NCBI GenBank assembly: GCA_018806915.1
Contig: JAGKQI010000009.1
Location: 124,001-188,000, forward strand
Direction: 5' to 3'
DNA length: 64,000 nt
DNA from: Phytophthora colocasiae
Taxonomy: Eukaryota > Oomycota > Peronosporomycetes > Peronosporales > Peronosporaceae
Shown: one piece after another, positions 1-64,000 of the stretch
How the letters are laid out: the number at the start of each line of letters is the position of its first letter
Position numbering within the stretch: the first letter of the stretch is position 1
Made by a program: the position numbers and the translations under genes
The notes under the pieces: model-generated
What the model was told of the DNA's origin: nothing
The model's input: only the letters and a program-made list of their open reading frames with translations
Databases searched by the model: none

Positions 1-1
1 G

Positions 2-2749
2 CTACGTGCACTGTCGTTCTCTCCTGGCGGTAACAGACGGTCGTTCAATGCTCCACCGAAGATTCAGCCATCTCCGTCCTGTTCGGGACTGCGTCTCTTG
101 CTTCAAGGCGTCGTCCATGCTGTGTTAGCAGGGGTTGTTGTGGCAATTGTGCTGTGCCCCGTTATGATTGGCTTCGCGACTATGATCTTCAGCCACCCAG
201 AGTTCTCGAGCTCCCTCCCCATGCTCACCAAACTCGTGTTTGCCTCCAGTATGGTGCATCAAGTTGTGATCACGAGCCTCTCTCCATTGCCCTTTGCAAT
301 CGGACAGGTGCAGGATACCGGAATGATCTTTCTAGCCAGTATGGCCTCCTCCATAGTGACGGAGTTGGGGCCATCCGTACCGCTGGAGGAACGGATCGCG
401 ACTGTTCTGGTGCATTTGAGTATCAGCACGATATTCGTGGGCGTGGGGCTCATCCTCACTGGGAAGGCAAGACTAGCCTCGCTCGTACAGTACCTACCAA
501 CACCAGTGATAGGTGGGTACTTAGCCTATGTCGGCTTCTTCATGGTGAAGGGTGGTGTGTCACTTGCAACTGGAGTGAGTCTTGCCTCTGTGCAAGGCTG
601 GGCTGAGCTCGTGAAGTCTTCTCATACGCTGATGCTGCTAGCCCCGGGCTTGATCGGAGGGATCTTGCTGGCAGTCCTGACCTCACGCTTCCGGCACTTT
701 GCTGTCTTCCCCACGTGCATTCTGGTGCTACCTGCCAGTTTTTTCTTGGTGGTTTGGATATCTGGCTACTCTCTGGATGATGCACGGGCTGCAGGGTTTC
801 TAGAAGACAATGGCGCTGGTGTTCTCGTGACGGATGTTTACGCGCTGTTTGAGTTTGGCCGCATTCACTGGAGTGTTATGCCTGCTCAAATCCCCACACT
901 GCTGAGCATGTTTGTGATGATCGCCTTTGCCTCGTCGTTGGATATCGCTTCTATTTGTATGGGAACCACCAGTAACATGAACTACAACACGCAACTGAAG
1001 ACTGTTGGCGTCTCCAACCTTGTCAGTGGACTCCTGGGTGGCTACACAGGCTCGTATATCTTCAGCCAAACCTTGTTTACCTCGCGTTTTCGCCCTAGTG
1101 CAGCAGCTGAATCTCGGTTTCCAGGGATCACTAGATTAATTGGCGCCACTCTCGCTGTCTGTGAGCTCGCCATCGTTGTGACACCAATTTCTTTGATGGT
1201 TGTTGTACCTAAGTTCCTGTTTGGAGCAGTGATGATATTTATTGGCATTGACCTGCTCAAAACCTGGCTGGTGGGTGTCTTCCACAAGCTTCTCTTCGCT
1301 GAATATCTGACTGTAGTTGGCACATTTTGCTGTTTAAACGTCTTCGGGGTGCAATTGGGATTGGCTACAGGCGTTGCGTTGGCAGCAACGAGTTTCCTCG
1401 TGGAGTATGCCAAGACGCAAGATGTTCGAATTGTACACAAGACCAGCAACGTTATTCGCAATGCTGATCAGCATGCGTTGCTCTACGGAGCGAATTTGAT
1501 TTCGAGTGACGATGACTGTGGCACCGCGTCTCGACAGCAGGAGGCAATTGTTATCATCGAGCTCCAAGGCCATATCTTCTTTGGTTCAGCCACTCGCATT
1601 CAGAACTGCGTCAAAAGTGCAGTTTACGTTCGTTCGACGCTCAATGGAGATCACGACGAGGCTGCTCGAAGTGCTAGTATTCGACAGTTCCCAGAGATGA
1701 ACAGGCAAGCAGAAACGTTGCCACTCCTTGCTAGACACGAAGCTCGAATCCCATATACTACAGACGAAGACCGGATCGAAATGCCATTCCCCCTGGTGAA
1801 TCTCCACGGGCAACCAAGAACTGACTGCGATAGGAAGCCAACGCGATTCGTTGTGTTGGATTTTTCCCAAGTTACTGGGATGGACGCAACTGCAGCACGT
1901 TCGTGTTTCTTGGCGCTCAAACTGTCGTTCAGTCTCGGCAGAGTTTGTGCAGTCTATTGCGGCATGAGTCCCAGTGTCGAGTTTCTTCTACGAGCCAACG
2001 ATGTGATTCCAGCAGATCCGACCCAAGGAGAGGAGCTCGTGCATGACGAAGGAAAACAAAGAGAATGCTACGTCACGTCTGACTTGGATCTAGCACTTGA
2101 GTGGTGCGAGCAGCAGCTTATCCTCTCAGCAGCCAAGAGACGGTCGATTCGATCAGGACGACACTTGGTTCACTCGCCGCTGAATTCACCAGCGCTGCCC
2201 CTCGCTCAAGTGTTCGCTGCGTATCTTTCAGACACTCGAAAAGGTGATCCAGCAGTATTCCAACACTTGGAGGAGCTGGCTCAGTGGTTTACAACGAGTG
2301 AGTGGGCTCCCCAGAATAATATTTTCCTCATCGGTGAGAACTCGAGTGCTTGGTACGTATTGCTACAAGGAACCGTTGAGCTAATGACGATCCCCACCGA
2401 GGCTACGTTGCTGTCGGACTCACCAAAGTTTGAGCATCCCGAACCTATTCGGTTTCAGGAAACTCTAAAGTTCCCCAGCAAAGGTGAAATTCAGCTGAAT
2501 AACCGAAGAGAACTCGTTGGACGTGTGCGACCTGGCTGCATCTTTGGCGACATGGACTTCATGCTGGAGCAACCAAGAGTGATGGAGGCGACGTCCACTG
2601 CAGCTAACACAGTCACTGCATCTTTTTCACGGAAGGAGATGAACAAGCTGCGTGAAAGCCGACCCGAGTTAGCTTTCCTTCTCCACGAAATTTTGTTGAG
2701 AGCGTCGTACATGACTTTGACTGAGAAACTTCATTCGCTTGCCATTTAA
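2..2749 (+). CDS. SulP-family anion transporter with STAS and cNMP-binding-like domain, 5' end outside window
   Basis: The frame is open from the first complete codon of the window to the TAA at 2747, so the start lies upstream; 915 residues are visible. The first ~470 residues hold about ten hydrophobic segments in the SulP (SLC26-like) pattern, beginning just after position 110. A STAS domain follows from about residue 515 (IVIIELQGHIFF) to 700, split by a polar insert of about 75 residues. A C-terminal segment (residues ~770-900) resembles a cyclic-nucleotide-binding fold (WYVLLQGTVEL, then CIFGDMDFML), but the phosphate-binding cassette is degenerate (FGD for FGE, no clear RxA), so ligand binding is doubtful. 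SulP plus STAS plus cNMP architecture is known from vacuolar SulP-type transporters of fungi; the substrate here cannot be told from sequence. It converges on the coiled-coil gene, with 38 bp between the two stop codons. Confidence 0.85.
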   Translation, partial: LRALSFSPGGNRRSFNAPPKIQPSPSCSGLRLLLQGVVHAVLAGVVVAIVLCPVMIGFATMIFSHPEFSSSLPMLTKLVFASSMVHQVVITSLSPLPFAIGQVQDTGMIFLASMASSIVTELGPSVPLEERIATVLVHLSISTIFVGVGLILTGKARLASLVQYLPTPVIGGYLAYVGFFMVKGGVSLATGVSLASVQGWAELVKSSHTLMLLAPGLIGGILLAVLTSRFRHFAVFPTCILVLPASFFLVVWISGYSLDDARAAGFLEDNGAGVLVTDVYALFEFGRIHWSVMPAQIPTLLSMFVMIAFASSLDIASICMGTTSNMNYNTQLKTVGVSNLVSGLLGGYTGSYIFSQTLFTSRFRPSAAAESRFPGITRLIGATLAVCELAIVVTPISLMVVVPKFLFGAVMIFIGIDLLKTWLVGVFHKLLFAEYLTVVGTFCCLNVFGVQLGLATGVALAATSFLVEYAKTQDVRIVHKTSNVIRNADQHALLYGANLISSDDDCGTASRQQEAIVIIELQGHIFFGSATRIQNCVKSAVYVRSTLNGDHDEAARSASIRQFPEMNRQAETLPLLARHEARIPYTTDEDRIEMPFPLVNLHGQPRTDCDRKPTRFVVLDFSQVTGMDATAARSCFLALKLSFSLGRVCAVYCGMSPSVEFLLRANDVIPADPTQGEELVHDEGKQRECYVTSDLDLALEWCEQQLILSAAKRRSIRSGRHLVHSPLNSPALPLAQVFAAYLSDTRKGDPAVFQHLEELAQWFTTSEWAPQNNIFLIGENSSAWYVLLQGTVELMTIPTEATLLSDSPKFEHPEPIRFQETLKFPSKGEIQLNNRRELVGRVRPGCIFGDMDFMLEQPRVMEATSTAANTVTASFSRKEMNKLRESRPELAFLLHEILLRASYMTLTEKLHSLAI

Positions 2750-2787
2750 TCCTTTTGATTGCGACGACGGTGGAGAATTTCAAGAAC

Positions 2788-5175
2788 CTACGGATCAAGT
2801 GTACGGAGATTGTTAGTCAGATATATTACAGCAGCAACGAATGGCAAACATACTCCATCAGAACCGACTGTGTCATTTTCCCTCTCGGGCTGCATCAACG
2901 CAGTCTTCAGGACACTTCGAACATGCTCCTCGACCTCCTTTGGTCGTGTCTCATTTCGTCTTTGTAGATCGACTCTGTTTCTGTTGGAAGCTGAACGTGA
3001 ACCAAGTCGACTTGGTGGTGGCTGCGATAGTCGTCGGAGCGATGAAGATTGAACAGATCCCAAAGAAGCTGATGCTGACGCAGGTCTTGTACGTGTGGTC
3101 AGTTGCATCAAAGTTTGTAGCTTTGGCTTTTGACTCATTGGCTGTGGAATGCCATGCACAGTTAACCGTTTCCGATCGATTGGAAATTGATTGCCTTGTA
3201 GTCCCTGGTAAAATTGTTGAGATCCCCACGCGACATGCGTTTCTCTCAACTGACGATATCGAGCTGTGAGTGCCGCTAGTAAAAGATCCTTTTCCTCTTG
3301 AGCCAACTCGGCTCGCACCAGAGATACACGTTGAGACTCTGCTCGGTTGGCTGCAGCTTCCAGTTGACGCTCCTGAGCTTTAACCTGTGCTTTTAGTGCG
3401 TACAGCCGAGCGTGGAGGTCATCCAAATCAGTTTCAGACCACGCACCTACACAAATTCCGAGTTGATTGTAAGCAGCTTTCATCAGCCGCTTCAGACGGG
3501 TGAAATCACTCTCGAGGGTACCGACATTCGGAACACTTTGCCGAGTACGTTTCATCCGCTCCTGTTTATTCTTTGCCTCAGTAGCACACAAGCGTTCCAG
3601 ACGTTCAAGCATGCGACGTCTCTCATAGTTAACTCGTAATTTCAATTGTTCGCCAAATTTTTTCTCGAATTCGTATCGCAATCGAGTTTCAAGCTCCTGC
3701 TGCGTCTCCAGTGAGCTGGGGACTTCAGGTGATGTAGCTGCTTCACTTACTTCTAGGCGGAGAAAGGATGTCACAATGCGTTCCAAACTCCGGCCGTTAT
3801 CACTGCAACCTCCCGACATTTGACCCTCCTCCTTCTGCCGCACCTGACTCTCATTCCACTTGGTCAAGGCGTGCTCCAACTCACGCCAACGTACTTCCTC
3901 AGCCATTACACGTTGTAAACGACCTGTCAACGCCGCTAGCTGATTCTGTGTGGCCTCTTCCAGTTTCTGCGCATCAGCAAATGCTTGCTCTCGACCCTGC
4001 ATTAACGTCTCCATAGTGTCGAATTCGTTCCTCAAACGGGTATTCTCTTCTGCAGCATCAGCTAGCTTGCTTTCGTTATCAATCAGAGCTGAACGCGCTT
4101 CGCCAAGTAGTTTTATAGCCTTTAGCTTTTCGTTTTCCGCATGCGCATTAGAAAGCTGCAGATCGCGTAGTCGCTGTTTATCGCTCTCTCGAGCACTTTC
4201 AAGTTCAGTAACACGAGATTTCAAGCTTGCCACTGTCTGCGTTGCTGCATTAAGGGACTGCCGAAGCGCAGGAACAAGCAGTAGATCATTTGCCGTTGCC
4301 GTTGCCGCTGCTGTTGACGGTGACGGGGTCGATTCCAGACCGCGAGTGATGCTGTTCTTCGCGCTTTTGTCCCCTCCCACTCGATTCATACTCTCCGTAT
4401 TGCTTTCCCTCCGCGAGAGACTTGAGCTCCGTCTTTTAGGCCGTGCAATGGATTTTACCAACGTGTTCCGCAACTGATCCAGCTCTGTGCGCGATGTCCG
4501 AAGAGCTTCAAGTAGTTGTGTGTTGAGGGTCTCAAGTGACTCATTAGACCCCCGCATATCGCTTAGTAACGCCTGAAGGTGACTCTCTCGCGTCTTGTGC
4601 TCAGCTATGAGCTGACGTTCACGTTCTGCTAATGTTACGGCTGCCTGTCGAGCCTCTTCAAGCCGCAAACACTTTTCCAGGCGAGTTATCCTCTCCACTT
4701 CCTTAGACATAGCGGTCCGCACTCGACGTAGAGCTGCCTCCCCCTTCTGTTCTTGCAGCTGCACAGCTCGTTGTCCATCGCGTTCAACTTTGGCTAACGT
4801 TTGCGCGAGACTCTCGGCGACCTGGGCCGAATGTTTACTGATGGTTGTGGTAAAATTATTAAGACCATTCGACAGCACATCCTGTAGTCGGTCGTGGTAA
4901 GCCGTGACCTGCTTACGCCATGCAAAGTCCCCACGCACAAGTTGAGAGCGATCATCGAAGTCACTTTGGAGCTCCTGGACGCTGTCGTCCAAGGCTTCAC
5001 TCTCTCGTTGCAGCATTAACTCGAGCTCTACTTTCCAGGTTGCGAACACGAATGTTGGTGCGACAGCAGAGGAAGAAGAGTCTTCGGCGGGGGCTGTCGA
5101 TGGTTCGTCCAAGCCTTCGGACTCATCTCCACTTGGGTGTGATCGAGATGGAGCGACCGTAGTGGCTTCCTCCAT
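2788..5175 (-). CDS. Large coiled-coil protein of unknown function
   Basis: An intronless 795-codon frame starting at ATG 5175 (MEEATTVAPS) and ending TAG at 2788. The N-terminus (~45 residues) is Ser/Glu-rich and disordered. Residues ~50-260 and ~300-660 are rich in charged residues with heptad-like spacing of Leu, typical of long coiled coils, separated by a Ser/Arg/Thr-rich hinge with SSSLSRRES at about residue 250. The C-terminal ~140 residues are basic and Ser-rich. No enzymatic motif was recognised. The overall form resembles centrosomal or basal-body coiled-coil proteins, which would suit a zoospore-forming organism, but that is only a guess from architecture. It is distinct in codon use and composition from the transposon coiled-coil ORFs further right. 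Confidence 0.8.
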   Translation of the reverse strand: MEEATTVAPSRSHPSGDESEGLDEPSTAPAEDSSSSAVAPTFVFATWKVELELMLQRESEALDDSVQELQSDFDDRSQLVRGDFAWRKQVTAYHDRLQDVLSNGLNNFTTTISKHSAQVAESLAQTLAKVERDGQRAVQLQEQKGEAALRRVRTAMSKEVERITRLEKCLRLEEARQAAVTLAERERQLIAEHKTRESHLQALLSDMRGSNESLETLNTQLLEALRTSRTELDQLRNTLVKSIARPKRRSSSLSRRESNTESMNRVGGDKSAKNSITRGLESTPSPSTAAATATANDLLLVPALRQSLNAATQTVASLKSRVTELESARESDKQRLRDLQLSNAHAENEKLKAIKLLGEARSALIDNESKLADAAEENTRLRNEFDTMETLMQGREQAFADAQKLEEATQNQLAALTGRLQRVMAEEVRWRELEHALTKWNESQVRQKEEGQMSGGCSDNGRSLERIVTSFLRLEVSEAATSPEVPSSLETQQELETRLRYEFEKKFGEQLKLRVNYERRRMLERLERLCATEAKNKQERMKRTRQSVPNVGTLESDFTRLKRLMKAAYNQLGICVGAWSETDLDDLHARLYALKAQVKAQERQLEAAANRAESQRVSLVRAELAQEEKDLLLAALTARYRQLRETHVAWGSQQFYQGLQGNQFPIDRKRLTVHGIPQPMSQKPKLQTLMQLTTRTRPASASASLGSVQSSSLRRLSQPPPSRLGSRSASNRNRVDLQRRNETRPKEVEEHVRSVLKTALMQPERENDTVGSDGVCLPFVAAVIYLTNNLRTLDP

Positions 5176-6134
5176 GCTATTGCTGGCCGAGGCAGGTAGC
5201 GCCTCGTCACAAGCTGTAGCAGTGGTTGTACCAAGTTCCGTCCGTGTTGTGTCTTTCTACAGCTTCGACCTGGCCTAGCTTTTTGTCTGGGCTGATTTTG
5301 GCGTCGCATCAGACGGTTAAGAGACCGGACACGGTGGTTGGGGATAGACCCCAACCACCGCAAAATGAGCTCGTATCCTGTGCTTCATCGTGGTGGTGCG
5401 CTCGCTACAAGCACTCCTCTGCTGTGGCGCAATGCAGGTACATGTCGTGAAAATACCTTCTAAACGTATGCCAAGTTACGCATTTCGCTGTATTGAGCGC
5501 GCTAGACTGGTGTGATGTTTACCCCAACCAACTCAGTGAGCTTAAATAAAATTAAGCTTATTTTTCTAGGTACCTAAGGAGGCCCATCATTGAATTCGAG
5601 AGGTTCCATGTAGCAGTTACGACGGTACCTTTTGAAATGTCGCTCACGGTACTACCTAGGGAGGACTGATAACGTGGCAGCAATTCTTAAAGAGGATATC
5701 CTGGCCGTTGTATGTCGTACAGAGCAGATAGCGCCTTCCAAATTCGTCACAACCTGTAGTAAATGGTTTTCCATTGTACCAAGTTTCGTCCGCGCAAGTA
5801 GTTTGTGTAGAGAGCTACGGCGCTTCATCCCGTGCGGCAATTTTCTGTACAGTGAACGACGTATTAATACGAATCCACATATATGTCGCCAATTCGCATC
5901 TAAACGAGCATTAACAGTAAATGGTTGGTATTTTACCATCGTGAAATTTAGACTTTCTGAAAAGTATCACCTCCCCTCTCTTCTTTCACCCATCCTGAAC
6001 AACATCATTCTCCGGATATCGAGGGACATTTCGAGCTCAAAGGTCAATTTGAGGGACAGGAGATCAAGATTTCGTGTCGAACGGTCGCCATACAAATCTT
6101 GGTTGAAAACTCTCAAAACGCCTGACTTTGAGGG
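5176..6134. other. Intergenic region between coiled-coil gene and Crypton
   Basis: No convincing gene is seen. The part next to 5175 must hold the 5' UTR and promoter of the coiled-coil gene; I could not identify a confident initiator element. A 12-bp hairpin lies at 5332-5360. An AT-richer stretch around 5540-5575 follows. An open frame at 5632-6210 has no protein-like composition and is treated as chance. The upstream boundary of the Crypton is not visible, because Cryptons lack terminal repeats. Confidence 0.5.
5332..5360. repeat. 12-bp perfect inverted repeat upstream of coiled-coil gene
   Basis: Arms CGGTGGTTGGGG and CCCCAACCACCG are separated by ATAGA. It lies 157-185 bp upstream of the ATG at 5175 on that gene's strand. 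It could be a 5' UTR or promoter hairpin, or the scar of a small transposon; nothing decides between these. Confidence 0.6.
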
Positions 6135-6672
6135 ATGGCGAATCCCTCGAGAAGTTACGAGTTGCAAATTCTTCACAAGCGTGCTGCAGAAATCTGCGCG
6201 AATGCAGTAAGCGCACGTTCACGAGCGGTCTATCGGAACTCATATGTGCGCTTCGTTGTGCGGTTTCTTACGGTTCGGTCACCGATTCTACATGCTTTTT
6301 TTGTCAAGCTGGTACCAAATGAAGATAGATCAACTGGACAGACAGATGAGCCCATTCTCCTCTTCGACTGGCTATCTATAGACGAGAAGATTGCTCGAGC
6401 AGCTGTACTAGAGGCATTGGATGGAGAGAGATCTCAGCCACCGTTCAAGTTTGACAAACTAGATGCTGAAGCTTTCGTAGCATGGCTTCTCACGCTACGC
6501 ACTGTTACAGGCGCGCACCTAAGCTATTCAGCATTAAACACACATCGAGCTGGTCTGTTTAACATGTTCCGTGTAAACAACGAGGTCACGCCTAAAACGC
6601 TGGAGCGTCGACTGTCAGATCACTTTAAGGGTCTAAAGAGATTAATTGCAGACGAAACAGCAGCAGGATCCG
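6135..6672 (+). pseudogene. Crypton-type tyrosine recombinase, 5' part
   Basis: The frame starts at ATG 6135 (MANPSRSYELQILHKRAAE) and is open up to the Copia insertion. It holds the N-terminal SAM-like region expected before a tyrosine recombinase catalytic core (FVAWLLTLRTVTGAHLSYSA; GLFNMFRVNNEVTPKTLERR). The gene continues at 12182 and again at 13111 after two insertions. Cryptons are DNA transposons with a tyrosine recombinase and are known in oomycetes. This copy is dead: two insertions plus at least two single-base frame changes in the middle part. Confidence 0.75.
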
Positions 6673-6851
6673 TGTCGGAGTTGAATCAAATGCACTCACA
6701 CACAACTTGTTTGGTTAAAGGAAACTTTCGGACTGAAGGCAGGTCCGCCGAGTGCGGAATCGATGCCTTTCTACCATCACTCTGCTAGCTAAGTTTCATA
6801 AGACGTCTTCAACTTCTCAGATCGTCTCAAAAGACGGTACGGTTTCCAACA
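6673..6851 (-). repeat. Copia 3' LTR (179 bp)
   Basis: Begins TGTTGGAAACC and ends CTCCGACA on the minus strand; no difference was seen from the copy at 11998-12176. Confidence 0.95.
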
Positions 6852-6862
6852 CGCCCTCCTCC
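6852..6862 (-). promoter_or_regulatory. Copia polypurine tract
   Basis: GGAGGAGGGCG on the minus strand lies directly before the 3' LTR, the expected place for plus-strand DNA priming. Confidence 0.75.
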
Positions 6863-6873
6863 GAAGTAAATCG

Positions 6874-9800
6874 TTACTGAGGAAGATGCTCCTTAGACAA
6901 ACCGACCATCGCACATAAAGTCTCGAGTCTGTCGCTGGCCAGGGGCTTCGTCATGATATCGGAAGGATTAACTTCGGTCTTGACCTTCCACAAATCCATG
7001 GTTCTCTTAGCCACTTGGTCTCTCACGAAGTGCCAACGTAACTCGATGTGTCGCGTTCTGCGACTGTAAGTTGGGTTCGTCGCCATGACGAATGCCGCTT
7101 GGTTATCAATGCCCATGCGGAACTTAGTTTCCAACTCCGGAAACACCTCAATCAATACATTGCGAAGCCCTTGGCCGTCCATGCATGCCTCACATGCTGC
7201 AACGTACTCCGCCTCTGCGGTAGATTCAGCTACAATGCTCTGACGCCTAGATGCCCATGAAATGGCACCGCCCGCCATGCAATGCACAAAGCCCGTGATG
7301 CTCTTGCGTGTATCTGGGTCATTTCCCCAGTCAGAGTCACAATATCCATCCACAACCAGCTCTGGGTTCTGCTTTCCACTCTTCTCCCTGGAGTACACAA
7401 TTCCTAGCGTTTTGGTCCCAATGAGGTACCGCAGTACTCTCTTGGCTGCATCGATATGCTGCTGTGTAGGATTCTGTACGTAGCGACTGAGCTGACCAAC
7501 CACAAACGCGATATCCGGTCTCGTGCAGGTTGTCAAGTACATCAAAGATCCGACCAGCTCACGATATGGAAACGTCTTGCCATTTGCGGCCACCTGCTTC
7601 CGTTGATCTGTGTCGGTGTCTTTCACCGTCAAACGCATGTTTGTCTCCATTGGTATTCTACTGGGATGAGCGTCAGTAAAGTTGAACCGCTCAATGACCT
7701 CCTCGCAGTACTTGGTCTGGTGTATCTTAATAGACTTTTCGTTCTGCTCCACCTGAACTCCCAAGTAAGTGTTGAGTAGGCCCTGGTCCTTGAGGCCGTA
7801 GTCCATGTCGAGTTTCTCGAACATCTTCTTCTTGAACTCCTCGTTCTTGGTTGCACACAAGATGTCGTCGACATAGAGAAGAACAATGGCGAACTCGCCG
7901 TCTTTGTCGTAGAAGTACAAGCAAGGCTCAGTCTTGCACTGCTTGAACCCGTAGTTCACGAACCAGTTATTCACTTCTGAATTCCACTCTCTCCCGGACT
8001 GCCGTAGCCCGTATAGTGCCTTGTTGATGATGTAAATCATCCCGCCATCCTCGCACGGATAGCCTTCGACCTCCTCCAGATACTGCTTAATGCCTAGCGC
8101 AGCATTGAGGTAGGCTGTGTTTATATCTCCTTGGTAGATCACCAGGTTCAGAAGAATGCACACTGCAACAAACATTCTGAATGTCGCCATGCGTGCGACC
8201 GGCGAGAATGTGTCTGTGAAATCAATTCCGAAACGCTGCTTATCACCTCGAGCCACGACTCGTGCTTTGAAGGTCACAATGTAGCCTAAGTGATCAGTCT
8301 TCACGTCGAAAACCCACATTGTCTTGATGGCATGCTGTCCTGCCGGCATATCCGATCTTGGAATCTGCTTCAGCACATCCTTGGACTTCAGTGCAGCCAT
8401 CTCCTTGTCCATAGCCTCTTTCCAGAAACTCGCTTGTTTTGATCTCATTGCTTCTCTGTAGTTCCTGGGTATTTTGATATCACTAGCCCGTAAACCACCC
8501 TTGCCGCGTCGATCCGCATGCAGCGCTTTGAACGCCGAACAAACCTCAAAATCTTCGAATGGTTCACGCTCAGCAATTTCTCGAAGTCCAGCTCGTCTTG
8601 CTGCTATTACTCGCTGTGCGTTCACCTTGGTACGCTTCCGGTCTTGTGTGCGACGAACCTCTTCGTCTCTAGGGTGTACTTTTCCCACTAGCATCTGCTG
8701 AGGAAATCCAAGAACATCATCCCGGACTGGGTTTTGTGTTGATTGCCTTGGAGGATCATCTACTTCGTCACTCAGGTTGCTGTTCCACTCAGCTTCAAGT
8801 TCATCACTCGGGTCAAACAAGAAATCGCATCCATTCTCGTCACTCTCCACATCTTCTGAGACTGAAACAAGGTCTGCGACGTGACTAGCAACATCTTCGT
8901 GTTCAAAATCAACGAATTCATCGACTCCAACGTCATCATCACCGTCAAGTTCACAATTATCGTGTTCACTCACTGCCGCATCGGCATCGTCATCGCTCTC
9001 GACTTGAGCATCGTCTAAATCACCGTCATCGCTCTTGATGCTCACTTGAGCATCGTCAAAATCACCATCATGTTCACGATGTTCATCCTCGTTCTCATGT
9101 TCCTCGGTGCTGGCATCATCTTCGCCCTCCTGCGTTTGAACTAACGCAAGCTCGTAGTCTGGCATGGAACTATTCTCCAACATGTCGTGCCATACTTGTT
9201 GGTCTCCATCGGCCAGTTTGCTGCTTGGAGTGCTACTCGGTGCATCCTCGAATGTAGGTAGTACACTGTTCTGTACCATCTCATTCCACTGAGTCGCTTT
9301 CTCGGCATCCAGCTCTTCACTCTCAGCCACACTGACCATGTCCACGTTACTGTCTTCGCGAACTGAATCTTCATCACACTCCGCGTGTTGTGAAGATTCT
9401 TCACTGTCACTATCTCCATCGTCAAAGTAGCCATCTTCGACAAAGTCTGTAAACGTTTGCAGCCATTTGTTCACTTTGGTCTTGAACGTACTGCCGTATC
9501 TGTCCTTATACTTAATCGATTCGTTCACTTTCACGTCTGCAACGAAGCCTTTCTGATGCTCCGTAGGGAAATACACTTGACAACCCACAACATCTTCCTG
9601 GTAGCCGATAAGAAATCCCACCTTGCAGTTCACAGCCAACTTCGTACGCTTGGCGACCGGAGTGTGGCAATACACCAGTGAACCAAAAGTCCGGATATGA
9701 TGAAGATCCGGTTTCGTTCCATACATCATTTCATACGGCGTACGGCCAGCCCCCTTACAGAAAACTCTGTTCTTGATGTAGACTGCAGTCTGTAGGGCAT

Positions 9801-10296
9801 GTGTCCAGAACGATCTCGGTAACCCCGAGTCGTGCATCATAGTCTTGACCATACTGATCAGCGTCTGGTGAGTCCGCTCTACCAGGTTCAACTGCGACGA
9901 TTTGGGACCAACTTTGGTGTGAACAATTCCGTTGTCTGCGTACCAACGCTCCATTGCATTGTTGCAAAACTCCTTGCCTTTGTCCGTTAGCACCTCCTTC
10001 ACAGGTCCAATAACTCCGTCGTCTTTATCGTGAGTCTCAGCACACCACTGGCGAGTCACAACTGTGTCCACCCGGCGTCCGTGTTGCCGTTCGGCCCACG
10101 CGATATACTGCTTCATGTATTCGTTCACTTCCCCTTCTGTCTTAGACTTCAACAGGTACGTGGTCACGAAGCGAGAGAACCCGTCCATAATGACCAACAC
10201 TGCACTGTACTGTGTCCCATTGTGTAGTCCAGGAATCAACAAGTCAGCGAAGATCATGTCATTCACCTTCTCAATGTTAGCTCGAGCTTCTTGCAA
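6874..10296 (-). CDS. Copia pol: integrase, reverse transcriptase, RNase H
   Basis: About 1140 residues. The integrase core is at residues ~15-190 (FADLLIPGLHNGTQYS with the first catalytic Asp; EVLTDKGKEFCNN with the second; LVERTHQT with Glu). Residues ~290-530 form a long acidic linker. RT follows at ~640-880, with FKARVVARGDKQRFGIDF and the catalytic YVDD at 7864-7875. RNase H is at ~990-1110 (DSDWGNDPDTRKSITG; AEAEYVAA). Its frame is -1 relative to the upstream gag-protease ORF, and no ATG opens it, so it is made either by ribosomal frameshifting or not at all if a base was lost. The C-terminus (residues ~1130-1140) ends shortly before the purine tract. Confidence 0.9.
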   Translation of the reverse strand: MQEARANIEKVNDMIFADLLIPGLHNGTQYSAVLVIMDGFSRFVTTYLLKSKTEGEVNEYMKQYIAWAERQHGRRVDTVVTRQWCAETHDKDDGVIGPVKEVLTDKGKEFCNNAMERWYADNGIVHTKVGPKSSQLNLVERTHQTLISMVKTMMHDSGLPRSFWTHALQTAVYIKNRVFCKGAGRTPYEMMYGTKPDLHHIRTFGSLVYCHTPVAKRTKLAVNCKVGFLIGYQEDVVGCQVYFPTEHQKGFVADVKVNESIKYKDRYGSTFKTKVNKWLQTFTDFVEDGYFDDGDSDSEESSQHAECDEDSVREDSNVDMVSVAESEELDAEKATQWNEMVQNSVLPTFEDAPSSTPSSKLADGDQQVWHDMLENSSMPDYELALVQTQEGEDDASTEEHENEDEHREHDGDFDDAQVSIKSDDGDLDDAQVESDDDADAAVSEHDNCELDGDDDVGVDEFVDFEHEDVASHVADLVSVSEDVESDENGCDFLFDPSDELEAEWNSNLSDEVDDPPRQSTQNPVRDDVLGFPQQMLVGKVHPRDEEVRRTQDRKRTKVNAQRVIAARRAGLREIAEREPFEDFEVCSAFKALHADRRGKGGLRASDIKIPRNYREAMRSKQASFWKEAMDKEMAALKSKDVLKQIPRSDMPAGQHAIKTMWVFDVKTDHLGYIVTFKARVVARGDKQRFGIDFTDTFSPVARMATFRMFVAVCILLNLVIYQGDINTAYLNAALGIKQYLEEVEGYPCEDGGMIYIINKALYGLRQSGREWNSEVNNWFVNYGFKQCKTEPCLYFYDKDGEFAIVLLYVDDILCATKNEEFKKKMFEKLDMDYGLKDQGLLNTYLGVQVEQNEKSIKIHQTKYCEEVIERFNFTDAHPSRIPMETNMRLTVKDTDTDQRKQVAANGKTFPYRELVGSLMYLTTCTRPDIAFVVGQLSRYVQNPTQQHIDAAKRVLRYLIGTKTLGIVYSREKSGKQNPELVVDGYCDSDWGNDPDTRKSITGFVHCMAGGAISWASRRQSIVAESTAEAEYVAACEACMDGQGLRNVLIEVFPELETKFRMGIDNQAAFVMATNPTYSRRTRHIELRWHFVRDQVAKRTMDLWKVKTEVNPSDIMTKPLASDRLETLCAMVGLSKEHLPQ

Positions 10297-11930
10297 AATG
10301 TCTTACGTCTCTGCTTGCCGAAATGACAGTCAGCGCAATCCATTTTCCCACGTTTCTTTAGCATGATGCCCTTGGCCATCCCGCGATCAACCATCAGGCG
10401 TATGTACTCTGGACAAGTGTGTCCGAGGCGCGTGTGCCAGACGTCAAGATCCTCAACTCCATCAGTTACTGCGAAATTTGCCAGTACACGCTTCTTAACT
10501 GCTGCAGTCTTCTTGCTGTTGACTTTGACACCGCCAATATTGTGCACTTCGAAAGTCCATAAGCGATGGTCTTGTTTCGTTCGAATCACCTCGGTACCAT
10601 CCTTTGACATGCCGAAAATCATTGCCTCCTGATCCCAAGACATCTTGAAGCCCTGCTCCAATGCTTGTCCCGGCGAGAACAGGTTGCATCCAGCCGCAGG
10701 TACATATAGTACATCCTCCACGAAAACGAAAACCATCTCTTCATCAATCATGCTGGCTAGTATAATCGTTCCAAAGCCTTCTGCTTGGGCATCAACACCA
10801 TCAGCAAACCCTGATATTGTCGGGTTCCAGTCACTGTCCTCCATGCTGTTCAACACAGTAAAGTACTCCTTGCTTGTCACAATGTGAGCGTTGGTCCCGC
10901 TATCGAAGTACCAACGGCTTGGATCGTAGTTCTTAGCGACGCGCTTCACTACTTCTCCCACCACCACGTCACGTTTGTGTGCGAGGTTGACAACTTCATC
11001 TGCGTTTTGTGAGGTCACTTTCTCCACAGACTTCTCACCAATGCGTGCCATCTTGGCCTGTCCATTCTTCTTGGCGCCGGATTTCTCCTCCAGCTCTGGG
11101 CAGTTGCTCTTATAGTGGCCTTTGACACCACAATTAAAACACTCGATCTCTGTCTTCGGTGTCTTCTTCTTAGTTGAGTCACCAGAAGGTTTGTTGCTGC
11201 TGTCTTTCTGGTTTCCTGAAGAACTTACTTTCTTCTTGGAGCCTTGATTATTCCCAAATGCATTCTTCTCCCAGTCCTTGCTACGAGACTCAGCCGTGAG
11301 AATCAATTCTCGCAACAACTCAGGTGTGTATTTGCCCATATTGGAGCTAAATAGCACTTTTCTTCGGAGTTCGTTGTAGCAAATTTGCGTCGGGAGACTT
11401 CTTAGCAGCATATCCACCATCTGGAGGTCGCTCAGTGGCGAGCCGAGCTCGTCGAGTTCGTTCTTGATGCGAAACATGGTGTACAAGTGTGCACGCACGT
11501 CACCATTCGTGCGCAGATGAGTCCGGTGCAGCTCTCCTTGTAAGCGGTACACTTTCTGCGCCTTGGTGGCATCGTTGTTCTTTCCTTCGTAGATCTTGCA
11601 CAGCTCAGCCCACATGTCGGTACCATTCTTCTGGTCCATCAACTGCTGAGCGAGTGTGGTCTTCAGCGAGCCCATGATCAGCATCTGGATCTTGGCTTGC
11701 TTCTTGGTGTGCTCATCCTTCTCGTCTTGACTCCACTGGTCGTCTTCCTTGACCTTACCGGTCGCGATCTGCTCGAGCAAGTCTCTCTGGATCGCCACAG
11801 TCATGGCTTTCTTGTAGAAAGGCCAGTTCTCTCCGTCCCAATGCACTGGGTTGCCGGACGAGTTGATGTGGAACTTCTTGTCCTTGTTGCTTTTGCGTCT
11901 GTCGTCGTCTGAGTCGCTTGAGGATGGCAT
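10263..11930 (-). CDS. Copia gag, protease and integrase zinc-binding region
   Basis: The likely start is ATG 11930 (MPSSSDSDDDRRKSNK); the open frame reaches back into the LTR, but that part lies outside the internal region. Residues ~20-220 are the Copia gag domain. A CCHC knuckle (CFNCGVKGHYKSNC) follows at ~263, an aspartic protease with the DSG triad (WYFDSGTNAHIV) at ~340, and the GAG-pre-integrase HHCC zinc module (WHTRLGH, then CADCHFGKQRR) near ~500-540. The stop at 10263 overlaps the pol frame by about 34 bp. No classical slippery heptamer was found in the overlap, so loss of one base near 10,275 is as likely as programmed recoding. Confidence 0.9.
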   Translation of the reverse strand: MPSSSDSDDDRRKSNKDKKFHINSSGNPVHWDGENWPFYKKAMTVAIQRDLLEQIATGKVKEDDQWSQDEKDEHTKKQAKIQMLIMGSLKTTLAQQLMDQKNGTDMWAELCKIYEGKNNDATKAQKVYRLQGELHRTHLRTNGDVRAHLYTMFRIKNELDELGSPLSDLQMVDMLLRSLPTQICYNELRRKVLFSSNMGKYTPELLRELILTAESRSKDWEKNAFGNNQGSKKKVSSSGNQKDSSNKPSGDSTKKKTPKTEIECFNCGVKGHYKSNCPELEEKSGAKKNGQAKMARIGEKSVEKVTSQNADEVVNLAHKRDVVVGEVVKRVAKNYDPSRWYFDSGTNAHIVTSKEYFTVLNSMEDSDWNPTISGFADGVDAQAEGFGTIILASMIDEEMVFVFVEDVLYVPAAGCNLFSPGQALEQGFKMSWDQEAMIFGMSKDGTEVIRTKQDHRLWTFEVHNIGGVKVNSKKTAAVKKRVLANFAVTDGVEDLDVWHTRLGHTCPEYIRLMVDRGMAKGIMLKKRGKMDCADCHFGKQRRKTFCKKLELTLRR

Positions 11931-11981
11931 CTTGTTGTGGTAGTGTTGTTTACCGATGTGTAGCGTAGGTCGTAGCTTGGG

Positions 11982-11997
11982 TTTGGGCTCGTAACCC
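11982..11997 (-). promoter_or_regulatory. Copia primer-binding site, half-tRNA type
   Basis: GGGTTACGAGCCCAAA on the minus strand abuts the 5' LTR. It does not begin with TGG, so it cannot pair with a tRNA CCA end. It resembles the complement of an initiator-tRNA-Met anticodon arm (GGGCTCATAACCC, with CAT changed to CGT), the site used by Drosophila copia, which primes from a cleaved tRNA half. Confidence 0.6.
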
Positions 11998-12176
11998 TGT
12001 CGGAGTTGAATCAAATGCACTCACACACAACTTGTTTGGTTAAAGGAAACTTTCGGACTGAAGGCAGGTCCGCCGAGTGCGGAATCGATGCCTTTCTACC
12101 ATCACTCTGCTAGCTAAGTTTCATAAGACGTCTTCAACTTCTCAGATCGTCTCAAAAGACGGTACGGTTTCCAACA
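11998..12176 (-). repeat. Copia 5' LTR (179 bp)
   Basis: No difference was seen from the LTR at 6673-6851; TG...CA ends; followed on the minus strand by the primer-binding site. Confidence 0.95.
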
Positions 12177-12181
12177 ATCCG

Positions 12182-12438
12182 GACATGCGATGGAAGTGGG
12201 TAAAGCTGCAATACGATCTCTACAAGTATATTTGTTCTGAAATGCTGTCTGACCTCTCCCTGGATATGGTTTTCTCGCTTACGTACATGATCATTGCTCG
12301 GAACTTAATATGTCGTTCGGCAAATGCTTTTGGTATCATGATGGATCATTCGGAATGGAGGGATGCCGATTTGTGTATTTATTTCTCTCACATAAAAACG
12401 ATCAAGCTGGAGACAGACCTCGCTATCCGCGGCATGTA
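12182..12438 (+). pseudogene. Crypton tyrosine recombinase, middle part
   Basis: Continues the recombinase after the Copia insertion (QYDLYKYICSEMLSD; MIIARNLICRSANAF, where the Arg of CRS is the probable first catalytic Arg; SEWRDADLCIYFSH). A one-base frame change near 12205 and another near 12395 break the reading frame. The segment ends at CAT GTA, where the TA-duplicating element entered; joining across that element restores H-V-Y-A-N-P as the reading. Confidence 0.75.
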
Positions 12439-12498
12439 ACGGAAATTCCCGATTAATACCCCGGGCACTATTTAATAGTACCCTCCCAAAATCCAAAA

Positions 12499-12568
12499 GG
12501 TTACTCTGTATTGCCGAAAGGTTACTCTGTATTGCCGAAGGTTACTCTGTATTGCCGAAAGGTTACTC
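12499..12568. repeat. Tandem array, about 21-bp unit, 3.5 copies
   Basis: The unit GGTTACTCTGTATTGCCGAA repeats three times and then partially, with spacing 20-21 bp. It lies in the subterminal region of the DNA transposon, where transposase-binding repeats are often found. Confidence 0.8.
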
Positions 12569-12890
12569 GTCGATCAGGGCAGTATCATCAAGAGCATCGT
12601 GCAGCTCGTCCAGATTAAAGTTTCCTACGTTCTCAGGGTCCTCGTGATCTTCGTCAGCGGCTTCCCAGCTTGTACGGAATCGCTCACCGTAGACGTCGTG
12701 CTTTTCAATATGCCAGTCCAGGTAGCTGTCTGTAAAGCCAGCAGCAGCGACGGAGTTGATGACAGTAGTATCTTGCCATGCCTTTCTTACGCACTCACAA
12801 ACTGCAGCTACCGACGGCATACGCGGGTTGCCGAAGCGAGCGTGCTCGACCTTGTCGCTCTCCTTCTACGCAATGATCTCCATGTAGAGT
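12563..12890 (-). pseudogene. Transposase C-terminal remnant
   Basis: The minus-strand frame from about 12820 to 12563 reads MPSVAAVCECVRKAWQDT, then WHIEKHDVYGERFRTSW and an acidic tail (DELHDALDDTALIDE). The preceding ~70 bp in another frame (FKNLLYMEIIA) belongs to the same protein, interrupted by a stop. I recognise it as the tail of a DDE transposase of the kind common in oomycetes; the catalytic core is absent. Confidence 0.6.
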
Positions 12891-13110
12891 AGGTTTTTGA
12901 ACGTCTTGTAGATGCCAATGTCATGGGAATTCTTGACGGCATTTTGCTGAATGAGCGTTGCTGGTATAGGACAGACGCACACCTGTAGACAGTGCTAGTG
13001 AATTGCTGGCGCTGCAACAAAATAGCTGGTCACTTGTGTTGAAGGTTACGATCGGGTTACCCTCGGAGGGCACTATTCGGGTAGAGGGTATTAATCGGGA
13101 ATTTCCGTTA

Positions 13111-13990
13111 TATGCTAACCCACTTGAACCTGCAACCTGCCCAATTCTTTCACTAGGTATCTACTGAAGTGTTTTCACTATTGACTCTTCAAGTAGTAAA
13201 CTTTTTCCCGGGGGAAGCCAATACGACCGATTCCGCAAGGAGCTGGGTCGCGTACTTGTCATGGATAGCGTTGCAGAGGAACTGAAGAGGAGAGGAGTCA
13301 AGCCGAATGATATTGGCACACATTCACTTCGAAAAGGTGCTGCTACGCTCGCAGCTTCTTCGACGGCCGTAAACTTTCGAGCAGGTTGGTCTTTAGAAGA
13401 TGTGCAAAATACCTACCTGCGATATGAAGGTGCTGGTGATATGCATGTCGGAAGAACAGTGACTGGGTTGCCGGCGGATTCACATACATTTGCGTGACTC
13501 CCCCCGCACTTTGAATATCTGGACGACGTGGTAGAGCAAGCACTTTCAATCCTTTTTTTCCAGGGGCACCAACCACTATTCGATAGATGCTCGAGTTTGC
13601 GCTGGCTTCGGTGGTTTATCATCGAAAATTCCTAACGACAAAACTTCCGCCATCGCACGTTTTATTACGTACCCCATTGTTTTTAACTCACCGATCTCGC
13701 TGGAAAAATACTTGGCGGAACTCTAAAGCGAGAATGTACTCTATGGGCCACAGGTGTTCCACCTTACGTCTCAATCCTCGTTAACATGGCATCGTTGCAA
13801 CAGAGTGCGGTTAGAACACTGGCGAAATTGATTCCTCACAGACTGACGTAGTACAAGATATTGCTGGCGAGCATAAACGCCGAGCTATTGGTGCAGGCAC
13901 CGTTACTTACGATGGCTTGAACGATATGATCATGCGGTGCCTTGATTCGGCGGGTGTAACATCTATTGTGCGTTGGAAGTCAAACATACG
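13111..13990 (+). pseudogene. Crypton tyrosine recombinase, catalytic C-terminal part
   Basis: After the DNA-transposon insertion the frame reads YANPLEPATCPILSLGIY, then a stop, then LFPGGSQYDRFRKEL. At 13261-13497 the best-preserved block carries the HxxR motif (GTHSLRKGAAT), a GW step and the presumed nucleophile Tyr in NTYLRYEGAGD. From about 13500 a C-terminal region continues in shifting frames with several stops (HVGRTVTGLPADSHTFA; MASLQQSAVRTLAKLIPHRL) to about 13990. HxxR followed by Tyr is the tyrosine recombinase signature; the wording of the block is Crypton-like. Non-functional. Confidence 0.7.
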
Positions 13991-14089
13991 ATCGATCGTA
14001 TTGCGCCAGCAACTCCCTGACGCCAGCAACCAACGCAGAAACCTACAAAAACTACCACACAGTTAGCTAACCAAGGCAGATAGGTAGTT

Positions 14090-14421
14090 AACAACACCAA
14101 ACTGCAGCTAATCAGACAGCTTCAAGGCGAGCTTGCGGCGATGAGGACGCAACTCGACACCTGAACCCCCACGATGTCGGACACCAGCATGATAACAGCT
14201 TCCTCCAACGCCAAAGAAACCTAAGATCAAGGATGTGCGCTGCCCAAACTTCAAGAGAAACGACGTTTACCCGGGTCTCGGTGCTGGTTTCGAGAACTTC
14301 ATCCATGAGGTTCGAGCATGCGGTCAGAACGGAAGGCCTCGTGAATAGCTCGACATGGACTGATGATTTCAAGGCGTAAATAATTGTCAACTTCTTAGAA
14401 GGGAACGCATCCATGCACTAC
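14090..14421 (+). pseudogene. Retrotransposon gag fragment
   Basis: With frame changes, this stretch reads LIRQLQGELAAMRTQLDT, then DVRCPNFKRNDVYPGLGAGF, then FLEGNASMHY, the pattern of an LTR-retrotransposon gag N-terminal half. It is cut at 14421 by the start of an LTR. Stops and shifts make it dead. Confidence 0.5.
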
Positions 14422-15869
14422 TGTGGTGAAGCGCGAATAAGAAATCCGAGAAAGGCAACGTCGGGCCCAGAGAGAGTCGGATCAAGCGACAGGGGTCTCT
14501 GGTGAGGCGAGATGTCGATTGATGACCCCAGATTACGCGAACGACAGCTGACAAATGGATCCAGGTTGATAATCGTCTTGATCTCTCCAGCAAGCAGGTG
14601 GATGAAGGATGACGACGTAGTCGAGTGAGACTAAGCGATCAGAGGACCCCGCCGTACGGTGCCACGTGGTGGTTCAGTACCGAGGGAGAAGAGGACGCCT
14701 CGACCGAGATCGTGTGAGAAGGAGATCAAGGCAGTGGCGGATCGGGGCCGGCGCGATCTATTGCGGATCGACAACAACCCGACCATGAAGTGCCGCTGAG
14801 AGGGCCAATATCCAACGATCAGCGGGGATTTCGCAAGATGTGGCGTTCCACACCGTGCTAAGCCGATTCGAAGAGTACCCAAGGAAGCAGTCATGCAGAG
14901 GTCATCCCAAGAGGAGATTTCTGGTTCGAACAATGGTGGCAGCATCGGTCGCACGGGGGAGCGATGTTCAAGTTCAGGAAGATCGCGATCTTAAATATCG
15001 GTGACGCGGAGATACGAGATCAAGTGAGAAGATTGCCGATCAGGATCATTGTTCAAGCTGGCCGATCAAGGCTACGGTCAAGACTACTGTTCAGGGCGGC
15101 TGATCAAGACTGCTGATCGAGATCGCGATCAAGGGTTAGGTGAGATCGAGATCGAAGATCGGAAGAGCAGCTGTGTAGCCGGATGTCAGGTGATCGTAGG
15201 ATAGCAGTTGAGGATGGGACTAGTAGACATAGGAATAACCATAAACAGAATCGAATTTGCTCTGGACCTCACAAGTGCCTTCGTCCAAGACTGGAACAGG
15301 GAATTACATTGGCCCACCAGCATCAAGAAGGTAAGGAGACGAGATCTAGCATAGAGGTTATAACTAGATAATATATTGGCCAGTTTTACCCTATCTAGTG
15401 ATCTATCCTTTACGTGCGAACTACGGATCGGAAGGAATTGGCTGCTTGGCCTGACGATCTCGTCGACTCTCAACCCATCAAGACACCCGCTATAGGAAGC
15501 GGCAAGCATCGTAAAGGAAGGGACCAGATCCCCAACATTGGACCTTTGGAAGACCTGGATCGAAGACCAGGTGACCGGATCAAGGCTCGAGAACTCGCCT
15601 GTGACCCGGATCAACCCCTCCGAGGTAGAGTGAAGTATCCCCACGCTATCTCATACCCCTGCGTCACCCAAGACATTCTTCTCGTCCCAAGACATCTTCA
15701 GAAGTCACCTGGAAGAGCGTAACCCGCCTACCGACGGGTACACAAGGTGAACACTACACGCAGCAAGATCACGGATCATCGGGGGACCCCCTCCGTTAGT
15801 CGGTGTCTGGGCGCAAGTGGCGATCGCGATCGGCCTCAACCAGATTTTGGCCGGATCCGCTCCACCACA
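14422..15869 (+). repeat. Gypsy LTR related to family A (1448 bp)
   Basis: Starts TGTGGTGAAGCGCGAATAAG and ends CGCTCCACCACA, like the LTRs of A1 and A2, but clearly diverged from them. No matching target duplication is seen (CTAC on the left, ATAA on the right), so it is either an old solo LTR or one side of a rearranged element. Confidence 0.85.
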
Positions 15870-16911
15870 ATAAGGACAGATCCCTGGTACGTGGAACCTA
15901 CTCTAAGACGGGTCCTAAGTTAGGATCCGATGGGCCTGGCAGAGCTAAGTTCGGATCCCGCAGTCGGATCCCGTTTGCCTAAGTACGGATCCCGACAGAA
16001 GAATATCTTTGGGTCTAGAGCCAGGTTCCCAGATCCAGGATCCTCGGATCCAAAGTCAGAGACCCAAGATCCGGGATCCTCGGATCCAAAGCCGGCTCCT
16101 CGAGATCCAGGACCCCCAAGTTCCCAAGATCCAAGATCCCAAGATCCTCGGATCCAGATGCCAGATCCCCAAGATCCTCGGATCCTGATGCCGGATCCTC
16201 AAGATCCAATACCTCAACGGAGTAGAGCAGCTGCAGGAGAGTCAGTATGATCCAAGATAGAGATTTGCGATGGGACGATAGGGTACAGGATGAGAAACTG
16301 GCTAACCATAAATCAGAGAGTCGAATTTACCTTCTAGTGCGCAAGTGGTTTTCTTCAGGACCTAAGACAAGGGAAGAGGATAGTTTATTAGCCTCCCCTC
16401 AGTCTTCCTCAAGTTTCTTCGCATACCTAGCTACAGCTAAGACCGGATCCCCGATTTGGCCGGCTCACCTTACGCTAGTGAAGACCTCGAATCCAACGGT
16501 GTTGATTGCTTAACCATAGGATCCCTCGACCTCTCAACACCCTCAAGACCAACCGCTACAGGAGGCGGCAAGCAAGGCAGTAAAGGAAAAGGACACCCAC
16601 ACCCACCAAGGCAACCCCGGATCCAAGGATCCACACGATCTTCGAGTCCAAGACCAAGATCCCCCCAACCAGGACCTGTGTGCAGGAACCCCCACGCAAG
16701 TCCAACCTCCCAAGTCCCTGCCAAGGACGTTCAAGTCCTCACACCTGTGTACACTCTCCCGTTCCTGAGAGAGCAGATCCCGCCCACGGGTACACAAGGT
16801 GAGCCTCAGCAACCCCCATGGTTATCGGAGTACCCCCTCCGTTAGTCAGTGTCTGGGCGTCGTGTGTGAACGTTGGATCCCTGCTCATTCCAGTGGATCC
16901 AGTACACCACA
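15870..16911 (+). repeat. Divergent family-A-like LTR with GGATCC-rich segment
   Basis: The right part (from about 16540) parallels the family A LTR in order: the AGGCGGCAAGCAAGG block, the ACGGGTACACAAGGTGA block, the CCCCCTCCGTTAGTCAGTG block, and a CACCACA end at 16911. The left part (15890-16240) is an array of GATCC words. The 5' boundary is not clear. It abuts a gag remnant on the other strand. Confidence 0.6.
16020..16220. repeat. Degenerate GGATCC/AGATCC array
   Basis: GATCC occurs about 16 times in some 190 bp, partly as direct repeats of GGATCCTCGGATCC. It reads as a simple-sequence-like expansion inside a GATC-rich LTR. Confidence 0.75.
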
Positions 16912-17516
16912 CACTTACCTCAGTAGCACTAGCCAAATGAACGTTTCCGCTGGACGTCATTCGTTTAGCCTGTTCCGACAGGACGCGAGAAAATTTTGTG
17001 TCCGGACTGCCCACATACATGACAGCGTATTTCATCCCGATTTCCAGTAGCAGCAAATGCTTGACCATTGTTTCGCTGGGGTTTCGGCTTGTCATAGTTT
17101 TCTCCATTGCGTGGCTTCGCCCAGCGTTGTGGTTGTTGCGGTCGTGATTGCGATATCCATGATGTTTATTGCCATCACCTTGACGATTCATTCTCGGTAC
17201 ACCGCATTTGCGACCGTCACCCTTCAATTTGTAAAGCAAGCGTTTCATTCGGTCGGTCTCCTTAACGTAGTCGGTGGCTTCGTCCGAGATCGAGGATAAC
17301 AGCGTAGGGGCAAGCTCAGGACACGCGTTGTTACCAAAAACTTCCATGACGAGTTTGGTCTGGTCGCCCTCCATGAGACTTTCGATGAAGTTTAAGTGCT
17401 CCAAGTAGTCGTGCCACGAATAGTCCTTACGCTTGGAGCATTACATCTTTGTGCTGAGTTCAAGTTGGCTATGTTTGCAGCCAAACTCGATACGCAACGC
17501 ACGCTTCACTTCCGCG
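16912..17516 (-). pseudogene. Retrotransposon gag remnant
   Basis: On the minus strand: EVKRALRIEFGCKHSQLELS near 17,500, then after a stop HLNFIESLMEGDQTKLVMEV and an Asn/Arg/His-rich basic stretch, then a knuckle-like RCHVCGQSGHK in another frame near 17,000 (the last Cys is lost). This is a gag of a different LTR element, bounded at both ends by LTR sequence. The 5' piece continues at 17979-18041. Confidence 0.55.
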
Positions 17517-17978
17517 CTTAATGGGTCTGCTTAGACCTATTAGATGGCGTACACGTGCGCTTACGTGTATGAGGAAGCGTGCAATTAGATTAGACTTAAT
17601 TTAAGTATACTTATTTAAATAAGTATAATTAAATCAAATATAACTAAATTAAACTGCAAAATACCGTAAAATGAGAACTGTTATTGAATTTGGTACAAAG
17701 CCAATTATCGGACCTCCTCAAACTGTTTGTTATCTATTTCTAAAGGGTCTGCCAACGTGTGGTTGGCAGAAACTCTGCTCAATGATTGGTAGAAATCCGT
17801 TACTTTCTACCAATGAAATGCACAAATGCGCACGAACCACCCAATAATGTGGTTCGCCCATGTAGCCATTGGTGTGTACAGCACACCAAGGTCTGAGGTC
17901 CGTTTCCAACCTCTAACAGTTATCCTAACTGTTAGAGTTACAAGTGGTACAACCACTTATACGTGTAACCCTGTTACA
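17517..17978 (-). repeat. Solo LTR of family C
   Basis: About 460 bp, matching the LTRs at 42136-42595 and 59578-60037, ending TGTTACA at 17978. The first two bases of the other end differ from the canonical TG. It lies inside a gag remnant of another element. Hairpins typical of the family are present, for example ATTGGTAGAAA with TTTCTACCAAT near 17784-17814. No target duplication is recognisable. Confidence 0.8.
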
Positions 17979-18041
17979 CTGAGTATGGCATATCTTCTCC
18001 TTCATAGCGTTGTCACCAATCTGCATTTTTCTTTGTGGTAG
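17979..18041 (-). pseudogene. Gag remnant, upstream piece
   Basis: Minus strand reads KMQIGDNAMKEKICHTQ; together with 16912-17516 it forms one gag gene split by the family C solo LTR. Too short to classify alone. Confidence 0.4.
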
Positions 18042-18260
18042 TGTGGTGGAGCGGATCCGGCCAAAATCTGGTTGAGGCCGATCGCGATCGCCACTTGCGC
18101 CCAGACACCGACTAACGGAGGGGGTCCCCCGATGATCCGTGATCTTGCTGCGTGTAGTGTTCACCTTGTGTACCCGTCGGTAGGCGGGTTACGCTCTTCC
18201 AGGTGACTTCTGAAGATGTCTTGGGACGAGAAGAATGTCTTGGGTGACGCAGGGGTATGA
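18042..18260 (-). repeat. Truncated family-A-like LTR end, inverted
   Basis: The 219 bp from TGTGGTGGAGCGGATC to GGGGTATGA are the reverse complement of the right end of the LTR at 14422-15869, which it resembles more than A1 or A2. Confidence 0.85.
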
Positions 18261-18781
18261 CACGTTGCTAATTACGATTTTTCGGGTGGATATGGACGTT
18301 TCGCTGTGATGTGATTGGACATATACTGGATTGTGGGAGAAAGGAAGATGTGGGACGAGGTTATGTCCCGTGCGACAATGATGGATCTGTGGAAGAAAAC
18401 TGCTATGTCTATTAACCTTCACCTGTACTGCAAAGGGGCCCAAGAGATCAGAAGTGTTCCTCGGAAAAGTGCACAAACTCCGAGAGACAATAGCACTCAG
18501 TCTGATCACCGGACTTTCCCCGACGATGAGTGCCTAAAGGTTGGCAGAAAGTCTCTCAGAAGAATGTATCTCTGAGAGACCTCATCCCGTTGCCGTCCTG
18601 TGTGACGATGATGGTTCAAGGAATACAGTTATACCCACAAGATACCAAGTATCGCGCACCGGACGTAGCGCACCCCGCGCATATCCCAACTGGACCTCGT
18701 GCGTTGTAGCATACGTGCTCCGCACCCTGAAAACACTCATGGATTTCTGGTATCACGCATGGAAACTCTGATACCACACCA

Positions 18782-19080
18782 TGAAGTCTGACGTACATGA
18801 GTCCGACGTACATGAAGTCCGACGTACATGAGTCTGACGAACATGATTCTGGTAAACAAGTCTGATGTGTCCGGCTTATATAAGCAATATTCCAGACATT
18901 GCCAGTTTCCCATGAACAGACTCCGATGTACAAGACTCCGATGATCAGACCCAAGTGTCACGACTCTGGTATTACGACTCTGATGTACATGATTCCGGAG
19001 TACATGGTTCTGATGAACATGTCTCCGACGTACATGATTCCAGACCCTGATGAACAGGATACCAGACTCTGACACTCTGA
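18782..19080. repeat. Degenerate minisatellite in family B LTR
   Basis: Imperfect repeats of a ~15-bp unit of the type GTCCGACGTACATGA recur many times, mixed with GACTCTGATGTACA variants. The corresponding part of the inverted B LTR (41,640-41,900) is shorter and holds few units. Confidence 0.7.
18877..18883 (+). promoter_or_regulatory. TATA-like box in family B LTR
   Basis: TATATAA in the context GGCTTATATAAGCAAT, within the LTR upstream of gag. A candidate core promoter of the element; no transcript data. Confidence 0.35.
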
Positions 19081-20136
19081 AGTCCACCCCATACTGAAAC
19101 CAAGTGTACCCAACACGACCTCACGCAATCAAGTGAAACGCAACCTGCTCATCCCTGTAATGACATCATTATGTGTCGACTCGACAAGATCTGCAGCATC
19201 GACTACCATAGTGAGCCCAAGTGAAAGTTCCTGAATTATACTGAGACCAAGTGTATATGAGAATATGGAAGATAGAAGACAGAGAGATACGAGATAGATA
19301 ACCAGAGTTCAATTTTCCCTGTTGTAACGAGTTCGATTTGCTTTGTTATAACGAGGTCGTCTGCCTGCTGCTTCCCGTAAGTATTAGGCCACGACAAAGC
19401 TTTGAGTCGTGTGATCTCTCACCTATCAAGCCCCTTTAGGTGGAGATCAGCGTAACGTAGAGACCTGAGAGGACCCACCTATTCCATTTACTAGTTGGGT
19501 CGTTTGTCTTGTCTCTAGCGGTAGCCCATTTCATATTGTACGTTTGGACAGGTTTTGGGAGCTAGACAGTCGCTCTCAAGACGCTCGGTAGACTGTTATA
19601 TAACTGATAGTGTATTGGTTTATTTTCCCTCTATATATTAGAGGGTGGTGCGCGAAAGTTACGGGAATACCAGACAGACCAGGTGTCTGGTGAACATTTC
19701 CTAGTTGACCTGGAGAACTAGCCCACTGCTCAAGGGCCAGGAAAGAATAAGAGCAGCTACATATTTGTATATCGGAACTCTATATTGCGGTTATCTCGGA
19801 AGTCTAATTACTGGACTTCCCATTGTATTAATTTCTCTTTTGCTTTCAGAAATCTCTGGTGTACACAAGTGTTCACCGGAAAACGTTCGACTCTCAAGCG
19901 CTCCTGTGAGGACCAGAAGGACATCCGACGGTCTACGCAAGGAACCCTCACTCTCATCAACACTCTCACGACCCCGGCGAGGGTCTCATTACCAAGACAA
20001 CGAACCTACGAGGACAGCACAAGGTAACACACGCCCACCTTGCTGTGCGACTCTGGTATAATTACCGGTAGTCACACTTCCAGGTTCACTGTACGCCCCT
20101 GCACCGCGGTAAAAGTTACACCGACTTCGCGACAAC

Positions 20137-20152
20137 TGGTGCGCGTGCCCGG
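20137..20152 (+). promoter_or_regulatory. Family B primer-binding site
   Basis: TGGTGCGCGTGCCCGG, two bases after the LTR. TGG pairs with a tRNA CCA end. The same 16 bases follow the 5' LTRs of A1 and A2. Confidence 0.75.
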
Positions 20153-20225
20153 ATCTTGGTATCGTGATATCACCGGATCTAAGAGAGTTTGAGAAGAGGG
20201 TTTCTGTCAAGCGTCTATATTCAAG

Positions 20226-21537
20226 ATGGCTTCACATGGAACTACGAGAGGAGGACGTCGGGGACGCGGTGGTCGCAGTATGGCGACACGTCAGTCGAAG
20301 CGTCTTCAAGGTCTTCCGCCTGACGAACAACCCCACTTGGATACTGTTCAGAAGGCGGCACGCGAGAAGAGGAAGGCTGCACGTGAAAAGGAAGCAGTCG
20401 AGGAGGTGAACGTCCCGGAACCGGCGGTCGAAGACCAGCCTGCTGCGGAGCCTGAAGCCCAAGAGACACCCGATGTGTCTGGCGAACAAGGTTCTGAGGA
20501 AGGTCCGTCCGAAGCTGAAGCTTCTGGTGACGAGGTGGCCACTGCCCGTGAGGGTGGTGATGAGGCGTCTGAGGGAGGCGCCGACGTGGTTGAGTCCCCG
20601 GAGGTCATTGACTTGTGTTCTGAGTCGACGACTTCTGGGAAGTCCGTGGGGGAAGTGAAGACGGAACCCGGACTGGTTGATGAACGTGTCTCGAAGACTC
20701 CAAAGTCCGAAGACACTCCGATGTCCGATGACATGCCGATGAAGTCCGAAGATTCTCTGAAGACACCGTCTGATGAGTCTGGGAGGGCCGATTCGCTGGA
20801 TGGAGAACGTACCCTGAAGTACGTACGCCGTGAGTTCCGCCGCTGGAGGGACATGGACGCTGGAAGAATTGTTCCGCCGAACGTCGAATACGCCTGGCGA
20901 ACAGCGAAGCCTGACGCGAATGTCTTTCAGAAGGCTGCGGCAGCGACGGGCGACTACATCAAGTGGCGGTGTTCTTCAGTATTCCCCGAAGACATGTGGA
21001 TATCGGAGTTCTGCTTGAGGCGCCATAGTTTTGGCCGAATCCAAGACTTGTCATACGTCGAGATCTCGATGAATACTCTGACGGCACCCGAATGCGTTGC
21101 TGTGCTTCAGACGATGCTGTATGAAGCGGGATTTGAGTTCCAGAACCTGCTACCGAGGTGGTCTCAGACCCAAGCGTCTGCTATCTTCGAACCTCAAGTG
21201 CGCAGTGTAGCGACGGAGCTTCAGAGCCGACTTGCTGAAGAACTGGTTGAGTGGGCCACTGTGACCGCCAGGTCACAAGTCAATCGACTCACAGAAGACA
21301 CAAAAGCAGGCAACGAAGCACGTCAAGGCGAAGCTGATGGTATATTACGCGATGAGAAGGCTGACCTACAAGGACGACAGCTGATTATGAGACTCCGGGT
21401 GACCGGACTCAGAGTCACACATAGTTCCGACGGGTCCAGCAGTGGAGAACCGCCGCAGTCCAAGCGCCTGCAACATGGTCCACCGCGCCCGCAAGTCTCG
21501 TCGACACCATCTGCACTGTCGACGCCATCGCTGAGTT
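20226..21537 (+). CDS. Family B gag-like ORF, 5' part (interrupted by A1)
   Basis: Starts at ATG 20226 with an RG-rich N-terminus (GGRRGRGGRSMATRQSKRLQ), then a long acidic Glu/Ser/Asp-rich segment with repeated KSEDTPMSDD-type words to about residue 200, then a folded-looking part (FRRWRDMDAGRIVPPNVEYAW; YVEISMNTLTAPECVAVLQT). The frame is exactly continued at 35173 across the A1 insertion, where the AGTT duplication accounts for the join. The gag proper (capsid, zinc knuckles) lies at 36803-37997. Function of the long N-terminal extension is unknown. Confidence 0.7.
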
Positions 21538-22879
21538 TGTGGTGAAGCGCGAATAAGAAATCCGAGAAAAGGCAACGTCAGGCCCTAAGAGAGTCGGATC
21601 AAGCGACAGGGGCCTCTGGCGAAGCAAGATGTCAGTTGATGACCCCAGATTGCGCGAACGATGGCTGACGAATGGATCCAGATCGATGTTCGTCTGGATC
21701 TCGCCAGCGATGAATGGATGGCGTCTTGGTCAAGTGAGACTAAGTGATTGGAGAACCCGTCGTGCGGTCCCGCGTGGCGGCTCAGGGTCGGAGGAGAAAA
21801 GGGCGCCTTGCCTGAGGTCGCATGAGAAGGAGATCAAGGCGGCAGAGGGTCGGGATCGGTGTGATCTATGGTGGGCCGGTGACAACATAACCGTGAGATG
21901 CTGCCGAGGGGACCTGATGGCAGTGTTAGTCGCGTGGGGAGTGGTGATCAAGTCTGGGAAGCTCAAGACCTGGAATGTCGACGACGCAGGCACGCGAGAT
22001 CAAGTATGAAGGCTGCTGATCGGGATCATTGTTCAAGACGGTGGACCAAGATCGATGACCGAGATGGTTGATCGAGATCGGCTGATCGGCTGATCGCCAG
22101 ATCGGCTGATCGCCAGATCGGCAGATCGAGATCGCGATCAGGGGTTAGGTGAGATCAAGATCGAAGATCGGAAGGGCAGCTGTGTAGCCGGATGTCAGGT
22201 AATCGTAGGATAGCAGATGAGGATGAGGCTAGTAGACATAGGAATAACCATAAACAGAATCGAATTTGCTCTGGACATCACAAGTGCCTTCGTTCAAGAC
22301 CGGAACTGGGAATTACATTGGCCCCCCGGCATCAAGAAGGTAAGGAGAAGAGATCTAGCATAGAGGTTAATTCTGGATAATACATTGGCCAGTTTTACCC
22401 TATCTAGTGATCTATCCTTTACGTGCGAACTACGGATCGGAAGGAATTGGCTGCTTGGCCTGACGATCTCGTCGACTCTCAACCCATCAAGACACCCGCT
22501 ATAGGAAGCGGCAAGCATCGTAAAGGAAGGGATCAGATCCCCAACATTGGACCTTTGGAAGACCTGGATCGAAGACCAGGTGACCGGATCAAGGCTCGAG
22601 AACTCGCCTGTGACCCGGATCAACCCCTCCGAGGTAGAGTGAAGTATTCCCACGCTATCTCACACCCCCTACGTCACCCAAGACATTCTTCTCGTCCCAA
22701 GACATCTTCAGAAGTCACCTGGAAGAGCGTAACCCGCCTACCGACGGGTACACAAGGTGAACACTACACGCAGCAAGATCACGGATCATCGGGGGACCCC
22801 CTCCGTTAGCCGGTGTCTGGGCGCAAGTGGCGATCGCGATCGGCCTCAACCAGATTTTGGCCAGATCCGCTCCACCACA
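21538..22879 (+). repeat. Gypsy-A1 5' LTR (1342 bp)
   Basis: TGTGGTGAAGCG...CGCTCCACCACA. The outer 12 bases of each end form an inverted repeat with one mismatch. A variable run of GATCGGCTGATCGCCA words lies at about 22066-22135. Confidence 0.95.
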
Positions 22880-24997
22880 ATGGTGCGCGTGCCCGGATCT
22901 TCTGGTGACTTCGGATATCACCGTGAGTCCCAAGAAGATGTCAAGATTAAGGAAGAACAAGGGGAAGAAGTGCCTACGAATGTTGGATCGGCGGAGGCAC
23001 CACTGAAAACGGAAAGATCCACAGATCAGCAGAGTTCTGGGAGGATCTCTACTGACAGGCACGAGGCAGACCTGGATCGCAATCCAGATCTCGAAGAAAA
23101 ACCTCGAATTCCTCCCCAGGCCCCGTCGAGGGCCATTGCGGATCTCGACGAGAATCGAGATCCGCACCCGAGCGATAAGGAATCAGCAAAGCTGAAACCT
23201 AATCTGCTCACCAAGTCCACTGTTGCCTCAAGATCGACCAAGAAAAAGAAGATCAAGAGCACCCGGACGAAATTGAAAGCTCCAGACTCAGAGCCAGAAG
23301 ACATGATCAGCCCGGGATCGACGATTACCAAGGACGCGATCGAGCAGGCCTATTACAGGAAGATGCTAAGCAAGACCTTGCTTAACGACCCCGTTCTTAC
23401 GATCATACAAGTCCGCCAGATCGGTAACCTCACCGGCCCAGTGTCGAAACCCCGGACTAGCTCGGACCGCCTGAACGCGGTGAAGATTCTACTTGATCTG
23501 CTCCAAGAGGCTGGTTTAGTGGCTGGAGAATTCGACCCAAACTCTCTATTTGACCTGGAACTGGAAGCGATTCAGTATGCAACCCATGACCTATTCAACT
23601 CTCTCAAAGTCTTGGTCGGCGAACGCCCACTGACGCCCGATCTAGGTTATCAGACTGGATCGTCATGCTACGCGTCAGCGACCTCGGAACCAGATTCCGA
23701 CAGCCCGAGAAGGCTGCAACGCATGTCGTTAGGCCCCTCCGGTGCCAAATTTGTGAAATCGCGTATGAAGAAACAAGATACACGATCGATGGCCACGAAA
23801 CTGGAGGCTAAGACACCTGATCAGCAAGAAAATCGCCGGACCCGGACAGACCAGACCGCGCCGACGACTAATTCCACGGGATCGAGCAACAAGCTGGACG
23901 ACTACTTTCAAATGGCGATGGATCGTTTCTTAAAAGAACGGAATCTCGCGACACCCCGATCGCCGATAAAAAGGGAGTTGGATGTTGAAATGGAGTCCGT
24001 TACGGCCTCGGATCCGGATGCATGGGAATACGATCCGGACGATATGGGCATACCAAGTTCCGGTGGACAGATGTCGAGCCGAGCAGCGATCGCATCCGCG
24101 GCGATCGGTCAAGGAGGATCGTCGATGATCCAGCGGGTCCGGATCTCAGCAATCTCAGATCTGAAAGATTTTGCGGGTAAAGATCTGGACGAAGATCGCG
24201 CTCGGGCCTGGATCAGTAAGGTCAAGTCAGCGTTCCAGCGTGATCAGGCTACGGAAGAAGAAAAATGCCTCACGTTTGCAGATCTGATGGTGGGACCGGC
24301 AAAGAACTGGTACAGGCAGCTCAGTCGAACGACGAAAACCAAGTGGGCGGATCTGCTGGACAGTTTCCAGACCCAGTATTGTGGGTTGGGTATGTCGGTC
24401 GCGTGGCAATACTATCACGCTCGCAAGCGATTGGAAGAAACTCCCCTTGATTACCTCTACCGGCTCAACGTGGCGGCTTTACGTGCTAGACTGAAGATCA
24501 AGGATGGGAGCCCTAAGGCCCGCCGGGAACATGTAGACCACTACATCGAGACATTGGGAGATCCGGAGTTAGCTGATCGGCTGACCCTACTCCGACTGAG
24601 CGACGTCGATGAACTGGAGGAGGTACTTCGTGCCCGGGAACGGGCGAAAAGCAGACAACGTAAATCTGCGTTCGGATCGAAGTACAGACAAAAGGCACCG
24701 GCCAGTGCCCCGGCGGCACCCACCCGAGCGGTGGTACGGGCGATCCAAGTCCAAGATCCGAGCTCGGAATCAGAGGAAGTATCCGGATCGGACGGATCCG
24801 ATTCTGAAGGCGATCTCCGGAGGATATATCTTGCCGCGTCGGAAGACAAGCAGATCGGCACTGGGGGCGTTCCCCACCAACAGGATCAGTCGCGATCGCA
24901 GGTGAACGCGCAAGATCGAGGCCGGATCGCGTCGCTGTTCACACTGTGGATCGCGGAAGCATACGGATCTGGACTGCTGGAGACGTCTAACTTGTGA
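22880..24997 (+). CDS. Gypsy-A1 gag
   Basis: ATG 22880 lies one base before the primer site, and the same frame is open back into the LTR to 22757, so gag translation may begin in or beside the LTR. Lys/Glu-rich N-terminal half (KEEQGEEVPTNVG; STKKKKIKSTRTKLK), then a capsid-type gag domain at residues ~430-600 (RISAISDLKDFAGKDL; AFQRDQATEEEKCLTFADLM; RLNVAALRARLKIKDG). The first zinc knuckle is destroyed by a 32-bp gap near 24,930 relative to A2, which shifts the frame and ends the ORF at 24997. Knuckles two and three are preserved in the next frame. Confidence 0.85.
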   Translation: MVRVPGSSGDFGYHRESQEDVKIKEEQGEEVPTNVGSAEAPLKTERSTDQQSSGRISTDRHEADLDRNPDLEEKPRIPPQAPSRAIADLDENRDPHPSDKESAKLKPNLLTKSTVASRSTKKKKIKSTRTKLKAPDSEPEDMISPGSTITKDAIEQAYYRKMLSKTLLNDPVLTIIQVRQIGNLTGPVSKPRTSSDRLNAVKILLDLLQEAGLVAGEFDPNSLFDLELEAIQYATHDLFNSLKVLVGERPLTPDLGYQTGSSCYASATSEPDSDSPRRLQRMSLGPSGAKFVKSRMKKQDTRSMATKLEAKTPDQQENRRTRTDQTAPTTNSTGSSNKLDDYFQMAMDRFLKERNLATPRSPIKRELDVEMESVTASDPDAWEYDPDDMGIPSSGGQMSSRAAIASAAIGQGGSSMIQRVRISAISDLKDFAGKDLDEDRARAWISKVKSAFQRDQATEEEKCLTFADLMVGPAKNWYRQLSRTTKTKWADLLDSFQTQYCGLGMSVAWQYYHARKRLEETPLDYLYRLNVAALRARLKIKDGSPKARREHVDHYIETLGDPELADRLTLLRLSDVDELEEVLRARERAKSRQRKSAFGSKYRQKAPASAPAAPTRAVVRAIQVQDPSSESEEVSGSDGSDSEGDLRRIYLAASEDKQIGTGGVPHQQDQSRSQVNAQDRGRIASLFTLWIAEAYGSGLLETSNL
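22881..22896 (+). promoter_or_regulatory. Gypsy-A1 primer-binding site
   Basis: TGGTGCGCGTGCCCGG one base after the LTR; same 16 bases as in family B and A2. The tRNA was not identified. Confidence 0.75.
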
Positions 24998-25597
24998 AAA
25001 GTGCGGGAAGAGGGGTCACCCAACGGATCGCTGTCTGTATACCTGCCGTGGTTGTGGGGAGATCCATGAAGCTGGAGAATGCCCCATGGAAGAATTCTAC
25101 AACCAGATCCGCAAGTGGTACGACCCGACCCGACATGCCGGATTGTTCCCCGAGAAGGTGGAGAAGATGTTAAACTAGGACGCTCGCCGGTTTGGAAACC
25201 GGTACGAGCCGAGCGTTCTGAGTACTGCATCTATGCATATGTGAACAAGAAATCGAGAGATCAAGATAGGGAGAATTCGGATCTGCGCGGTAATACATGT
25301 AAGTTGCATTCGTATACTGCTAAGATCGCGAGTCTTCCCCGGATCGATGAGTTCTCTCGATCTGGTGCGGAAGTGGCTCTGGATCTCAAGGAAGGAGAGT
25401 CCAGGGGGTATTGGAAATACCACGCACCCGGAAAATGGTTCCGCCAAGCCAAGATCTCAGGCAAGATCAATCACGAAAGAGCGATCTTGCTCCTGGACAC
25501 TGGCGCCGAGGTATCCATCTTGGATACCGCCTTTGCTCGTAAGGTTGGGTGCCACTTTGACACTAGTCAGGGGACAGGAGTGTGTTGGGATCGGTGA
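24998..25597 (+). CDS. Gypsy-A1 zinc knuckles and protease N-terminal half
   Basis: Beginning near 24,990 the frame holds an intact CCHC knuckle (CEKCGKRGHPTDRC) and a shorter one (CRGCGEIHEAGEC), the gag end VEKMLN, and then the start of an aspartic protease with HERAILLLDTGAEVSILD, whose DTG holds the catalytic Asp. The frame stops at 25597. The rest of the protease is in the +1 frame from about 25,573; A2 shares this break at the same place. Confidence 0.7.
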
Positions 25598-26417
25598 TAA
25601 TGTGTACACCACCGAGGGAAGAACGAGGATCAAGATCACGCTTGCGGGATACTTGGTATACTTTTTCGATATTTGGTTCGGGGATCTATCCGGGCAAGAT
25701 GCGATCCTGGGTATGGATTTCATGATCCCGGCTGGGGTCCGGATGGATCTTGCGAAGGGATCGATGTGCTTACCTAATGAAGTGGGGATCCCACTTAGTG
25801 GTCGCAAGAGATTATACGGGGAGAAGGTAAGATCGGTAAAATTGGAGGAAGATCTACATATCCCAGTTGGGGGATCTGAAGAGATCGCATCGAGAGTGAA
25901 ATTATCGGCGACAGAGAAATTGTGGGTGACCAGAGGCGATCAATGGGTACCTACAGTGGTGAATGGACCCGGCCGAACTCGGTACTTAGTGATCACGAAT
26001 TTGAGCGAGAAGATTTTACGACTGGATCACAGATTACATGTTGGAATGGTACTTGATCAGGAAAAAGTGCCTCGATTCCCCGGGTTTGTGTCGATCGGAT
26101 CCCGACGTTACATGGAGTGGCAGAATCTAGCTCTAGAAGCGACTGTGGACGCAAGACCAGAACCTCAGGAATCCGTAGAGATCCCTTACCGTCGGTCGAA
26201 CGGCCGACCTACGTTACGCCGCGATCCATACTCCGCCGAGGTGGGGCAACCAGGACCGACCCTGATCCTGCACCAATATCGACACCGGAACCGCGATCAC
26301 CAACCGATACAGCCGAAGTCAAGGTCGCATTCATCGATCCCCAACCGGATCCCATGGATACCCCACCGATCACGATCAGTTCCGACAAGACCCCGAGTGG
26401 CGAAGCTGGGGCGGTGA
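25573..26417 (+). CDS. Gypsy-A1 protease C-terminal half and pol N-terminal linker
   Basis: From LVRGQECVGIGDNVYTTEGR the frame continues the protease flap, with a conserved-looking GQDAILGMDFM near 25,690-25,730. A linker of about 170 residues with no recognised domain follows (VWVTRGDQWVP-like region, residues ~190-280). A one-base difference from A2 at about 26,185 shifts the frame; the protein-like Pro/Asp/Glu-rich continuation is found in the neighbouring frame at 26117-26581 and 26437-26870. Confidence 0.6.
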
Positions 26418-26834
26418 GACTGAGACGAATGAGAGCTTGCCAGATCAGGCCCCAGATCGGACAGATCGGACATGCGAAGAAGAGATCGAGGAAAAAACAG
26501 AAAAACCAGATTTTCAAATCGAGATCAAACATGAATCCGACGCCGATGCCGTCCCCAGGGTTAAAGACACCCCGATCTTGACAGCCAAGGACGATAGGCT
26601 GCGTGATCAATCAACGGATGAACCGGATCCGACATCTCCTGAAGGGATCGAGAACGCTGATCAGACCCACTTACACGAAAGTGGTGATTTTTCGACCGAA
26701 GATCTAGCCGATAATCTCGCAGTAGTACCAGAGATCCAGATCTCCACCACCGAAGAAGTCAGGATTGAAGATCTGCAAGTAGGGAATCCGGGATCGGCTA
26801 CCCCGGAGGAGATCGAGAAACTTCGACAGATTAT

Positions 26835-27955
26835 TTGGAAGAAGCGACATCTCCTGATCGGAAGGGAAACGCACTTCCTCCAGCGGCCAAGGGTGTTATA
26901 TGCGATATCGACGTGGGTGATGCAAAGCCGATCGCACAACGAGTCCGAAAGGTGGCGCCACAGTTTCGCGAGAAAGTATCGGATCTTATCAAAGGACTCC
27001 TAGCTGCCAAGATCATTCGGCCATCGACATCGCCATGGGCATCTCCGATCGTGGTGATCATCAAGAAGAACGGTGTAGACATCCGACTATGTATCGATTA
27101 TCGGCTGGTGAACGGTCTCACAAGGCTGATGATCTACCCGATGCCTTTGATCAATGACCTGTTAGAAGATCTTGACAAGGTTCTGTGGTATTGTTCATTA
27201 GACATGGCGAGTGGATTCTGGGTCGTATCAATGACCGATCGAGCTCGCGCGATCTCGGCTTTCATCACTCCATTTGGCCTTTTCGAGTGGAATCGCATGC
27301 CGTTCGGGCTGAAGAACGCTCCTCAGATCTATCAACGCCTTGTGGACAATGCCCTATATGGATTTCTGAAGATCTCCCAGTCCGGAGATGTGGAAGGCTC
27401 TGCGGATGTGTTCGAATCAGGGATCCCGGAAGATCCCGGTCGTCCGTCGGTGCTAGGTCGGAGATCATACATCGACGATATCTTGATCACGGCTGGATCA
27501 TGGGATCAAATGTGCGATCGGGTGGAAGGCCTATTGGAGGCCTGCGATAAGTGGAATCTCTCGATCAGTGTGGCAAAGAGCTTCTGGGGCATGGATAAGG
27601 TGGAATATCTCGGACACAAAGTGTCGATCGATGGATTGGAGGCAAACCCGAAGGACCTGAAGTCTCTGACGGATCTACCATTCCCTGGATCACTCCGATC
27701 CATGCAATCGTTCCTTGGAAGTTTGAATTACTATAGTCGGTTCATCGAGGATTATGCGATCTATGCATCGGTCCTATATGAACTACGTGAGGTGGAGTTC
27801 GCAGAACTGAAGAAGCGACCAGATCTACGAAAGATCATGGATAGCATGGACCTGATCACTCAAGATCCCGTCGCGCTTAAGTCGGATCGGGATAGATCGC
27901 TAGATATCCCGACTCAAAGAAGCGATAGTACAACGGATCCTGACTTGGGGCGATG
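26835..27955 (+). CDS. Gypsy-A1 reverse transcriptase
   Basis: Ty3-type RT: KGLLAAKIIRPSTSPWASPI, then CIDYRLVN, LDMASGFW, FGLFEWNRMPFGLKNAPQ and the catalytic YIDD at 27468-27479, then thumb (GHKVSIDGLEANPKD; MQSFLGSLNYYSRFI). A deletion of one A near 26,865 relative to A2 separates it from the upstream linker. Downstream, near 27,900-28,010, the sequence resembling KEAIVQRILTWGDVFTLFK lies in a third frame between RT and RNase H in both A1 and A2. Confidence 0.85.
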
Positions 27956-30766
27956 TCTTCACCCTGTTCAAGCGAGATCGGAACCAACCTGGGCCTAAAG
28001 ACTGGTGACGAGAGGTGGGGTAGGGCATACAGGGCGTTTACAGCCTTGAAGACCAAGATCGCGTCGACCCCGATCCTTCGCCACTTCGACACGACGAAGT
28101 TACCCGTGGTGATCGTGTACGCTAGTGACTGGGCGATTTCCGCCGCACTAATGCAGGAACACGACCAGATCTACCACCCGGTCGCGTTTGCCAGCCGAAC
28201 CTTGAAGACCAACGAGCTGAATTATAATGTTGCCGAAAAGGAGGTGTTAGCTCTACTTCGGATCTTGGACCTACACTACACCTTGTTGGTGGGACGTCGG
28301 ATCAAGGTCCTAACCCGACACTCGACGCTTGCCTGGCTGTTCAAGTCTGCCGGCCTCCAAGGACGTCTGGGACAATGGTCTGCTCTTCTGTCCCCGTGGA
28401 CACTCGAGATCACGAAGTGTACGAAGGGGGAGGATGAAATACTGGGGGCGATCGCAGCTAACATAACGCCCCGATCGGAGATCGACGAAGCTCTGATCGC
28501 GATCGCGCCGCGAAAGGAGCCAAAACGTCGGATCCAGATGCCGATCCCCACTGTAGACCCAGATGAGGAGTTGTGGGTTATAAGTTTCGACGGATCGGCA
28601 CGCGTAAAACGAGGAGGAGGCGCTTTCAGCGCGATCGTGTGGAGTTTACCAGAGTGGAAGGTGATCAAGGCTAGATCGGATTATGCTGAAAGCCTCACTG
28701 TCAATGAAGCGGAATACCGTGGACTCTTGCTAGGTCTTGGCATGATCGCACAGTTAGAACGCCGCCGTTTGGTCGTTTGTGGCGATTCGAATCTGGTAAT
28801 CCGACAAGTCCGGGGCGAGATCGACTGCAAGGCGCCAGGATTGACGCTACTGAAACAGAAGGTGCTAGATCGCTTGCGGAATTGGGGAGATCACGAGCTG
28901 GTCCATGTGAAGAGAGACTGGAATGGGAGCGCAGATAGCTTGGCGAGTGCCGCGCTGCAGCGAGGAAGCGGGATCGAAGTCCACGATGAGACAGATCGAT
29001 GCGATCTGATCACCCTGAATCGGCTTAATGAGGTGTTGATCCCTCGAGTTGAAGATCGATCTGTGCAAGTGTCGGCAGTAGCCACGCGTGCAGCCCGAGC
29101 GCGACCTGGCGCCGCTGTCTTGCGAGAGGAACTGATCCGGGAGATGCGGGTTGATCGGATCAGGCGAGCCCAGGACGAGGAGGTCTGGATCGCAGGACTA
29201 AAGAAGTACCTGGCTGGGCAGATCGCGGATCTTACTCGAGCCGAATCCGGATCCTACGCCAAGATCGCCTCCGAGTACGAGGTAGATGAACAAGATCTGT
29301 TGTTTTACTGCCCACCAGGGCCGAGATCAAGAGGTGATCGCGATCGCCTGATGAGACTTGTAGTTCCAGAAACGCTACAGCAGGATGTCCTCCACCACTA
29401 TCATACGACTCTGGAAGGAGGACATCAGGGGATCGGACGCACTTATCAGCGGATCCGAGATCATTTCCACTGGAGGGGATTATATCGGAGCGTGCAGCGA
29501 TACGTAGGCGAGTGTGTAGATTGTGAGACCGGGAAGGGGAGGCCCCCGATCCGGGGCGAGTCGCCGGGGAATCTGCAAGCGACATACCCATTCCAGATCA
29601 TAGCGATGGATCACATACCCTCTCTGCCCAGATCTAACAAAGGCAACACCGAACTACTGATCTGGGTCGATCTGTTCACGGGATATGTGATCGCGAAGGC
29701 CAGTTCCTCCCGATCGGCCCAGACCGTCGCGGAATCTTATGAAGAATGCGTGTTCCGCAGATTTGGCGCTAGCGAGATGATCAGGCACGATCGAGAGCCG
29801 GGCTTCATGTCCGACTTCTTCAGATCGTTTAATAGGATCCTGGGGCAACGACAACGGGCGACGATGGCCTACCGACCACAAGCCAATGGGACTGCGGAAC
29901 GGATGGTGCAAACGGCGACTAGGGCGATCAAGATGTATGTTCAAGATCTCGATCAGAAGGACTGGGATGAATACGCGGAGAGACTGACGTTCGCCATTAA
30001 TACGGCTCACGATCGGGTTCGGGGAGATACCCCTCATTACCTGGTACATGGATGGGATCCGAGATCGACGTTGGAGGCAACGATCCCGATCGGATCGACC
30101 AGACGCCACGATCGCGATCCAAGACGGTGGAGGTATCGGGTTCAGAGATACTACCAGCAGTCGCGAGAGCAGGTCAACGCTAGACTACGAGAGGCGATTG
30201 CAGATCGAGCCGATCGGCACAATGAGGATGTCGATACGCATCAGATCGAAGCTGGATCACGAGTTTGGCTATACCTAGATCGTGTGAAGGAAGGGTATGC
30301 ACGTAAACTCGCTCACCTTTGGCACGGCCCGTTCCGTGTTGCAGAGAAGCTCAATGAATTCACGATCAAGCTGGAGATCGCGGGATCTGATTACCATATC
30401 TTTCCAGTGGTCCATGTTTCTAAGCTAAAGCTGGTGCGGAATTTTCCGGATCGACCGCGGGTCGAGTTGACTGTGGATGAAGCAGATCGGCTAGATTTCG
30501 ATGAGATCCTCCTTCCGGAGGACAGTTGGGTCCCAGATCTGGATGCCGACGAGTACGAGGTCGAACGGATCTCGGACATGCGAAGTGGGAAACGGACTCG
30601 CTACGGCCGGATCTATCGTGAATTCCTGGTGCACTGGGTCGGTTATGATGAACCAACTTGGGTCGACGAAGCTGATCTTAACTGTGGAGCCATACTGAGC
30701 GCGTTCCTACGTGATCATGCTAACCGAAATCGGTTTGGCGTGATGCAGTCGCACGAAGAGGTGTAG
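27953..30766 (+). CDS. Gypsy-A1 dual RNase H, integrase and chromodomain
   Basis: 937-codon frame. Residues ~20-150 are the Gypsy RNase H (VIVYASDWAISAALMQEHD; NYNVAEKEVLAL), but the third acidic site reads TRHSTL where TDH is usual, so it is probably inactive. Residues ~205-330 are a second, archaeal-type RNase H with an apparently complete D-E-D-D set (FDGSA, NEAEYRG, CGDSN, SADSLAS). The integrase HHCC finger follows (HYHTTLEGGHQG; CVDC), then DDE at ~551, ~612 and ~648 (MDHIPSL; RHDREPG; PQANGTAERMVQ). A chromodomain at ~867-925 (YEVERISDM; FLVHWVGYDEPTW) closes it. Dual RNase H Gypsy elements are known from plants and oomycetes. Confidence 0.9.
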   Translation: MSSPCSSEIGTNLGLKTGDERWGRAYRAFTALKTKIASTPILRHFDTTKLPVVIVYASDWAISAALMQEHDQIYHPVAFASRTLKTNELNYNVAEKEVLALLRILDLHYTLLVGRRIKVLTRHSTLAWLFKSAGLQGRLGQWSALLSPWTLEITKCTKGEDEILGAIAANITPRSEIDEALIAIAPRKEPKRRIQMPIPTVDPDEELWVISFDGSARVKRGGGAFSAIVWSLPEWKVIKARSDYAESLTVNEAEYRGLLLGLGMIAQLERRRLVVCGDSNLVIRQVRGEIDCKAPGLTLLKQKVLDRLRNWGDHELVHVKRDWNGSADSLASAALQRGSGIEVHDETDRCDLITLNRLNEVLIPRVEDRSVQVSAVATRAARARPGAAVLREELIREMRVDRIRRAQDEEVWIAGLKKYLAGQIADLTRAESGSYAKIASEYEVDEQDLLFYCPPGPRSRGDRDRLMRLVVPETLQQDVLHHYHTTLEGGHQGIGRTYQRIRDHFHWRGLYRSVQRYVGECVDCETGKGRPPIRGESPGNLQATYPFQIIAMDHIPSLPRSNKGNTELLIWVDLFTGYVIAKASSSRSAQTVAESYEECVFRRFGASEMIRHDREPGFMSDFFRSFNRILGQRQRATMAYRPQANGTAERMVQTATRAIKMYVQDLDQKDWDEYAERLTFAINTAHDRVRGDTPHYLVHGWDPRSTLEATIPIGSTRRHDRDPRRWRYRVQRYYQQSREQVNARLREAIADRADRHNEDVDTHQIEAGSRVWLYLDRVKEGYARKLAHLWHGPFRVAEKLNEFTIKLEIAGSDYHIFPVVHVSKLKLVRNFPDRPRVELTVDEADRLDFDEILLPEDSWVPDLDADEYEVERISDMRSGKRTRYGRIYREFLVHWVGYDEPTWVDEADLNCGAILSAFLRDHANRNRFGVMQSHEEV

Positions 30767-31103
30767 ACGCAGAGAAGGCGACGTGACCGGGTCACAACGC
30801 CGAGATCGCGGATGCTGATCTAGATGTCTATCTGGATCGGATGTGGAGATTTTATATTTTTCGTGGAGATTTTATATTTTTCTTGTATATGCATGTGAAA
30901 CCGGAGTGATTGGATGGAAGGTGTGGAGATTTCAAAGATGCTAAGTGGGATCGAAACTGTGGAGTAAGTATGGAGAAGAACGCTGGTTTTTGAAGCTGGA
31001 AAGATTACGTGGAATTGAAAAGAGGCTAGGCTGGAGTCAGGATCGCGTGGCGAAGTACCGGATCGTGATAGAGAATATGTAAGCGTGCTGACCGACTCCG
31101 GGC
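30767..31103. other. Spacer between convergent pol and antisense ORFs of A1
   Basis: No ORF. It holds two exact tandem copies of a 20-bp AT-rich unit (GTGGAGATTTTATATTTTTC, 30843-30882). A2 has the same pair at 54433-54472. The position between converging transcription units suggests a 3'-end processing or termination role on one or both strands; this is inference. Confidence 0.6.
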
Positions 31104-32804
31104 TCAGCTGATCACCTCCGGACTGGTCGAGATCGCGGGATCAGGAGTCCCAGGAGGTGTAGGTGGAGCAGGCGGGTTAAACTTGTTTTCGAGCCGTGGG
31201 ATCTGCCGGGACGGGTGATCTGCCGGCCGATCGCGGTAATGGTTGCGCCAAGGGTCCTCCTGATCGCATTCTGCCAACGCAGAGATCAGATCGGTGGGCT
31301 CCGGTCGGTTCAGAGTCGGCTGGGCCAGGTTAGCCATTCGGGAGGCCGATCCGGGGTACCAGTATACCCGATCACGGATAGTAGGGAAGTGCAGGAAGTA
31401 GGGATCGAGCAGAAGATCAATGTCCGCCCACATCGCCCTCATCATGGGCAGGAATCGTCCCAACAGCAGCCGCCAACGTTCTCCGGTACGGCTACGCCGT
31501 TGCCGACGCTCGAGGTAATACCGACGGAGATCAGGATCAGCTTCATACATCGCCTTCGTGATCTCGAGATAATGGGTCGATTCCCAGTAGGCCTGCAGGT
31601 GATCTGACTCGAAGGCGGCGTAGGCATCCGCGATCTGCCCCAGCATGGTTCCAGCACGACGATGTAGACCGAGATCGAAGGTGAGGGGGGCCGGTCGGTT
31701 GCGGAGCACCTCCCAAGGTCGGGTAGCAAGTAGGGCCTGCACGTTGGGCCCAGTGATCAGGCTAGCCAACCAACCGACCCCGGCTCGGGAAGGGCGATTA
31801 GCCGGTGATCTCGCGGGGTAGAGGAATCCGGGAGGTAGCAGCAGCCTCTTGGACAATGTGGAGAGGATCATACCGACGATCGCCAAAGTTCCGACGAACA
31901 TCGGATCCCACGGGAAGACATCGCCAGCCGCAAACTGCCGGACGTTCGCATACCCGGGAATAGACGAGCTGATCGCGAACAGGAGGGTGCAGCTGGGGCG
32001 TGGCGAGCCGCCGGGAGAGCCGCCACCCGGAGATTCCCCACCGGGAGGGCTCCCGCCAGCTGGACTACCCCTCGGGGACCCCTGAGGAGAAGTGATCGGA
32101 GTCTGTGGGGAACTGCCGCCCGGAGGTGTCGGCTGCGCCGGAGGCGTCGATGGAGCAGGCCCCCCTTGATCACCGGATGCTGGAGGAGGATTTCCATGCC
32201 GGCGGTGCCACGACAGCGATCGGAGTATCGTAGCCCGAAGAGCGTCGTCGGATCCAGCGCCAGAATCCTCCGCGTCATCGTCATGCTCTGGATCGGGTTT
32301 ACGTTTGGACCGATCCGAGCCACCCTTCTTCGGGGAAGGTGCTTCCACGGTCACTTGCGAGGTGGCCTGGGTGCGATCTGCTTCCTCCGCATCCGGCCCA
32401 GTCGGGATCGCGGGTTCAGGACCCAGATCGAAGGGGTCTGGGCTTTCCTCGTGCTTTTCTTCGAGCTCGGTCGCCTGGGCCTGGCCACCGGGTTGGTCTC
32501 CAGCGGGAACATCAGGTGGGGCCGCGTCGTGATCGGCCGGGGGAGGCTCCGTCCGCGAGGTCTTGTGCGGGGGCGATGTAGCAGGAGATGGGGGCGGACT
32601 GAGAGCACGTTTGACCCCCCGTTCATCTTGAGCAGCGCGGAGCCGAGACACCATTTCGGTCAGGACGTTGGTGGTCGCCATTACGTCACCTTCTGCCTGA
32701 TCGTAGTTCTCCTGCAATGCCTGAAGACTCGCTTCTAACTCCTGCACTTCGGCATGGGTACCGATCAGATCATCCTCTACGACAAACAGAATATGAGTGA
32801 TCAT
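31104..32804 (-). CDS. Gypsy-A1 antisense ORF b (566 aa)
   Basis: Opposite strand to pol. ATG 32804 (MITHILFVVEDDLIGTHAEV) opens a short coiled coil (~residues 15-60), then a Pro/Ser/Asp/Glu-rich disordered region with Gly-Ser-Pro repeats (GGSPPGGESPGGGSPGGSP, ~residues 230-275). A hydrophobic segment near residues 275-320 (FVGTLAIVGMILSTL) could be a membrane span. An Arg/Leu/Tyr-rich, probably folded part follows (LEITKAMYEADPDLRRYYLE). No database family is recognised. It lies 17 bp downstream of ORF a and may once have been one protein with it. An envelope-like role has been proposed for extra ORFs of some LTR elements, but nothing here proves it. Confidence 0.6.
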   Translation of the reverse strand: MITHILFVVEDDLIGTHAEVQELEASLQALQENYDQAEGDVMATTNVLTEMVSRLRAAQDERGVKRALSPPPSPATSPPHKTSRTEPPPADHDAAPPDVPAGDQPGGQAQATELEEKHEESPDPFDLGPEPAIPTGPDAEEADRTQATSQVTVEAPSPKKGGSDRSKRKPDPEHDDDAEDSGAGSDDALRATILRSLSWHRRHGNPPPASGDQGGPAPSTPPAQPTPPGGSSPQTPITSPQGSPRGSPAGGSPPGGESPGGGSPGGSPRPSCTLLFAISSSIPGYANVRQFAAGDVFPWDPMFVGTLAIVGMILSTLSKRLLLPPGFLYPARSPANRPSRAGVGWLASLITGPNVQALLATRPWEVLRNRPAPLTFDLGLHRRAGTMLGQIADAYAAFESDHLQAYWESTHYLEITKAMYEADPDLRRYYLERRQRRSRTGERWRLLLGRFLPMMRAMWADIDLLLDPYFLHFPTIRDRVYWYPGSASRMANLAQPTLNRPEPTDLISALAECDQEDPWRNHYRDRPADHPSRQIPRLENKFNPPAPPTPPGTPDPAISTSPEVIS

Positions 32805-32821
32805 GGTCAGGTGGAGGGGAT

Positions 32822-33701
32822 CTAGACTATATGCGCACCTAGACGAGTGGATCGTTGTCGCTCGGCGCTGAGATCCGCCTGTGCTCTGTCACGATCTGCG
32901 AACGCTTGGTCTCGTTCCACGAGTAGGCGATCCCGCTCCGAAGTGACTCGGTTCAGTTCGGAGTTAGCGTGGGCGAGTTGATCGGTGGCTAGGTCACGTT
33001 CACCAGCGATACTGGTCAGGGAAGCGATGGCTCGGGCGGAGTCCGCCAAGGCTCGATCTCGCTCAGCCAGGGCCAATCGGGTGGGAGCCCCTGTCGAAGG
33101 CGTGGGGCTGGAATCCAGTTGGAGATGTGCAAGATCAGCCGAGATCCGGTTGTAGCTGGCCTTGGCAGTGATGGAGTCTTGCTTCGCCTCAGCCAGATCG
33201 CAAGCATGGATCCGGGCTTCCGCCTGGAGATCCTGGATCTCGTTGGTGGCTTGTTCCACCTCTTCGGTCAGACGATCCCTGTCCTCTGTAGCTCGATCTA
33301 GGTCTGCCTGGGCAGAGTTGAGACGCCGCGCGAACTCGTCGCGTTCCGATCGGAGCTGGTGAACCTGCATACGCAATCCATCGAGATCAGAGGCTTCCTC
33401 CGCGAGATCAGCGATCTCGCGCTCCAGACGCGCAATCTCGCCCTGCTGGTCTGCCCGGAACCGCTCCATGGCGTCGACATGCGCCCGAAGTTCCATGGCT
33501 TCACGACTTAGTTGATCACGTTCGCGCACCAGGCGATCCCACCCTGGACTGCCCGGCATCGGCCCAGCCTCATCGGTCTGGAGCCGGACCCGACGAACGT
33601 CGCGAGATGTCGGAATGGGGAGATGGCGGACCGGGGGATCTTGGGGAATCGGGAGGTGTAGGCAAATAATCGCTCCCGGGATCACTTCCTTGCTGGCTCA
33701 T
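32822..33701 (-). CDS. Gypsy-A1 antisense ORF a (coiled coil)
   Basis: The probable start is ATG 33701 (MSQQGSDPGSDYLPTPPDSP), with a Ser/Pro-rich N-terminus. A 20-bp gap relative to A2 near 33,575 shifts the frame into a ~250-residue coiled coil (DRLVRERDQLSREAMELRAH; LDRATEDRDRLTEEVEQATN) that ends TAG at 32822. The E1 ORF at 39176-40716 and the split E2 ORF are homologous in position and design. Function unknown. Confidence 0.65.
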
Positions 33702-33818
33702 GGAGACTGGAAGGGATCCGTTGGTGGTGGTCGAAGTGTTGTCGGGGTGACTTGTGCCTTGGACTGAAGATTGGAGAATGAGACCTGAAGTGGACCGAGA
33801 CGGACCAACTTGCAGGCT

Positions 33819-33827
33819 GGGGGCGGA
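33819..33827 (+). promoter_or_regulatory. Gypsy-A1 polypurine tract
   Basis: GGGGGCGGA directly before the 3' LTR; the same tract precedes the A2 3' LTR and, inverted, borders the E1 and E2 LTRs. Confidence 0.75.
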
Positions 33828-35168
33828 TGTGGTGAAGCGCGAATAAGAAATCCGAGAAAAGGCAACGTCAGGCCCTAAGAGAGTCGGATCAAGCGACAGG
33901 GGCCTCTGGCGAAGCAAGATGTCAGTTGATGACCCCAGATTGCGCGAACGATGGCTGACGAATGGATCCAGATCGATGTTCGTCTGGATCTCGCCAGCGA
34001 TGAATGGATGGCGTCTTGGTCAAGTGAGACTAAGTGATTGGAGAACCCGTCGTGCGGTCCCGCGTGGCGGCTCAGGGTCGGAGGAGAAAAGGGCGCCTTG
34101 CCTGAGGTCGCATGAGAAGGAGATCAAGGCGGCAGAGGGTCGGGATCGGTGTGATCTATGGTGGGCCGGTGACAACATAACCGTGAGATGCTGCCGAGGG
34201 ACCTGATGGCAGTGTTAGTCGCGTGGGGAGTGGTGATCAAGTCTGGGAAGCTCAAGACCTGGAATGTCGACGACGCAGGCACGCGAGATCAAGTATGAAG
34301 GCTGCTGATCGGGATCATTGTTCAAGACGGTGGACCAAGATCGATGACCGAGATGGTTGATCGAGATCGGCTGATCGGCTGATCGCCAGATCGGCTGATC
34401 GCCAGATCGGCAGATCGAGATCGCGATCAGGGGTTAGGTGAGATCAAGATCGAAGATCGGAAGGGCAGCTGTGTAGCCGGATGTCAGGTAATCGTAGGAT
34501 AGCAGATGAGGATGAGGCTAGTAGACATAGGAATAACCATAAACAGAATCGAATTTGCTCTGGACATCACAAGTGCCTTCGTTCAAGACCGGAACTGGGA
34601 ATTACATTGGCCCCCCGGCATCAAGAAGGTAAGGAGAAGAGATCTAGCATAGAGGTTAATTCTGGATAATACATTGGCCAGTTTTACCCTATCTAGTGAT
34701 CTATCCTTTACGTGCGAACTACGGATCGGAAGGAATTGGCTGCTTGGCCTGACGATCTCGTCGACTCTCAACCCATCAAGACACCCGCTATAGGAAGCGG
34801 CAAGCATCGTAAAGGAAGGGATCAGATCCCCAACATTGGACCTTTGGAAGACCTGGATCGAAGACCAGGTGACCGGATCAAGGCTCGAGAACTCGCCTGT
34901 GACCCGGATCAACCCCTCCGAGGTAGAGTGAAGTATTCCCACGCTATCTCACACCCCCTACGTCACCCAAGACATTCTTCTCGTCCCAAGACATCTTCAG
35001 AAGTCACCTGGAAGAGCGTAACCCGCCTACCGACGGGTACACAAGGTGAACACTACACGCAGCAAGATCACGGATCATCGGGGGACCCCCTCCGTTAGTC
35101 GGTGTCTGGGCGCAAGTGGCGATCGCGATCGGCCTCAACCAGATTTTGGCCAGATCCGCTCCACCACA
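33828..35168 (+). repeat. Gypsy-A1 3' LTR (1341 bp)
   Basis: Nearly identical to the 5' LTR: one G is missing in a G run near 34,197, and T replaces C near 35,099. Confidence 0.95.
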
Positions 35169-36233
35169 AGTTCGCTGCCGGTATACGAGAGTCACTCTGA
35201 TAGCACTCGTTTGGAGTCTGGCGTGCCAATATCTGAAGGTCGTGGTAGCTCTCTGACGACTGACGCGCCTGTGCCAAGTGTTATTGGGACCTCGCGTACG
35301 TCTGATGACCATTCGTCGGGACTCCAGACCTCTCGTGGAAGCTCCACAGACTCGTCGCTGATGTCCATGAGTCGAGGGGCGTCTGCACATATGCCGTTGT
35401 CTGTCGGAGGTCTGGCGATGATAGCCCAAGGTGCTGAAGCCGGAGGGATGCTCGCCGGAGAGTCTATGGGAATCCACGTGACACGAACAATGATGCCGGT
35501 GAAGTCGGAGCCCGATGACTTCGAGATGTTGGAAGAGAATCCGGAGTTTCCAAAAGTGAAGTCCGAGAGACAGTTGGCTACCAGAGATTCTGTTCACCGG
35601 ACGCCAGAAGCTCCATCATCGTCCGTCTCGAGTCGTGGGAGAAGCCACCAGAGCAGGCACCAGAGTCTGAAGAGCGAGGATCACCAGAAAGTGTCTTCCA
35701 GACGCTTGAGTTCCGTTGCGTCAAGCCATACACGAAGTTCCCAGAGATCAGGCCCAGCGCAGATCGAATTGAACGCTATGCGGCAGCAACAGGAATGGCA
35801 GCGTCGAATGGAACAGGAGCAGAAGGAATTTCTGGCCAGAGAACGTCTGGAATCCATGGAGCGTGAACGTCGACGTGAACAACGAAAACTTGATACGCGC
35901 CAGCAGATCCAGACACTTACCGACCGACTACTCGAGTCTGAGAGCGCCAGACTGGAAGCCCAGAGACGCGTGGATGACTTGGAAGAACGTCGGAGTCAAG
36001 CGTCAGAGTCCAAGCTCAAGTACCATTCGAAATCGTCTGAGAGACAGGTGTCCGACGAACAAGTTTCTGGTGAACAGTTTTCCGACGTACAGCGTCTCGA
36101 GACCGAGTTTGCAGATCGCTGGAAACAACGGGAAGCCGAGGCCGAAGCCGAACGTTCGCGTTGGGCAGACGAGCTGAAACGTGACTGGATTTCGCAAATG
36201 GAGACCTTACGACAGCGGGTGCACGACGTGTAG
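35169..36233 (+). CDS. Family B gag-like ORF, second part
   Basis: Continues the frame of 20226-21537 after the A1 insertion (SSLPVYESHSDSTRLESGVP). Ser/Glu-rich, then a strongly charged helical region rich in Arg, Glu and Gln (MRQQQEWQRRMEQEQKEFLA), probably coiled coil, ending TAG at 36231. Words such as SDEQVSGEQFSDVQ are internally repetitive. The next ~570 bp (36234-36802) carry related sequence in broken frames (SERDRERENSQN), so the original protein probably ran on into the capsid region. Confidence 0.65.
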   Translation, partial: SSLPVYESHSDSTRLESGVPISEGRGSSLTTDAPVPSVIGTSRTSDDHSSGLQTSRGSSTDSSLMSMSRGASAHMPLSVGGLAMIAQGAEAGGMLAGESMGIHVTRTMMPVKSEPDDFEMLEENPEFPKVKSERQLATRDSVHRTPEAPSSSVSSRGRSHQSRHQSLKSEDHQKVSSRRLSSVASSHTRSSQRSGPAQIELNAMRQQQEWQRRMEQEQKEFLARERLESMERERRREQRKLDTRQQIQTLTDRLLESESARLEAQRRVDDLEERRSQASESKLKYHSKSSERQVSDEQVSGEQFSDVQRLETEFADRWKQREAEAEAERSRWADELKRDWISQMETLRQRVHDV

Positions 36234-36802
36234 TCGGAGCGCGACAGGGAGCGGGAAAATTCCCAGAACATGCAGCGTTTTCCAGGCCGCAGAATTGAGG
36301 AACCTTCGTGCAACATTGTCCCAAGTTCAAGGGGTCGCCCACCCTGAAGTAGCAACTTCAAGTCGGATCTCTGGTGAACATGACCCTAAACCGGCAACCG
36401 GACTTCTGGTGAACAGTCGGGATACGGGAGATTGCACACCTGGGGCTAGGGGATCAGAAGGAGTCGCCAGTAGGGGTAGGGTTACACCCATTAAAACGAC
36501 GGAAGCCCTCTTCCCCTACGGAGATCGACCGAAACCAAGCGCGCGAAGGCTGGAAGGCATGGCGCGGCCACCGCGGCCGCTACGACGACCCAGACGGCTC
36601 AAGCGGCTCCCCTGACCGAGGTCAAGACCGAAGGAAGACGCCCAGCGACTCCCAGGCGCGATGGACACCGGAAACCCAGTGGAAGACGCTCTGAAGATGG
36701 CCGGGACGCTCCTCGAAGGCCTGGAAGACGCAGGAATGACTAGACCCGGGTGGAAGCTCAAGTGACTCAAGCTCGGACTCAAGTGATTCGTCTTCTGATG
36801 AC

Positions 36803-37351
36803 TTGGATCCTCCGGAGGTTGTAAACCTGACTTCTGCGTCCCAGGGACAAGCTGGAGCGACCCTGTTGACTATGAGGCCCTTCATAAACTCAAGTATCAT
36901 CGGAGAATTTGATCCCCGAGCGACATTACGGGAGCGTGTTCACTGGTGGGAGCGCTTCGTGAACATGGCATCTCAGGGAGCGTGGACGAACAAGACCCGC
37001 ATTCAAGAGCTCAAGCTGAAGCTCCGAGTGTCTGCCAGAGATTGGTTTAACCAGCTTCCGAAGAGCGTTTCCCGTGACTGGAAAGAATTATCATCGGAGT
37101 TTCGCAGGCGCTATTGCAAGGCCCGGTCATCATACTCCGAGAGATATTTCACGATGGAAATGAAGAGTTCCGAGACTCCGTTGGACTTCTTCTATCGCCT
37201 GAACTCAGCCGCCGGAAAAGCTGAGGTAGACTTCAGAAATTCCTCCAGACGTCTGGAGAAACACGTTCTGAGGTACATCACCAAGCTGAAGGACGAGCGT
37301 CTGAAGATCGCGTTACAAGGCCGGAAGTTCAGGAGTATCTCGGACTTGTAA
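36803..37351 (+). CDS. Family B gag capsid domain
   Basis: MRPFINSSIIGEFDPRATLR, ERFVNMASQGAWTNKTRIQE and ETPLDFFYRLNSAAGKAEVD form a Ty3-type retrotransposon gag capsid block. It ends at a stop (TAA 37349) and the nucleocapsid follows in another frame. Confidence 0.75.
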   Translation: MDPPEVVNLTSASQGQAGATLLTMRPFINSSIIGEFDPRATLRERVHWWERFVNMASQGAWTNKTRIQELKLKLRVSARDWFNQLPKSVSRDWKELSSEFRRRYCKARSSYSERYFTMEMKSSETPLDFFYRLNSAAGKAEVDFRNSSRRLEKHVLRYITKLKDERLKIALQGRKFRSISDL

Positions 37352-37352
37352 T

Positions 37353-37997
37353 ATGCTCTGCAACAGGACGAAGATGTCTGGCGAGCTGCTGATCAAGACA
37401 CTACGACCACCAGACATCGGGATTTCCGAGCGGACAATCTCCCACGCGGACAGTTTAAGCCGAAGCGTATGGGGAAGACTTACGTCGCCCGAGAAGCAGA
37501 CCCGGATGCCTCTGACGATGTCAATGTGGATACCAGAACTCAAGAGAAGGATACCAGAGCTTCGTCGTCAGAACACGATCGCGAGATGTCTGGTGTACAA
37601 TCTTCGTCTGGTGTACAATCTGCCTCTCAGGCGCCTGGCGGTGCTGATTGGACTCAGACTATGACAAACGAAGTTTATCGGGTCATGGACAACATGGGAT
37701 GGCGACCGCCGCCCCAGTCTCCCCGAGGATCCTCGGGTCAAGACTTCCAGCAGACACGTCGCGATAACCCTGACTACTGGAACAAGTTCTGCGAGAAGTG
37801 TCACCGCTCAGGTCATTCGGAGGAGAGCTGCTGGAGAGACATTGTCTGTGACAGATGTCAGGAGAAAGGTCACCCGAGCAGGATGTGCCGAGTACCGCCG
37901 TGTGAGGTTTGCGGAAAAGTGCACTCTGGGAGACCATGCGAAGACATCAAGACTCTGGAATCCCTCAAGAAACTAGCCTGTCAAGGTACACTGGGGT
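37353..37997 (+). pseudogene. Family B nucleocapsid with three zinc knuckles, truncated
   Basis: From about 37,469 the frame runs into CEKCHRSGHSEESC, CDRCQEKGHPSRMC and a shorter CEVCGKVHSGRPC. At about 37,997 it is cut: the next bases are inverted LTR sequence of E1. Nothing of the family B protease or pol remains in the window. Confidence 0.7.
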
Positions 37998-39072
37998 TCG
38001 ATCCCTTCTTCTCGTTGTTTACCGCTTCCGATAGCGGGGGTCTTGAGGGGCGAGATTCGACGGGATCGTTAGGTTAAACAACCAATTCCTTCCGATCCGG
38101 GGTTTGCACGTAAAGGATAGGTCACTAGATAGGGCAAAGCTGGCCAATATATTGTCCAGACTTAACCGCTATACTAGGTCACGTATCCTTACCTTCTTGA
38201 CGCTTGTAGGGCCAATGTAGTTCCCGGTTCCAGGCGTAGCGAAGACACTTGAGTGGTTCAGGGCAAATTCGAGTCTGTTTATGGTTATTCCTATGCCTAC
38301 TTGATTTACTATCCTACGATCACCTGACACTGGCTACATGTCTGATCTCTAACCTTAGTCCCCTAACCCTGATCGGGAGCTGATGCGATACCTAATCGGG
38401 AGGCGATGCGATACTTAATCGGGAGCCGATTTCGTACTTAATCAGGGAATGATCACCCCGTGATCCCGCTTGGCCGTCGTCCGGGGAGTCAGAGTCAGGC
38501 CAACGGAGGTGTCCAAAGTGTCAGGTCGAGCCGTGAGTCAATCGGGAACCGACCTCGTACTTAGTCGGGAGTTTAATCGTCGTGTGATCCCACTTGGCCA
38601 TTGCTTGGAGAACCAGGATCAAGCCGGTAGAAGCGTCCACGCCGAGTCTGGGGCTGAGCTCAATCCGGAGTTGATCTCGTACTTAAACGGGGGAGGATCA
38701 CTACGTGATCCCGCTTCGTCGCCGCCCGGAGGATCAGGATCATGTCGTTGGGAGGCTCCAGGGTGCCGGAGCAAGCCGTGAGCCAAGATTGTATCCACTC
38801 AGGACCCTGTCATCGCCGATCGTGCGAGATCACCTTTGATCTTCTTACTCTTCCACCCGGTAGGGCTCCGATCACCATCGACCACCACTCCACGTCCCTC
38901 GAATGACCTTCCGCAGGCATCTCCGCTGGTTCCCGGGCGGGACCCATCATACCTTCGTCTGATTCACCTCAGATCTGGGTATAACAGGTCCCCCCTGTCG
39001 CTTGTTCCGGCTCTCTTCGACTTCGTGGCTGATATTGCCTTTCCGGGAAAAATTCTCGTTCGCTTCATCATA
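37998..39072 (-). repeat. E1 LTR, truncated (family A relative)
   Basis: Homologous to the E2 LTR at 43666-44915 but lacking about 330 bp at its left end, where it joins family B gag. The right end (CATCATA) is a mutated form of the ACCACA end, followed by the inverted purine tract TCCGCCCC. Orientation is minus, so this is the 3' LTR of a minus-strand element. Confidence 0.75.
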
Positions 39073-39175
39073 TCCGCCCCAAGCACGTAAGTTGGGCTGG
39101 CGCAGCTCACTTCGGGCTTATTTCCACATCCGTCACCCGGGACACAAGCTGTTCAAGCACCACCACACCTCTACG

Positions 39176-40716
39176 ATGTCCGATCCGCCTCCTTCGCCTC
39201 CTTCGACGCCGAGGACTCCCTCGAGCGAGCGCTCGATCCAATCAGCTCGATCCACCGCCTCATGCTTCTCCACTCCCGGTGTAAACCCTGAGCTGGTCAC
39301 CTTACGAGCGAGACTGGCCCACAATCAGCGGATGCGTGAGACCCTGGGTCGTGATCGGGACCACCTGGATGAAACCGTTCACTGGTTGCGGTCCGACATG
39401 GAGGATATGGAGCGCTTCCAGGCAGAGGAGATCCTGCGTCTGAACGCTGAAATCGCTCGTCTGCGGTCGGGAACCGGAGGTACCATCAGTGGGGACGCAA
39501 TCGCCGCCTTGCAAGATCAGCAGACCCAGCACGACGCCGAGCGTCGGGATTCTGAGCAGCGAATGCCCCGGATCCAGGCGCGGCTAGACTCAGTGCTCGG
39601 GGGTCTCGACTCCCGATTGGCCGAACTCCGCGAAGCAGGGGAGGCTGAGATCGAACTCCGGGATGAGCTCCAGGATCGCGAACGGGAGCTCGCCGCAGCG
39701 CGCCACGACTTGACTCTCGCTCAGCGTAGCCTCGATCGGTGGCAGGGGGACGACCCCCTCCCAGGTCAACAAGCGGCCATGGCCGCGTCTGCCAGTCAGG
39801 CTCATGCTTCGGCAGAGGAAGCCCGGTTGGGGTTGGAGCTGACCCGTACCCAAGCGGAATTGCTCGCCGCTCGAGCTGAGGTCGCGTATCTGGAACGCGA
39901 GGCGGAGGATCACAAGGCTGAGTTGGCCCGGGCGCATCTCGCCCTGGAGGATGTATCTGCATCGGATTGTCGCGTTCCGTCCTTGGATGCGACTGCCGAT
40001 GCTGCCGCCATCTCCAGTCTAGAGCAAGATCTGGCGGACGCCTTGGGGAATCTGGAAATAGTCCAGCACGACCGGGACCAGCTCTCCGTCAAGCATCGTG
40101 TTGTGGTTGTCGAGCGAGATCAGGACGTCGCGGACCTGGACCAGGCCCGCCTCGACCGGGATCAGGTGATGCAAGATCTCAATCGAGTCACGGTGGATCG
40201 GGATCGGATCCAGGTCGACCTGGACGCCGCCACCCAAGATCGCTTATCAGCTCTCGCGGACCTTGACGTGGCCCGTTCTGCCCGAGACGCGGCTACACAG
40301 GAGCTCAACCAACTCCAGCAGCAGAACTCAGAGATCCGACAGGCCCATCAGGAGCTGGACGCTGATTACGCAGAGGCGGAACAGCAGCTGCATCATGCCG
40401 AGGATTCGTCTGCTCGGTTGTCCTCGTGGATCGCGGATCGACGGGTGGCCCGTGCTACCAAAAGATCTAGGAGCGCCTCCGCTTCTCCCGCTGTTCCCCC
40501 TTCCGCGCGCAAACATCCAGTTCGGAGTTCCTCAGTCCCCCGTGTTCCAGGCGCCGCTGCCAACGGAGCCGCCGGGTCCACCAAACCCGCACCGCCCGCG
40601 GCCCTAGCTCCTGCAGCGTCAACGGCGAGCCCTCTGGATCTGTTGGCGGATCAAGCTTCCGGGCAGACTGGAGGGAAGGGAACCGACGAGTCGATCCCCG
40701 ATCATATACGACTACC
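39176..40716 (+). CDS. E1 antisense coiled-coil ORF
   Basis: ATG 39176 (MSDPPPSPPSTPRTPSSE) opens the longest copy of the family A antisense ORF: a Pro/Ser-rich N-terminus, a long coiled coil at residues ~40-440 (EEILRLNAEIARLRSG; ELREAGEAEIELRDELQDRE; repeated LDRDQ-type words) and a basic, Ala/Pro/Ser-rich tail (ATKRSRSASASPAVPPSAR). At about 40,716 it runs into inverted family B LTR, and the frame happens to stay open to 40804. Being opposite to the LTR direction, it is antisense in the parental element. Confidence 0.65.
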
Positions 40717-42135
40717 GAAAAGTGGACTTCAGAGCCGTATAACGATAGGTTGGCGTGTGGTACCTTGCGGTATCCTCGTGGGTTCGTTGTCTTCGGAAAT
40801 ATGACCCTCGCCGGAGTCTGAGAGTATGGTGTGAAGAGAAGTTGGAGTTCCCTTGGAGTCTGGTGTCGGTATTCAGGAAATCCTTCCAGGAGCGTTCGGG
40901 AGTCGGAATCTCTGGGAACCGAGATGGTTTCCAGAAAGTCGGCGGTCGAAAAGAGATTAATATACCAGAGAAAGTCTGAAATCGGTGTCTGAATATCACA
41001 AATCCAGAACCGAGATACCTGACCTTCAGAGATAAACAACCAATAAACAGAGTTCGAAAATATACAAATATATACAGCCGCTCTTATTCTTTCTAGGCCC
41101 TTGAACGGTGGGCTAACACTCAAGGTCAACTAGGAGCTTGCTACCAGACACCTGGTCTGCCTGGTATCCCTTTACGTTCGCGCACCACCCTCTAGTATAG
41201 AGGGAAAATATAAACCAATACAATCGGCAATATATAACAGTCTACCTTGCACTCTGAAAACGACTGTCTAGTTTCCAGAGCCTGTCCAAACGAGCAATAT
41301 GAAATGGGCTACCGCTAGAGACAAAACAAACGACCCAACTAGGATATGGAATAGGCGGGTCCTTTCAGGTCTCTACGTTACCTGATCTCCACCTAAGGGG
41401 ACTGAATTTGGTGGAGATCACACGGCGTACGTCCTTGACGCAGTGGCTTGAATACCGCTCAAGCGGACTTGTGCAGTAGCAAGCAAATTGAACTCTGTTT
41501 ATCGTTTATCTTTCTCATAACTATCATATATCTCTGGTAACTCTCTCCTTCTTGTCGTCTTTTGCGTCCTTTATTCAGTCAGTCTTCATATCTCAGGTAC
41601 TCTTGGTCTTCGTATGCATCTGGCATCTTGACTTGGTCTCAGTATGCAGCCTGTGCAGCCGATCTCGATGGGTTGACAGGTAGAGACGTCATTACGGGGG
41701 ATGTGCAGGTCAGTAATCACTTGAATGCGTGACTTGAACTTGGGTTCACTTGGTTTTAGTATGGTCTTGGATCTTCGTTGATTTCAGAGTCTGGTATCCT
41801 GGTTTTCAGAGTCTTCGTCACTCAGAGTTGGGGGAACCAGAGTCTTGAGTGGAATACCAGAGTACGGAGCACCAATGCTTCAACGTACATGAAGATCTTG
41901 AGGGTTGCGCGGGTGCGCGGCGTCCGGCGCGCGATACTTGGTCTCTGCGGGTATATATTGTGAACCTTGAACCATCAATCGTCGCGCTGGACGGTAACGG
42001 GATGAGGTCTCTCAGAGATACGTTCTTCTGAGAGACTTTCCGCCAGAAATTAGGCACTCATCGTCGGGCAAAGTCTGGTGACCAGACAGAGTGCATTTAA
42101 CCTTCAGAGTTGTGCACACCCTGAAGTACACTTCT
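40717..42135 (-). repeat. Family B LTR, inverted, truncated at both ends
   Basis: Reverse complement of most of 18446-20070, with substantial divergence and indels. The left end is cut at the E1 junction; the right end meets the family C1 LTR at AGAAG/TGTAAC. Because homology to 18446 begins exactly at AGAAG, C1 probably entered inside this LTR. Confidence 0.75.
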
Positions 42136-42595
42136 TGTAACAGGCTTACACGTACAAGTGGTTGTACCACTTGTTACTCTAACAGTTAGGATAACTGTTA
42201 GAGGTTGGAAATGGGCCTCAGACCTTGGTGTGCTGTACACACCAAAGGATACATGGGCGAACCACATTATTGGGTGGTTCGTGTGCATTTGTGCATATTA
42301 TTGGTAGAAATTAACGGGTTTCTACCAATCACTGAGCAGAGTTTCTGCCAACCACACGTTGGCAGACCCTTTAGAAATAGATAACAAACAGTTTTAGGAG
42401 GTCCATAATTGGCTTATGCCAAATTCAATAACAGTTCTCATTTTACGGTATTTTGCAGTTTAATTTAGTTATATTTGATTTAATTATAATTATTTAAATA
42501 AGTATACTTAAATTAAGTCTATTCTAATTGCACGCTTCCTCATACACGTAAGCGCACGTGTACGCCATCTAATAGGTCTAGGTATACCCATTACA
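42136..42595 (+). repeat. Gypsy-C1 5' LTR (460 bp)
   Basis: TGTAACAGG...CATTACA; the same length as the C2 LTR at 59578-60037, which is in the opposite direction. Densely packed with hairpins. Confidence 0.9.
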
Positions 42596-42596
42596 C

Positions 42597-42612
42597 TGGT
42601 AGCACTTTGTAG
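42597..42612 (+). promoter_or_regulatory. Gypsy-C1 primer-binding site
   Basis: TGGTAGCACTTTGTAG one base after the LTR; the first seven bases match the common TGGTAGC start of Met-type primer sites. Confidence 0.6.
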
Positions 42613-42708
42613 TCCGTCCCACGACCGACTGCAGTTCGTTCGTATGGAGTCATACGAACGCGGGGTAGAGAACTCCCCAATGATGAGGGATCCACTGGGA
42701 CCCCTCAC

Positions 42709-43665
42709 ATGTCCGTGACGCGCACCGACTGCGCCCACCTGTCAGATCCAGAGTGGGAAGCTCTCCAAAGACTTTCACAAGTCATTGGAGAGGCAGCGGT
42801 AGCGACGGTGCTTCGTACGCTATCGCCGACAGAGCAACACGGTGTTGCTCTGGGGTACATTGTTAAGGAGCAACGAGATGTTGCTGCCTCGGTGGCTTCC
42901 CCGAAGCCACGCGTGGGGTCGTTGAAACTCCACGTGAGTACCTACACGAGGAAGGAGGACGAGACCCTCCTTTGGTGGCCTGTCGAACTCGACACAGCCG
43001 TTGCGGCTCGACGTATCGTCGATCCGATGTCGAAGGTCGCGTTCGCCATGTCATGTCTTGGTGGACGTGCGAGGAGTTGGGCCTATGGGCGCCGACTCTC
43101 GGATCCTGCGTGCTTCAGCACGTACGAGGTGTTCAAAGAGGAGCTCAAGCTTGCGTTTGAGCCTCCGAAGAACGAGTTCAGATCGAGAGCGGAGTTTCTC
43201 GATCTGCAGCAGGGCAAGGATGATGTTCACACCTTTGCCCAGCGTGCTCGATACTTGGTATATGAGGCCACCGATGTGGCCTCCAGGGCTCTTAGCTCGC
43301 CCAGCAGCACTGCTGCGACGGCTAGCCCTAGCCAAAGGCGCAGTAGGTCTCCGTCCCTACCGCCTGATACTCGACCGAATCCTCGGTTCGAGTATAGGGA
43401 CCATAGTCCCGGTTCCTGGAGTCCTTCCGAACAGGAAGCGACTCTTGTCAGCTACTCGGGCGACGAGAGCAACAACGATGACGCCGAGGGCAAGCCTGCG
43501 GCTGGTGCTCCGACCACGGAGGAGCACCTTGGAGACAAGGACACCGCGTCCAAGTCTCCCGACAACACCAGCGGCCGTGGTGGCGACACTACGCCACCAC
43601 CTGTCAGACATCTGACACTTGCTGAAGGGCGCGAACGCGCCCGGCCATTCTGGCAGAGGAGAAGG
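42709..43665 (+). CDS. Gypsy-C1 gag, 3' end cut by E2
   Basis: ATG 42709 (MSVTRTDCAHLSDPEWEALQ). Residues ~95-190 are a Ty3-type gag domain (VAFAMSCLGGRARSWAYGR; ELKLAFEPPKNEFRSRAEFL; DVHTFAQRARYLVYEA). A Ser/Pro/Asp/Thr-rich tail follows, without the zinc knuckle one would expect; it may lie beyond the insertion. Codon choice creates successive perfect hairpins, for example CAGATCGAGA/TCTCGATCTG at 43179-43206. Confidence 0.8.
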
Positions 43666-44915
43666 TGTGGTGGAGCGGATCTGCCAAAATCTCGTTGAGG
43701 CAGGTCTCGATCACCACTTGCGCCCAGACACCGACTAACGGAGGGGTCCCCCGATGATCCGTGATCTAGCTGTGTGTAGTTTCACCTTGTGTACCCGTCG
43801 GTAGGCGGGTTACGCTCTTCCAGGTGACTTCTGAGGATGTCTTGAAGGTCGGAAGAAAGTATTGCGTGACGCAGGGGGTTGAGGTAGCGTGGAAGTTCTT
43901 CACTCCACCTCGGGGTACTTGATCCCGGTCGTAGGCGAGTTCTCGAGCCTTGATCCGGGCGCCTGGTTCTTGATCCAGGTCTTCCAATAGTCCAGTGTTA
44001 GGGGTTCGATCCCTTCTTCTCGTTGTTTACCGCTTCCTTTAGCGGGGGTCTTGAGGGGGCGAGATTCGACGGGATCCTTAGGCTAAACAACCAATTCCTT
44101 CCGATCCGATGTATGCACTTAAAGGATAGTTCACTAGATAGGGCAAAGCTGGCCAATATATTGTCCAGACTTAACCGCTATACTAGGTCACGTATCCTTA
44201 CCTTCTTGACGCTTGTAGGGCCAATGTAGTTCCCGGTTCCAGGCGTAGCGAAGACACTTGAGTGGTTCAGGGCAAATTCGAGTCTGTTTATGGTTATTCC
44301 TATGCCTACTAATCCCATCCTGATTTACTATCCTACGATCACATGACACTGGCTACATACCTGATCCCTAACTTGGTTCCCCTAACCCTGATGGTGACTT
44401 GATCTCGTACTTAGTCGGGGAGGTGCTCGCCGCCAGATCCCGCTTGGTAGTCGTTCAGAGAATCAGGATCGGGGTACCAGAAGAGTCTGCATCGGGCTTA
44501 GGGCTGAGCTTGATAGGAAGCTGATCTCGTACTTAAACGGGAGAGGATCACTACGTGATCCTGCCGCCCGGAGAATTAGGATCATGTCGTTAGAAGGCTC
44601 CAGGACGCCGGGATGATCCGTGAGCCAAAATCACGCTCCCTCGGGACCCCGCCATCGCCGATCGCGCTAGAACACCCTTGATCTCCTTATTCTTCCACCC
44701 GGTAGAACTCCGATCACCAACGAACACCGCTCCCCGTCCTTCGAACGACCTTCGGCTGATGTCCCTGTTGCCTGTTCCCCGATGGGATCCCTCGTACCCT
44801 CATCTGATTCGCGTCAGATCTGGGCATCACCGGTCCCCCTGTCGCTTGTTCCGGCTCTCTTCGGTTATGTGGCTGATATCGCCTCTCCGTGAAATTTCTC
44901 GTTCGCTTTACCACA
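43666..44915 (-). repeat. E2 3' LTR (1250 bp, family A relative)
   Basis: On the plus strand it begins TGTGGTGGAGCGG and ends CTTTACCACA, followed by the inverted purine tract TCCGCCCCC. The element is therefore in the minus direction. It interrupts the gag of C1. Confidence 0.85.
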
Positions 44916-45018
44916 TCCGCCCCCAGCACGTAAGTTGGGCTGGCGCAGCTCACTTCGGGCTCATTTCCACATTCGCCACCCAGGACACAACTTGTTCAAG
45001 CGCCACCACTTCTCCACG

Positions 45019-45160
45019 ATGTCCGATCCGCCTCCTTCGCCTCCTTCGACGCCGAGAACTCCTTCGAGCGAGCACTCGATTGGATCAGCCCGATCCACCG
45101 CCTCACGTTTCGCCACTCCTGGTGTAAACCCTGAGTTGGTCACCTTGCAAACGAGGCTGG
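45019..45160 (+). pseudogene. E2 antisense coiled-coil ORF, first part
   Basis: ATG 45019 (MSDPPPSPPSTPRTPSSE) is homologous to the E1 ORF. Cut at 45160 by Gypsy-A2. The frame resumes in phase at 58764 after the CTGG duplication. Confidence 0.8.
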
Positions 45161-46446
45161 TGTGGTGAAGCGCGAATAAGAAATCCGAGAAAAGGCAACG
45201 TCAGGCCCTAAGAGAGTCGGATCAAGCGACAGGGGCCTCTGACGAAGCAAGATGTCAGTTGATGACCCCAGATTGCGCGAACGATGGCTGACGAATGGAT
45301 CCAGATCGATGTTCGTCTGGATCTCGCCAGCGATGAATGGATGGCGTCTTGGTCAAGTGAGACTAAGTGATTGGAGAACCCGTCGTGCGGTCCCGCGTGG
45401 CGGCTCAGGGTCGGAGGAGAAAAGGGCGCCTTGCCTGAGGTCGCATGAGAAGGAGATCAAGGCGGCAGAGGGTCGGGATCGGTGTGATCTATGGTGGGCC
45501 GGTGACAACATAACCGTGAGATGCTGCCGAGGGGACCTGATGGCAGTGTTAGTCGCGTGGGGAGTGGTGATCAAGTCTGGGAAGCTCAAGACCTGGAATG
45601 TCGACGACGCAGGCACGCGAGATCAAGTATGAAGGCTGCTGATCGGGATCATTGTTCAAGACGATGGACCAAGATCGATGACCGAGATGGTTGATCGAGA
45701 TCGCGATCAGGGGTTAGGTGAGATCAAGATCGAAGATCGGAAGGGCAGCTGTGTAGCCGGATATCAGGTAATCGTAGGATAGCAGATGAGGATGGGGCTA
45801 GTAGACATAGGAATAACCATAAACAGAATCGAATTTGCTCTGGACATCACAAGTGCCTTCGTTCAAGACCGGAACTGGGAATTACATTGGCCCCCCGGCA
45901 TCAAGAAGGTAAGGAGAAGAGATCTAGCATAGAGGTTAATTCTGGATAATACATTGGCCAGTTTTACCCTATCTAGTGATCTATCCTTTACGTGCGAACT
46001 ACGGATCGGAAGGAATTGGCTGCTTGGCCTGACGATCTCGTCGACTCTCAACCCATCAAGACACCCGCTATAGGAAGCGGCAAGCATCGTAAAGGAAGGG
46101 ATCAGATCCCCAACATTGGACCTTTGGAAGACCTGGATCGAAGACCAGGTGACCGGATCAAGGCTCGAGAACTCGCCTGTGACCCGGATCAACCCCTCCG
46201 AGGTAGAGTGAAGTATTCCCACGCTATCTCACACCCCCTACGTCACCCAAGACATTCTTCTCGTCCCAAGACATCTTCAGAAGTCACCTGGAAGAGCGTA
46301 ACCCGCCTACCGACGGGTACACAAGGTGAACACTACACGCAGCAAGATCACGGATCATCGGGGACCCCTCCGTTAGTCGGTGTCTGGGCGCAAGTGGCGA
46401 TCGCGATCGGCCTCAACCAGATTTTGGCCAGATCCGCTCCACCACA
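45161..46446 (+). repeat. Gypsy-A2 5' LTR (1286 bp)
   Basis: Differs from the A2 3' LTR by a handful of substitutions and by lacking the GATCGGCTGATCGCCA array (near 45,695). Confidence 0.95.
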
Positions 46447-47322
46447 ATGGTGCGCGTGCCCGGATCTTCTGGTGACTTCGGATATCACCGTGAGTCCCAA
46501 GAAGATGTCAAGATTAAAGAAGAACAAGGGGAAGAAGTGCCTACGAAAGTTGGATCGACGGAGGCACCGATGAAAACAGAAAGATCCACAGATCAGCAGA
46601 GTTCTGGGAGGATCTCTACTGACAAGCACGAGGCAGACCTGGATCGCAATCCAGATCTTGAAGAAAAACCTCGAATTCCTCCCAAGGCCCCTTCGAGGGC
46701 CACCGCGGATCTCGATGAGAATCGAGATCCGCACACGAGCGATAAGGAATCAGCAAAGCTGAAACCTAATCTGCTCACAAAGTCCACTGTTGCCTCAAGA
46801 TCGACCAAGAAAAAGAAGATCAAGAGCACCCGGACGAAATTGAAAGCTCCAGACTCAGAGCCAGAAGACATGATCAGCCCGGGATCGACGATTACCAAGG
46901 ACGCGATCGAGCAGGCCTATTACAGGAAGATGCTAAGCGAGACCTTGCTTAACGACCCCGTTCTTACGATCATACAAGTCCGCCAGATCGGTAACCTCAC
47001 CGGCCTAGTGTCGAAACCCCGGACTAGCTCGGACCGCCTGAACGCGGTGAAGATTCTACTTGATCTGCTCCAAGAGGCTGGTTTAGTGGCTGGAGAATTC
47101 GACCCAAACTCTCTATTTGACCTGGAACTGGAAGCGATTCAGTATGCAACCCATGACCTATTCAACTCTCTCAAAGTCTTGGTCGGCGAACGCCCACTGA
47201 CGCCCGATCTAGGTTATCAGACTGGATCGTCATGCTACGCGTCAGCGACCTCGGAACCAGATTCCGACAGCCCGAGAAGGCTGCAACGCATGTCGTTAGG
47301 CCCTCCGGTGCCAAATTTGTGA
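46447..47322 (+). CDS. Gypsy-A2 gag N-terminal part
   Basis: ATG 46447, one base before the primer site TGGTGCGCGTGCCCGG at 46448-46463. Same protein as A1 gag to about residue 285. Loss of one C near 47,302 relative to A1 shifts the frame and ends it. Confidence 0.8.
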   Translation: MVRVPGSSGDFGYHRESQEDVKIKEEQGEEVPTKVGSTEAPMKTERSTDQQSSGRISTDKHEADLDRNPDLEEKPRIPPKAPSRATADLDENRDPHTSDKESAKLKPNLLTKSTVASRSTKKKKIKSTRTKLKAPDSEPEDMISPGSTITKDAIEQAYYRKMLSETLLNDPVLTIIQVRQIGNLTGLVSKPRTSSDRLNAVKILLDLLQEAGLVAGEFDPNSLFDLELEAIQYATHDLFNSLKVLVGERPLTPDLGYQTGSSCYASATSEPDSDSPRRLQRMSLGPPVPNL

Positions 47323-48764
47323 AATCGCGTATGAAGAAACAAGATACACGATCGATGGCCACGAAACTGGAGGCTAAGACACCTGATCAGCAAGAAAATC
47401 GCCGGACCCGGACAGACCAGACCGCGCCGACGACTAATTCCACGGGATCGAGCAACAAGCTGGACGACTACTTTCAAATGGCGATGGATCGTTTCTTAAA
47501 AGAACGGAATCTCGCGACACCCCGATCGCCGATAAAAGGGGAGTTGGATGTTGAAATGGAGTCCGTTACGGCCTCGGATCCGGATGCATGGGAATACGAT
47601 CCGGACGATATGGGCATACCAAGTTCCGGTGGACAGATGTCGAGCCGAGCCACGATCGCATCCGCGGCGATCGGTCAAGGAGGATCGTCGATGATCCAGC
47701 GGGTCCGGATCTCAGCAATCTCAGATCTGAAAGATTTTGCGGGTAAAGATCTGGACGAAGATCGCGCTCGGGCCTGGATCAGTAAGGTCAAGTCAGCGTT
47801 CCAGCGTGATCAGGCTACGGAAGAAGAAAAATGCCTCACGTTTGCAGATCTGATGGTGGGACCGGCAAAGAACTGGTACAGGCAGCTCAGTCGAACGACG
47901 AAAACCAAGTGGGCGGATCTGCTGGACAGTTTCCAGACCCAGTATTGTGGGTTGGGTATGTCGGTCGCGTGGCAATACTATCACGCTCGCAAGCGATCGG
48001 AAGAAACTCCCCTTGATTACCTCTACCGGCTCAACGTGGCGGCTTTACGTGCTAGACTGAAGATCAAGGATGGGAGCCCTAAGGCCCGCCGGGAACATGT
48101 AGACCACTACATCGAGACATTGGGAGATCCGGAGTTAGCTGATCGGCTGACCCTACTCCGACTGAGCGACGTCGATGAACTGGAGGAGGTACTTCGTGCC
48201 CGGGAACGGGCGAAAAGCAGACAACGTAAATCTGCGTTCGGATCGAAGTACAGACAAAAGGCACCGGCCAGTGCCCCGGCGGCACCCACCCGAGCGGTGG
48301 TACGGGCGATCCAAGCCCAAGATCCGAGCTCGGAATCAGAGGAAGTATCCGGATCGGACGGATCCGATTCTGAAGGCGATCTCCGGAGGATATATCTTGC
48401 CGCGTCGGAAGACAAGCAGATCGGCACTGGGGGCGTTCCCCACCAACAGGATCAGTCGCGATCGCAGGTGAACGCGCAAGATCGAGGCCGGATCGCGGAT
48501 CGCAGGGGTACGTCAGACCACGATCGAGGTCGCTGTTCACACTGTGGATCGCGGAAGCATACGGATCTGGACTGCTGGAGACGTCTAACTTGTGAAAAGT
48601 GCGGGAAACGGATCGCTGTCTGTATACCTGCCGTGGTTGTGGGGAGATCCATGAAGCTGGAGAATGCCCCATGGAAGAATTCCTACAACCAGATCCGCAA
48701 GTGGTACGACCCGACCCGACATGCCGGATTGTTCCCCGAGAAGGTGGAGAAGATGTTAAACTAG
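47300..48764 (+). CDS. Gypsy-A2 gag capsid and first zinc knuckle
   Basis: Continues gag in the next frame: capsid block (DLKDFAGKDLDEDRARAW) and the intact first knuckle CSHCGSRKHTDLDC, which A1 has lost. A 13-bp gap near 48,607 destroys the second knuckle, which is intact in A1; the frame runs on by chance to 48764. The third knuckle and gag end are in another frame from 48599. Confidence 0.8.
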
Positions 48765-50168
48765 GACGCTCGCCGGTTTGGAAACCGGTACGAGCCGAGC
48801 GTTCTGAGTACTGCATCTATGCATATGTGAACAAGAAATCGAGAGATCAAGATAGGGAGAATTCGGATCTGCGCGGTAATACATGTAAGTTGCATTCGTA
48901 TACTGCTAAGATCGCGAGTCTTCCCCGGATCGATGAGTTCTCTCGATCTGGTGCGGAAGTGGCTCTGGATCTCAAGGAAGGAGAGTCCAGGGGGTATTGG
49001 AAATACCACGCACCCGGAAAATGGTTCCGCCAAGCCAAGATCTCAGGCAAGATCAATCACGAAAGAGCGATCTTGCTCCTGGACACTGGCGCCGAGGTAT
49101 CCATCTTGGATACCGCCTTTGCTCGTAAGGTTGGGTGCCACTTTGACACTAGTCAGGGGACAGGAGTGTGTTGGGATCGGTGATAATGTGTACACCACCG
49201 AGGGAAGAACGAGGATCAAGATCACGCTTGCGGGATACTTGGTATACTTTTTCGATATTTGGTTCGGGGATCTATCCGGGCAAGATGCGATCCTGGGTAT
49301 GGATTTCATGATCCCGGCTGGGGTCCGGATGGATCTTGCGAAGGGATCGATGTGCTTACCTAATGAAGTGGGGATCCCACTTAGTGGTCGCAAGAGATTA
49401 TACGGGGAGAAGGTAAGATCGGTAAAATTGGAGGAAGATCTACATATCCCAGTTGGGGGATCTGAAGAGATCGCATCGAGAGTGAAATTATCGGCGACAG
49501 AGAAATTGTGGGTGACCAGAGGCGATCAATGGGTACCTACAGTGGTGAATGGACCCGGCCGAACTCGGTACTTAGTGATCACGAATTTGAGCGAGAAGAT
49601 TTTACGACTGGATCACAGATTACATGTTGGAATGGTACTTGATCAGGAAAAAGTGCCTCGATTCCCCGGGTTTGTGTCGATCGGATCCCGACGTTACATG
49701 GAGTGGCAGAATCTAGCTCTAGAAGCGACTGTGGACGCAAGACCAGAACCTCAGGAATCCGTAGAGATCCCCTTACCGTCGGTCGAACGGCCGACCTACG
49801 TTACGCCGCGATCCATACTCCGCCGAGGTGGGGCAACCAGGACCGACCCTGATCCTGCACCAATATCGACACCGGAACCGCGATCACCAACCGATACAGC
49901 CGAAGTCAAGGTCGCATTCATCGATCCCCAACCGGATCCCATGGATACCCACCGATCACGATCAGTTCCGACAAGACCCCGAGTGGCGAAGCTGGGGGCG
50001 GTGAGACTGAGACGAATGAGAGCTTGCCAGATCAGGCCCCAGATCGGACAGATCGGACATGCGAAGAAGAGATCGAGGAAAAAACAGAAAAACCAGATTT
50101 TCAAATCGAGATCAAACATGAATCCGACGCCGATGCCGTCCCCAGGGTTAAAGACACCCCGATCTTGA
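48599..50168 (+). pseudogene. Gypsy-A2 protease and linker, frame-broken
   Basis: 48599-49183 carries CRGCGEIHEAGEC and the protease DTG (LLLDTGAEVSILD). The remainder of protease and linker is in the +1 frame from about 49,159 to 50168, the same break as in A1. A missing C near 49,948 then shifts the linker again. Confidence 0.65.
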
Positions 50169-52027
50169 CAGCCAAGGACGATAGGCTGCGTGATCAATCA
50201 ACGGATGAACCGGATCCGACATCTCCTGAAGGGATCGAGAACGCCGATCAGACCCACTTACACGAAAGTGGCGATTTTTCGGCCGAAGATCTAGCCGATA
50301 ATCTCGCAGTAGTACCAGAGATCCAGATCTCCACCACCGAAGAAGTCAGGATTGAAGATCTGCAAGTAGGGAATCCGGGATCGGCGACCCCGGAGGAGAT
50401 CGAGAAACTTCGACAGATTATTTGGAAGAAGCGACATCTCCTGATCGGAAAGGGAAACGCACTTCCTCCAGCGGCCAAGGGTGTTATATGCGATATCGAC
50501 GTGGGTGATGCAAAGCCGATCGCACAACGAGTCCGAAAGGTGGCGCCACAGTTTCGCGAGAAAGTATCGGATCTTATCAAAGGACTCCTAGCTGCCAAGA
50601 TCATTCGGCCATCGACATCGCCATGGGCATCTCCGATCGTGGTGATCATCAAGAAGAACGGTGTAGACATCCGACTATGTATCGATTATCGGCTGGTGAA
50701 CGGTCTCACAAGGCTGATGATCTACCCGATGCCTTTGATCAATGACCTGTTAGAAGATCTTGACAAGGTTCTGTGGTATTGTTCATTAGACATGGCGAGT
50801 GGATTCTGGGTCGTATCAATGACCGATCGAGCTCGCGCGATCTCGGCTTTCATCACTCCATTTGGCCTTTTCGAGTGGAATCGCATGCCGTTCGGGCTGA
50901 AGAACGCTCCTCAGATCTATCAACGCCTTGTGGACAATGCCCTATATGGATTTCTGAAGATCTCCCAGTCCGGAGATGTGGAAGGCTCTGCGGATGTGTT
51001 CGAATCAGGGATCCCGGAAGATCCCGGTCGTCCGTCGGTGCTAGGTCGGAGATCATACATCGACGATATCTTGATCACGGCTGGATCATGGGATCAAATG
51101 TGCGATCGGGTGGAAGGCCTATTGGAGGCCTGCGATAAGTGGAATCTCTCGATCAGTGTGGCAAAGAGCTTCTGGGGCATGGATAAGGTGGAATATCTCG
51201 GACACAAAGTGTCGATCGATGGATTGGAGGCAAACCCGAAGGACCTGAAGTCTCTGACGGATCTACCATTCCCCGGATCACTCCGATCTATGCAATCGTT
51301 CCTTGGAAGTTTGAATTACTATAGTCGGTTCATCGAGGATTATGCGATCTATGCATCGGTCCTATATGAACTACGTGAGGTGGAGTTCGCAGAACTGAAG
51401 AAGCGACCAGATCTACGAAAGATCATGGATAGCATGGACCTGATCACTCAAGATCCCGTCGCGCTTAAGTCGGATCGGGATAGATCGCTAGATATCCCGA
51501 CTCAAAGAAGCGATAGTACAACGGATCCTGACTTGGGGGCGATGTCTTCACCCTGTTCAAGCGAGATCGGAACCAACCTGGGCCTAAAGACTGGTGACGA
51601 GAGGTGGGGTAGGGCATACAGGGCGTTTACAGCCTTGGAGACCAAGATCGCGTCGACCCCGATCCTTCGCCACTTCGACACGACGAAGTTACCCGTGGTG
51701 ATCGTGTACGCTAGTGACTGGGCGATTTCCGCCGCACTAATGCAGGAACACGACCAGATCTACCACCCGGTCGCGTTTGCCAGCCGAACCTTGAAGACCA
51801 ACGAGCTGAATTATAATGTTGCCGAAAAGGAGGTGTTAGCTCTACTTCCGGATCTTGGACCTACACTACACCTTGTTGGTGGGACGTCGGATCAAGGTCC
51901 TAACCCGACACTCGACGCTTGCCTGGCTGTTCAAGTCTGCCGGCCTCCAAGGACGTCTGGGACAATGGTCTGCTCTTCTGTCCCCGTGGACACTCGAGAT
52001 CACGAAGTGTACGAAGGGGGAGGATGA
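50024..52027 (+). CDS. Gypsy-A2 linker, RT and start of first RNase H
   Basis: 667-codon frame. Unlike A1 it reads unbroken from the acidic linker into RT (KGNALPPAAKGVICDIDVGD) through YIDD to the first RNase H (YASDWAISAALMQ). An extra C near 51,848 ends the useful frame; RNase H continues from 51855 in the next frame. One extra G near 51,537 relative to A1 keeps this frame open across the RT/RNase H junction. Confidence 0.85.
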   Translation: MPDQAPDRTDRTCEEEIEEKTEKPDFQIEIKHESDADAVPRVKDTPILTAKDDRLRDQSTDEPDPTSPEGIENADQTHLHESGDFSAEDLADNLAVVPEIQISTTEEVRIEDLQVGNPGSATPEEIEKLRQIIWKKRHLLIGKGNALPPAAKGVICDIDVGDAKPIAQRVRKVAPQFREKVSDLIKGLLAAKIIRPSTSPWASPIVVIIKKNGVDIRLCIDYRLVNGLTRLMIYPMPLINDLLEDLDKVLWYCSLDMASGFWVVSMTDRARAISAFITPFGLFEWNRMPFGLKNAPQIYQRLVDNALYGFLKISQSGDVEGSADVFESGIPEDPGRPSVLGRRSYIDDILITAGSWDQMCDRVEGLLEACDKWNLSISVAKSFWGMDKVEYLGHKVSIDGLEANPKDLKSLTDLPFPGSLRSMQSFLGSLNYYSRFIEDYAIYASVLYELREVEFAELKKRPDLRKIMDSMDLITQDPVALKSDRDRSLDIPTQRSDSTTDPDLGAMSSPCSSEIGTNLGLKTGDERWGRAYRAFTALETKIASTPILRHFDTTKLPVVIVYASDWAISAALMQEHDQIYHPVAFASRTLKTNELNYNVAEKEVLALLPDLGPTLHLVGGTSDQGPNPTLDACLAVQVCRPPRTSGTMVCSSVPVDTRDHEVYEGGG

Positions 52028-53288
52028 AATACTGGGGGCGATCGCAGCTAACATAACGCCCCGATCGGAGATCGACGAAGCTCTGATCGCGATCGCGCCG
52101 CGAAAGGAGCCAAAACGTCGGATCCAGATGCCGATCCCCACTGTAGACCCAGATGAGGAGTTGTGGGTTATAAGCTTCGACGGATCGGCACGCGTGAAAC
52201 GAGGAGGAGGCGCTTTCAGCGCGATCGTGTGGAGTTTACCAGAGTGGAAGGTGATCAAGGCAAGATCGGATTATGCTGAAAGCCTCACTGTCAATGAAGC
52301 GGAATACCGTGGACTCTTGCTAGGTCTTGGCATGATCGCACAGTTAGAACGCCGCCGTTTGGTCGTTTGTGGCGATTCGAATCTGGTAATCCGACAAGTC
52401 CGGGGCGAGATCGACTGCAAGGCGCCAGGATTGACGCTACTGAAACAGAAGGTGCTAGATCGCTTGCGGAATTGGGGAGATCACGAGCTGGTCCATGTGA
52501 AGAGAGACTGGAATGGGAGCGCAGATAGCTTGGCGAGTGCCGCGCTGCAGCGAGGAAGCGGGATCGAAGTCCACGATGAGACAGATCGATGCGATCTGAT
52601 CACCCTGAATCGGCTTAATGAGGTGTTGATCCCTCGAGTTGAAGATCGATCTGTGCAAGTGTCGGCAGTAGCCACGCGTGCAGCCCGAGCGCGACCTGGC
52701 GCCGCTGTCTTGCGAGAGGAACTGATCCGGGAGATGCGGGTTGATCGGATCAGGCGAGCCCAGGACGAGGAGGTCTGGATCGCAGGACTAAAGAAGTACC
52801 TGGCTGGGCAGATCGCGGATCTTACTCGAGCCGAATCTGGATCCTACGCCAAGATCGCCTCCGAGTACGAGGTAGATGAACAGGATCTGCTGTTTTACTG
52901 CCCACTAGGGCCGAGATCAAGTAGTGATCGCGACCGCCTGATGAGACTCGTGGTTCCAGAAACGCTACAGCAGGATGTCCTCCACCACTACCATACGACT
53001 CTGGAGGGGGGACATCAGGGGATCGGACGCACTTATCAGCGAATCCGAGATCATTTCCACTGGAGGGGATTATATCGGAGCGTGCAGCGATACGTAGGCG
53101 AGTGTGTAGACTGTGAGACTGGAAAAGGGAGACCCACGATCCGGGGCGAGTCGCCGGGGAATCTGCAAGCAACATACCCGTTCCAGATCATAGCGATGGA
53201 TCACATACCCTCCCTGCCCAGATCTAACAAAGGCTACACCGAACTACTGATCTGGGTCGATCTGTTCACGGGATATGTGATCGCATAG
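51855..53288 (+). CDS. Gypsy-A2 RNase H pair and integrase, truncated by nonsense codon
   Basis: Holds the end of the first RNase H (again TRHSTL), the complete second RNase H and the integrase zinc finger, then ends at TAG 53286 where A1 reads AAG (GYVIA followed by stop). The nonsense codon lies between the first and second catalytic Asp of the integrase, so the enzyme would be inactive. Confidence 0.85.
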   Translation: MDLHYTLLVGRRIKVLTRHSTLAWLFKSAGLQGRLGQWSALLSPWTLEITKCTKGEDEILGAIAANITPRSEIDEALIAIAPRKEPKRRIQMPIPTVDPDEELWVISFDGSARVKRGGGAFSAIVWSLPEWKVIKARSDYAESLTVNEAEYRGLLLGLGMIAQLERRRLVVCGDSNLVIRQVRGEIDCKAPGLTLLKQKVLDRLRNWGDHELVHVKRDWNGSADSLASAALQRGSGIEVHDETDRCDLITLNRLNEVLIPRVEDRSVQVSAVATRAARARPGAAVLREELIREMRVDRIRRAQDEEVWIAGLKKYLAGQIADLTRAESGSYAKIASEYEVDEQDLLFYCPLGPRSSSDRDRLMRLVVPETLQQDVLHHYHTTLEGGHQGIGRTYQRIRDHFHWRGLYRSVQRYVGECVDCETGKGRPTIRGESPGNLQATYPFQIIAMDHIPSLPRSNKGYTELLIWVDLFTGYVIA

Positions 53289-54356
53289 GCCAGTTCCTCC
53301 CGATCGGCCCAGACCGTCGCGGAATCTTATGAAGAATGCGTGTTCCGCAGATTTGGTGCTAGCGAGATGATCAGGCACGATCGAGAACCGGGTTTCATGT
53401 CCGACTTCTTCAGATCGTTCAATAAGATCCTGGGGCAGCGACAACGGGCGACGATGGCCTACCGGCCGCAAGCCAACGGGACTGCGGAACGGATGGTGCA
53501 AACGGCGACTAGGGCGATCAAGATGTATGTTCAAGATCTCGATCAGAAGGACTGGGATGAATACGCGGAGAGACTGACGTTCGCCATTAATACGGCTCAC
53601 GATCGGGTTCGGGGAGATACCCCTCATTACCTGGTACATGGATGGGATCCGAGATCGACGTTGGAGGCAACGATCCCGATCGGATCGACCAGACGCCACG
53701 ATCGCGATCCAAGACGGTGGAGATATCGGGTTCAGAGATACTACCAGCAGTCGCGAGAGCAGGTCAACGCTAGACTACGAGAGGCGATTGCAGATCGAGC
53801 CGATCGGCACAATGAGGATGTCGATCCGCATCAGATCGAAGCTGGATCACGAGTTTGGCTATACCTAGATCGTGTGAAGGAAGGGTATGCACGTAAACTC
53901 GCTCACCTTTGGCACGGCCCGTTCCGTGTTGCAGAGAAGCTCAACGAATTCACGATCAAGCTGGAGATCGCGGGATCTGATTACCATATCTTCCCAGTGG
54001 TCCATGTTTCTAAGCTAAAGCTGGTGCGGAATTTTCCGGATCGACCGCGGGTCGAGTTGACTGTGGATGAAGCAGATCGGCTAGATTTCGATGAGATCCT
54101 CCTTCCGGAGGACAGTTGGGTCCCAGATCTGGATGCCGACGAGTACGAGGTCGAACGGATCTCGGACATGCGAAGTGGGAAACGGACTCGCTACGGCCGG
54201 ATCTATCGTGAATTCCTGGTGCACTGGGTCGGTTATGATGAACCAACTTGGGTCGACGAAGCTGATCTTAACTGTGGAGCCATACTGAGCGCGTTCCTAC
54301 GTGATCATGCTAACCGAAATCGGTTTGGCGTGATGCAGTCGCACGAAGAGGTGTAG
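53289..54356 (+). pseudogene. Gypsy-A2 integrase C-terminal part and chromodomain
   Basis: Same frame as the upstream ORF after the TAG: RHDREPGFMSDFF, PQANGTAERMVQ and the chromodomain (YEVERISDM; FLVHWVGYDEPTW), ending at the TAG at 54354. Without readthrough it has no evident start. Confidence 0.8.
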
Positions 54357-54730
54357 ACGCAGAGAAGGCGACGTGACCGGGTCACAACGCCGAGATCGCG
54401 GATGCAGATCTGGATGTCTATCTGGATCGGATGTGGAGATTTTATATTTTTCGTGGAGATTTTATATTTTTCTTGTATATGCATGTGAAACCGGAGTGAT
54501 TGGATGGAAGGTGTGGAGATTTCGAAGATGCTAAGTGGGATCGAAACTGTGGAGTAAGTATGGAGAAGAACGCTGGTTTTTGAAGCTGGAAAGATTACGT
54601 GGAATTGAAAAGAGGCTAGGCTGGAGTCAGGATCGCGTGGCGAAGTACCGGATCGTGATAGAGAATATGTAAGCGTGCTGACCGACTCCGGGCTCAGCTG
54701 ATCACCTCCGGACTGGTCGAGATCGCGGGA
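54357..54730. other. Spacer between convergent ORFs of A2
   Basis: Equivalent to 30767-31103 of A1, with the same 20-bp AT-rich unit twice at 54433-54472. No ORF. Confidence 0.6.
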
Positions 54731-56396
54731 TCAGGGAGTCCCAGGAGGTGTAGGTGGAGCAGGCGGGTTAAACTTGTTTTCGAGCCGTGGGATCTGCCGG
54801 GACGGGTGATCTGCCGGCCGATCGCGGTAATGGTTGCGCCAAGGGTCCTCCTGATCGCATTCTGCCAACGCAGAGATCAGATCGGTGGGCTCCGGTCGGT
54901 TCAGAGTCGGCTGGGCCAGGTTAGCCATTCGGGAGGCCGATCCGGGGTACCAGTATACCCGATCACGGATAGTAGGGAAGTGCAGGAAGTAGGGATCGAG
55001 CAGAAGATCGATGTCCGCCCACATCGCCCTCATCATGGGCAGGAATCGTCCCAACAGCAGCCGCCAACGTTCTCCGGTACGGCTACGCCGTTGCCGACGC
55101 TCGAGGTAATACCGACGGAGATCAGGATCAGCTTCATACATCGCCTTCGTGATCTCGAGATAATGGGTCGATTCCCAGTAGGCCTGCAGGTGATCTGACT
55201 CGAAGGCGGCGTAGGCATCCGCGATCTGCCCCAGCATGGTTCCAGCACGACGATGTAGACCGAGATCGAAGGTGAGGGGGGCCGGTCGGTTGCGGAGCAC
55301 CTCCCAAGGTCGGGTAGCAAGTAGGGCCTGCACGTTGGGCCCAGTGATCAGGCTAGCCAACCAACCGACCCCGGCTCGGGAAGGGCGATTAGCCGGTGAT
55401 ATCGCGGGGTAGAGGAATCCGGGAGGTAGCAGCAGCCTCTTGGACAATGAGGAGAGGATCATACCGACGATCGCCAAAGTTCCGACGAACATCGGATCCC
55501 ACGGGAAGACATCACCAGCCGCAAACTGCCGGACGTTCGCATACCCGGGAATAGACAGGCTGATCGCGAACAGGAGGGTGCAGCTGGGGGCGTGGCGAGC
55601 CGCCGGGAGAGCCGCCACCCGGAGATCCCCCACCGGGAGGGCTCCCGCCAGCTGGACTACCCCTCGGGGACCCCTGAGGAGAAGTGATCGGAGTCTGTGG
55701 GGAACTGCCGCCCGGAGGTGTCGGCTGCGCCGGAGGCGTCGATGGAGCAGGCCCCCCTTGATCACCGGATGCTGGAGGAGGATTTCCATGCCGGCGGTGC
55801 CACGACAGCGATCGGAGTATCGTAGCCCGAAGAGCGTCGTCGGATCCAGCGCCAGAATCCTCCGCGTCATCGTCATGCTCCGGATCGGGTTTACGTTTGG
55901 ACCGATCCGAGCCACCCTTCTTCGGGGAAGGTGCTTCCACGGTCACTTGCGAGGTGGCCTGGGTGCGATCTGCTTCCTCCGCATCCGGCCCAGTCGGGAT
56001 CGCGGGTTCAGGACCCAGATCGAAGGGGTCTGGGCTTTCCTCGTGCTTTTCTTCGAGCTCGGTCGCCTGGGCCTGGCCACCGGGTTGGTCTCCAGCGGGA
56101 ACATCAGGTGGGGCCGCGTCGTGATCGGCCGGGGGAGGCTCCGTCCGCGAGGTCTTGTGCGGGGGCGATGTAGCAGGAGATGGGGGCGGACTGAGAGCAC
56201 GTTTGACCCCCCGTTCATCTTGAGCAGCGCGGAGCCGAGACACCATTTCGGTCAGGACGTTGGTGGTCGCCATTACGTCACCTTCTGCCTGATCGTAGTT
56301 CTCCTGCAATGCCTGAAGACTCGCTTCTAACTCCTGCACTTCGGCATGGGTACCGATCAGATCATCCTCTACGACAAACAGAATATGAGTGATCAT
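54731..56396 (-). pseudogene. Gypsy-A2 antisense ORF b, frame-broken
   Basis: Same product as A1 ORF b. ATG 56396 reads MITHILFVVEDDL and the Pro/Gly/Ser-rich part to about 55,590, where one extra G shifts the frame. The C-terminal folded part continues in the frame ending at 54731, and A2 also differs from A1 by an extra G near 54,735 that shortens the C-terminus. Confidence 0.65.
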
Positions 56397-56414
56397 GGTC
56401 AGGTGGAGGGGGAT

Positions 56415-57316
56415 CTAGACTATATGCGCACCTAGACGAGTGGATCGTTGTCGCTCGGCGCTGAGATCCGCCTGTGCTCTGTCACGATCTGCGAACGCTT
56501 GGTCTCGTTCCACGAGTAGGCGATCCCGCTCCGAAGTGACTCGGTTCAGTTCGGAGTTAGCGTGGGCGAGTTGATCGGTGGCTAGGTCACGTTCACCAGC
56601 GATACTGGTCAGGGAAGCGATCGCTCGGGCGGAGTCCGCCAAGGATCGATCTCGCTCAGCCAGGGCCAATCGGGTGGGAGCCCCTGTCGAAGGCGTGGGG
56701 CTGGAATCCAGTTGGAGATGTGCAAGATCAGCCGAGATCCGGTTGTAGCTGGCCTTGGCAGTGATGGAGTCTTGCTTCGCCTCAGCCAGATCGCAAGCAT
56801 GGATCCGGGCTTCCGCCTGAAGATCCTGGATCTCGTTGGTGGCTTGTTCCACCTCTTCAGTCAAACGATCCCGGTCCTCTGTAGCTCGATCTAGGTCTGC
56901 CTGGGCAGAGTTGAGACGCCGCGCGAACTCGTCGCGTTCCGATCGGAGCTGGTGAACCTGCATACGCAATCCATCGAGATCAGAAGCTTCCTCCGCGAGA
57001 TCAGCGATCTCGCGCTCCAGACGCGCAATCTCGCCCTGCTGGTCTGCCCGGAACCGCTCCATGGCGTCGACATGCGCCCGAAGTTCCATGGCTTCACGAC
57101 TTAGTTGATCACGTCCGCGCACCAGGCGATCCCACCCTGGACTGCCCGGCATCGGCCCAGCCTCATCGGATGAGAGCGGGCGTGCGTGGTCTGGAGCCGG
57201 ACCCGACGAACGTCGCGAGATGTCGGAATGGGGAGATGGCGGACCGTCGGGGATCTTGGGGAATCAGGAGGTGTAGGCAAATAATCGCTCCCGGGATCAC
57301 TTCCTTGCTGGCTCAT
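56415..57316 (-). CDS. Gypsy-A2 antisense ORF a (coiled coil)
   Basis: Coiled coil continuous from 57152 to 56415. The N-terminal MSQQGSDPGSD segment (ATG 57316) is in another frame because of a one-base difference near 57,247. A2 retains the 20 bp near 57,167-57,187 that A1 lacks. Confidence 0.65.
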
Positions 57317-57441
57317 GGAGACTGGAAGGGATCCGTTGGTGGTGGTCGAAGTGTTGTCAGGGTGACTTGTGCCTTGGGCTGAAGATTGAGAATGAGACCT
57401 GAAGTGGACCGAGACGGACCAACTTGCAGGCTGGGGGCGGA

Positions 57442-58759
57442 TGTGGTGAAGCGCGAATAAGAAATCCGAGAAAAGGCAACGTCAGGCCCTAAGAGAGTCG
57501 GATCAAGCGACAGGGGCCTCTGGCGAAGCAAGATGTCAGTTGATGACCCCAGATTGCGCGAACGATGGCTGACGAATGGATCTAGATCGATGTTCGTCTG
57601 GATCTCGCCAGCGATGAATGGATGGCGTCTTGGTCAAGTGAGACTAAGTGATTGGAGAACCCGTCGTGCGGTCCCGCGTGGCGGCTCAGGGTCGGAGGAG
57701 AAAAGGGCGCCTTGCCTGAGGTCGCATGAGAAGGAGATCAAGGCGGCAGAGGGTCGGGATCGGTGTGATCTATGGTGGGCCGGTGACAACATAACCGTGA
57801 GATGCTGCCGAGGGGACCTGATGGCAGTGTTAGTCGCGTGGGGAGTGGTGATCAAGTCTGGGAAGCTCAAGACCTGGAATGTCGACGACGCAGGCACGCG
57901 AGATCAAGTATGAAGGCTGCTGATCGGGATCATTGTTCAAGACGGTGGACCAAGATCGATGACCGAGATGGTTGATCGAGATCGGCTGATCGCCAGATCG
58001 GCAGATCGAGATCGCGATCAGGGGTTAGGTGAGATCAAGATCGAAGATCGGAAGGGCAGCTGTGTAGCCGGATGTCAGGTAATCGTAGGATAGCAGATGA
58101 GGATGAGGCTAGTAGACATAGGAATAACCATAAACAGAATCGAATTTGCTCTGGACATCACAAGTGCCTTCGTTCAAGACCGGAACTGGGAATTACATTG
58201 GCCCCCCGGCATCAAGAAGGTAAGGAGAAGAGATCTAGCATAGAGGTTAATTCTGGATAATACATTGGCCAGTTTTACCCTTTCTAGTGATCTATCCTTT
58301 ACGTGCGAACTACGGATCGGAAGGAATTGGCTGCTTGGCCTGACGATCTCGTCGACTCTCAACCCATCAAGACACCCGCTATAGGAAGCGGCAAGCATCG
58401 TAAAGGAAGGGATCAGATCCCCAACATTGGACCTTTGGAAGACCTGGATCGAAGACCAGGTGACCGGATCAAGGCTCGAGAACTCGCCTGTGACCCGGAT
58501 CAACCCCTCCGAGGTAGAGTGAAGTATTCCCACGCTATCTCACACCCCCTACGTCACCCAAGACATTCTTCTCGTCCCAAGACATCTTCAGAAGTCACCT
58601 GGAAGAGCGTAACCCGCCTACCGACGGGTACACAAGGTGAACACTACACGCAGCAAGATCACGGATCATCGGGGGACCCCCTCCGTTAGTCGGTGTCTGG
58701 GCGCAAGTGGCGATCGCGATCGGCCTCAACCAGATTTTGGCCAGATCCGCTCCACCACA
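57442..58759 (+). repeat. Gypsy-A2 3' LTR (1318 bp)
   Basis: Preceded by GGGGGCGGA at 57433-57441. Carries one shortened GATCGGCTGATCGCCA block near 57,980, intermediate between the A1 LTRs and the A2 5' LTR. Confidence 0.95.
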
Positions 58760-59577
58760 CTGGCCCATAGCCAACGGATGCGCGAGACCGATCGGGATTA
58801 CCTAGATGACGCCGTTCGCCGGTTGCGGTCTGACATGGCAGCTATGGAGCACTTCCGAGACGACCAGGCGGAAGAGATCCTGCGTCTGAACGCTGAAATC
58901 GTCCGTCTGCGATCGGGAACCAGATGTACCGTCAGTGGGGATGCAATCGCTGCCCTGCAAGCTCAGCGGGTCCAGCACGCCGCCGAGCGTCAGGACTCTG
59001 AACAGCGCATGGCCCGGATCCAGGCGCAGCTAGACTCTGCCCTCGAGGATCTCGACTTCCGGATGGCCGAACTCCGCGAAGCGGGGGAGACGGAAATCGA
59101 ACTCCGGGATGAACTCCAGGATCGCGAACGGGAGCTTGCTGCCGCGCGCCACGACTTGAGTCTTGCTCAACGTAGCCTTGATCGCTGGCAGAGGGACGAT
59201 TCCCTCCCAGGCCCACAAGCCATCATGGCTCCGTCTGCCGGTCAGGTTCGCTCTTCGGCAGAGGAAGCTCGGTTGAGGTTGGAACTGACTCGGACCCAAG
59301 CGGAATTGCTCGCCGCTCGAGCTGAGGTCGCGTATCTGGAACGCGAGGCGGAGGATCGTCAGGCTGAGCTGGCCTGGGCACACCTCGCCTTGGAAGATGT
59401 GCCTGCATCGGATTCGCGCGTTCCGCCCCCAGACGCGGCTGCCGACGCCGCCGCTATTTCCAGTCTGGAGCAAGATCTAGCGGATGCCTTGGGCAATCTG
59501 GAAATAATCCAGCACGACCGGGACCAGCTCTCCGTCAAGCATCGTGCCGCGGTCGTCGAGCGAGATCAGGCCGTCGC
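58760..59577 (+). pseudogene. E2 antisense coiled-coil ORF, second part
   Basis: Resumes the ORF of 45019-45160 in phase (LAHSQRMRETDRDYLDDAVR) and runs as coiled coil to ERDQAVA, where the family C2 LTR enters at 59578. About 320 codons of the ORF remain in total. Confidence 0.8.
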
Positions 59578-60037
59578 TGTAATTGGTCTACCTAGACCTA
59601 TTAGATGGCGTACACGTGCGCTTACGTGTATGAGGAAGCGTGCAATTAGAATAGACTTAATTTAAGTATACTTATTTAAATAATTATAATTAAATCAAAT
59701 ATAACTAAATTAAGCTGCAAAATACCGTAAAATGAGAACTGTTATTGAATTTGGCATAAGCCAATTATGGACCTCCTAAAACTGTTTGTTATCTATTTCT
59801 AAAGGGTCTGCCAACGTGTGGTTGGCAGAAACTCTGCTCAGTGATTGGTAGAAATCCGTTACTTTCTACCAATAATATGCACAAATGCACACGAACCATC
59901 CAATAATGTGGTTCGCCCATGTATCCATTGGTGTGTACAGCACACCAAGGTCTGAGGCCCATTTCCAACCTCTAACAGTTATCCTAACTGTTAGAGTTAC
60001 AAGTGGTACAACCACTTGTACGTGTAACCCCGTTACA
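59578..60037 (-). repeat. Gypsy-C2 3' LTR (460 bp)
   Basis: Plus-strand ends TGTAATTGG and CCGTTACA. Hairpins include TCTGCCAAC/GTTGGCAGA (59807-59829), ATTGGTAGAAA/TTTCTACCAAT (59844-59873) and TCTAACAGTTA/TAACTGTTAGA (59971-59995). Confidence 0.9.
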
Positions 60038-60047
60038 CCATCCCCCC
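60038..60047 (-). promoter_or_regulatory. Gypsy-C2 polypurine tract
   Basis: GGGGGGATGG on the minus strand immediately before the 3' LTR. Confidence 0.7.
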
Positions 60048-60138
60048 GTTAAGATTCGACGTATCGGTCTCGATACGTCAATCAACAGAACTTGACAAGA
60101 CCGTCAAGTTCCCAAGAGAAATCCGAGTTCATTTTGCA

Positions 60139-61689
60139 ATGGACTCGCCAACGCCCACGTCTCCGTCCGCTACTGCGGACGCGCAAGCCTCACCTGCTGT
60201 CTCTGCAGCAGGAACAACGACCTCAGCAGTGCTCACTAGTACTGCTGCTTCCAGCGGTCCGACAGAGAAGCTCTCTGTCACTAAGTACCATGCTCTCCAT
60301 AAGGAGAAGCATGAGAAGAAGAAGAAGTCTTCTTCTCTAGCAGAGATTAAGAATCCTGCTTTCCCTCTCAAAGAACTCTTTGGAGAGGACTACGAAGACA
60401 TCCTCGACTACGAGGAGGATGTCGAGGAGGGGGAGGTTGATGTCAAGGCTCCCGCTCCCGTGTCTTCGTCCGAAGACACGTCAGACCCACCCATGGGATC
60501 TCGACGACCTCGTCATGAGGCCTCGGACGCTTCAAGCTCGAAGCGTCCGCGCAGTGATGATGAAGCGTCCCCCATGTCGAGGGCGCTCACTGCCCCGCGC
60601 ACTGATCCGCCAGTGCGCACGCCATGGATGCCTACTGAGGCAGAAATCCATGACCGGTTCGGTGCTAGTTCACCACCGAACCCGATACTGTTGTACTCAT
60701 GCAACAGTATCAACGACGACGACGTCGCCGCTAAGGTTGTCTTTGAGTCCGAGACTCAAAGACGCGACTACTATATCGGGCTCTTCCACGAGCTCCGATA
60801 CTATGCAGCTAAGAAGACTTTACGCAAGAGCAAAGTGCCAGAGTGGCAGGCACTTTGTCAGTCGTGGAACGCCTTTGTTGAAAACTTCAACAAAGACCCG
60901 AAGGCATATCGCGATCGCGTTGCTGCGGCTCGCGATCGCTACTACACTTACACTACACGTGGTAAGTGTGAACACCTCCATGATCAGTCCATGGAAGCGG
61001 GGATCCCATGTGCCGTTCCCTTTGGCACACCCTGTCCGTGTTGCCCACCCTTGGCAACACGCCTTACCGAAAGTGATCTCCTGGGGTACACGGTCGTCCG
61101 TGTACCCGATCACATCAAGGAGCTTCGTGGTCGTATTGTGCCACGCGAAGCTCCGAGTGCTGTGGCTGACCGCAGCACTCCTCGTGCAGGGTTTAACCCT
61201 GCAAGTTATGGTGGGCTTCGTACGCCCTCACCATTTCCGGAACGTCCTCCATCAGGACGTTCCGCGGCTCCCATGTATCTCGATGGGGAGGAAATCCTCT
61301 CCAACGAATACGAAAACGAACCCCTTGAGAGTTCGTTCTCTTATGAGCCACAATCCTCTCAACAATCCAGCGGATCGCTCCACGCGCGTCGCGCAACGGC
61401 GGCGGAGGGGGTGGGAACACTCCCTCCGCATGGTCAACGCTATGACCATGACGATCGTGCCCTGCACGATCGAGTTGCTGCGCTGGAGCAGACACAGAGC
61501 GCTGAGATAGCTGCTCTGAAGCAGGAGGTTCGTGTCCTCCGTGCTGAGGTCTGCGAGGCAGCTCAGACTGCCTCGAACCTCTCGTCCGGTCTTGGGACGA
61601 GAGTGAACCGATTGATCGACCGTGTCGACGGTCTCGAGAAGGCCTTCCAGGCCTCTCGCACTCCTCAGTCGGACTACCAACGTAGGTAG
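60139..61689 (+). CDS. Gypsy-C2 antisense ORF (516 aa), overlaps pol chromodomain
   Basis: Runs opposite to pol. ATG 60139 (MDSPTPTSPSATADAQ), Ala/Ser/Thr-rich start, Lys-rich stretch (KEKHEKKKKSSSLAEIKNPA), acidic block (EDYEDILDYEEDVEEGEVDV), a probable folded centre (VVFESETQRRDYYIGLFHEL; WQALCQSWNAFVENFNKDPK) with a Cys-rich CEHLHDQ...PCPCCPP segment, and a C-terminal coiled coil (SAEIAALKQEVRVLRAEVCE). No family recognised. Composition and segmentation are those of a real protein, yet 61193-61495 on the other strand encodes a chromodomain, so this DNA appears to code on both strands. Confidence 0.65.
   Translation: MDSPTPTSPSATADAQASPAVSAAGTTTSAVLTSTAASSGPTEKLSVTKYHALHKEKHEKKKKSSSLAEIKNPAFPLKELFGEDYEDILDYEEDVEEGEVDVKAPAPVSSSEDTSDPPMGSRRPRHEASDASSSKRPRSDDEASPMSRALTAPRTDPPVRTPWMPTEAEIHDRFGASSPPNPILLYSCNSINDDDVAAKVVFESETQRRDYYIGLFHELRYYAAKKTLRKSKVPEWQALCQSWNAFVENFNKDPKAYRDRVAAARDRYYTYTTRGKCEHLHDQSMEAGIPCAVPFGTPCPCCPPLATRLTESDLLGYTVVRVPDHIKELRGRIVPREAPSAVADRSTPRAGFNPASYGGLRTPSPFPERPPSGRSAAPMYLDGEEILSNEYENEPLESSFSYEPQSSQQSSGSLHARRATAAEGVGTLPPHGQRYDHDDRALHDRVAALEQTQSAEIAALKQEVRVLRAEVCEAAQTASNLSSGLGTRVNRLIDRVDGLEKAFQASRTPQSDYQRR
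61193..61495 (-). CDS. Gypsy-C2 pol C-terminal chromodomain
   Basis: The minus-strand frame reads PPPPPLRDARGAIRWIVERI, then RFRIRWRGFPPHRDTWEPR and EDVPEMVRAYEAHH, a chromodomain with the aromatic cage-type W/F positions and the usual Gypsy-pol position after integrase. It is in a different frame from the upstream integrase segment, so one or more shifts occur in the linker (61,500-61,740). The whole domain lies within the antisense ORF on the other strand. Confidence 0.7.
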   Translation of the reverse strand: MSAPAQQLDRAGHDRHGHSVDHAEGVFPPPPPPLRDARGAIRWIVERIVAHKRTNSQGVRFRIRWRGFPPHRDTWEPRNVLMEDVPEMVRAYEAHHNLQG

Positions 61690-61739
61690 TCCGTGCTGCA
61701 CGTACGGCTTCAACCGCCCGACGTAGAAGGTCGGGTGTA

Positions 61740-62292
61740 GCCTCATGCTGGACGGTATGTCCAGCCGGTACGCGTTACCATGCCGTTCAAGTACTTTGAA
61801 CGGCCCAATGAATCTTGGAGCAAGCTTGCTTGCTCCAAAGTCAGACACTGCATGTTTAGGCAGGTTTTGTGTAGCTAACAAAACTAATGAACCCACTTTG
61901 AATTCATTTATGTTGCCCCTACCAACATTATCAGCGTTCAGCTTCTGTCGATCGACAGAAGCTGCGATAGCATCCTGGACAAACCGTATGACGGCTTGTC
62001 TTCGCTGGACAAAGTCTAGCGCACCCGAGCTGAATCCTTTCAGCTTGTCGCCCTTGTCAGCAGCAGGCCCTGCCTGCTCGCTATCATCTCTCATGTCTGT
62101 GCCCGGCACAGACATCGCGCGCTTGTTCCTGCTCGAACGAGACGTCGCACGCGTCACCGCAGCTGATAGTGTGCTGCTATCAGTTGCATTCTGCGGTTGT
62201 TCGGACGCAACCGTAGATCCTCCCCCACTTAAGGAGGAAGCTACCCTGCCGAGCATGCTCGGCAATCGTGGATGCCTCATGGCGTTTGGCAA
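61740..62292 (-). CDS. Gypsy-C2 integrase C-terminal region
   Basis: Minus-strand frame RQAVIRFVQDAIAASVDRQK, then INEFKVGSLVLLATQNLP and ASKLAPRFIGPFKVLERHGN ending RLHPTFYVGRLKPYV, the GPY/F-type module that follows the integrase core in Gypsy elements. It is out of frame with the core because of a break at about 62,290, where some sequence also seems to be missing. The open frame runs on to 61252, but the part beyond RLKPYV is not protein-like. Confidence 0.75.
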
Positions 62293-64000
62293 ACTCTGCC
62301 ATCGGCAAGCACTCGCTCCAGTGCGGGAACGAGTGAGCGTAGCTCTTCAACGTGTCACCCAATACACGGTTGACACGTTCGGTCTGTCCGTCCGTCTGCG
62401 GATGATCCGCAGTCGACATTGATAGCTGTGAACCAAGAAGTGTAAACACTTCTTGCCAGAACCGCGCTGTGAAGCGTGGATCACGGTCCGACACAATGTC
62501 GAGCGGCATGCCATGGTGTTTGAACACCATGTCAACAAACAGTCGCGCAGTCTGCGCGGCTGTAACAGTAGCTGGGACGGCAGCAAGATGAACCATCTTA
62601 CTGAATCGGTCCACAAAGACAACGATGCCCGTCCTCCGCTTGCTGTCAGGCGGAAGACCGAAGACAAAGTCCATGGACATGGACTGCCAACACTCCGACG
62701 GAGTCGGTAGTGATTGAAGAGGAGCCTGCGAGAGCTGCGCAGGCTTCACGCGTTGACAAACCTCGCAAGCACGTACGTACTTGCGCACCCACTTGTACTG
62801 GTGGTGCCAGTAGAAGTCACGCGTGAGAAGAGTGTATGTCTTCTCACGACCCGGATGCCCTGCCGTGGGGGCATCGTGATACTCGAACATGATCCTCAAC
62901 CGGAGGTCATGATCATTCGGAACGACAATGCGATCCGCATTGTCGTCTACTGCACTGTACAACAGTAGGCCTTCGTGTACACGATAGCGGTGTATACGAG
63001 CTCGAAGATGAGGGGTTAGCTTCCGACGTGCCACGTCGGAAGGTGCTGCGAGGAATTCCAGCAGCCCCTTCGCGTCTGCATCCCTTGCATACGCGTTCTT
63101 CACGTCGTCAACCAACGTTGACGACGGCACACTTGTCCTCACGACGCCAACAGCGTTGGCGTCGACTGTCTCCGCATAGTCAGGTCGACGCGATAACGCG
63201 TCAGCCACTACATTGAGTCTTCCGGGTTTGTACTCCACCCGGAAGTTGTACTCCGCGAAGAAGGACAACCATCTCGCCATACGTTGCGAGATGTGCGGCG
63301 ACTTAATCGCCGTACGCAATGATGCGTGGTCTGTATAGACCACGAACGGTCTACTCCCAAGTAGATACACTCGGAACTTTGCGAGTGCATACTTCATGGC
63401 AAGGAGCTCCTTGTCATGTACGGGATAATTACGCTCAGCTGGCTTCAGCTGACGCGATTGATAATAGACTACACGATCACGCCCTTCGTGATCGTGTTGC
63501 ATCAATGCACATCCGATTGCAAAGTCGGATGCATCGCACACTACGTGGAATGGACGATCTTGGTCCGCTACGGCCAAGATCGGCGCTTCAGTCAAGCCCT
63601 GCTTGACTGCACCGAATGCCTCCTCGCACTCGGTCGTCCAAATCCACTCAGCTTCTTTCTTAAGAAGCTGTGACAACGGGCGAATCTTGCCCGCATAGTT
63701 GTCCACGTACTTGCACAAGTACGTGGCAAGCCCAAGGAACTGCCTCAGTTCCTTCACATTGGATGGCGTGGGCCATTCATTGATCACTCTGACCTTCTCT
63801 GGGTCAGGGCGCACGCCGTCTTTCCCCACGAGACACCCCAGCACGGGTATCTCGCTCGCCCCGAAGATACACTTCTTCAGGTTCGCATAGAGCTTATGTT
63901 TCCTCATAAGCTCTAGCAGCTTCCGGAGATGCACCTTGTGCATCTCAATGTCCGTCTTCCCGTTCACAGCCCGGCTGTGGACGAACACGTCGTCAAAGTA
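62180..64000 (-). CDS. Gypsy-C2 RT (C-terminal), RNase H and integrase core, continues past right edge
   Basis: The frame enters from the right edge with the RT catalytic YFDD at 63989-64000. RT thumb (GKDGVRPDPEKVRVINEWPT), RNase H (VVCDASDFAIGCALMQHD; KELLAMKYAL; YTDHASL with all three expected acidic sites), integrase HHCC finger (HDAPTAGHPGREKTYTLL; CEVC) and DDE core (MDFVFGLP; DIVSDRDPRF; DHPQTDGQTERVNR) follow. After LPMAEFA the frame is lost near 62,290. The DNA is covered by perfect hairpins, many with 9-11 bp stems. Confidence 0.9.
   Translation of the reverse strand, partial: YFDDVFVHSRAVNGKTDIEMHKVHLRKLLELMRKHKLYANLKKCIFGASEIPVLGCLVGKDGVRPDPEKVRVINEWPTPSNVKELRQFLGLATYLCKYVDNYAGKIRPLSQLLKKEAEWIWTTECEEAFGAVKQGLTEAPILAVADQDRPFHVVCDASDFAIGCALMQHDHEGRDRVVYYQSRQLKPAERNYPVHDKELLAMKYALAKFRVYLLGSRPFVVYTDHASLRTAIKSPHISQRMARWLSFFAEYNFRVEYKPGRLNVVADALSRRPDYAETVDANAVGVVRTSVPSSTLVDDVKNAYARDADAKGLLEFLAAPSDVARRKLTPHLRARIHRYRVHEGLLLYSAVDDNADRIVVPNDHDLRLRIMFEYHDAPTAGHPGREKTYTLLTRDFYWHHQYKWVRKYVRACEVCQRVKPAQLSQAPLQSLPTPSECWQSMSMDFVFGLPPDSKRRTGIVVFVDRFSKMVHLAAVPATVTAAQTARLFVDMVFKHHGMPLDIVSDRDPRFTARFWQEVFTLLGSQLSMSTADHPQTDGQTERVNRVLGDTLKSYAHSFPHWSECLPMAEFAKRHEASTIAEHARQGSFLLKWGRIYGCVRTTAECN

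Follow-up and report, generated by a model that had tools for sequence, protein, structure and literature searches.

A stretch of Phytophthora colocasiae DNA raises the question of what could tile a mobile element with short perfect hairpins, coding sequence included, and keep them there. The DNA is a 64-kb window of contig JAGKQI010000009.1 (GCA_018806915.1, positions 124,001-188,000), the whole stretch that was analysed. Inverted repeats were scanned with perfect pairing, a stem of at least 8 bp and a loop of at most 12 nt, which yielded 99 hairpins in the window, 56 of them within 58-64 kb. The 19 hairpins located there by the first-pass annotation all proved to be inverted repeats, paired without mismatch over 9-11 bp, and two of them could be extended by one pair.

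Parts and copies of the family C element

By its sequence features, family C is a Ty3/Gypsy LTR retrotransposon with a whole sequence of 8.3 kb, and its host is likely a Phytophthora. In the full copy used as reference, L010, two LTRs in direct repeat (522-985 and 8353-8817, L010 coordinates) are 99.8% identical. The window contains the 3' LTR (~465 bp) of an element with minus-strand pol at 59578..60043 on the minus strand, 98.3% identical to the L010 LTR. The C-terminal part of pol follows at 62180..64000 (minus strand), cut by the window end, while the open frame in the contig is 1371 aa long. Pfam placed its domains in the order RT, RNase H, integrase, all on the minus strand, with the RT end at 63833-64000, RNase H at 63248-63640, integrase zinc-binding at 62741-62914, and the integrase core at 62399-62686. 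The RT match comprises the cut end only and is for that reason below the Pfam cut-off; full-frame relatives have PF00078.

Between pol and the 3' LTR, a hairpin-tiled antisense ORF occupies 60139..61689 on the plus strand (516 aa from the ATG; 553 aa stop to stop from 60028). It had 496 homologues at E<=1e-3 among 7991 scored candidates, and among the 120 matches listed nearly all were from Phytophthora, the best being from P. citrophthora with 83% identity. A Pfam search of this ORF gave no match above the cut-off.

Another family C fragment, in opposite orientation, comprises an LTR and the start of gag at 42136..43261 (plus strand), is 96.8% identical to L010 527-1653 and holds 10 hairpins in 1126 bp. 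Its gag ORF at 42613-43698 (plus strand) carries the Retrotrans_gag domain PF03732 (Pfam, 42613-43695), and the homologous ORF of L010 lies at 1161-2021. At 17519..17979 (minus strand), an LTR with no adjoining internal region matched is 95.0% identical to the L010 LTRs and has 6 hairpins in 461 bp. The element recurs on many contigs with 99-100% identity at 40 of 40 scored places. L053 and L054, picked for low protein identity, were 97-98% identical to L010 across most of their length. In a search for families at intermediate distance, the rows for P0005 and P0037 among the matches listed resembled family C copies.

Hairpin density and codon choice

The 56 hairpins of the window copy (stems of 8-13 bp, loops of 0-11 nt) extend from 59807 to 63946 across LTR, antisense ORF and pol, at ~12.7 per kb of 59577-64000, compared with 0.75 hairpins in 20 dinucleotide shuffles. 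The full copy L010 had 116 hairpins and its 10 shuffles 1.8, an excess of about sixtyfold. LTR hairpins were located at 59807-59829, 59844-59873, 59928-59948, 59970-59996, and 59998-60020. Among the others, 60739..60763 in the antisense ORF has an 11-bp stem and a 3-nt loop, pol codons hold stems of 11 and 10 bp with 3-nt loops at 62922..62946 and 63142..63164, respectively, and RNase H codons an 11-bp stem with a 5-nt loop at 63471..63497. The longest stem of the window copy is loop-less and 13 bp long (61939..61964). While the first-pass annotation was right to place hairpins in the LTR, pol and the antisense ORF, they were not confined to these parts: in L010 they tiled the entire element, gag and pr included, with a density in the LTR similar to that of the coding parts.

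Stem lengths in L010 peaked at 9 bp, with nearly none past 11 bp and a longest stem of 13 bp. Stem length was greater where the loop measured 0-2 nt (9.96 bp, compared with 9.20 bp; p=0.0018), in line with a strand that must turn back on itself. Each of 32 copies retained 55-64 hairpins in a segment of ~4.6 kb. Predicted folding energy per 300 nt was on average 7.2 SD (sense) and 8.6 SD (antisense) below shuffles, with most of the excess from pairs less than 30 nt apart, and sense-strand z ranged from -3.7 to -13.2 in 40 of 40 windows along the element; the controls, Copia and another Gypsy, reached -0.9 and -0.75, respectively. An Rfam search of 59500-64000 gave no match reaching the gathering score.

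The non-family-C stretches of the window carried 0-7 times the hairpins of chance. Counts were 3 (1.95 shuffled) at 1-12.1 kb, which includes the Copia element, 1 (1.10) at 12.1-17.4 kb, 4 (0.85) at 18-22.7 kb, 6 (2.60) at 22.7-34 kb with another Gypsy that has a chromodomain, 3 (1.65) at 34-42 kb, 4 (0.60) at 43.4-46 kb, 4 (2.50) at 46-58 kb with a third Gypsy, and 0 (0.30) at 58-59.57 kb. The Copia and the two other Gypsy stretches did not show the family C excess. Direct repeats of the same size numbered 9 in L010 (1.8 shuffled) and mirror repeats 2 (2.3 shuffled), so the hairpin excess is not a matter of low complexity.

Shuffling synonymous codons, 100 times per ORF, did not reproduce the density. 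Observed and shuffled hairpins were 9 and 0.30 in gag, 36 and 1.14 in pr-RT, 36 and 1.07 (maximum 5) in RT-RNase H-IN, and 26 and 0.94 in the antisense ORF, a loss of ~97% that leaves about 1 of 36. Amino acids under stems were not more divergent from eight close relatives (4 of 169 conserved columns vs. 24 of 517 elsewhere). The claim that codon choice had been moulded therefore held. Over all 104 relatives, variable columns were commoner at stem codons (91/176 vs. 201/527), and the protein may have given room for stems at such columns.

Two further protein comparisons were made. Relatives' proteins were compatible with the hairpins in 40.5% of 259 cases, more than the 24.3% of a substitution null; as the cases are not independent and 1 of 30 hairpins failed the self-check, this comparison does not count among the main evidence. 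When close and far relatives were compared for how variable their amino acids are under stems, p was 0.07 one way and 0.08 the opposite way.

Chance, low complexity, and codon bias were ruled out by the dinucleotide and synonymous shuffles together with the direct and mirror repeat controls. An origin of the tiling in any of these or in an assembly artefact found no support in the tests run and deserves next to no credence, as the shuffles fell far below the observed counts, direct and mirror repeats were few, and the element recurs nearly unchanged on many contigs with hairpins in 32 of 32 copies.

Variation among copies and related families

Variation was compared among 32 family C copies of this genome (~4.6 kb each), from which the 5'-truncated L038 was left out. 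Synonymous third positions were variable at 29 of 273 sites in stems, 23 of 57 in loops and 184 of 798 outside stems overall, and when the stem map was shifted circularly 2000 times, the observed ratio was never attained. Synonymous variants common to at least two copies occurred at 6 of 273 stem sites, 73 of 741 outside (p=1.6e-5) and 7 of 57 in loops; at codon positions 1 and 2 such variants occurred at 8 of 555 and 40 of 1540 sites in stems and outside, respectively. Synonymous stem sites were about as scarce in shared variants as codon positions 1 and 2, and the stem deficit, clear at synonymous positions, was not clear at the other two. Shorter stems were depleted too (5 bp, 19/131; 6-7 bp, 18/164), and mirror-pair controls showed no depletion (18/56 and 11/30). 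Over all sites, variants per column amounted to 0.117 in stems, 0.36 in strict loops, 0.199 in outer flanks, and 0.179 elsewhere, loops being about twice as variable as their surroundings (loop vs. elsewhere, p=1.3e-7). The young copies L010 and L044 differed by 2.0% in stems, 4.0% in loops and 2.7% in other columns. Stems of the antisense ORF were less variable (29 variants in 384 columns vs. 88 in 765), and LTR stems were not depleted in six copies (8 in 160 vs. 11 in 305). Conserved stems, variable loops and ordinary flanks support selection on single-strand folding of RNA or cDNA.

If paired bases were protected and stems simply mutated less, without selection, loops would mutate more at every codon position, which they did. 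However, this predicts 3.2 variants at stem positions 1 and 2, where 8 were observed (P=0.017), and leaves the origin of hairpins by synonymous choice unexplained; we regard it as very unlikely.

The hairpins could also be a functionless by-product of mutation, if template switching in reverse transcription perfected quasi-palindromes and kept correcting them. Template switching, described for DNA replication, can create and maintain RNA hairpins with perfect stems and compensatory change, as set out in the part of PMC8794818 used here. Family C resembles these in its perfect Watson-Crick pairs without G-U preference, and its LTR and coding densities are alike. Codon pairing registers A, B and C were without strong bias (14/14/8 in RT-IN, 11/12/13 in pr-RT, 10/7/9 in the antisense ORF, 5/3/1 in gag), and tandem units of the pr region covary, in that compensatory changes, T..V vs. 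A..A amino-acid pairs among them, distinguish their paralogous hairpins; this fits selection on pairing as well. Tandem units with broken pairing, which count against such selection, also exist, and one of them recurs 16 times among the scanned copies. L010 and L044 differ by one Watson-Crick double change, in a hairpin with two other changed pairs, and compensatory changes among copies were otherwise confined to the tandem-unit region.

Correction should, we infer, carry a mutation over into the opposite arm with roughly the frequency at which it undoes one. Yet the 523 non-tandem pairs, with 133 minor pair states, contained no Watson-Crick double change, and the one of L010 and L044 stands against 26 broken pairs. 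Among 44 clustered private changes, 4 created or extended a hairpin, 17 broke one and 23 did neither, while 17 of 484 single private changes created a hairpin and 99 broke one, all of these being raw counts. The fidelity of stem amino acids to close relatives and the scarcity of stem variants, clear at synonymous positions and not at positions 1 and 2, also speak against template switching, which is quite improbable overall. Of the three causes first proposed, selection on single-strand folding of RNA or cDNA gained support, and template-switch repair as a present process did not.

RNA selection should favour G-U pairs, and the lack of a fixed preference for them argues against it. One-mismatch stems in at least 60% of copies comprised 8 G-T and 8 A-C mismatches, and those in L010 alone 11 and 12, respectively. 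No frequency class was significant for G-U tolerance over all sites, and the antisense ORF showed none (7 G-U vs. 10 A-C). Polymorphism leaned weakly to G-U tolerance on the pol-sense strand (interaction p=0.038). Five tests of G-U asymmetry, as a mark of selection on RNA alone, gave a weak signal or none. The selected object might then be single-stranded minus-strand cDNA, with hairpins guarding against deaminase, nuclease, and foreign annealing in reverse transcription. The missing G-U preference fits this, as does folding of about equal strength on both strands. On the pol-sense strand, loops were more variable at A, G, and T but not at C, a weak hint of other-strand damage from small numbers (C columns, 25, with 6 variants). 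The somewhat better tolerance of synonymous changes that produce G-U on the pol-sense strand counts against cDNA as the selected object, which we consider unlikely.

The expectation that only family C would show a hairpin excess failed, as two related Gypsy families had 12-25-fold excesses at about a quarter of the family C density. Hairpins of the sister family D coincided with those of family C at chance level (3 of 11, 33% expected). Shared functional sites were ruled out as a cause on the ground that D and C hairpins do not coincide. Family D stems were less variable than elsewhere (104/490 vs. 1764/6029), and its loops showed no raised variation (19/135). With hairpins of a related family at unrelated places, they are probably needed at no particular site.

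The structure is local, uniform and whole-length, which would suit hairpins that help virus-like particles to package genomic RNA by compacting it, or that provide many weak Gag contacts. Ty3 RNA mixes folded with dynamic regions and has a palindrome for dimerisation in its 5' part (PMC11381356). Against this role, loops shared no common motif (31 distinct sequences in 42 loops of 2-4 nt) and varied at twice the rate of their surroundings, and other Gypsy elements of the window lack the tiling. Packaging or Gag binding is a doubtful explanation, albeit one to be taken seriously.

Proposed shelter from silencing and relation to known systems

The explanation to which we give a little more than even credence is that hairpins tiling the whole element are kept by purifying selection on Watson-Crick pairing, probably local and acting via codon choice, and would shield folded RNA or cDNA from small-RNA silencing. 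The hairpins probably form in the cell, where, with stems of 8-13 bp, they would turn the single strand of RNA (or cDNA) into a row of small helices, and this row would shield the element from small-RNA-guided silencing. Stems that rarely exceed 11 bp would probably be too short to serve Dicer well as substrates. Because genes lie on both strands of the element, the transcripts of both would have to be sheltered. The folded molecule may be RNA rather than minus-strand cDNA, and the benefit may be protection against guide RNAs and against the formation of sense-antisense duplexes. Hairpin density was no higher in the antisense ORF region, so sense-antisense duplexes alone are not the explanation. 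More tentatively, a retrotransposon could have recast its whole genome, one codon after another, as a strand-symmetric series of one-turn hairpins, an anti-silencing armour that lies in the shape of the RNA throughout and not in a protein.

In P. infestans, small RNAs map across two abundant Gypsy elements in both orientations, with main LTR-element sizes of 21 nt and 25/26 nt (PMC3522703, in part). Counting against the silencing shelter, miRNA-like structure in maize accompanies more small RNAs and not fewer, according to the part of PMC10760457 used. Grande, RIRE2 and Retand carry an extra ORF antisense between pol and the 3' LTR, in place and orientation as in family C, and genomic RNA may pair with such antisense transcripts into dsRNA; these three are plant elements, and the portion of PMC7264820 used does not mention hairpin tiling.

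As in genome-scale ordered RNA structure, the folding energy of family C is far below sequence-order controls along the whole element. In contrast to the viral genomes concerned, which were compared by description only, it is an LTR retrotransposon with discrete perfect hairpins of about one turn, short loops and nearly equal folding on both strands. Viral contigs were searched for relatives of family C, and none was confirmed. Coding palindromes of Nematomorpha mitochondria are likewise perfect inverted repeats in conserved coding sequence, gained and lost at different sites (PMC6649704, in part). While those are mitochondrial, reach 284 bp and show a pairing-phase bias, family C arms nearly stop at 11 bp and lack such long stems (13 bp at most in L010), its density is roughly uniform, and its copies show constraint. 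Ty3/Ty1 genomic RNA shares the Ty3/Gypsy type and folded regions across pol; it is a mosaic of stable and dynamic regions, and perfect-hairpin tiling is not mentioned in the part of PMC11381356 used. Searches of the open PMC literature turned up no description of a retrotransposon with hairpin tiling.

If true, mobile elements can evolve under genome-wide selection on RNA (or cDNA) folding, as proposed for some RNA viruses, and the shape of the whole transcript would constrain synonymous stem sites roughly as tightly as amino-acid sites are constrained. Synonymous sites of hairpin-tiled elements would then not be neutral clocks. A DNA-borne element that comes in dozens of nearly identical natural copies, alongside related families that differ by degrees in density within one genome, would make the purpose of pervasive structure directly testable.

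Hairpins in family C and other elements

An inverted-repeat scan for perfect hairpins (stem of at least 8 bp, loop of at most 12 nt) recovered 99 in the window, 56 of them in its final 6 kb. The part of the Ty3/Gypsy family C element lying in the window (59577-64000) carried 56 hairpins against 0.75 expected from dinucleotide shuffles, and the 19 perfect hairpins of the first-pass annotation were all present where it had placed them (19/19), with stems of 9-11 bp. Both remaining family C fragments in the window were hairpin-rich as well. Counts were near chance in the Copia stretch (3 vs 1.95 shuffled), the chromodomain Gypsy (6 vs 2.60) and the third Gypsy (4 vs 2.50), and two other stretches reached 4.7 and 6.7 times chance, but with only four hairpins each. 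At the window start (2-2746) lies a host gene encoding sulfate permease, STAS and cyclic-nucleotide-binding domains. A near-identical 10-bp hairpin occurs three times, at 18551-18580 and 42007-42036 of the window and at 585-614 of the family C copy L038, each outside the family C match and about 100-600 bases away; it is perhaps part of a separate repeat adjoining family C.

Family C is cut by the window end and has many copies in the genome (92.5 Mb, 105 contigs); a DNA search gave 860 candidates, of which 40 were scored, all 99-100% identical over 1.1 kb. One copy, L010, spans the full element with both LTRs (8.3 kb; LTRs of 465 bp, 99.8% identical). It has frames for gag, protease-RT and RT-RNase H-integrase (RT-IN), and its pol and 3' LTR are separated by an antisense ORF (60139-61689 in the window). 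It holds 116 inverted repeats against 1.8 in shuffles, and few direct (9 vs 1.8) or mirror repeats (2 vs 2.3). Hairpins per kb amount to 15.1 in each LTR, 9.7 in leader and gag, 17.8 in protease-RT, 11.7 in RT-IN and 16.5 in the antisense ORF. Stems of 8, 9, 10, 11, 12 and 13 bp number 26, 44, 26, 17, 2 and 1, respectively, and loops span 0-11 nt, the excess dwindling past a loop of about 11. The closest named protein matches of pol and the antisense ORF are Phytophthora proteins, and the host is accordingly considered to belong to Phytophthora or to a nearby lineage. The antisense ORF protein, which is without a Pfam domain, is conserved among Phytophthora species, with 83% identity in P. citrophthora and about 42-68% in several other species.

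Searches with relatives' proteins identified two further Gypsy families, D and E. Identity to the P. cinnamomi protein P0055 was 68% for E, about 75-85% for D (main matches) and 58-62% for C, and family D pol (L046-L049, L051) is 53% identical to that of family C over 1038 aligned residues. Family D copies held 28-29 hairpins per 7.1-7.4 kb against 1.1-1.7 shuffled (17 vs 0.85 in L051), and family E 16 against 1.35; synonymous shuffling reduced the 18 hairpins of one family D pol (L047) to 1.9. A density far above shuffles in family C only had been named beforehand as support; the Copia and other Gypsy elements of the window agree with this, but D and E do not, both being in excess. Families C, D and E form a natural graded series of hairpin density. 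The D and E copies have about a quarter of the family C density, and GC is 59-60% in L050 (family E) and L051. Of 11 family D hairpins mapping on C pol, 3 overlap a C hairpin, as expected by chance (33%), so the families share hairpin richness and not hairpin sites.

Codon choice and constraint on stems

In 100 synonymous-codon shuffles per ORF, the 36 hairpins of RT-IN and the 36 of protease-RT dropped to about 1 in each case, the 9 of gag to 0.3 and the 26 of the antisense ORF to 0.9, in agreement with the earlier claim that codon choice has been moulded. The protein beneath the hairpins is not unusual, as stem codons departed from the majority of eight close relatives at 4/169 conserved columns against 24/517 outside, and from that of all 104 relatives at 2/85 against 6/326. 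Columns varying among the 104 relatives were commoner under stems (91/176 vs 201/527), and hairpins may favour sites where the protein has room.

Segments of about 4.6 kb were aligned from 33 family C copies, and the truncated L038 was left out; each of the remaining 32 (L012, L014-L037, L039-L045) contained 55-64 hairpins. Variable synonymous sites in non-tandem pol numbered 29/273 in stems, 23/57 in loops and 184/798 outside stems including loops; when the stem map was shifted circularly 2000 times, the ratio was never this low. Synonymous variants in at least two copies, which are either passed on by an active element or common by descent, numbered 6/273 in stems, 7/57 in loops and 73/741 outside (p=1.6e-5). 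Given 8/555 stem and 40/1540 outside variants of this kind at codon positions 1 and 2, a synonymous stem site is constrained about as much as an amino-acid site.

Sites variable in any copy were also counted with Watson-Crick pairing swapped for other rules at the same geometry. Watson-Crick stems gave 19/131 at 5 bp, 18/164 at 6-7 bp and 26/246 at 8 bp or more. Mirror pairs gave 18/56 and 11/30 at 5 and 6-7 bp, transition partners 18/56 and 1/9 (the latter too few), and A-C/G-T pairs 10/46, equal to background (188/825), and 2/14, again too few. The low variation relative to control pairings shows that constraint extends to shorter Watson-Crick stems, which agrees with their own excess. Stems were also less variable in the antisense ORF (29 variants in 384 columns vs 88 in 765) and in family D (104 in 490 vs 1764 in 6029), but not in the LTR of six copies (8 in 160 vs 11 in 305).

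Variation and upkeep of the hairpins

Variants per column were 0.117 in stems, 0.36 in strict loops, 0.199 at 2-5 nt outside hairpins and 0.179 in the rest (loop vs rest, p=1.3e-7). Variation was raised at codon positions 1 and 2 in loops as well, which suggests that mutation is commoner there and thus that hairpins would at some point fold within single-stranded nucleic acid. Loops were no more variable in four family D copies (19 variants in 135 columns). In the 32 family C copies, pol-sense loop variation was lower for C than for A, G and T; pol loop columns had 6 variants in 25 C and 23 in 52 G, which are small numbers.

At about 2830-3260 of L010, the protease region contains tandem units whose paralogous hairpins show matched changes in the two arms, the codons pairing in both T..V and A..A units. 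Mixed or recombined units that break pairing exist, one type 16 times in the copies scanned. Each unit repeats the encoded motif S-(T/A)-(P/L)-G-(V/A)-D, most units have their own hairpin, and family C copies differ in them.

Template switching had been put forward as a cause; as a mutational means of hairpin upkeep, such correction would be expected to carry about half of arm mutations onto the opposite arm. No Watson-Crick double change was found among 133 minor pair states (523 pairs outside tandem units), and the L044 hairpins compared with L010 over full length showed one against 26 broken pairs. New changes broke more hairpins than they made, both when clustered (17 vs 4, n=44) and single (99 vs 17, n=484), counts that have no random-mutation baseline. 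Upkeep by selection is therefore favoured over the mutational cause, which was not borne out; selection purging arm mutations would leave few double changes at such shallow depth.

Folded molecule and putative function

Folding energy predicted by ViennaRNA averaged 7.2 SD (pol-sense strand) and 8.6 SD (opposite strand) lower than in shuffles. Pairs at most 30 nt apart supplied most of it (per 300 nt, -117.8 kcal/mol out of -135.9); values for other elements were -0.9 (Copia), -0.75 (Gypsy at 48-54 kb) and -1.4 SD (family D). Evidence from G-U pairs was mixed. Fixed one-mismatch stems comprised 8 G-T and 8 A-C, and pol-sense synonymous polymorphism leaned to G-U tolerance (odds ratios 0.76 vs 0.29, p=0.038); no frequency class was significant over all sites, and the antisense ORF showed no such lean. 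The folded molecule is possibly RNA, both RNAs, or minus-strand cDNA.

Within the open PMC titles and abstracts listed by the searches, no retrotransposon tiled with perfect hairpins was described. Among the closest known cases are the coding palindromes of nematomorph mitochondria (PMC6649704) and the genome-scale ordered structure of viruses. The hairpins may serve to shield the element from guide RNAs, to aid compaction or packaging, or to protect cDNA, and these candidate functions are not mutually exclusive. Shielding is chosen as the putative function partly because stems seldom exceed one helical turn, which would be too short for Dicer. Against it, structure in maize accompanies more small RNAs (PMC10760457), and hairpin density in L010 shows no link with the antisense ORF. 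Shielding remains the putative function we commit to, since in P. infestans two abundant Gypsy elements are covered by small RNAs on both strands (PMC3522703), family C has genes on both strands, with the antisense protein conserved in Phytophthora, antisense transcripts of this kind may form dsRNA with genomic RNA (PMC7264820), and a shielding role of pervasive structure has been proposed for viral RNA (PMC9784701); the hairpins of family C would act likewise against guide RNAs.
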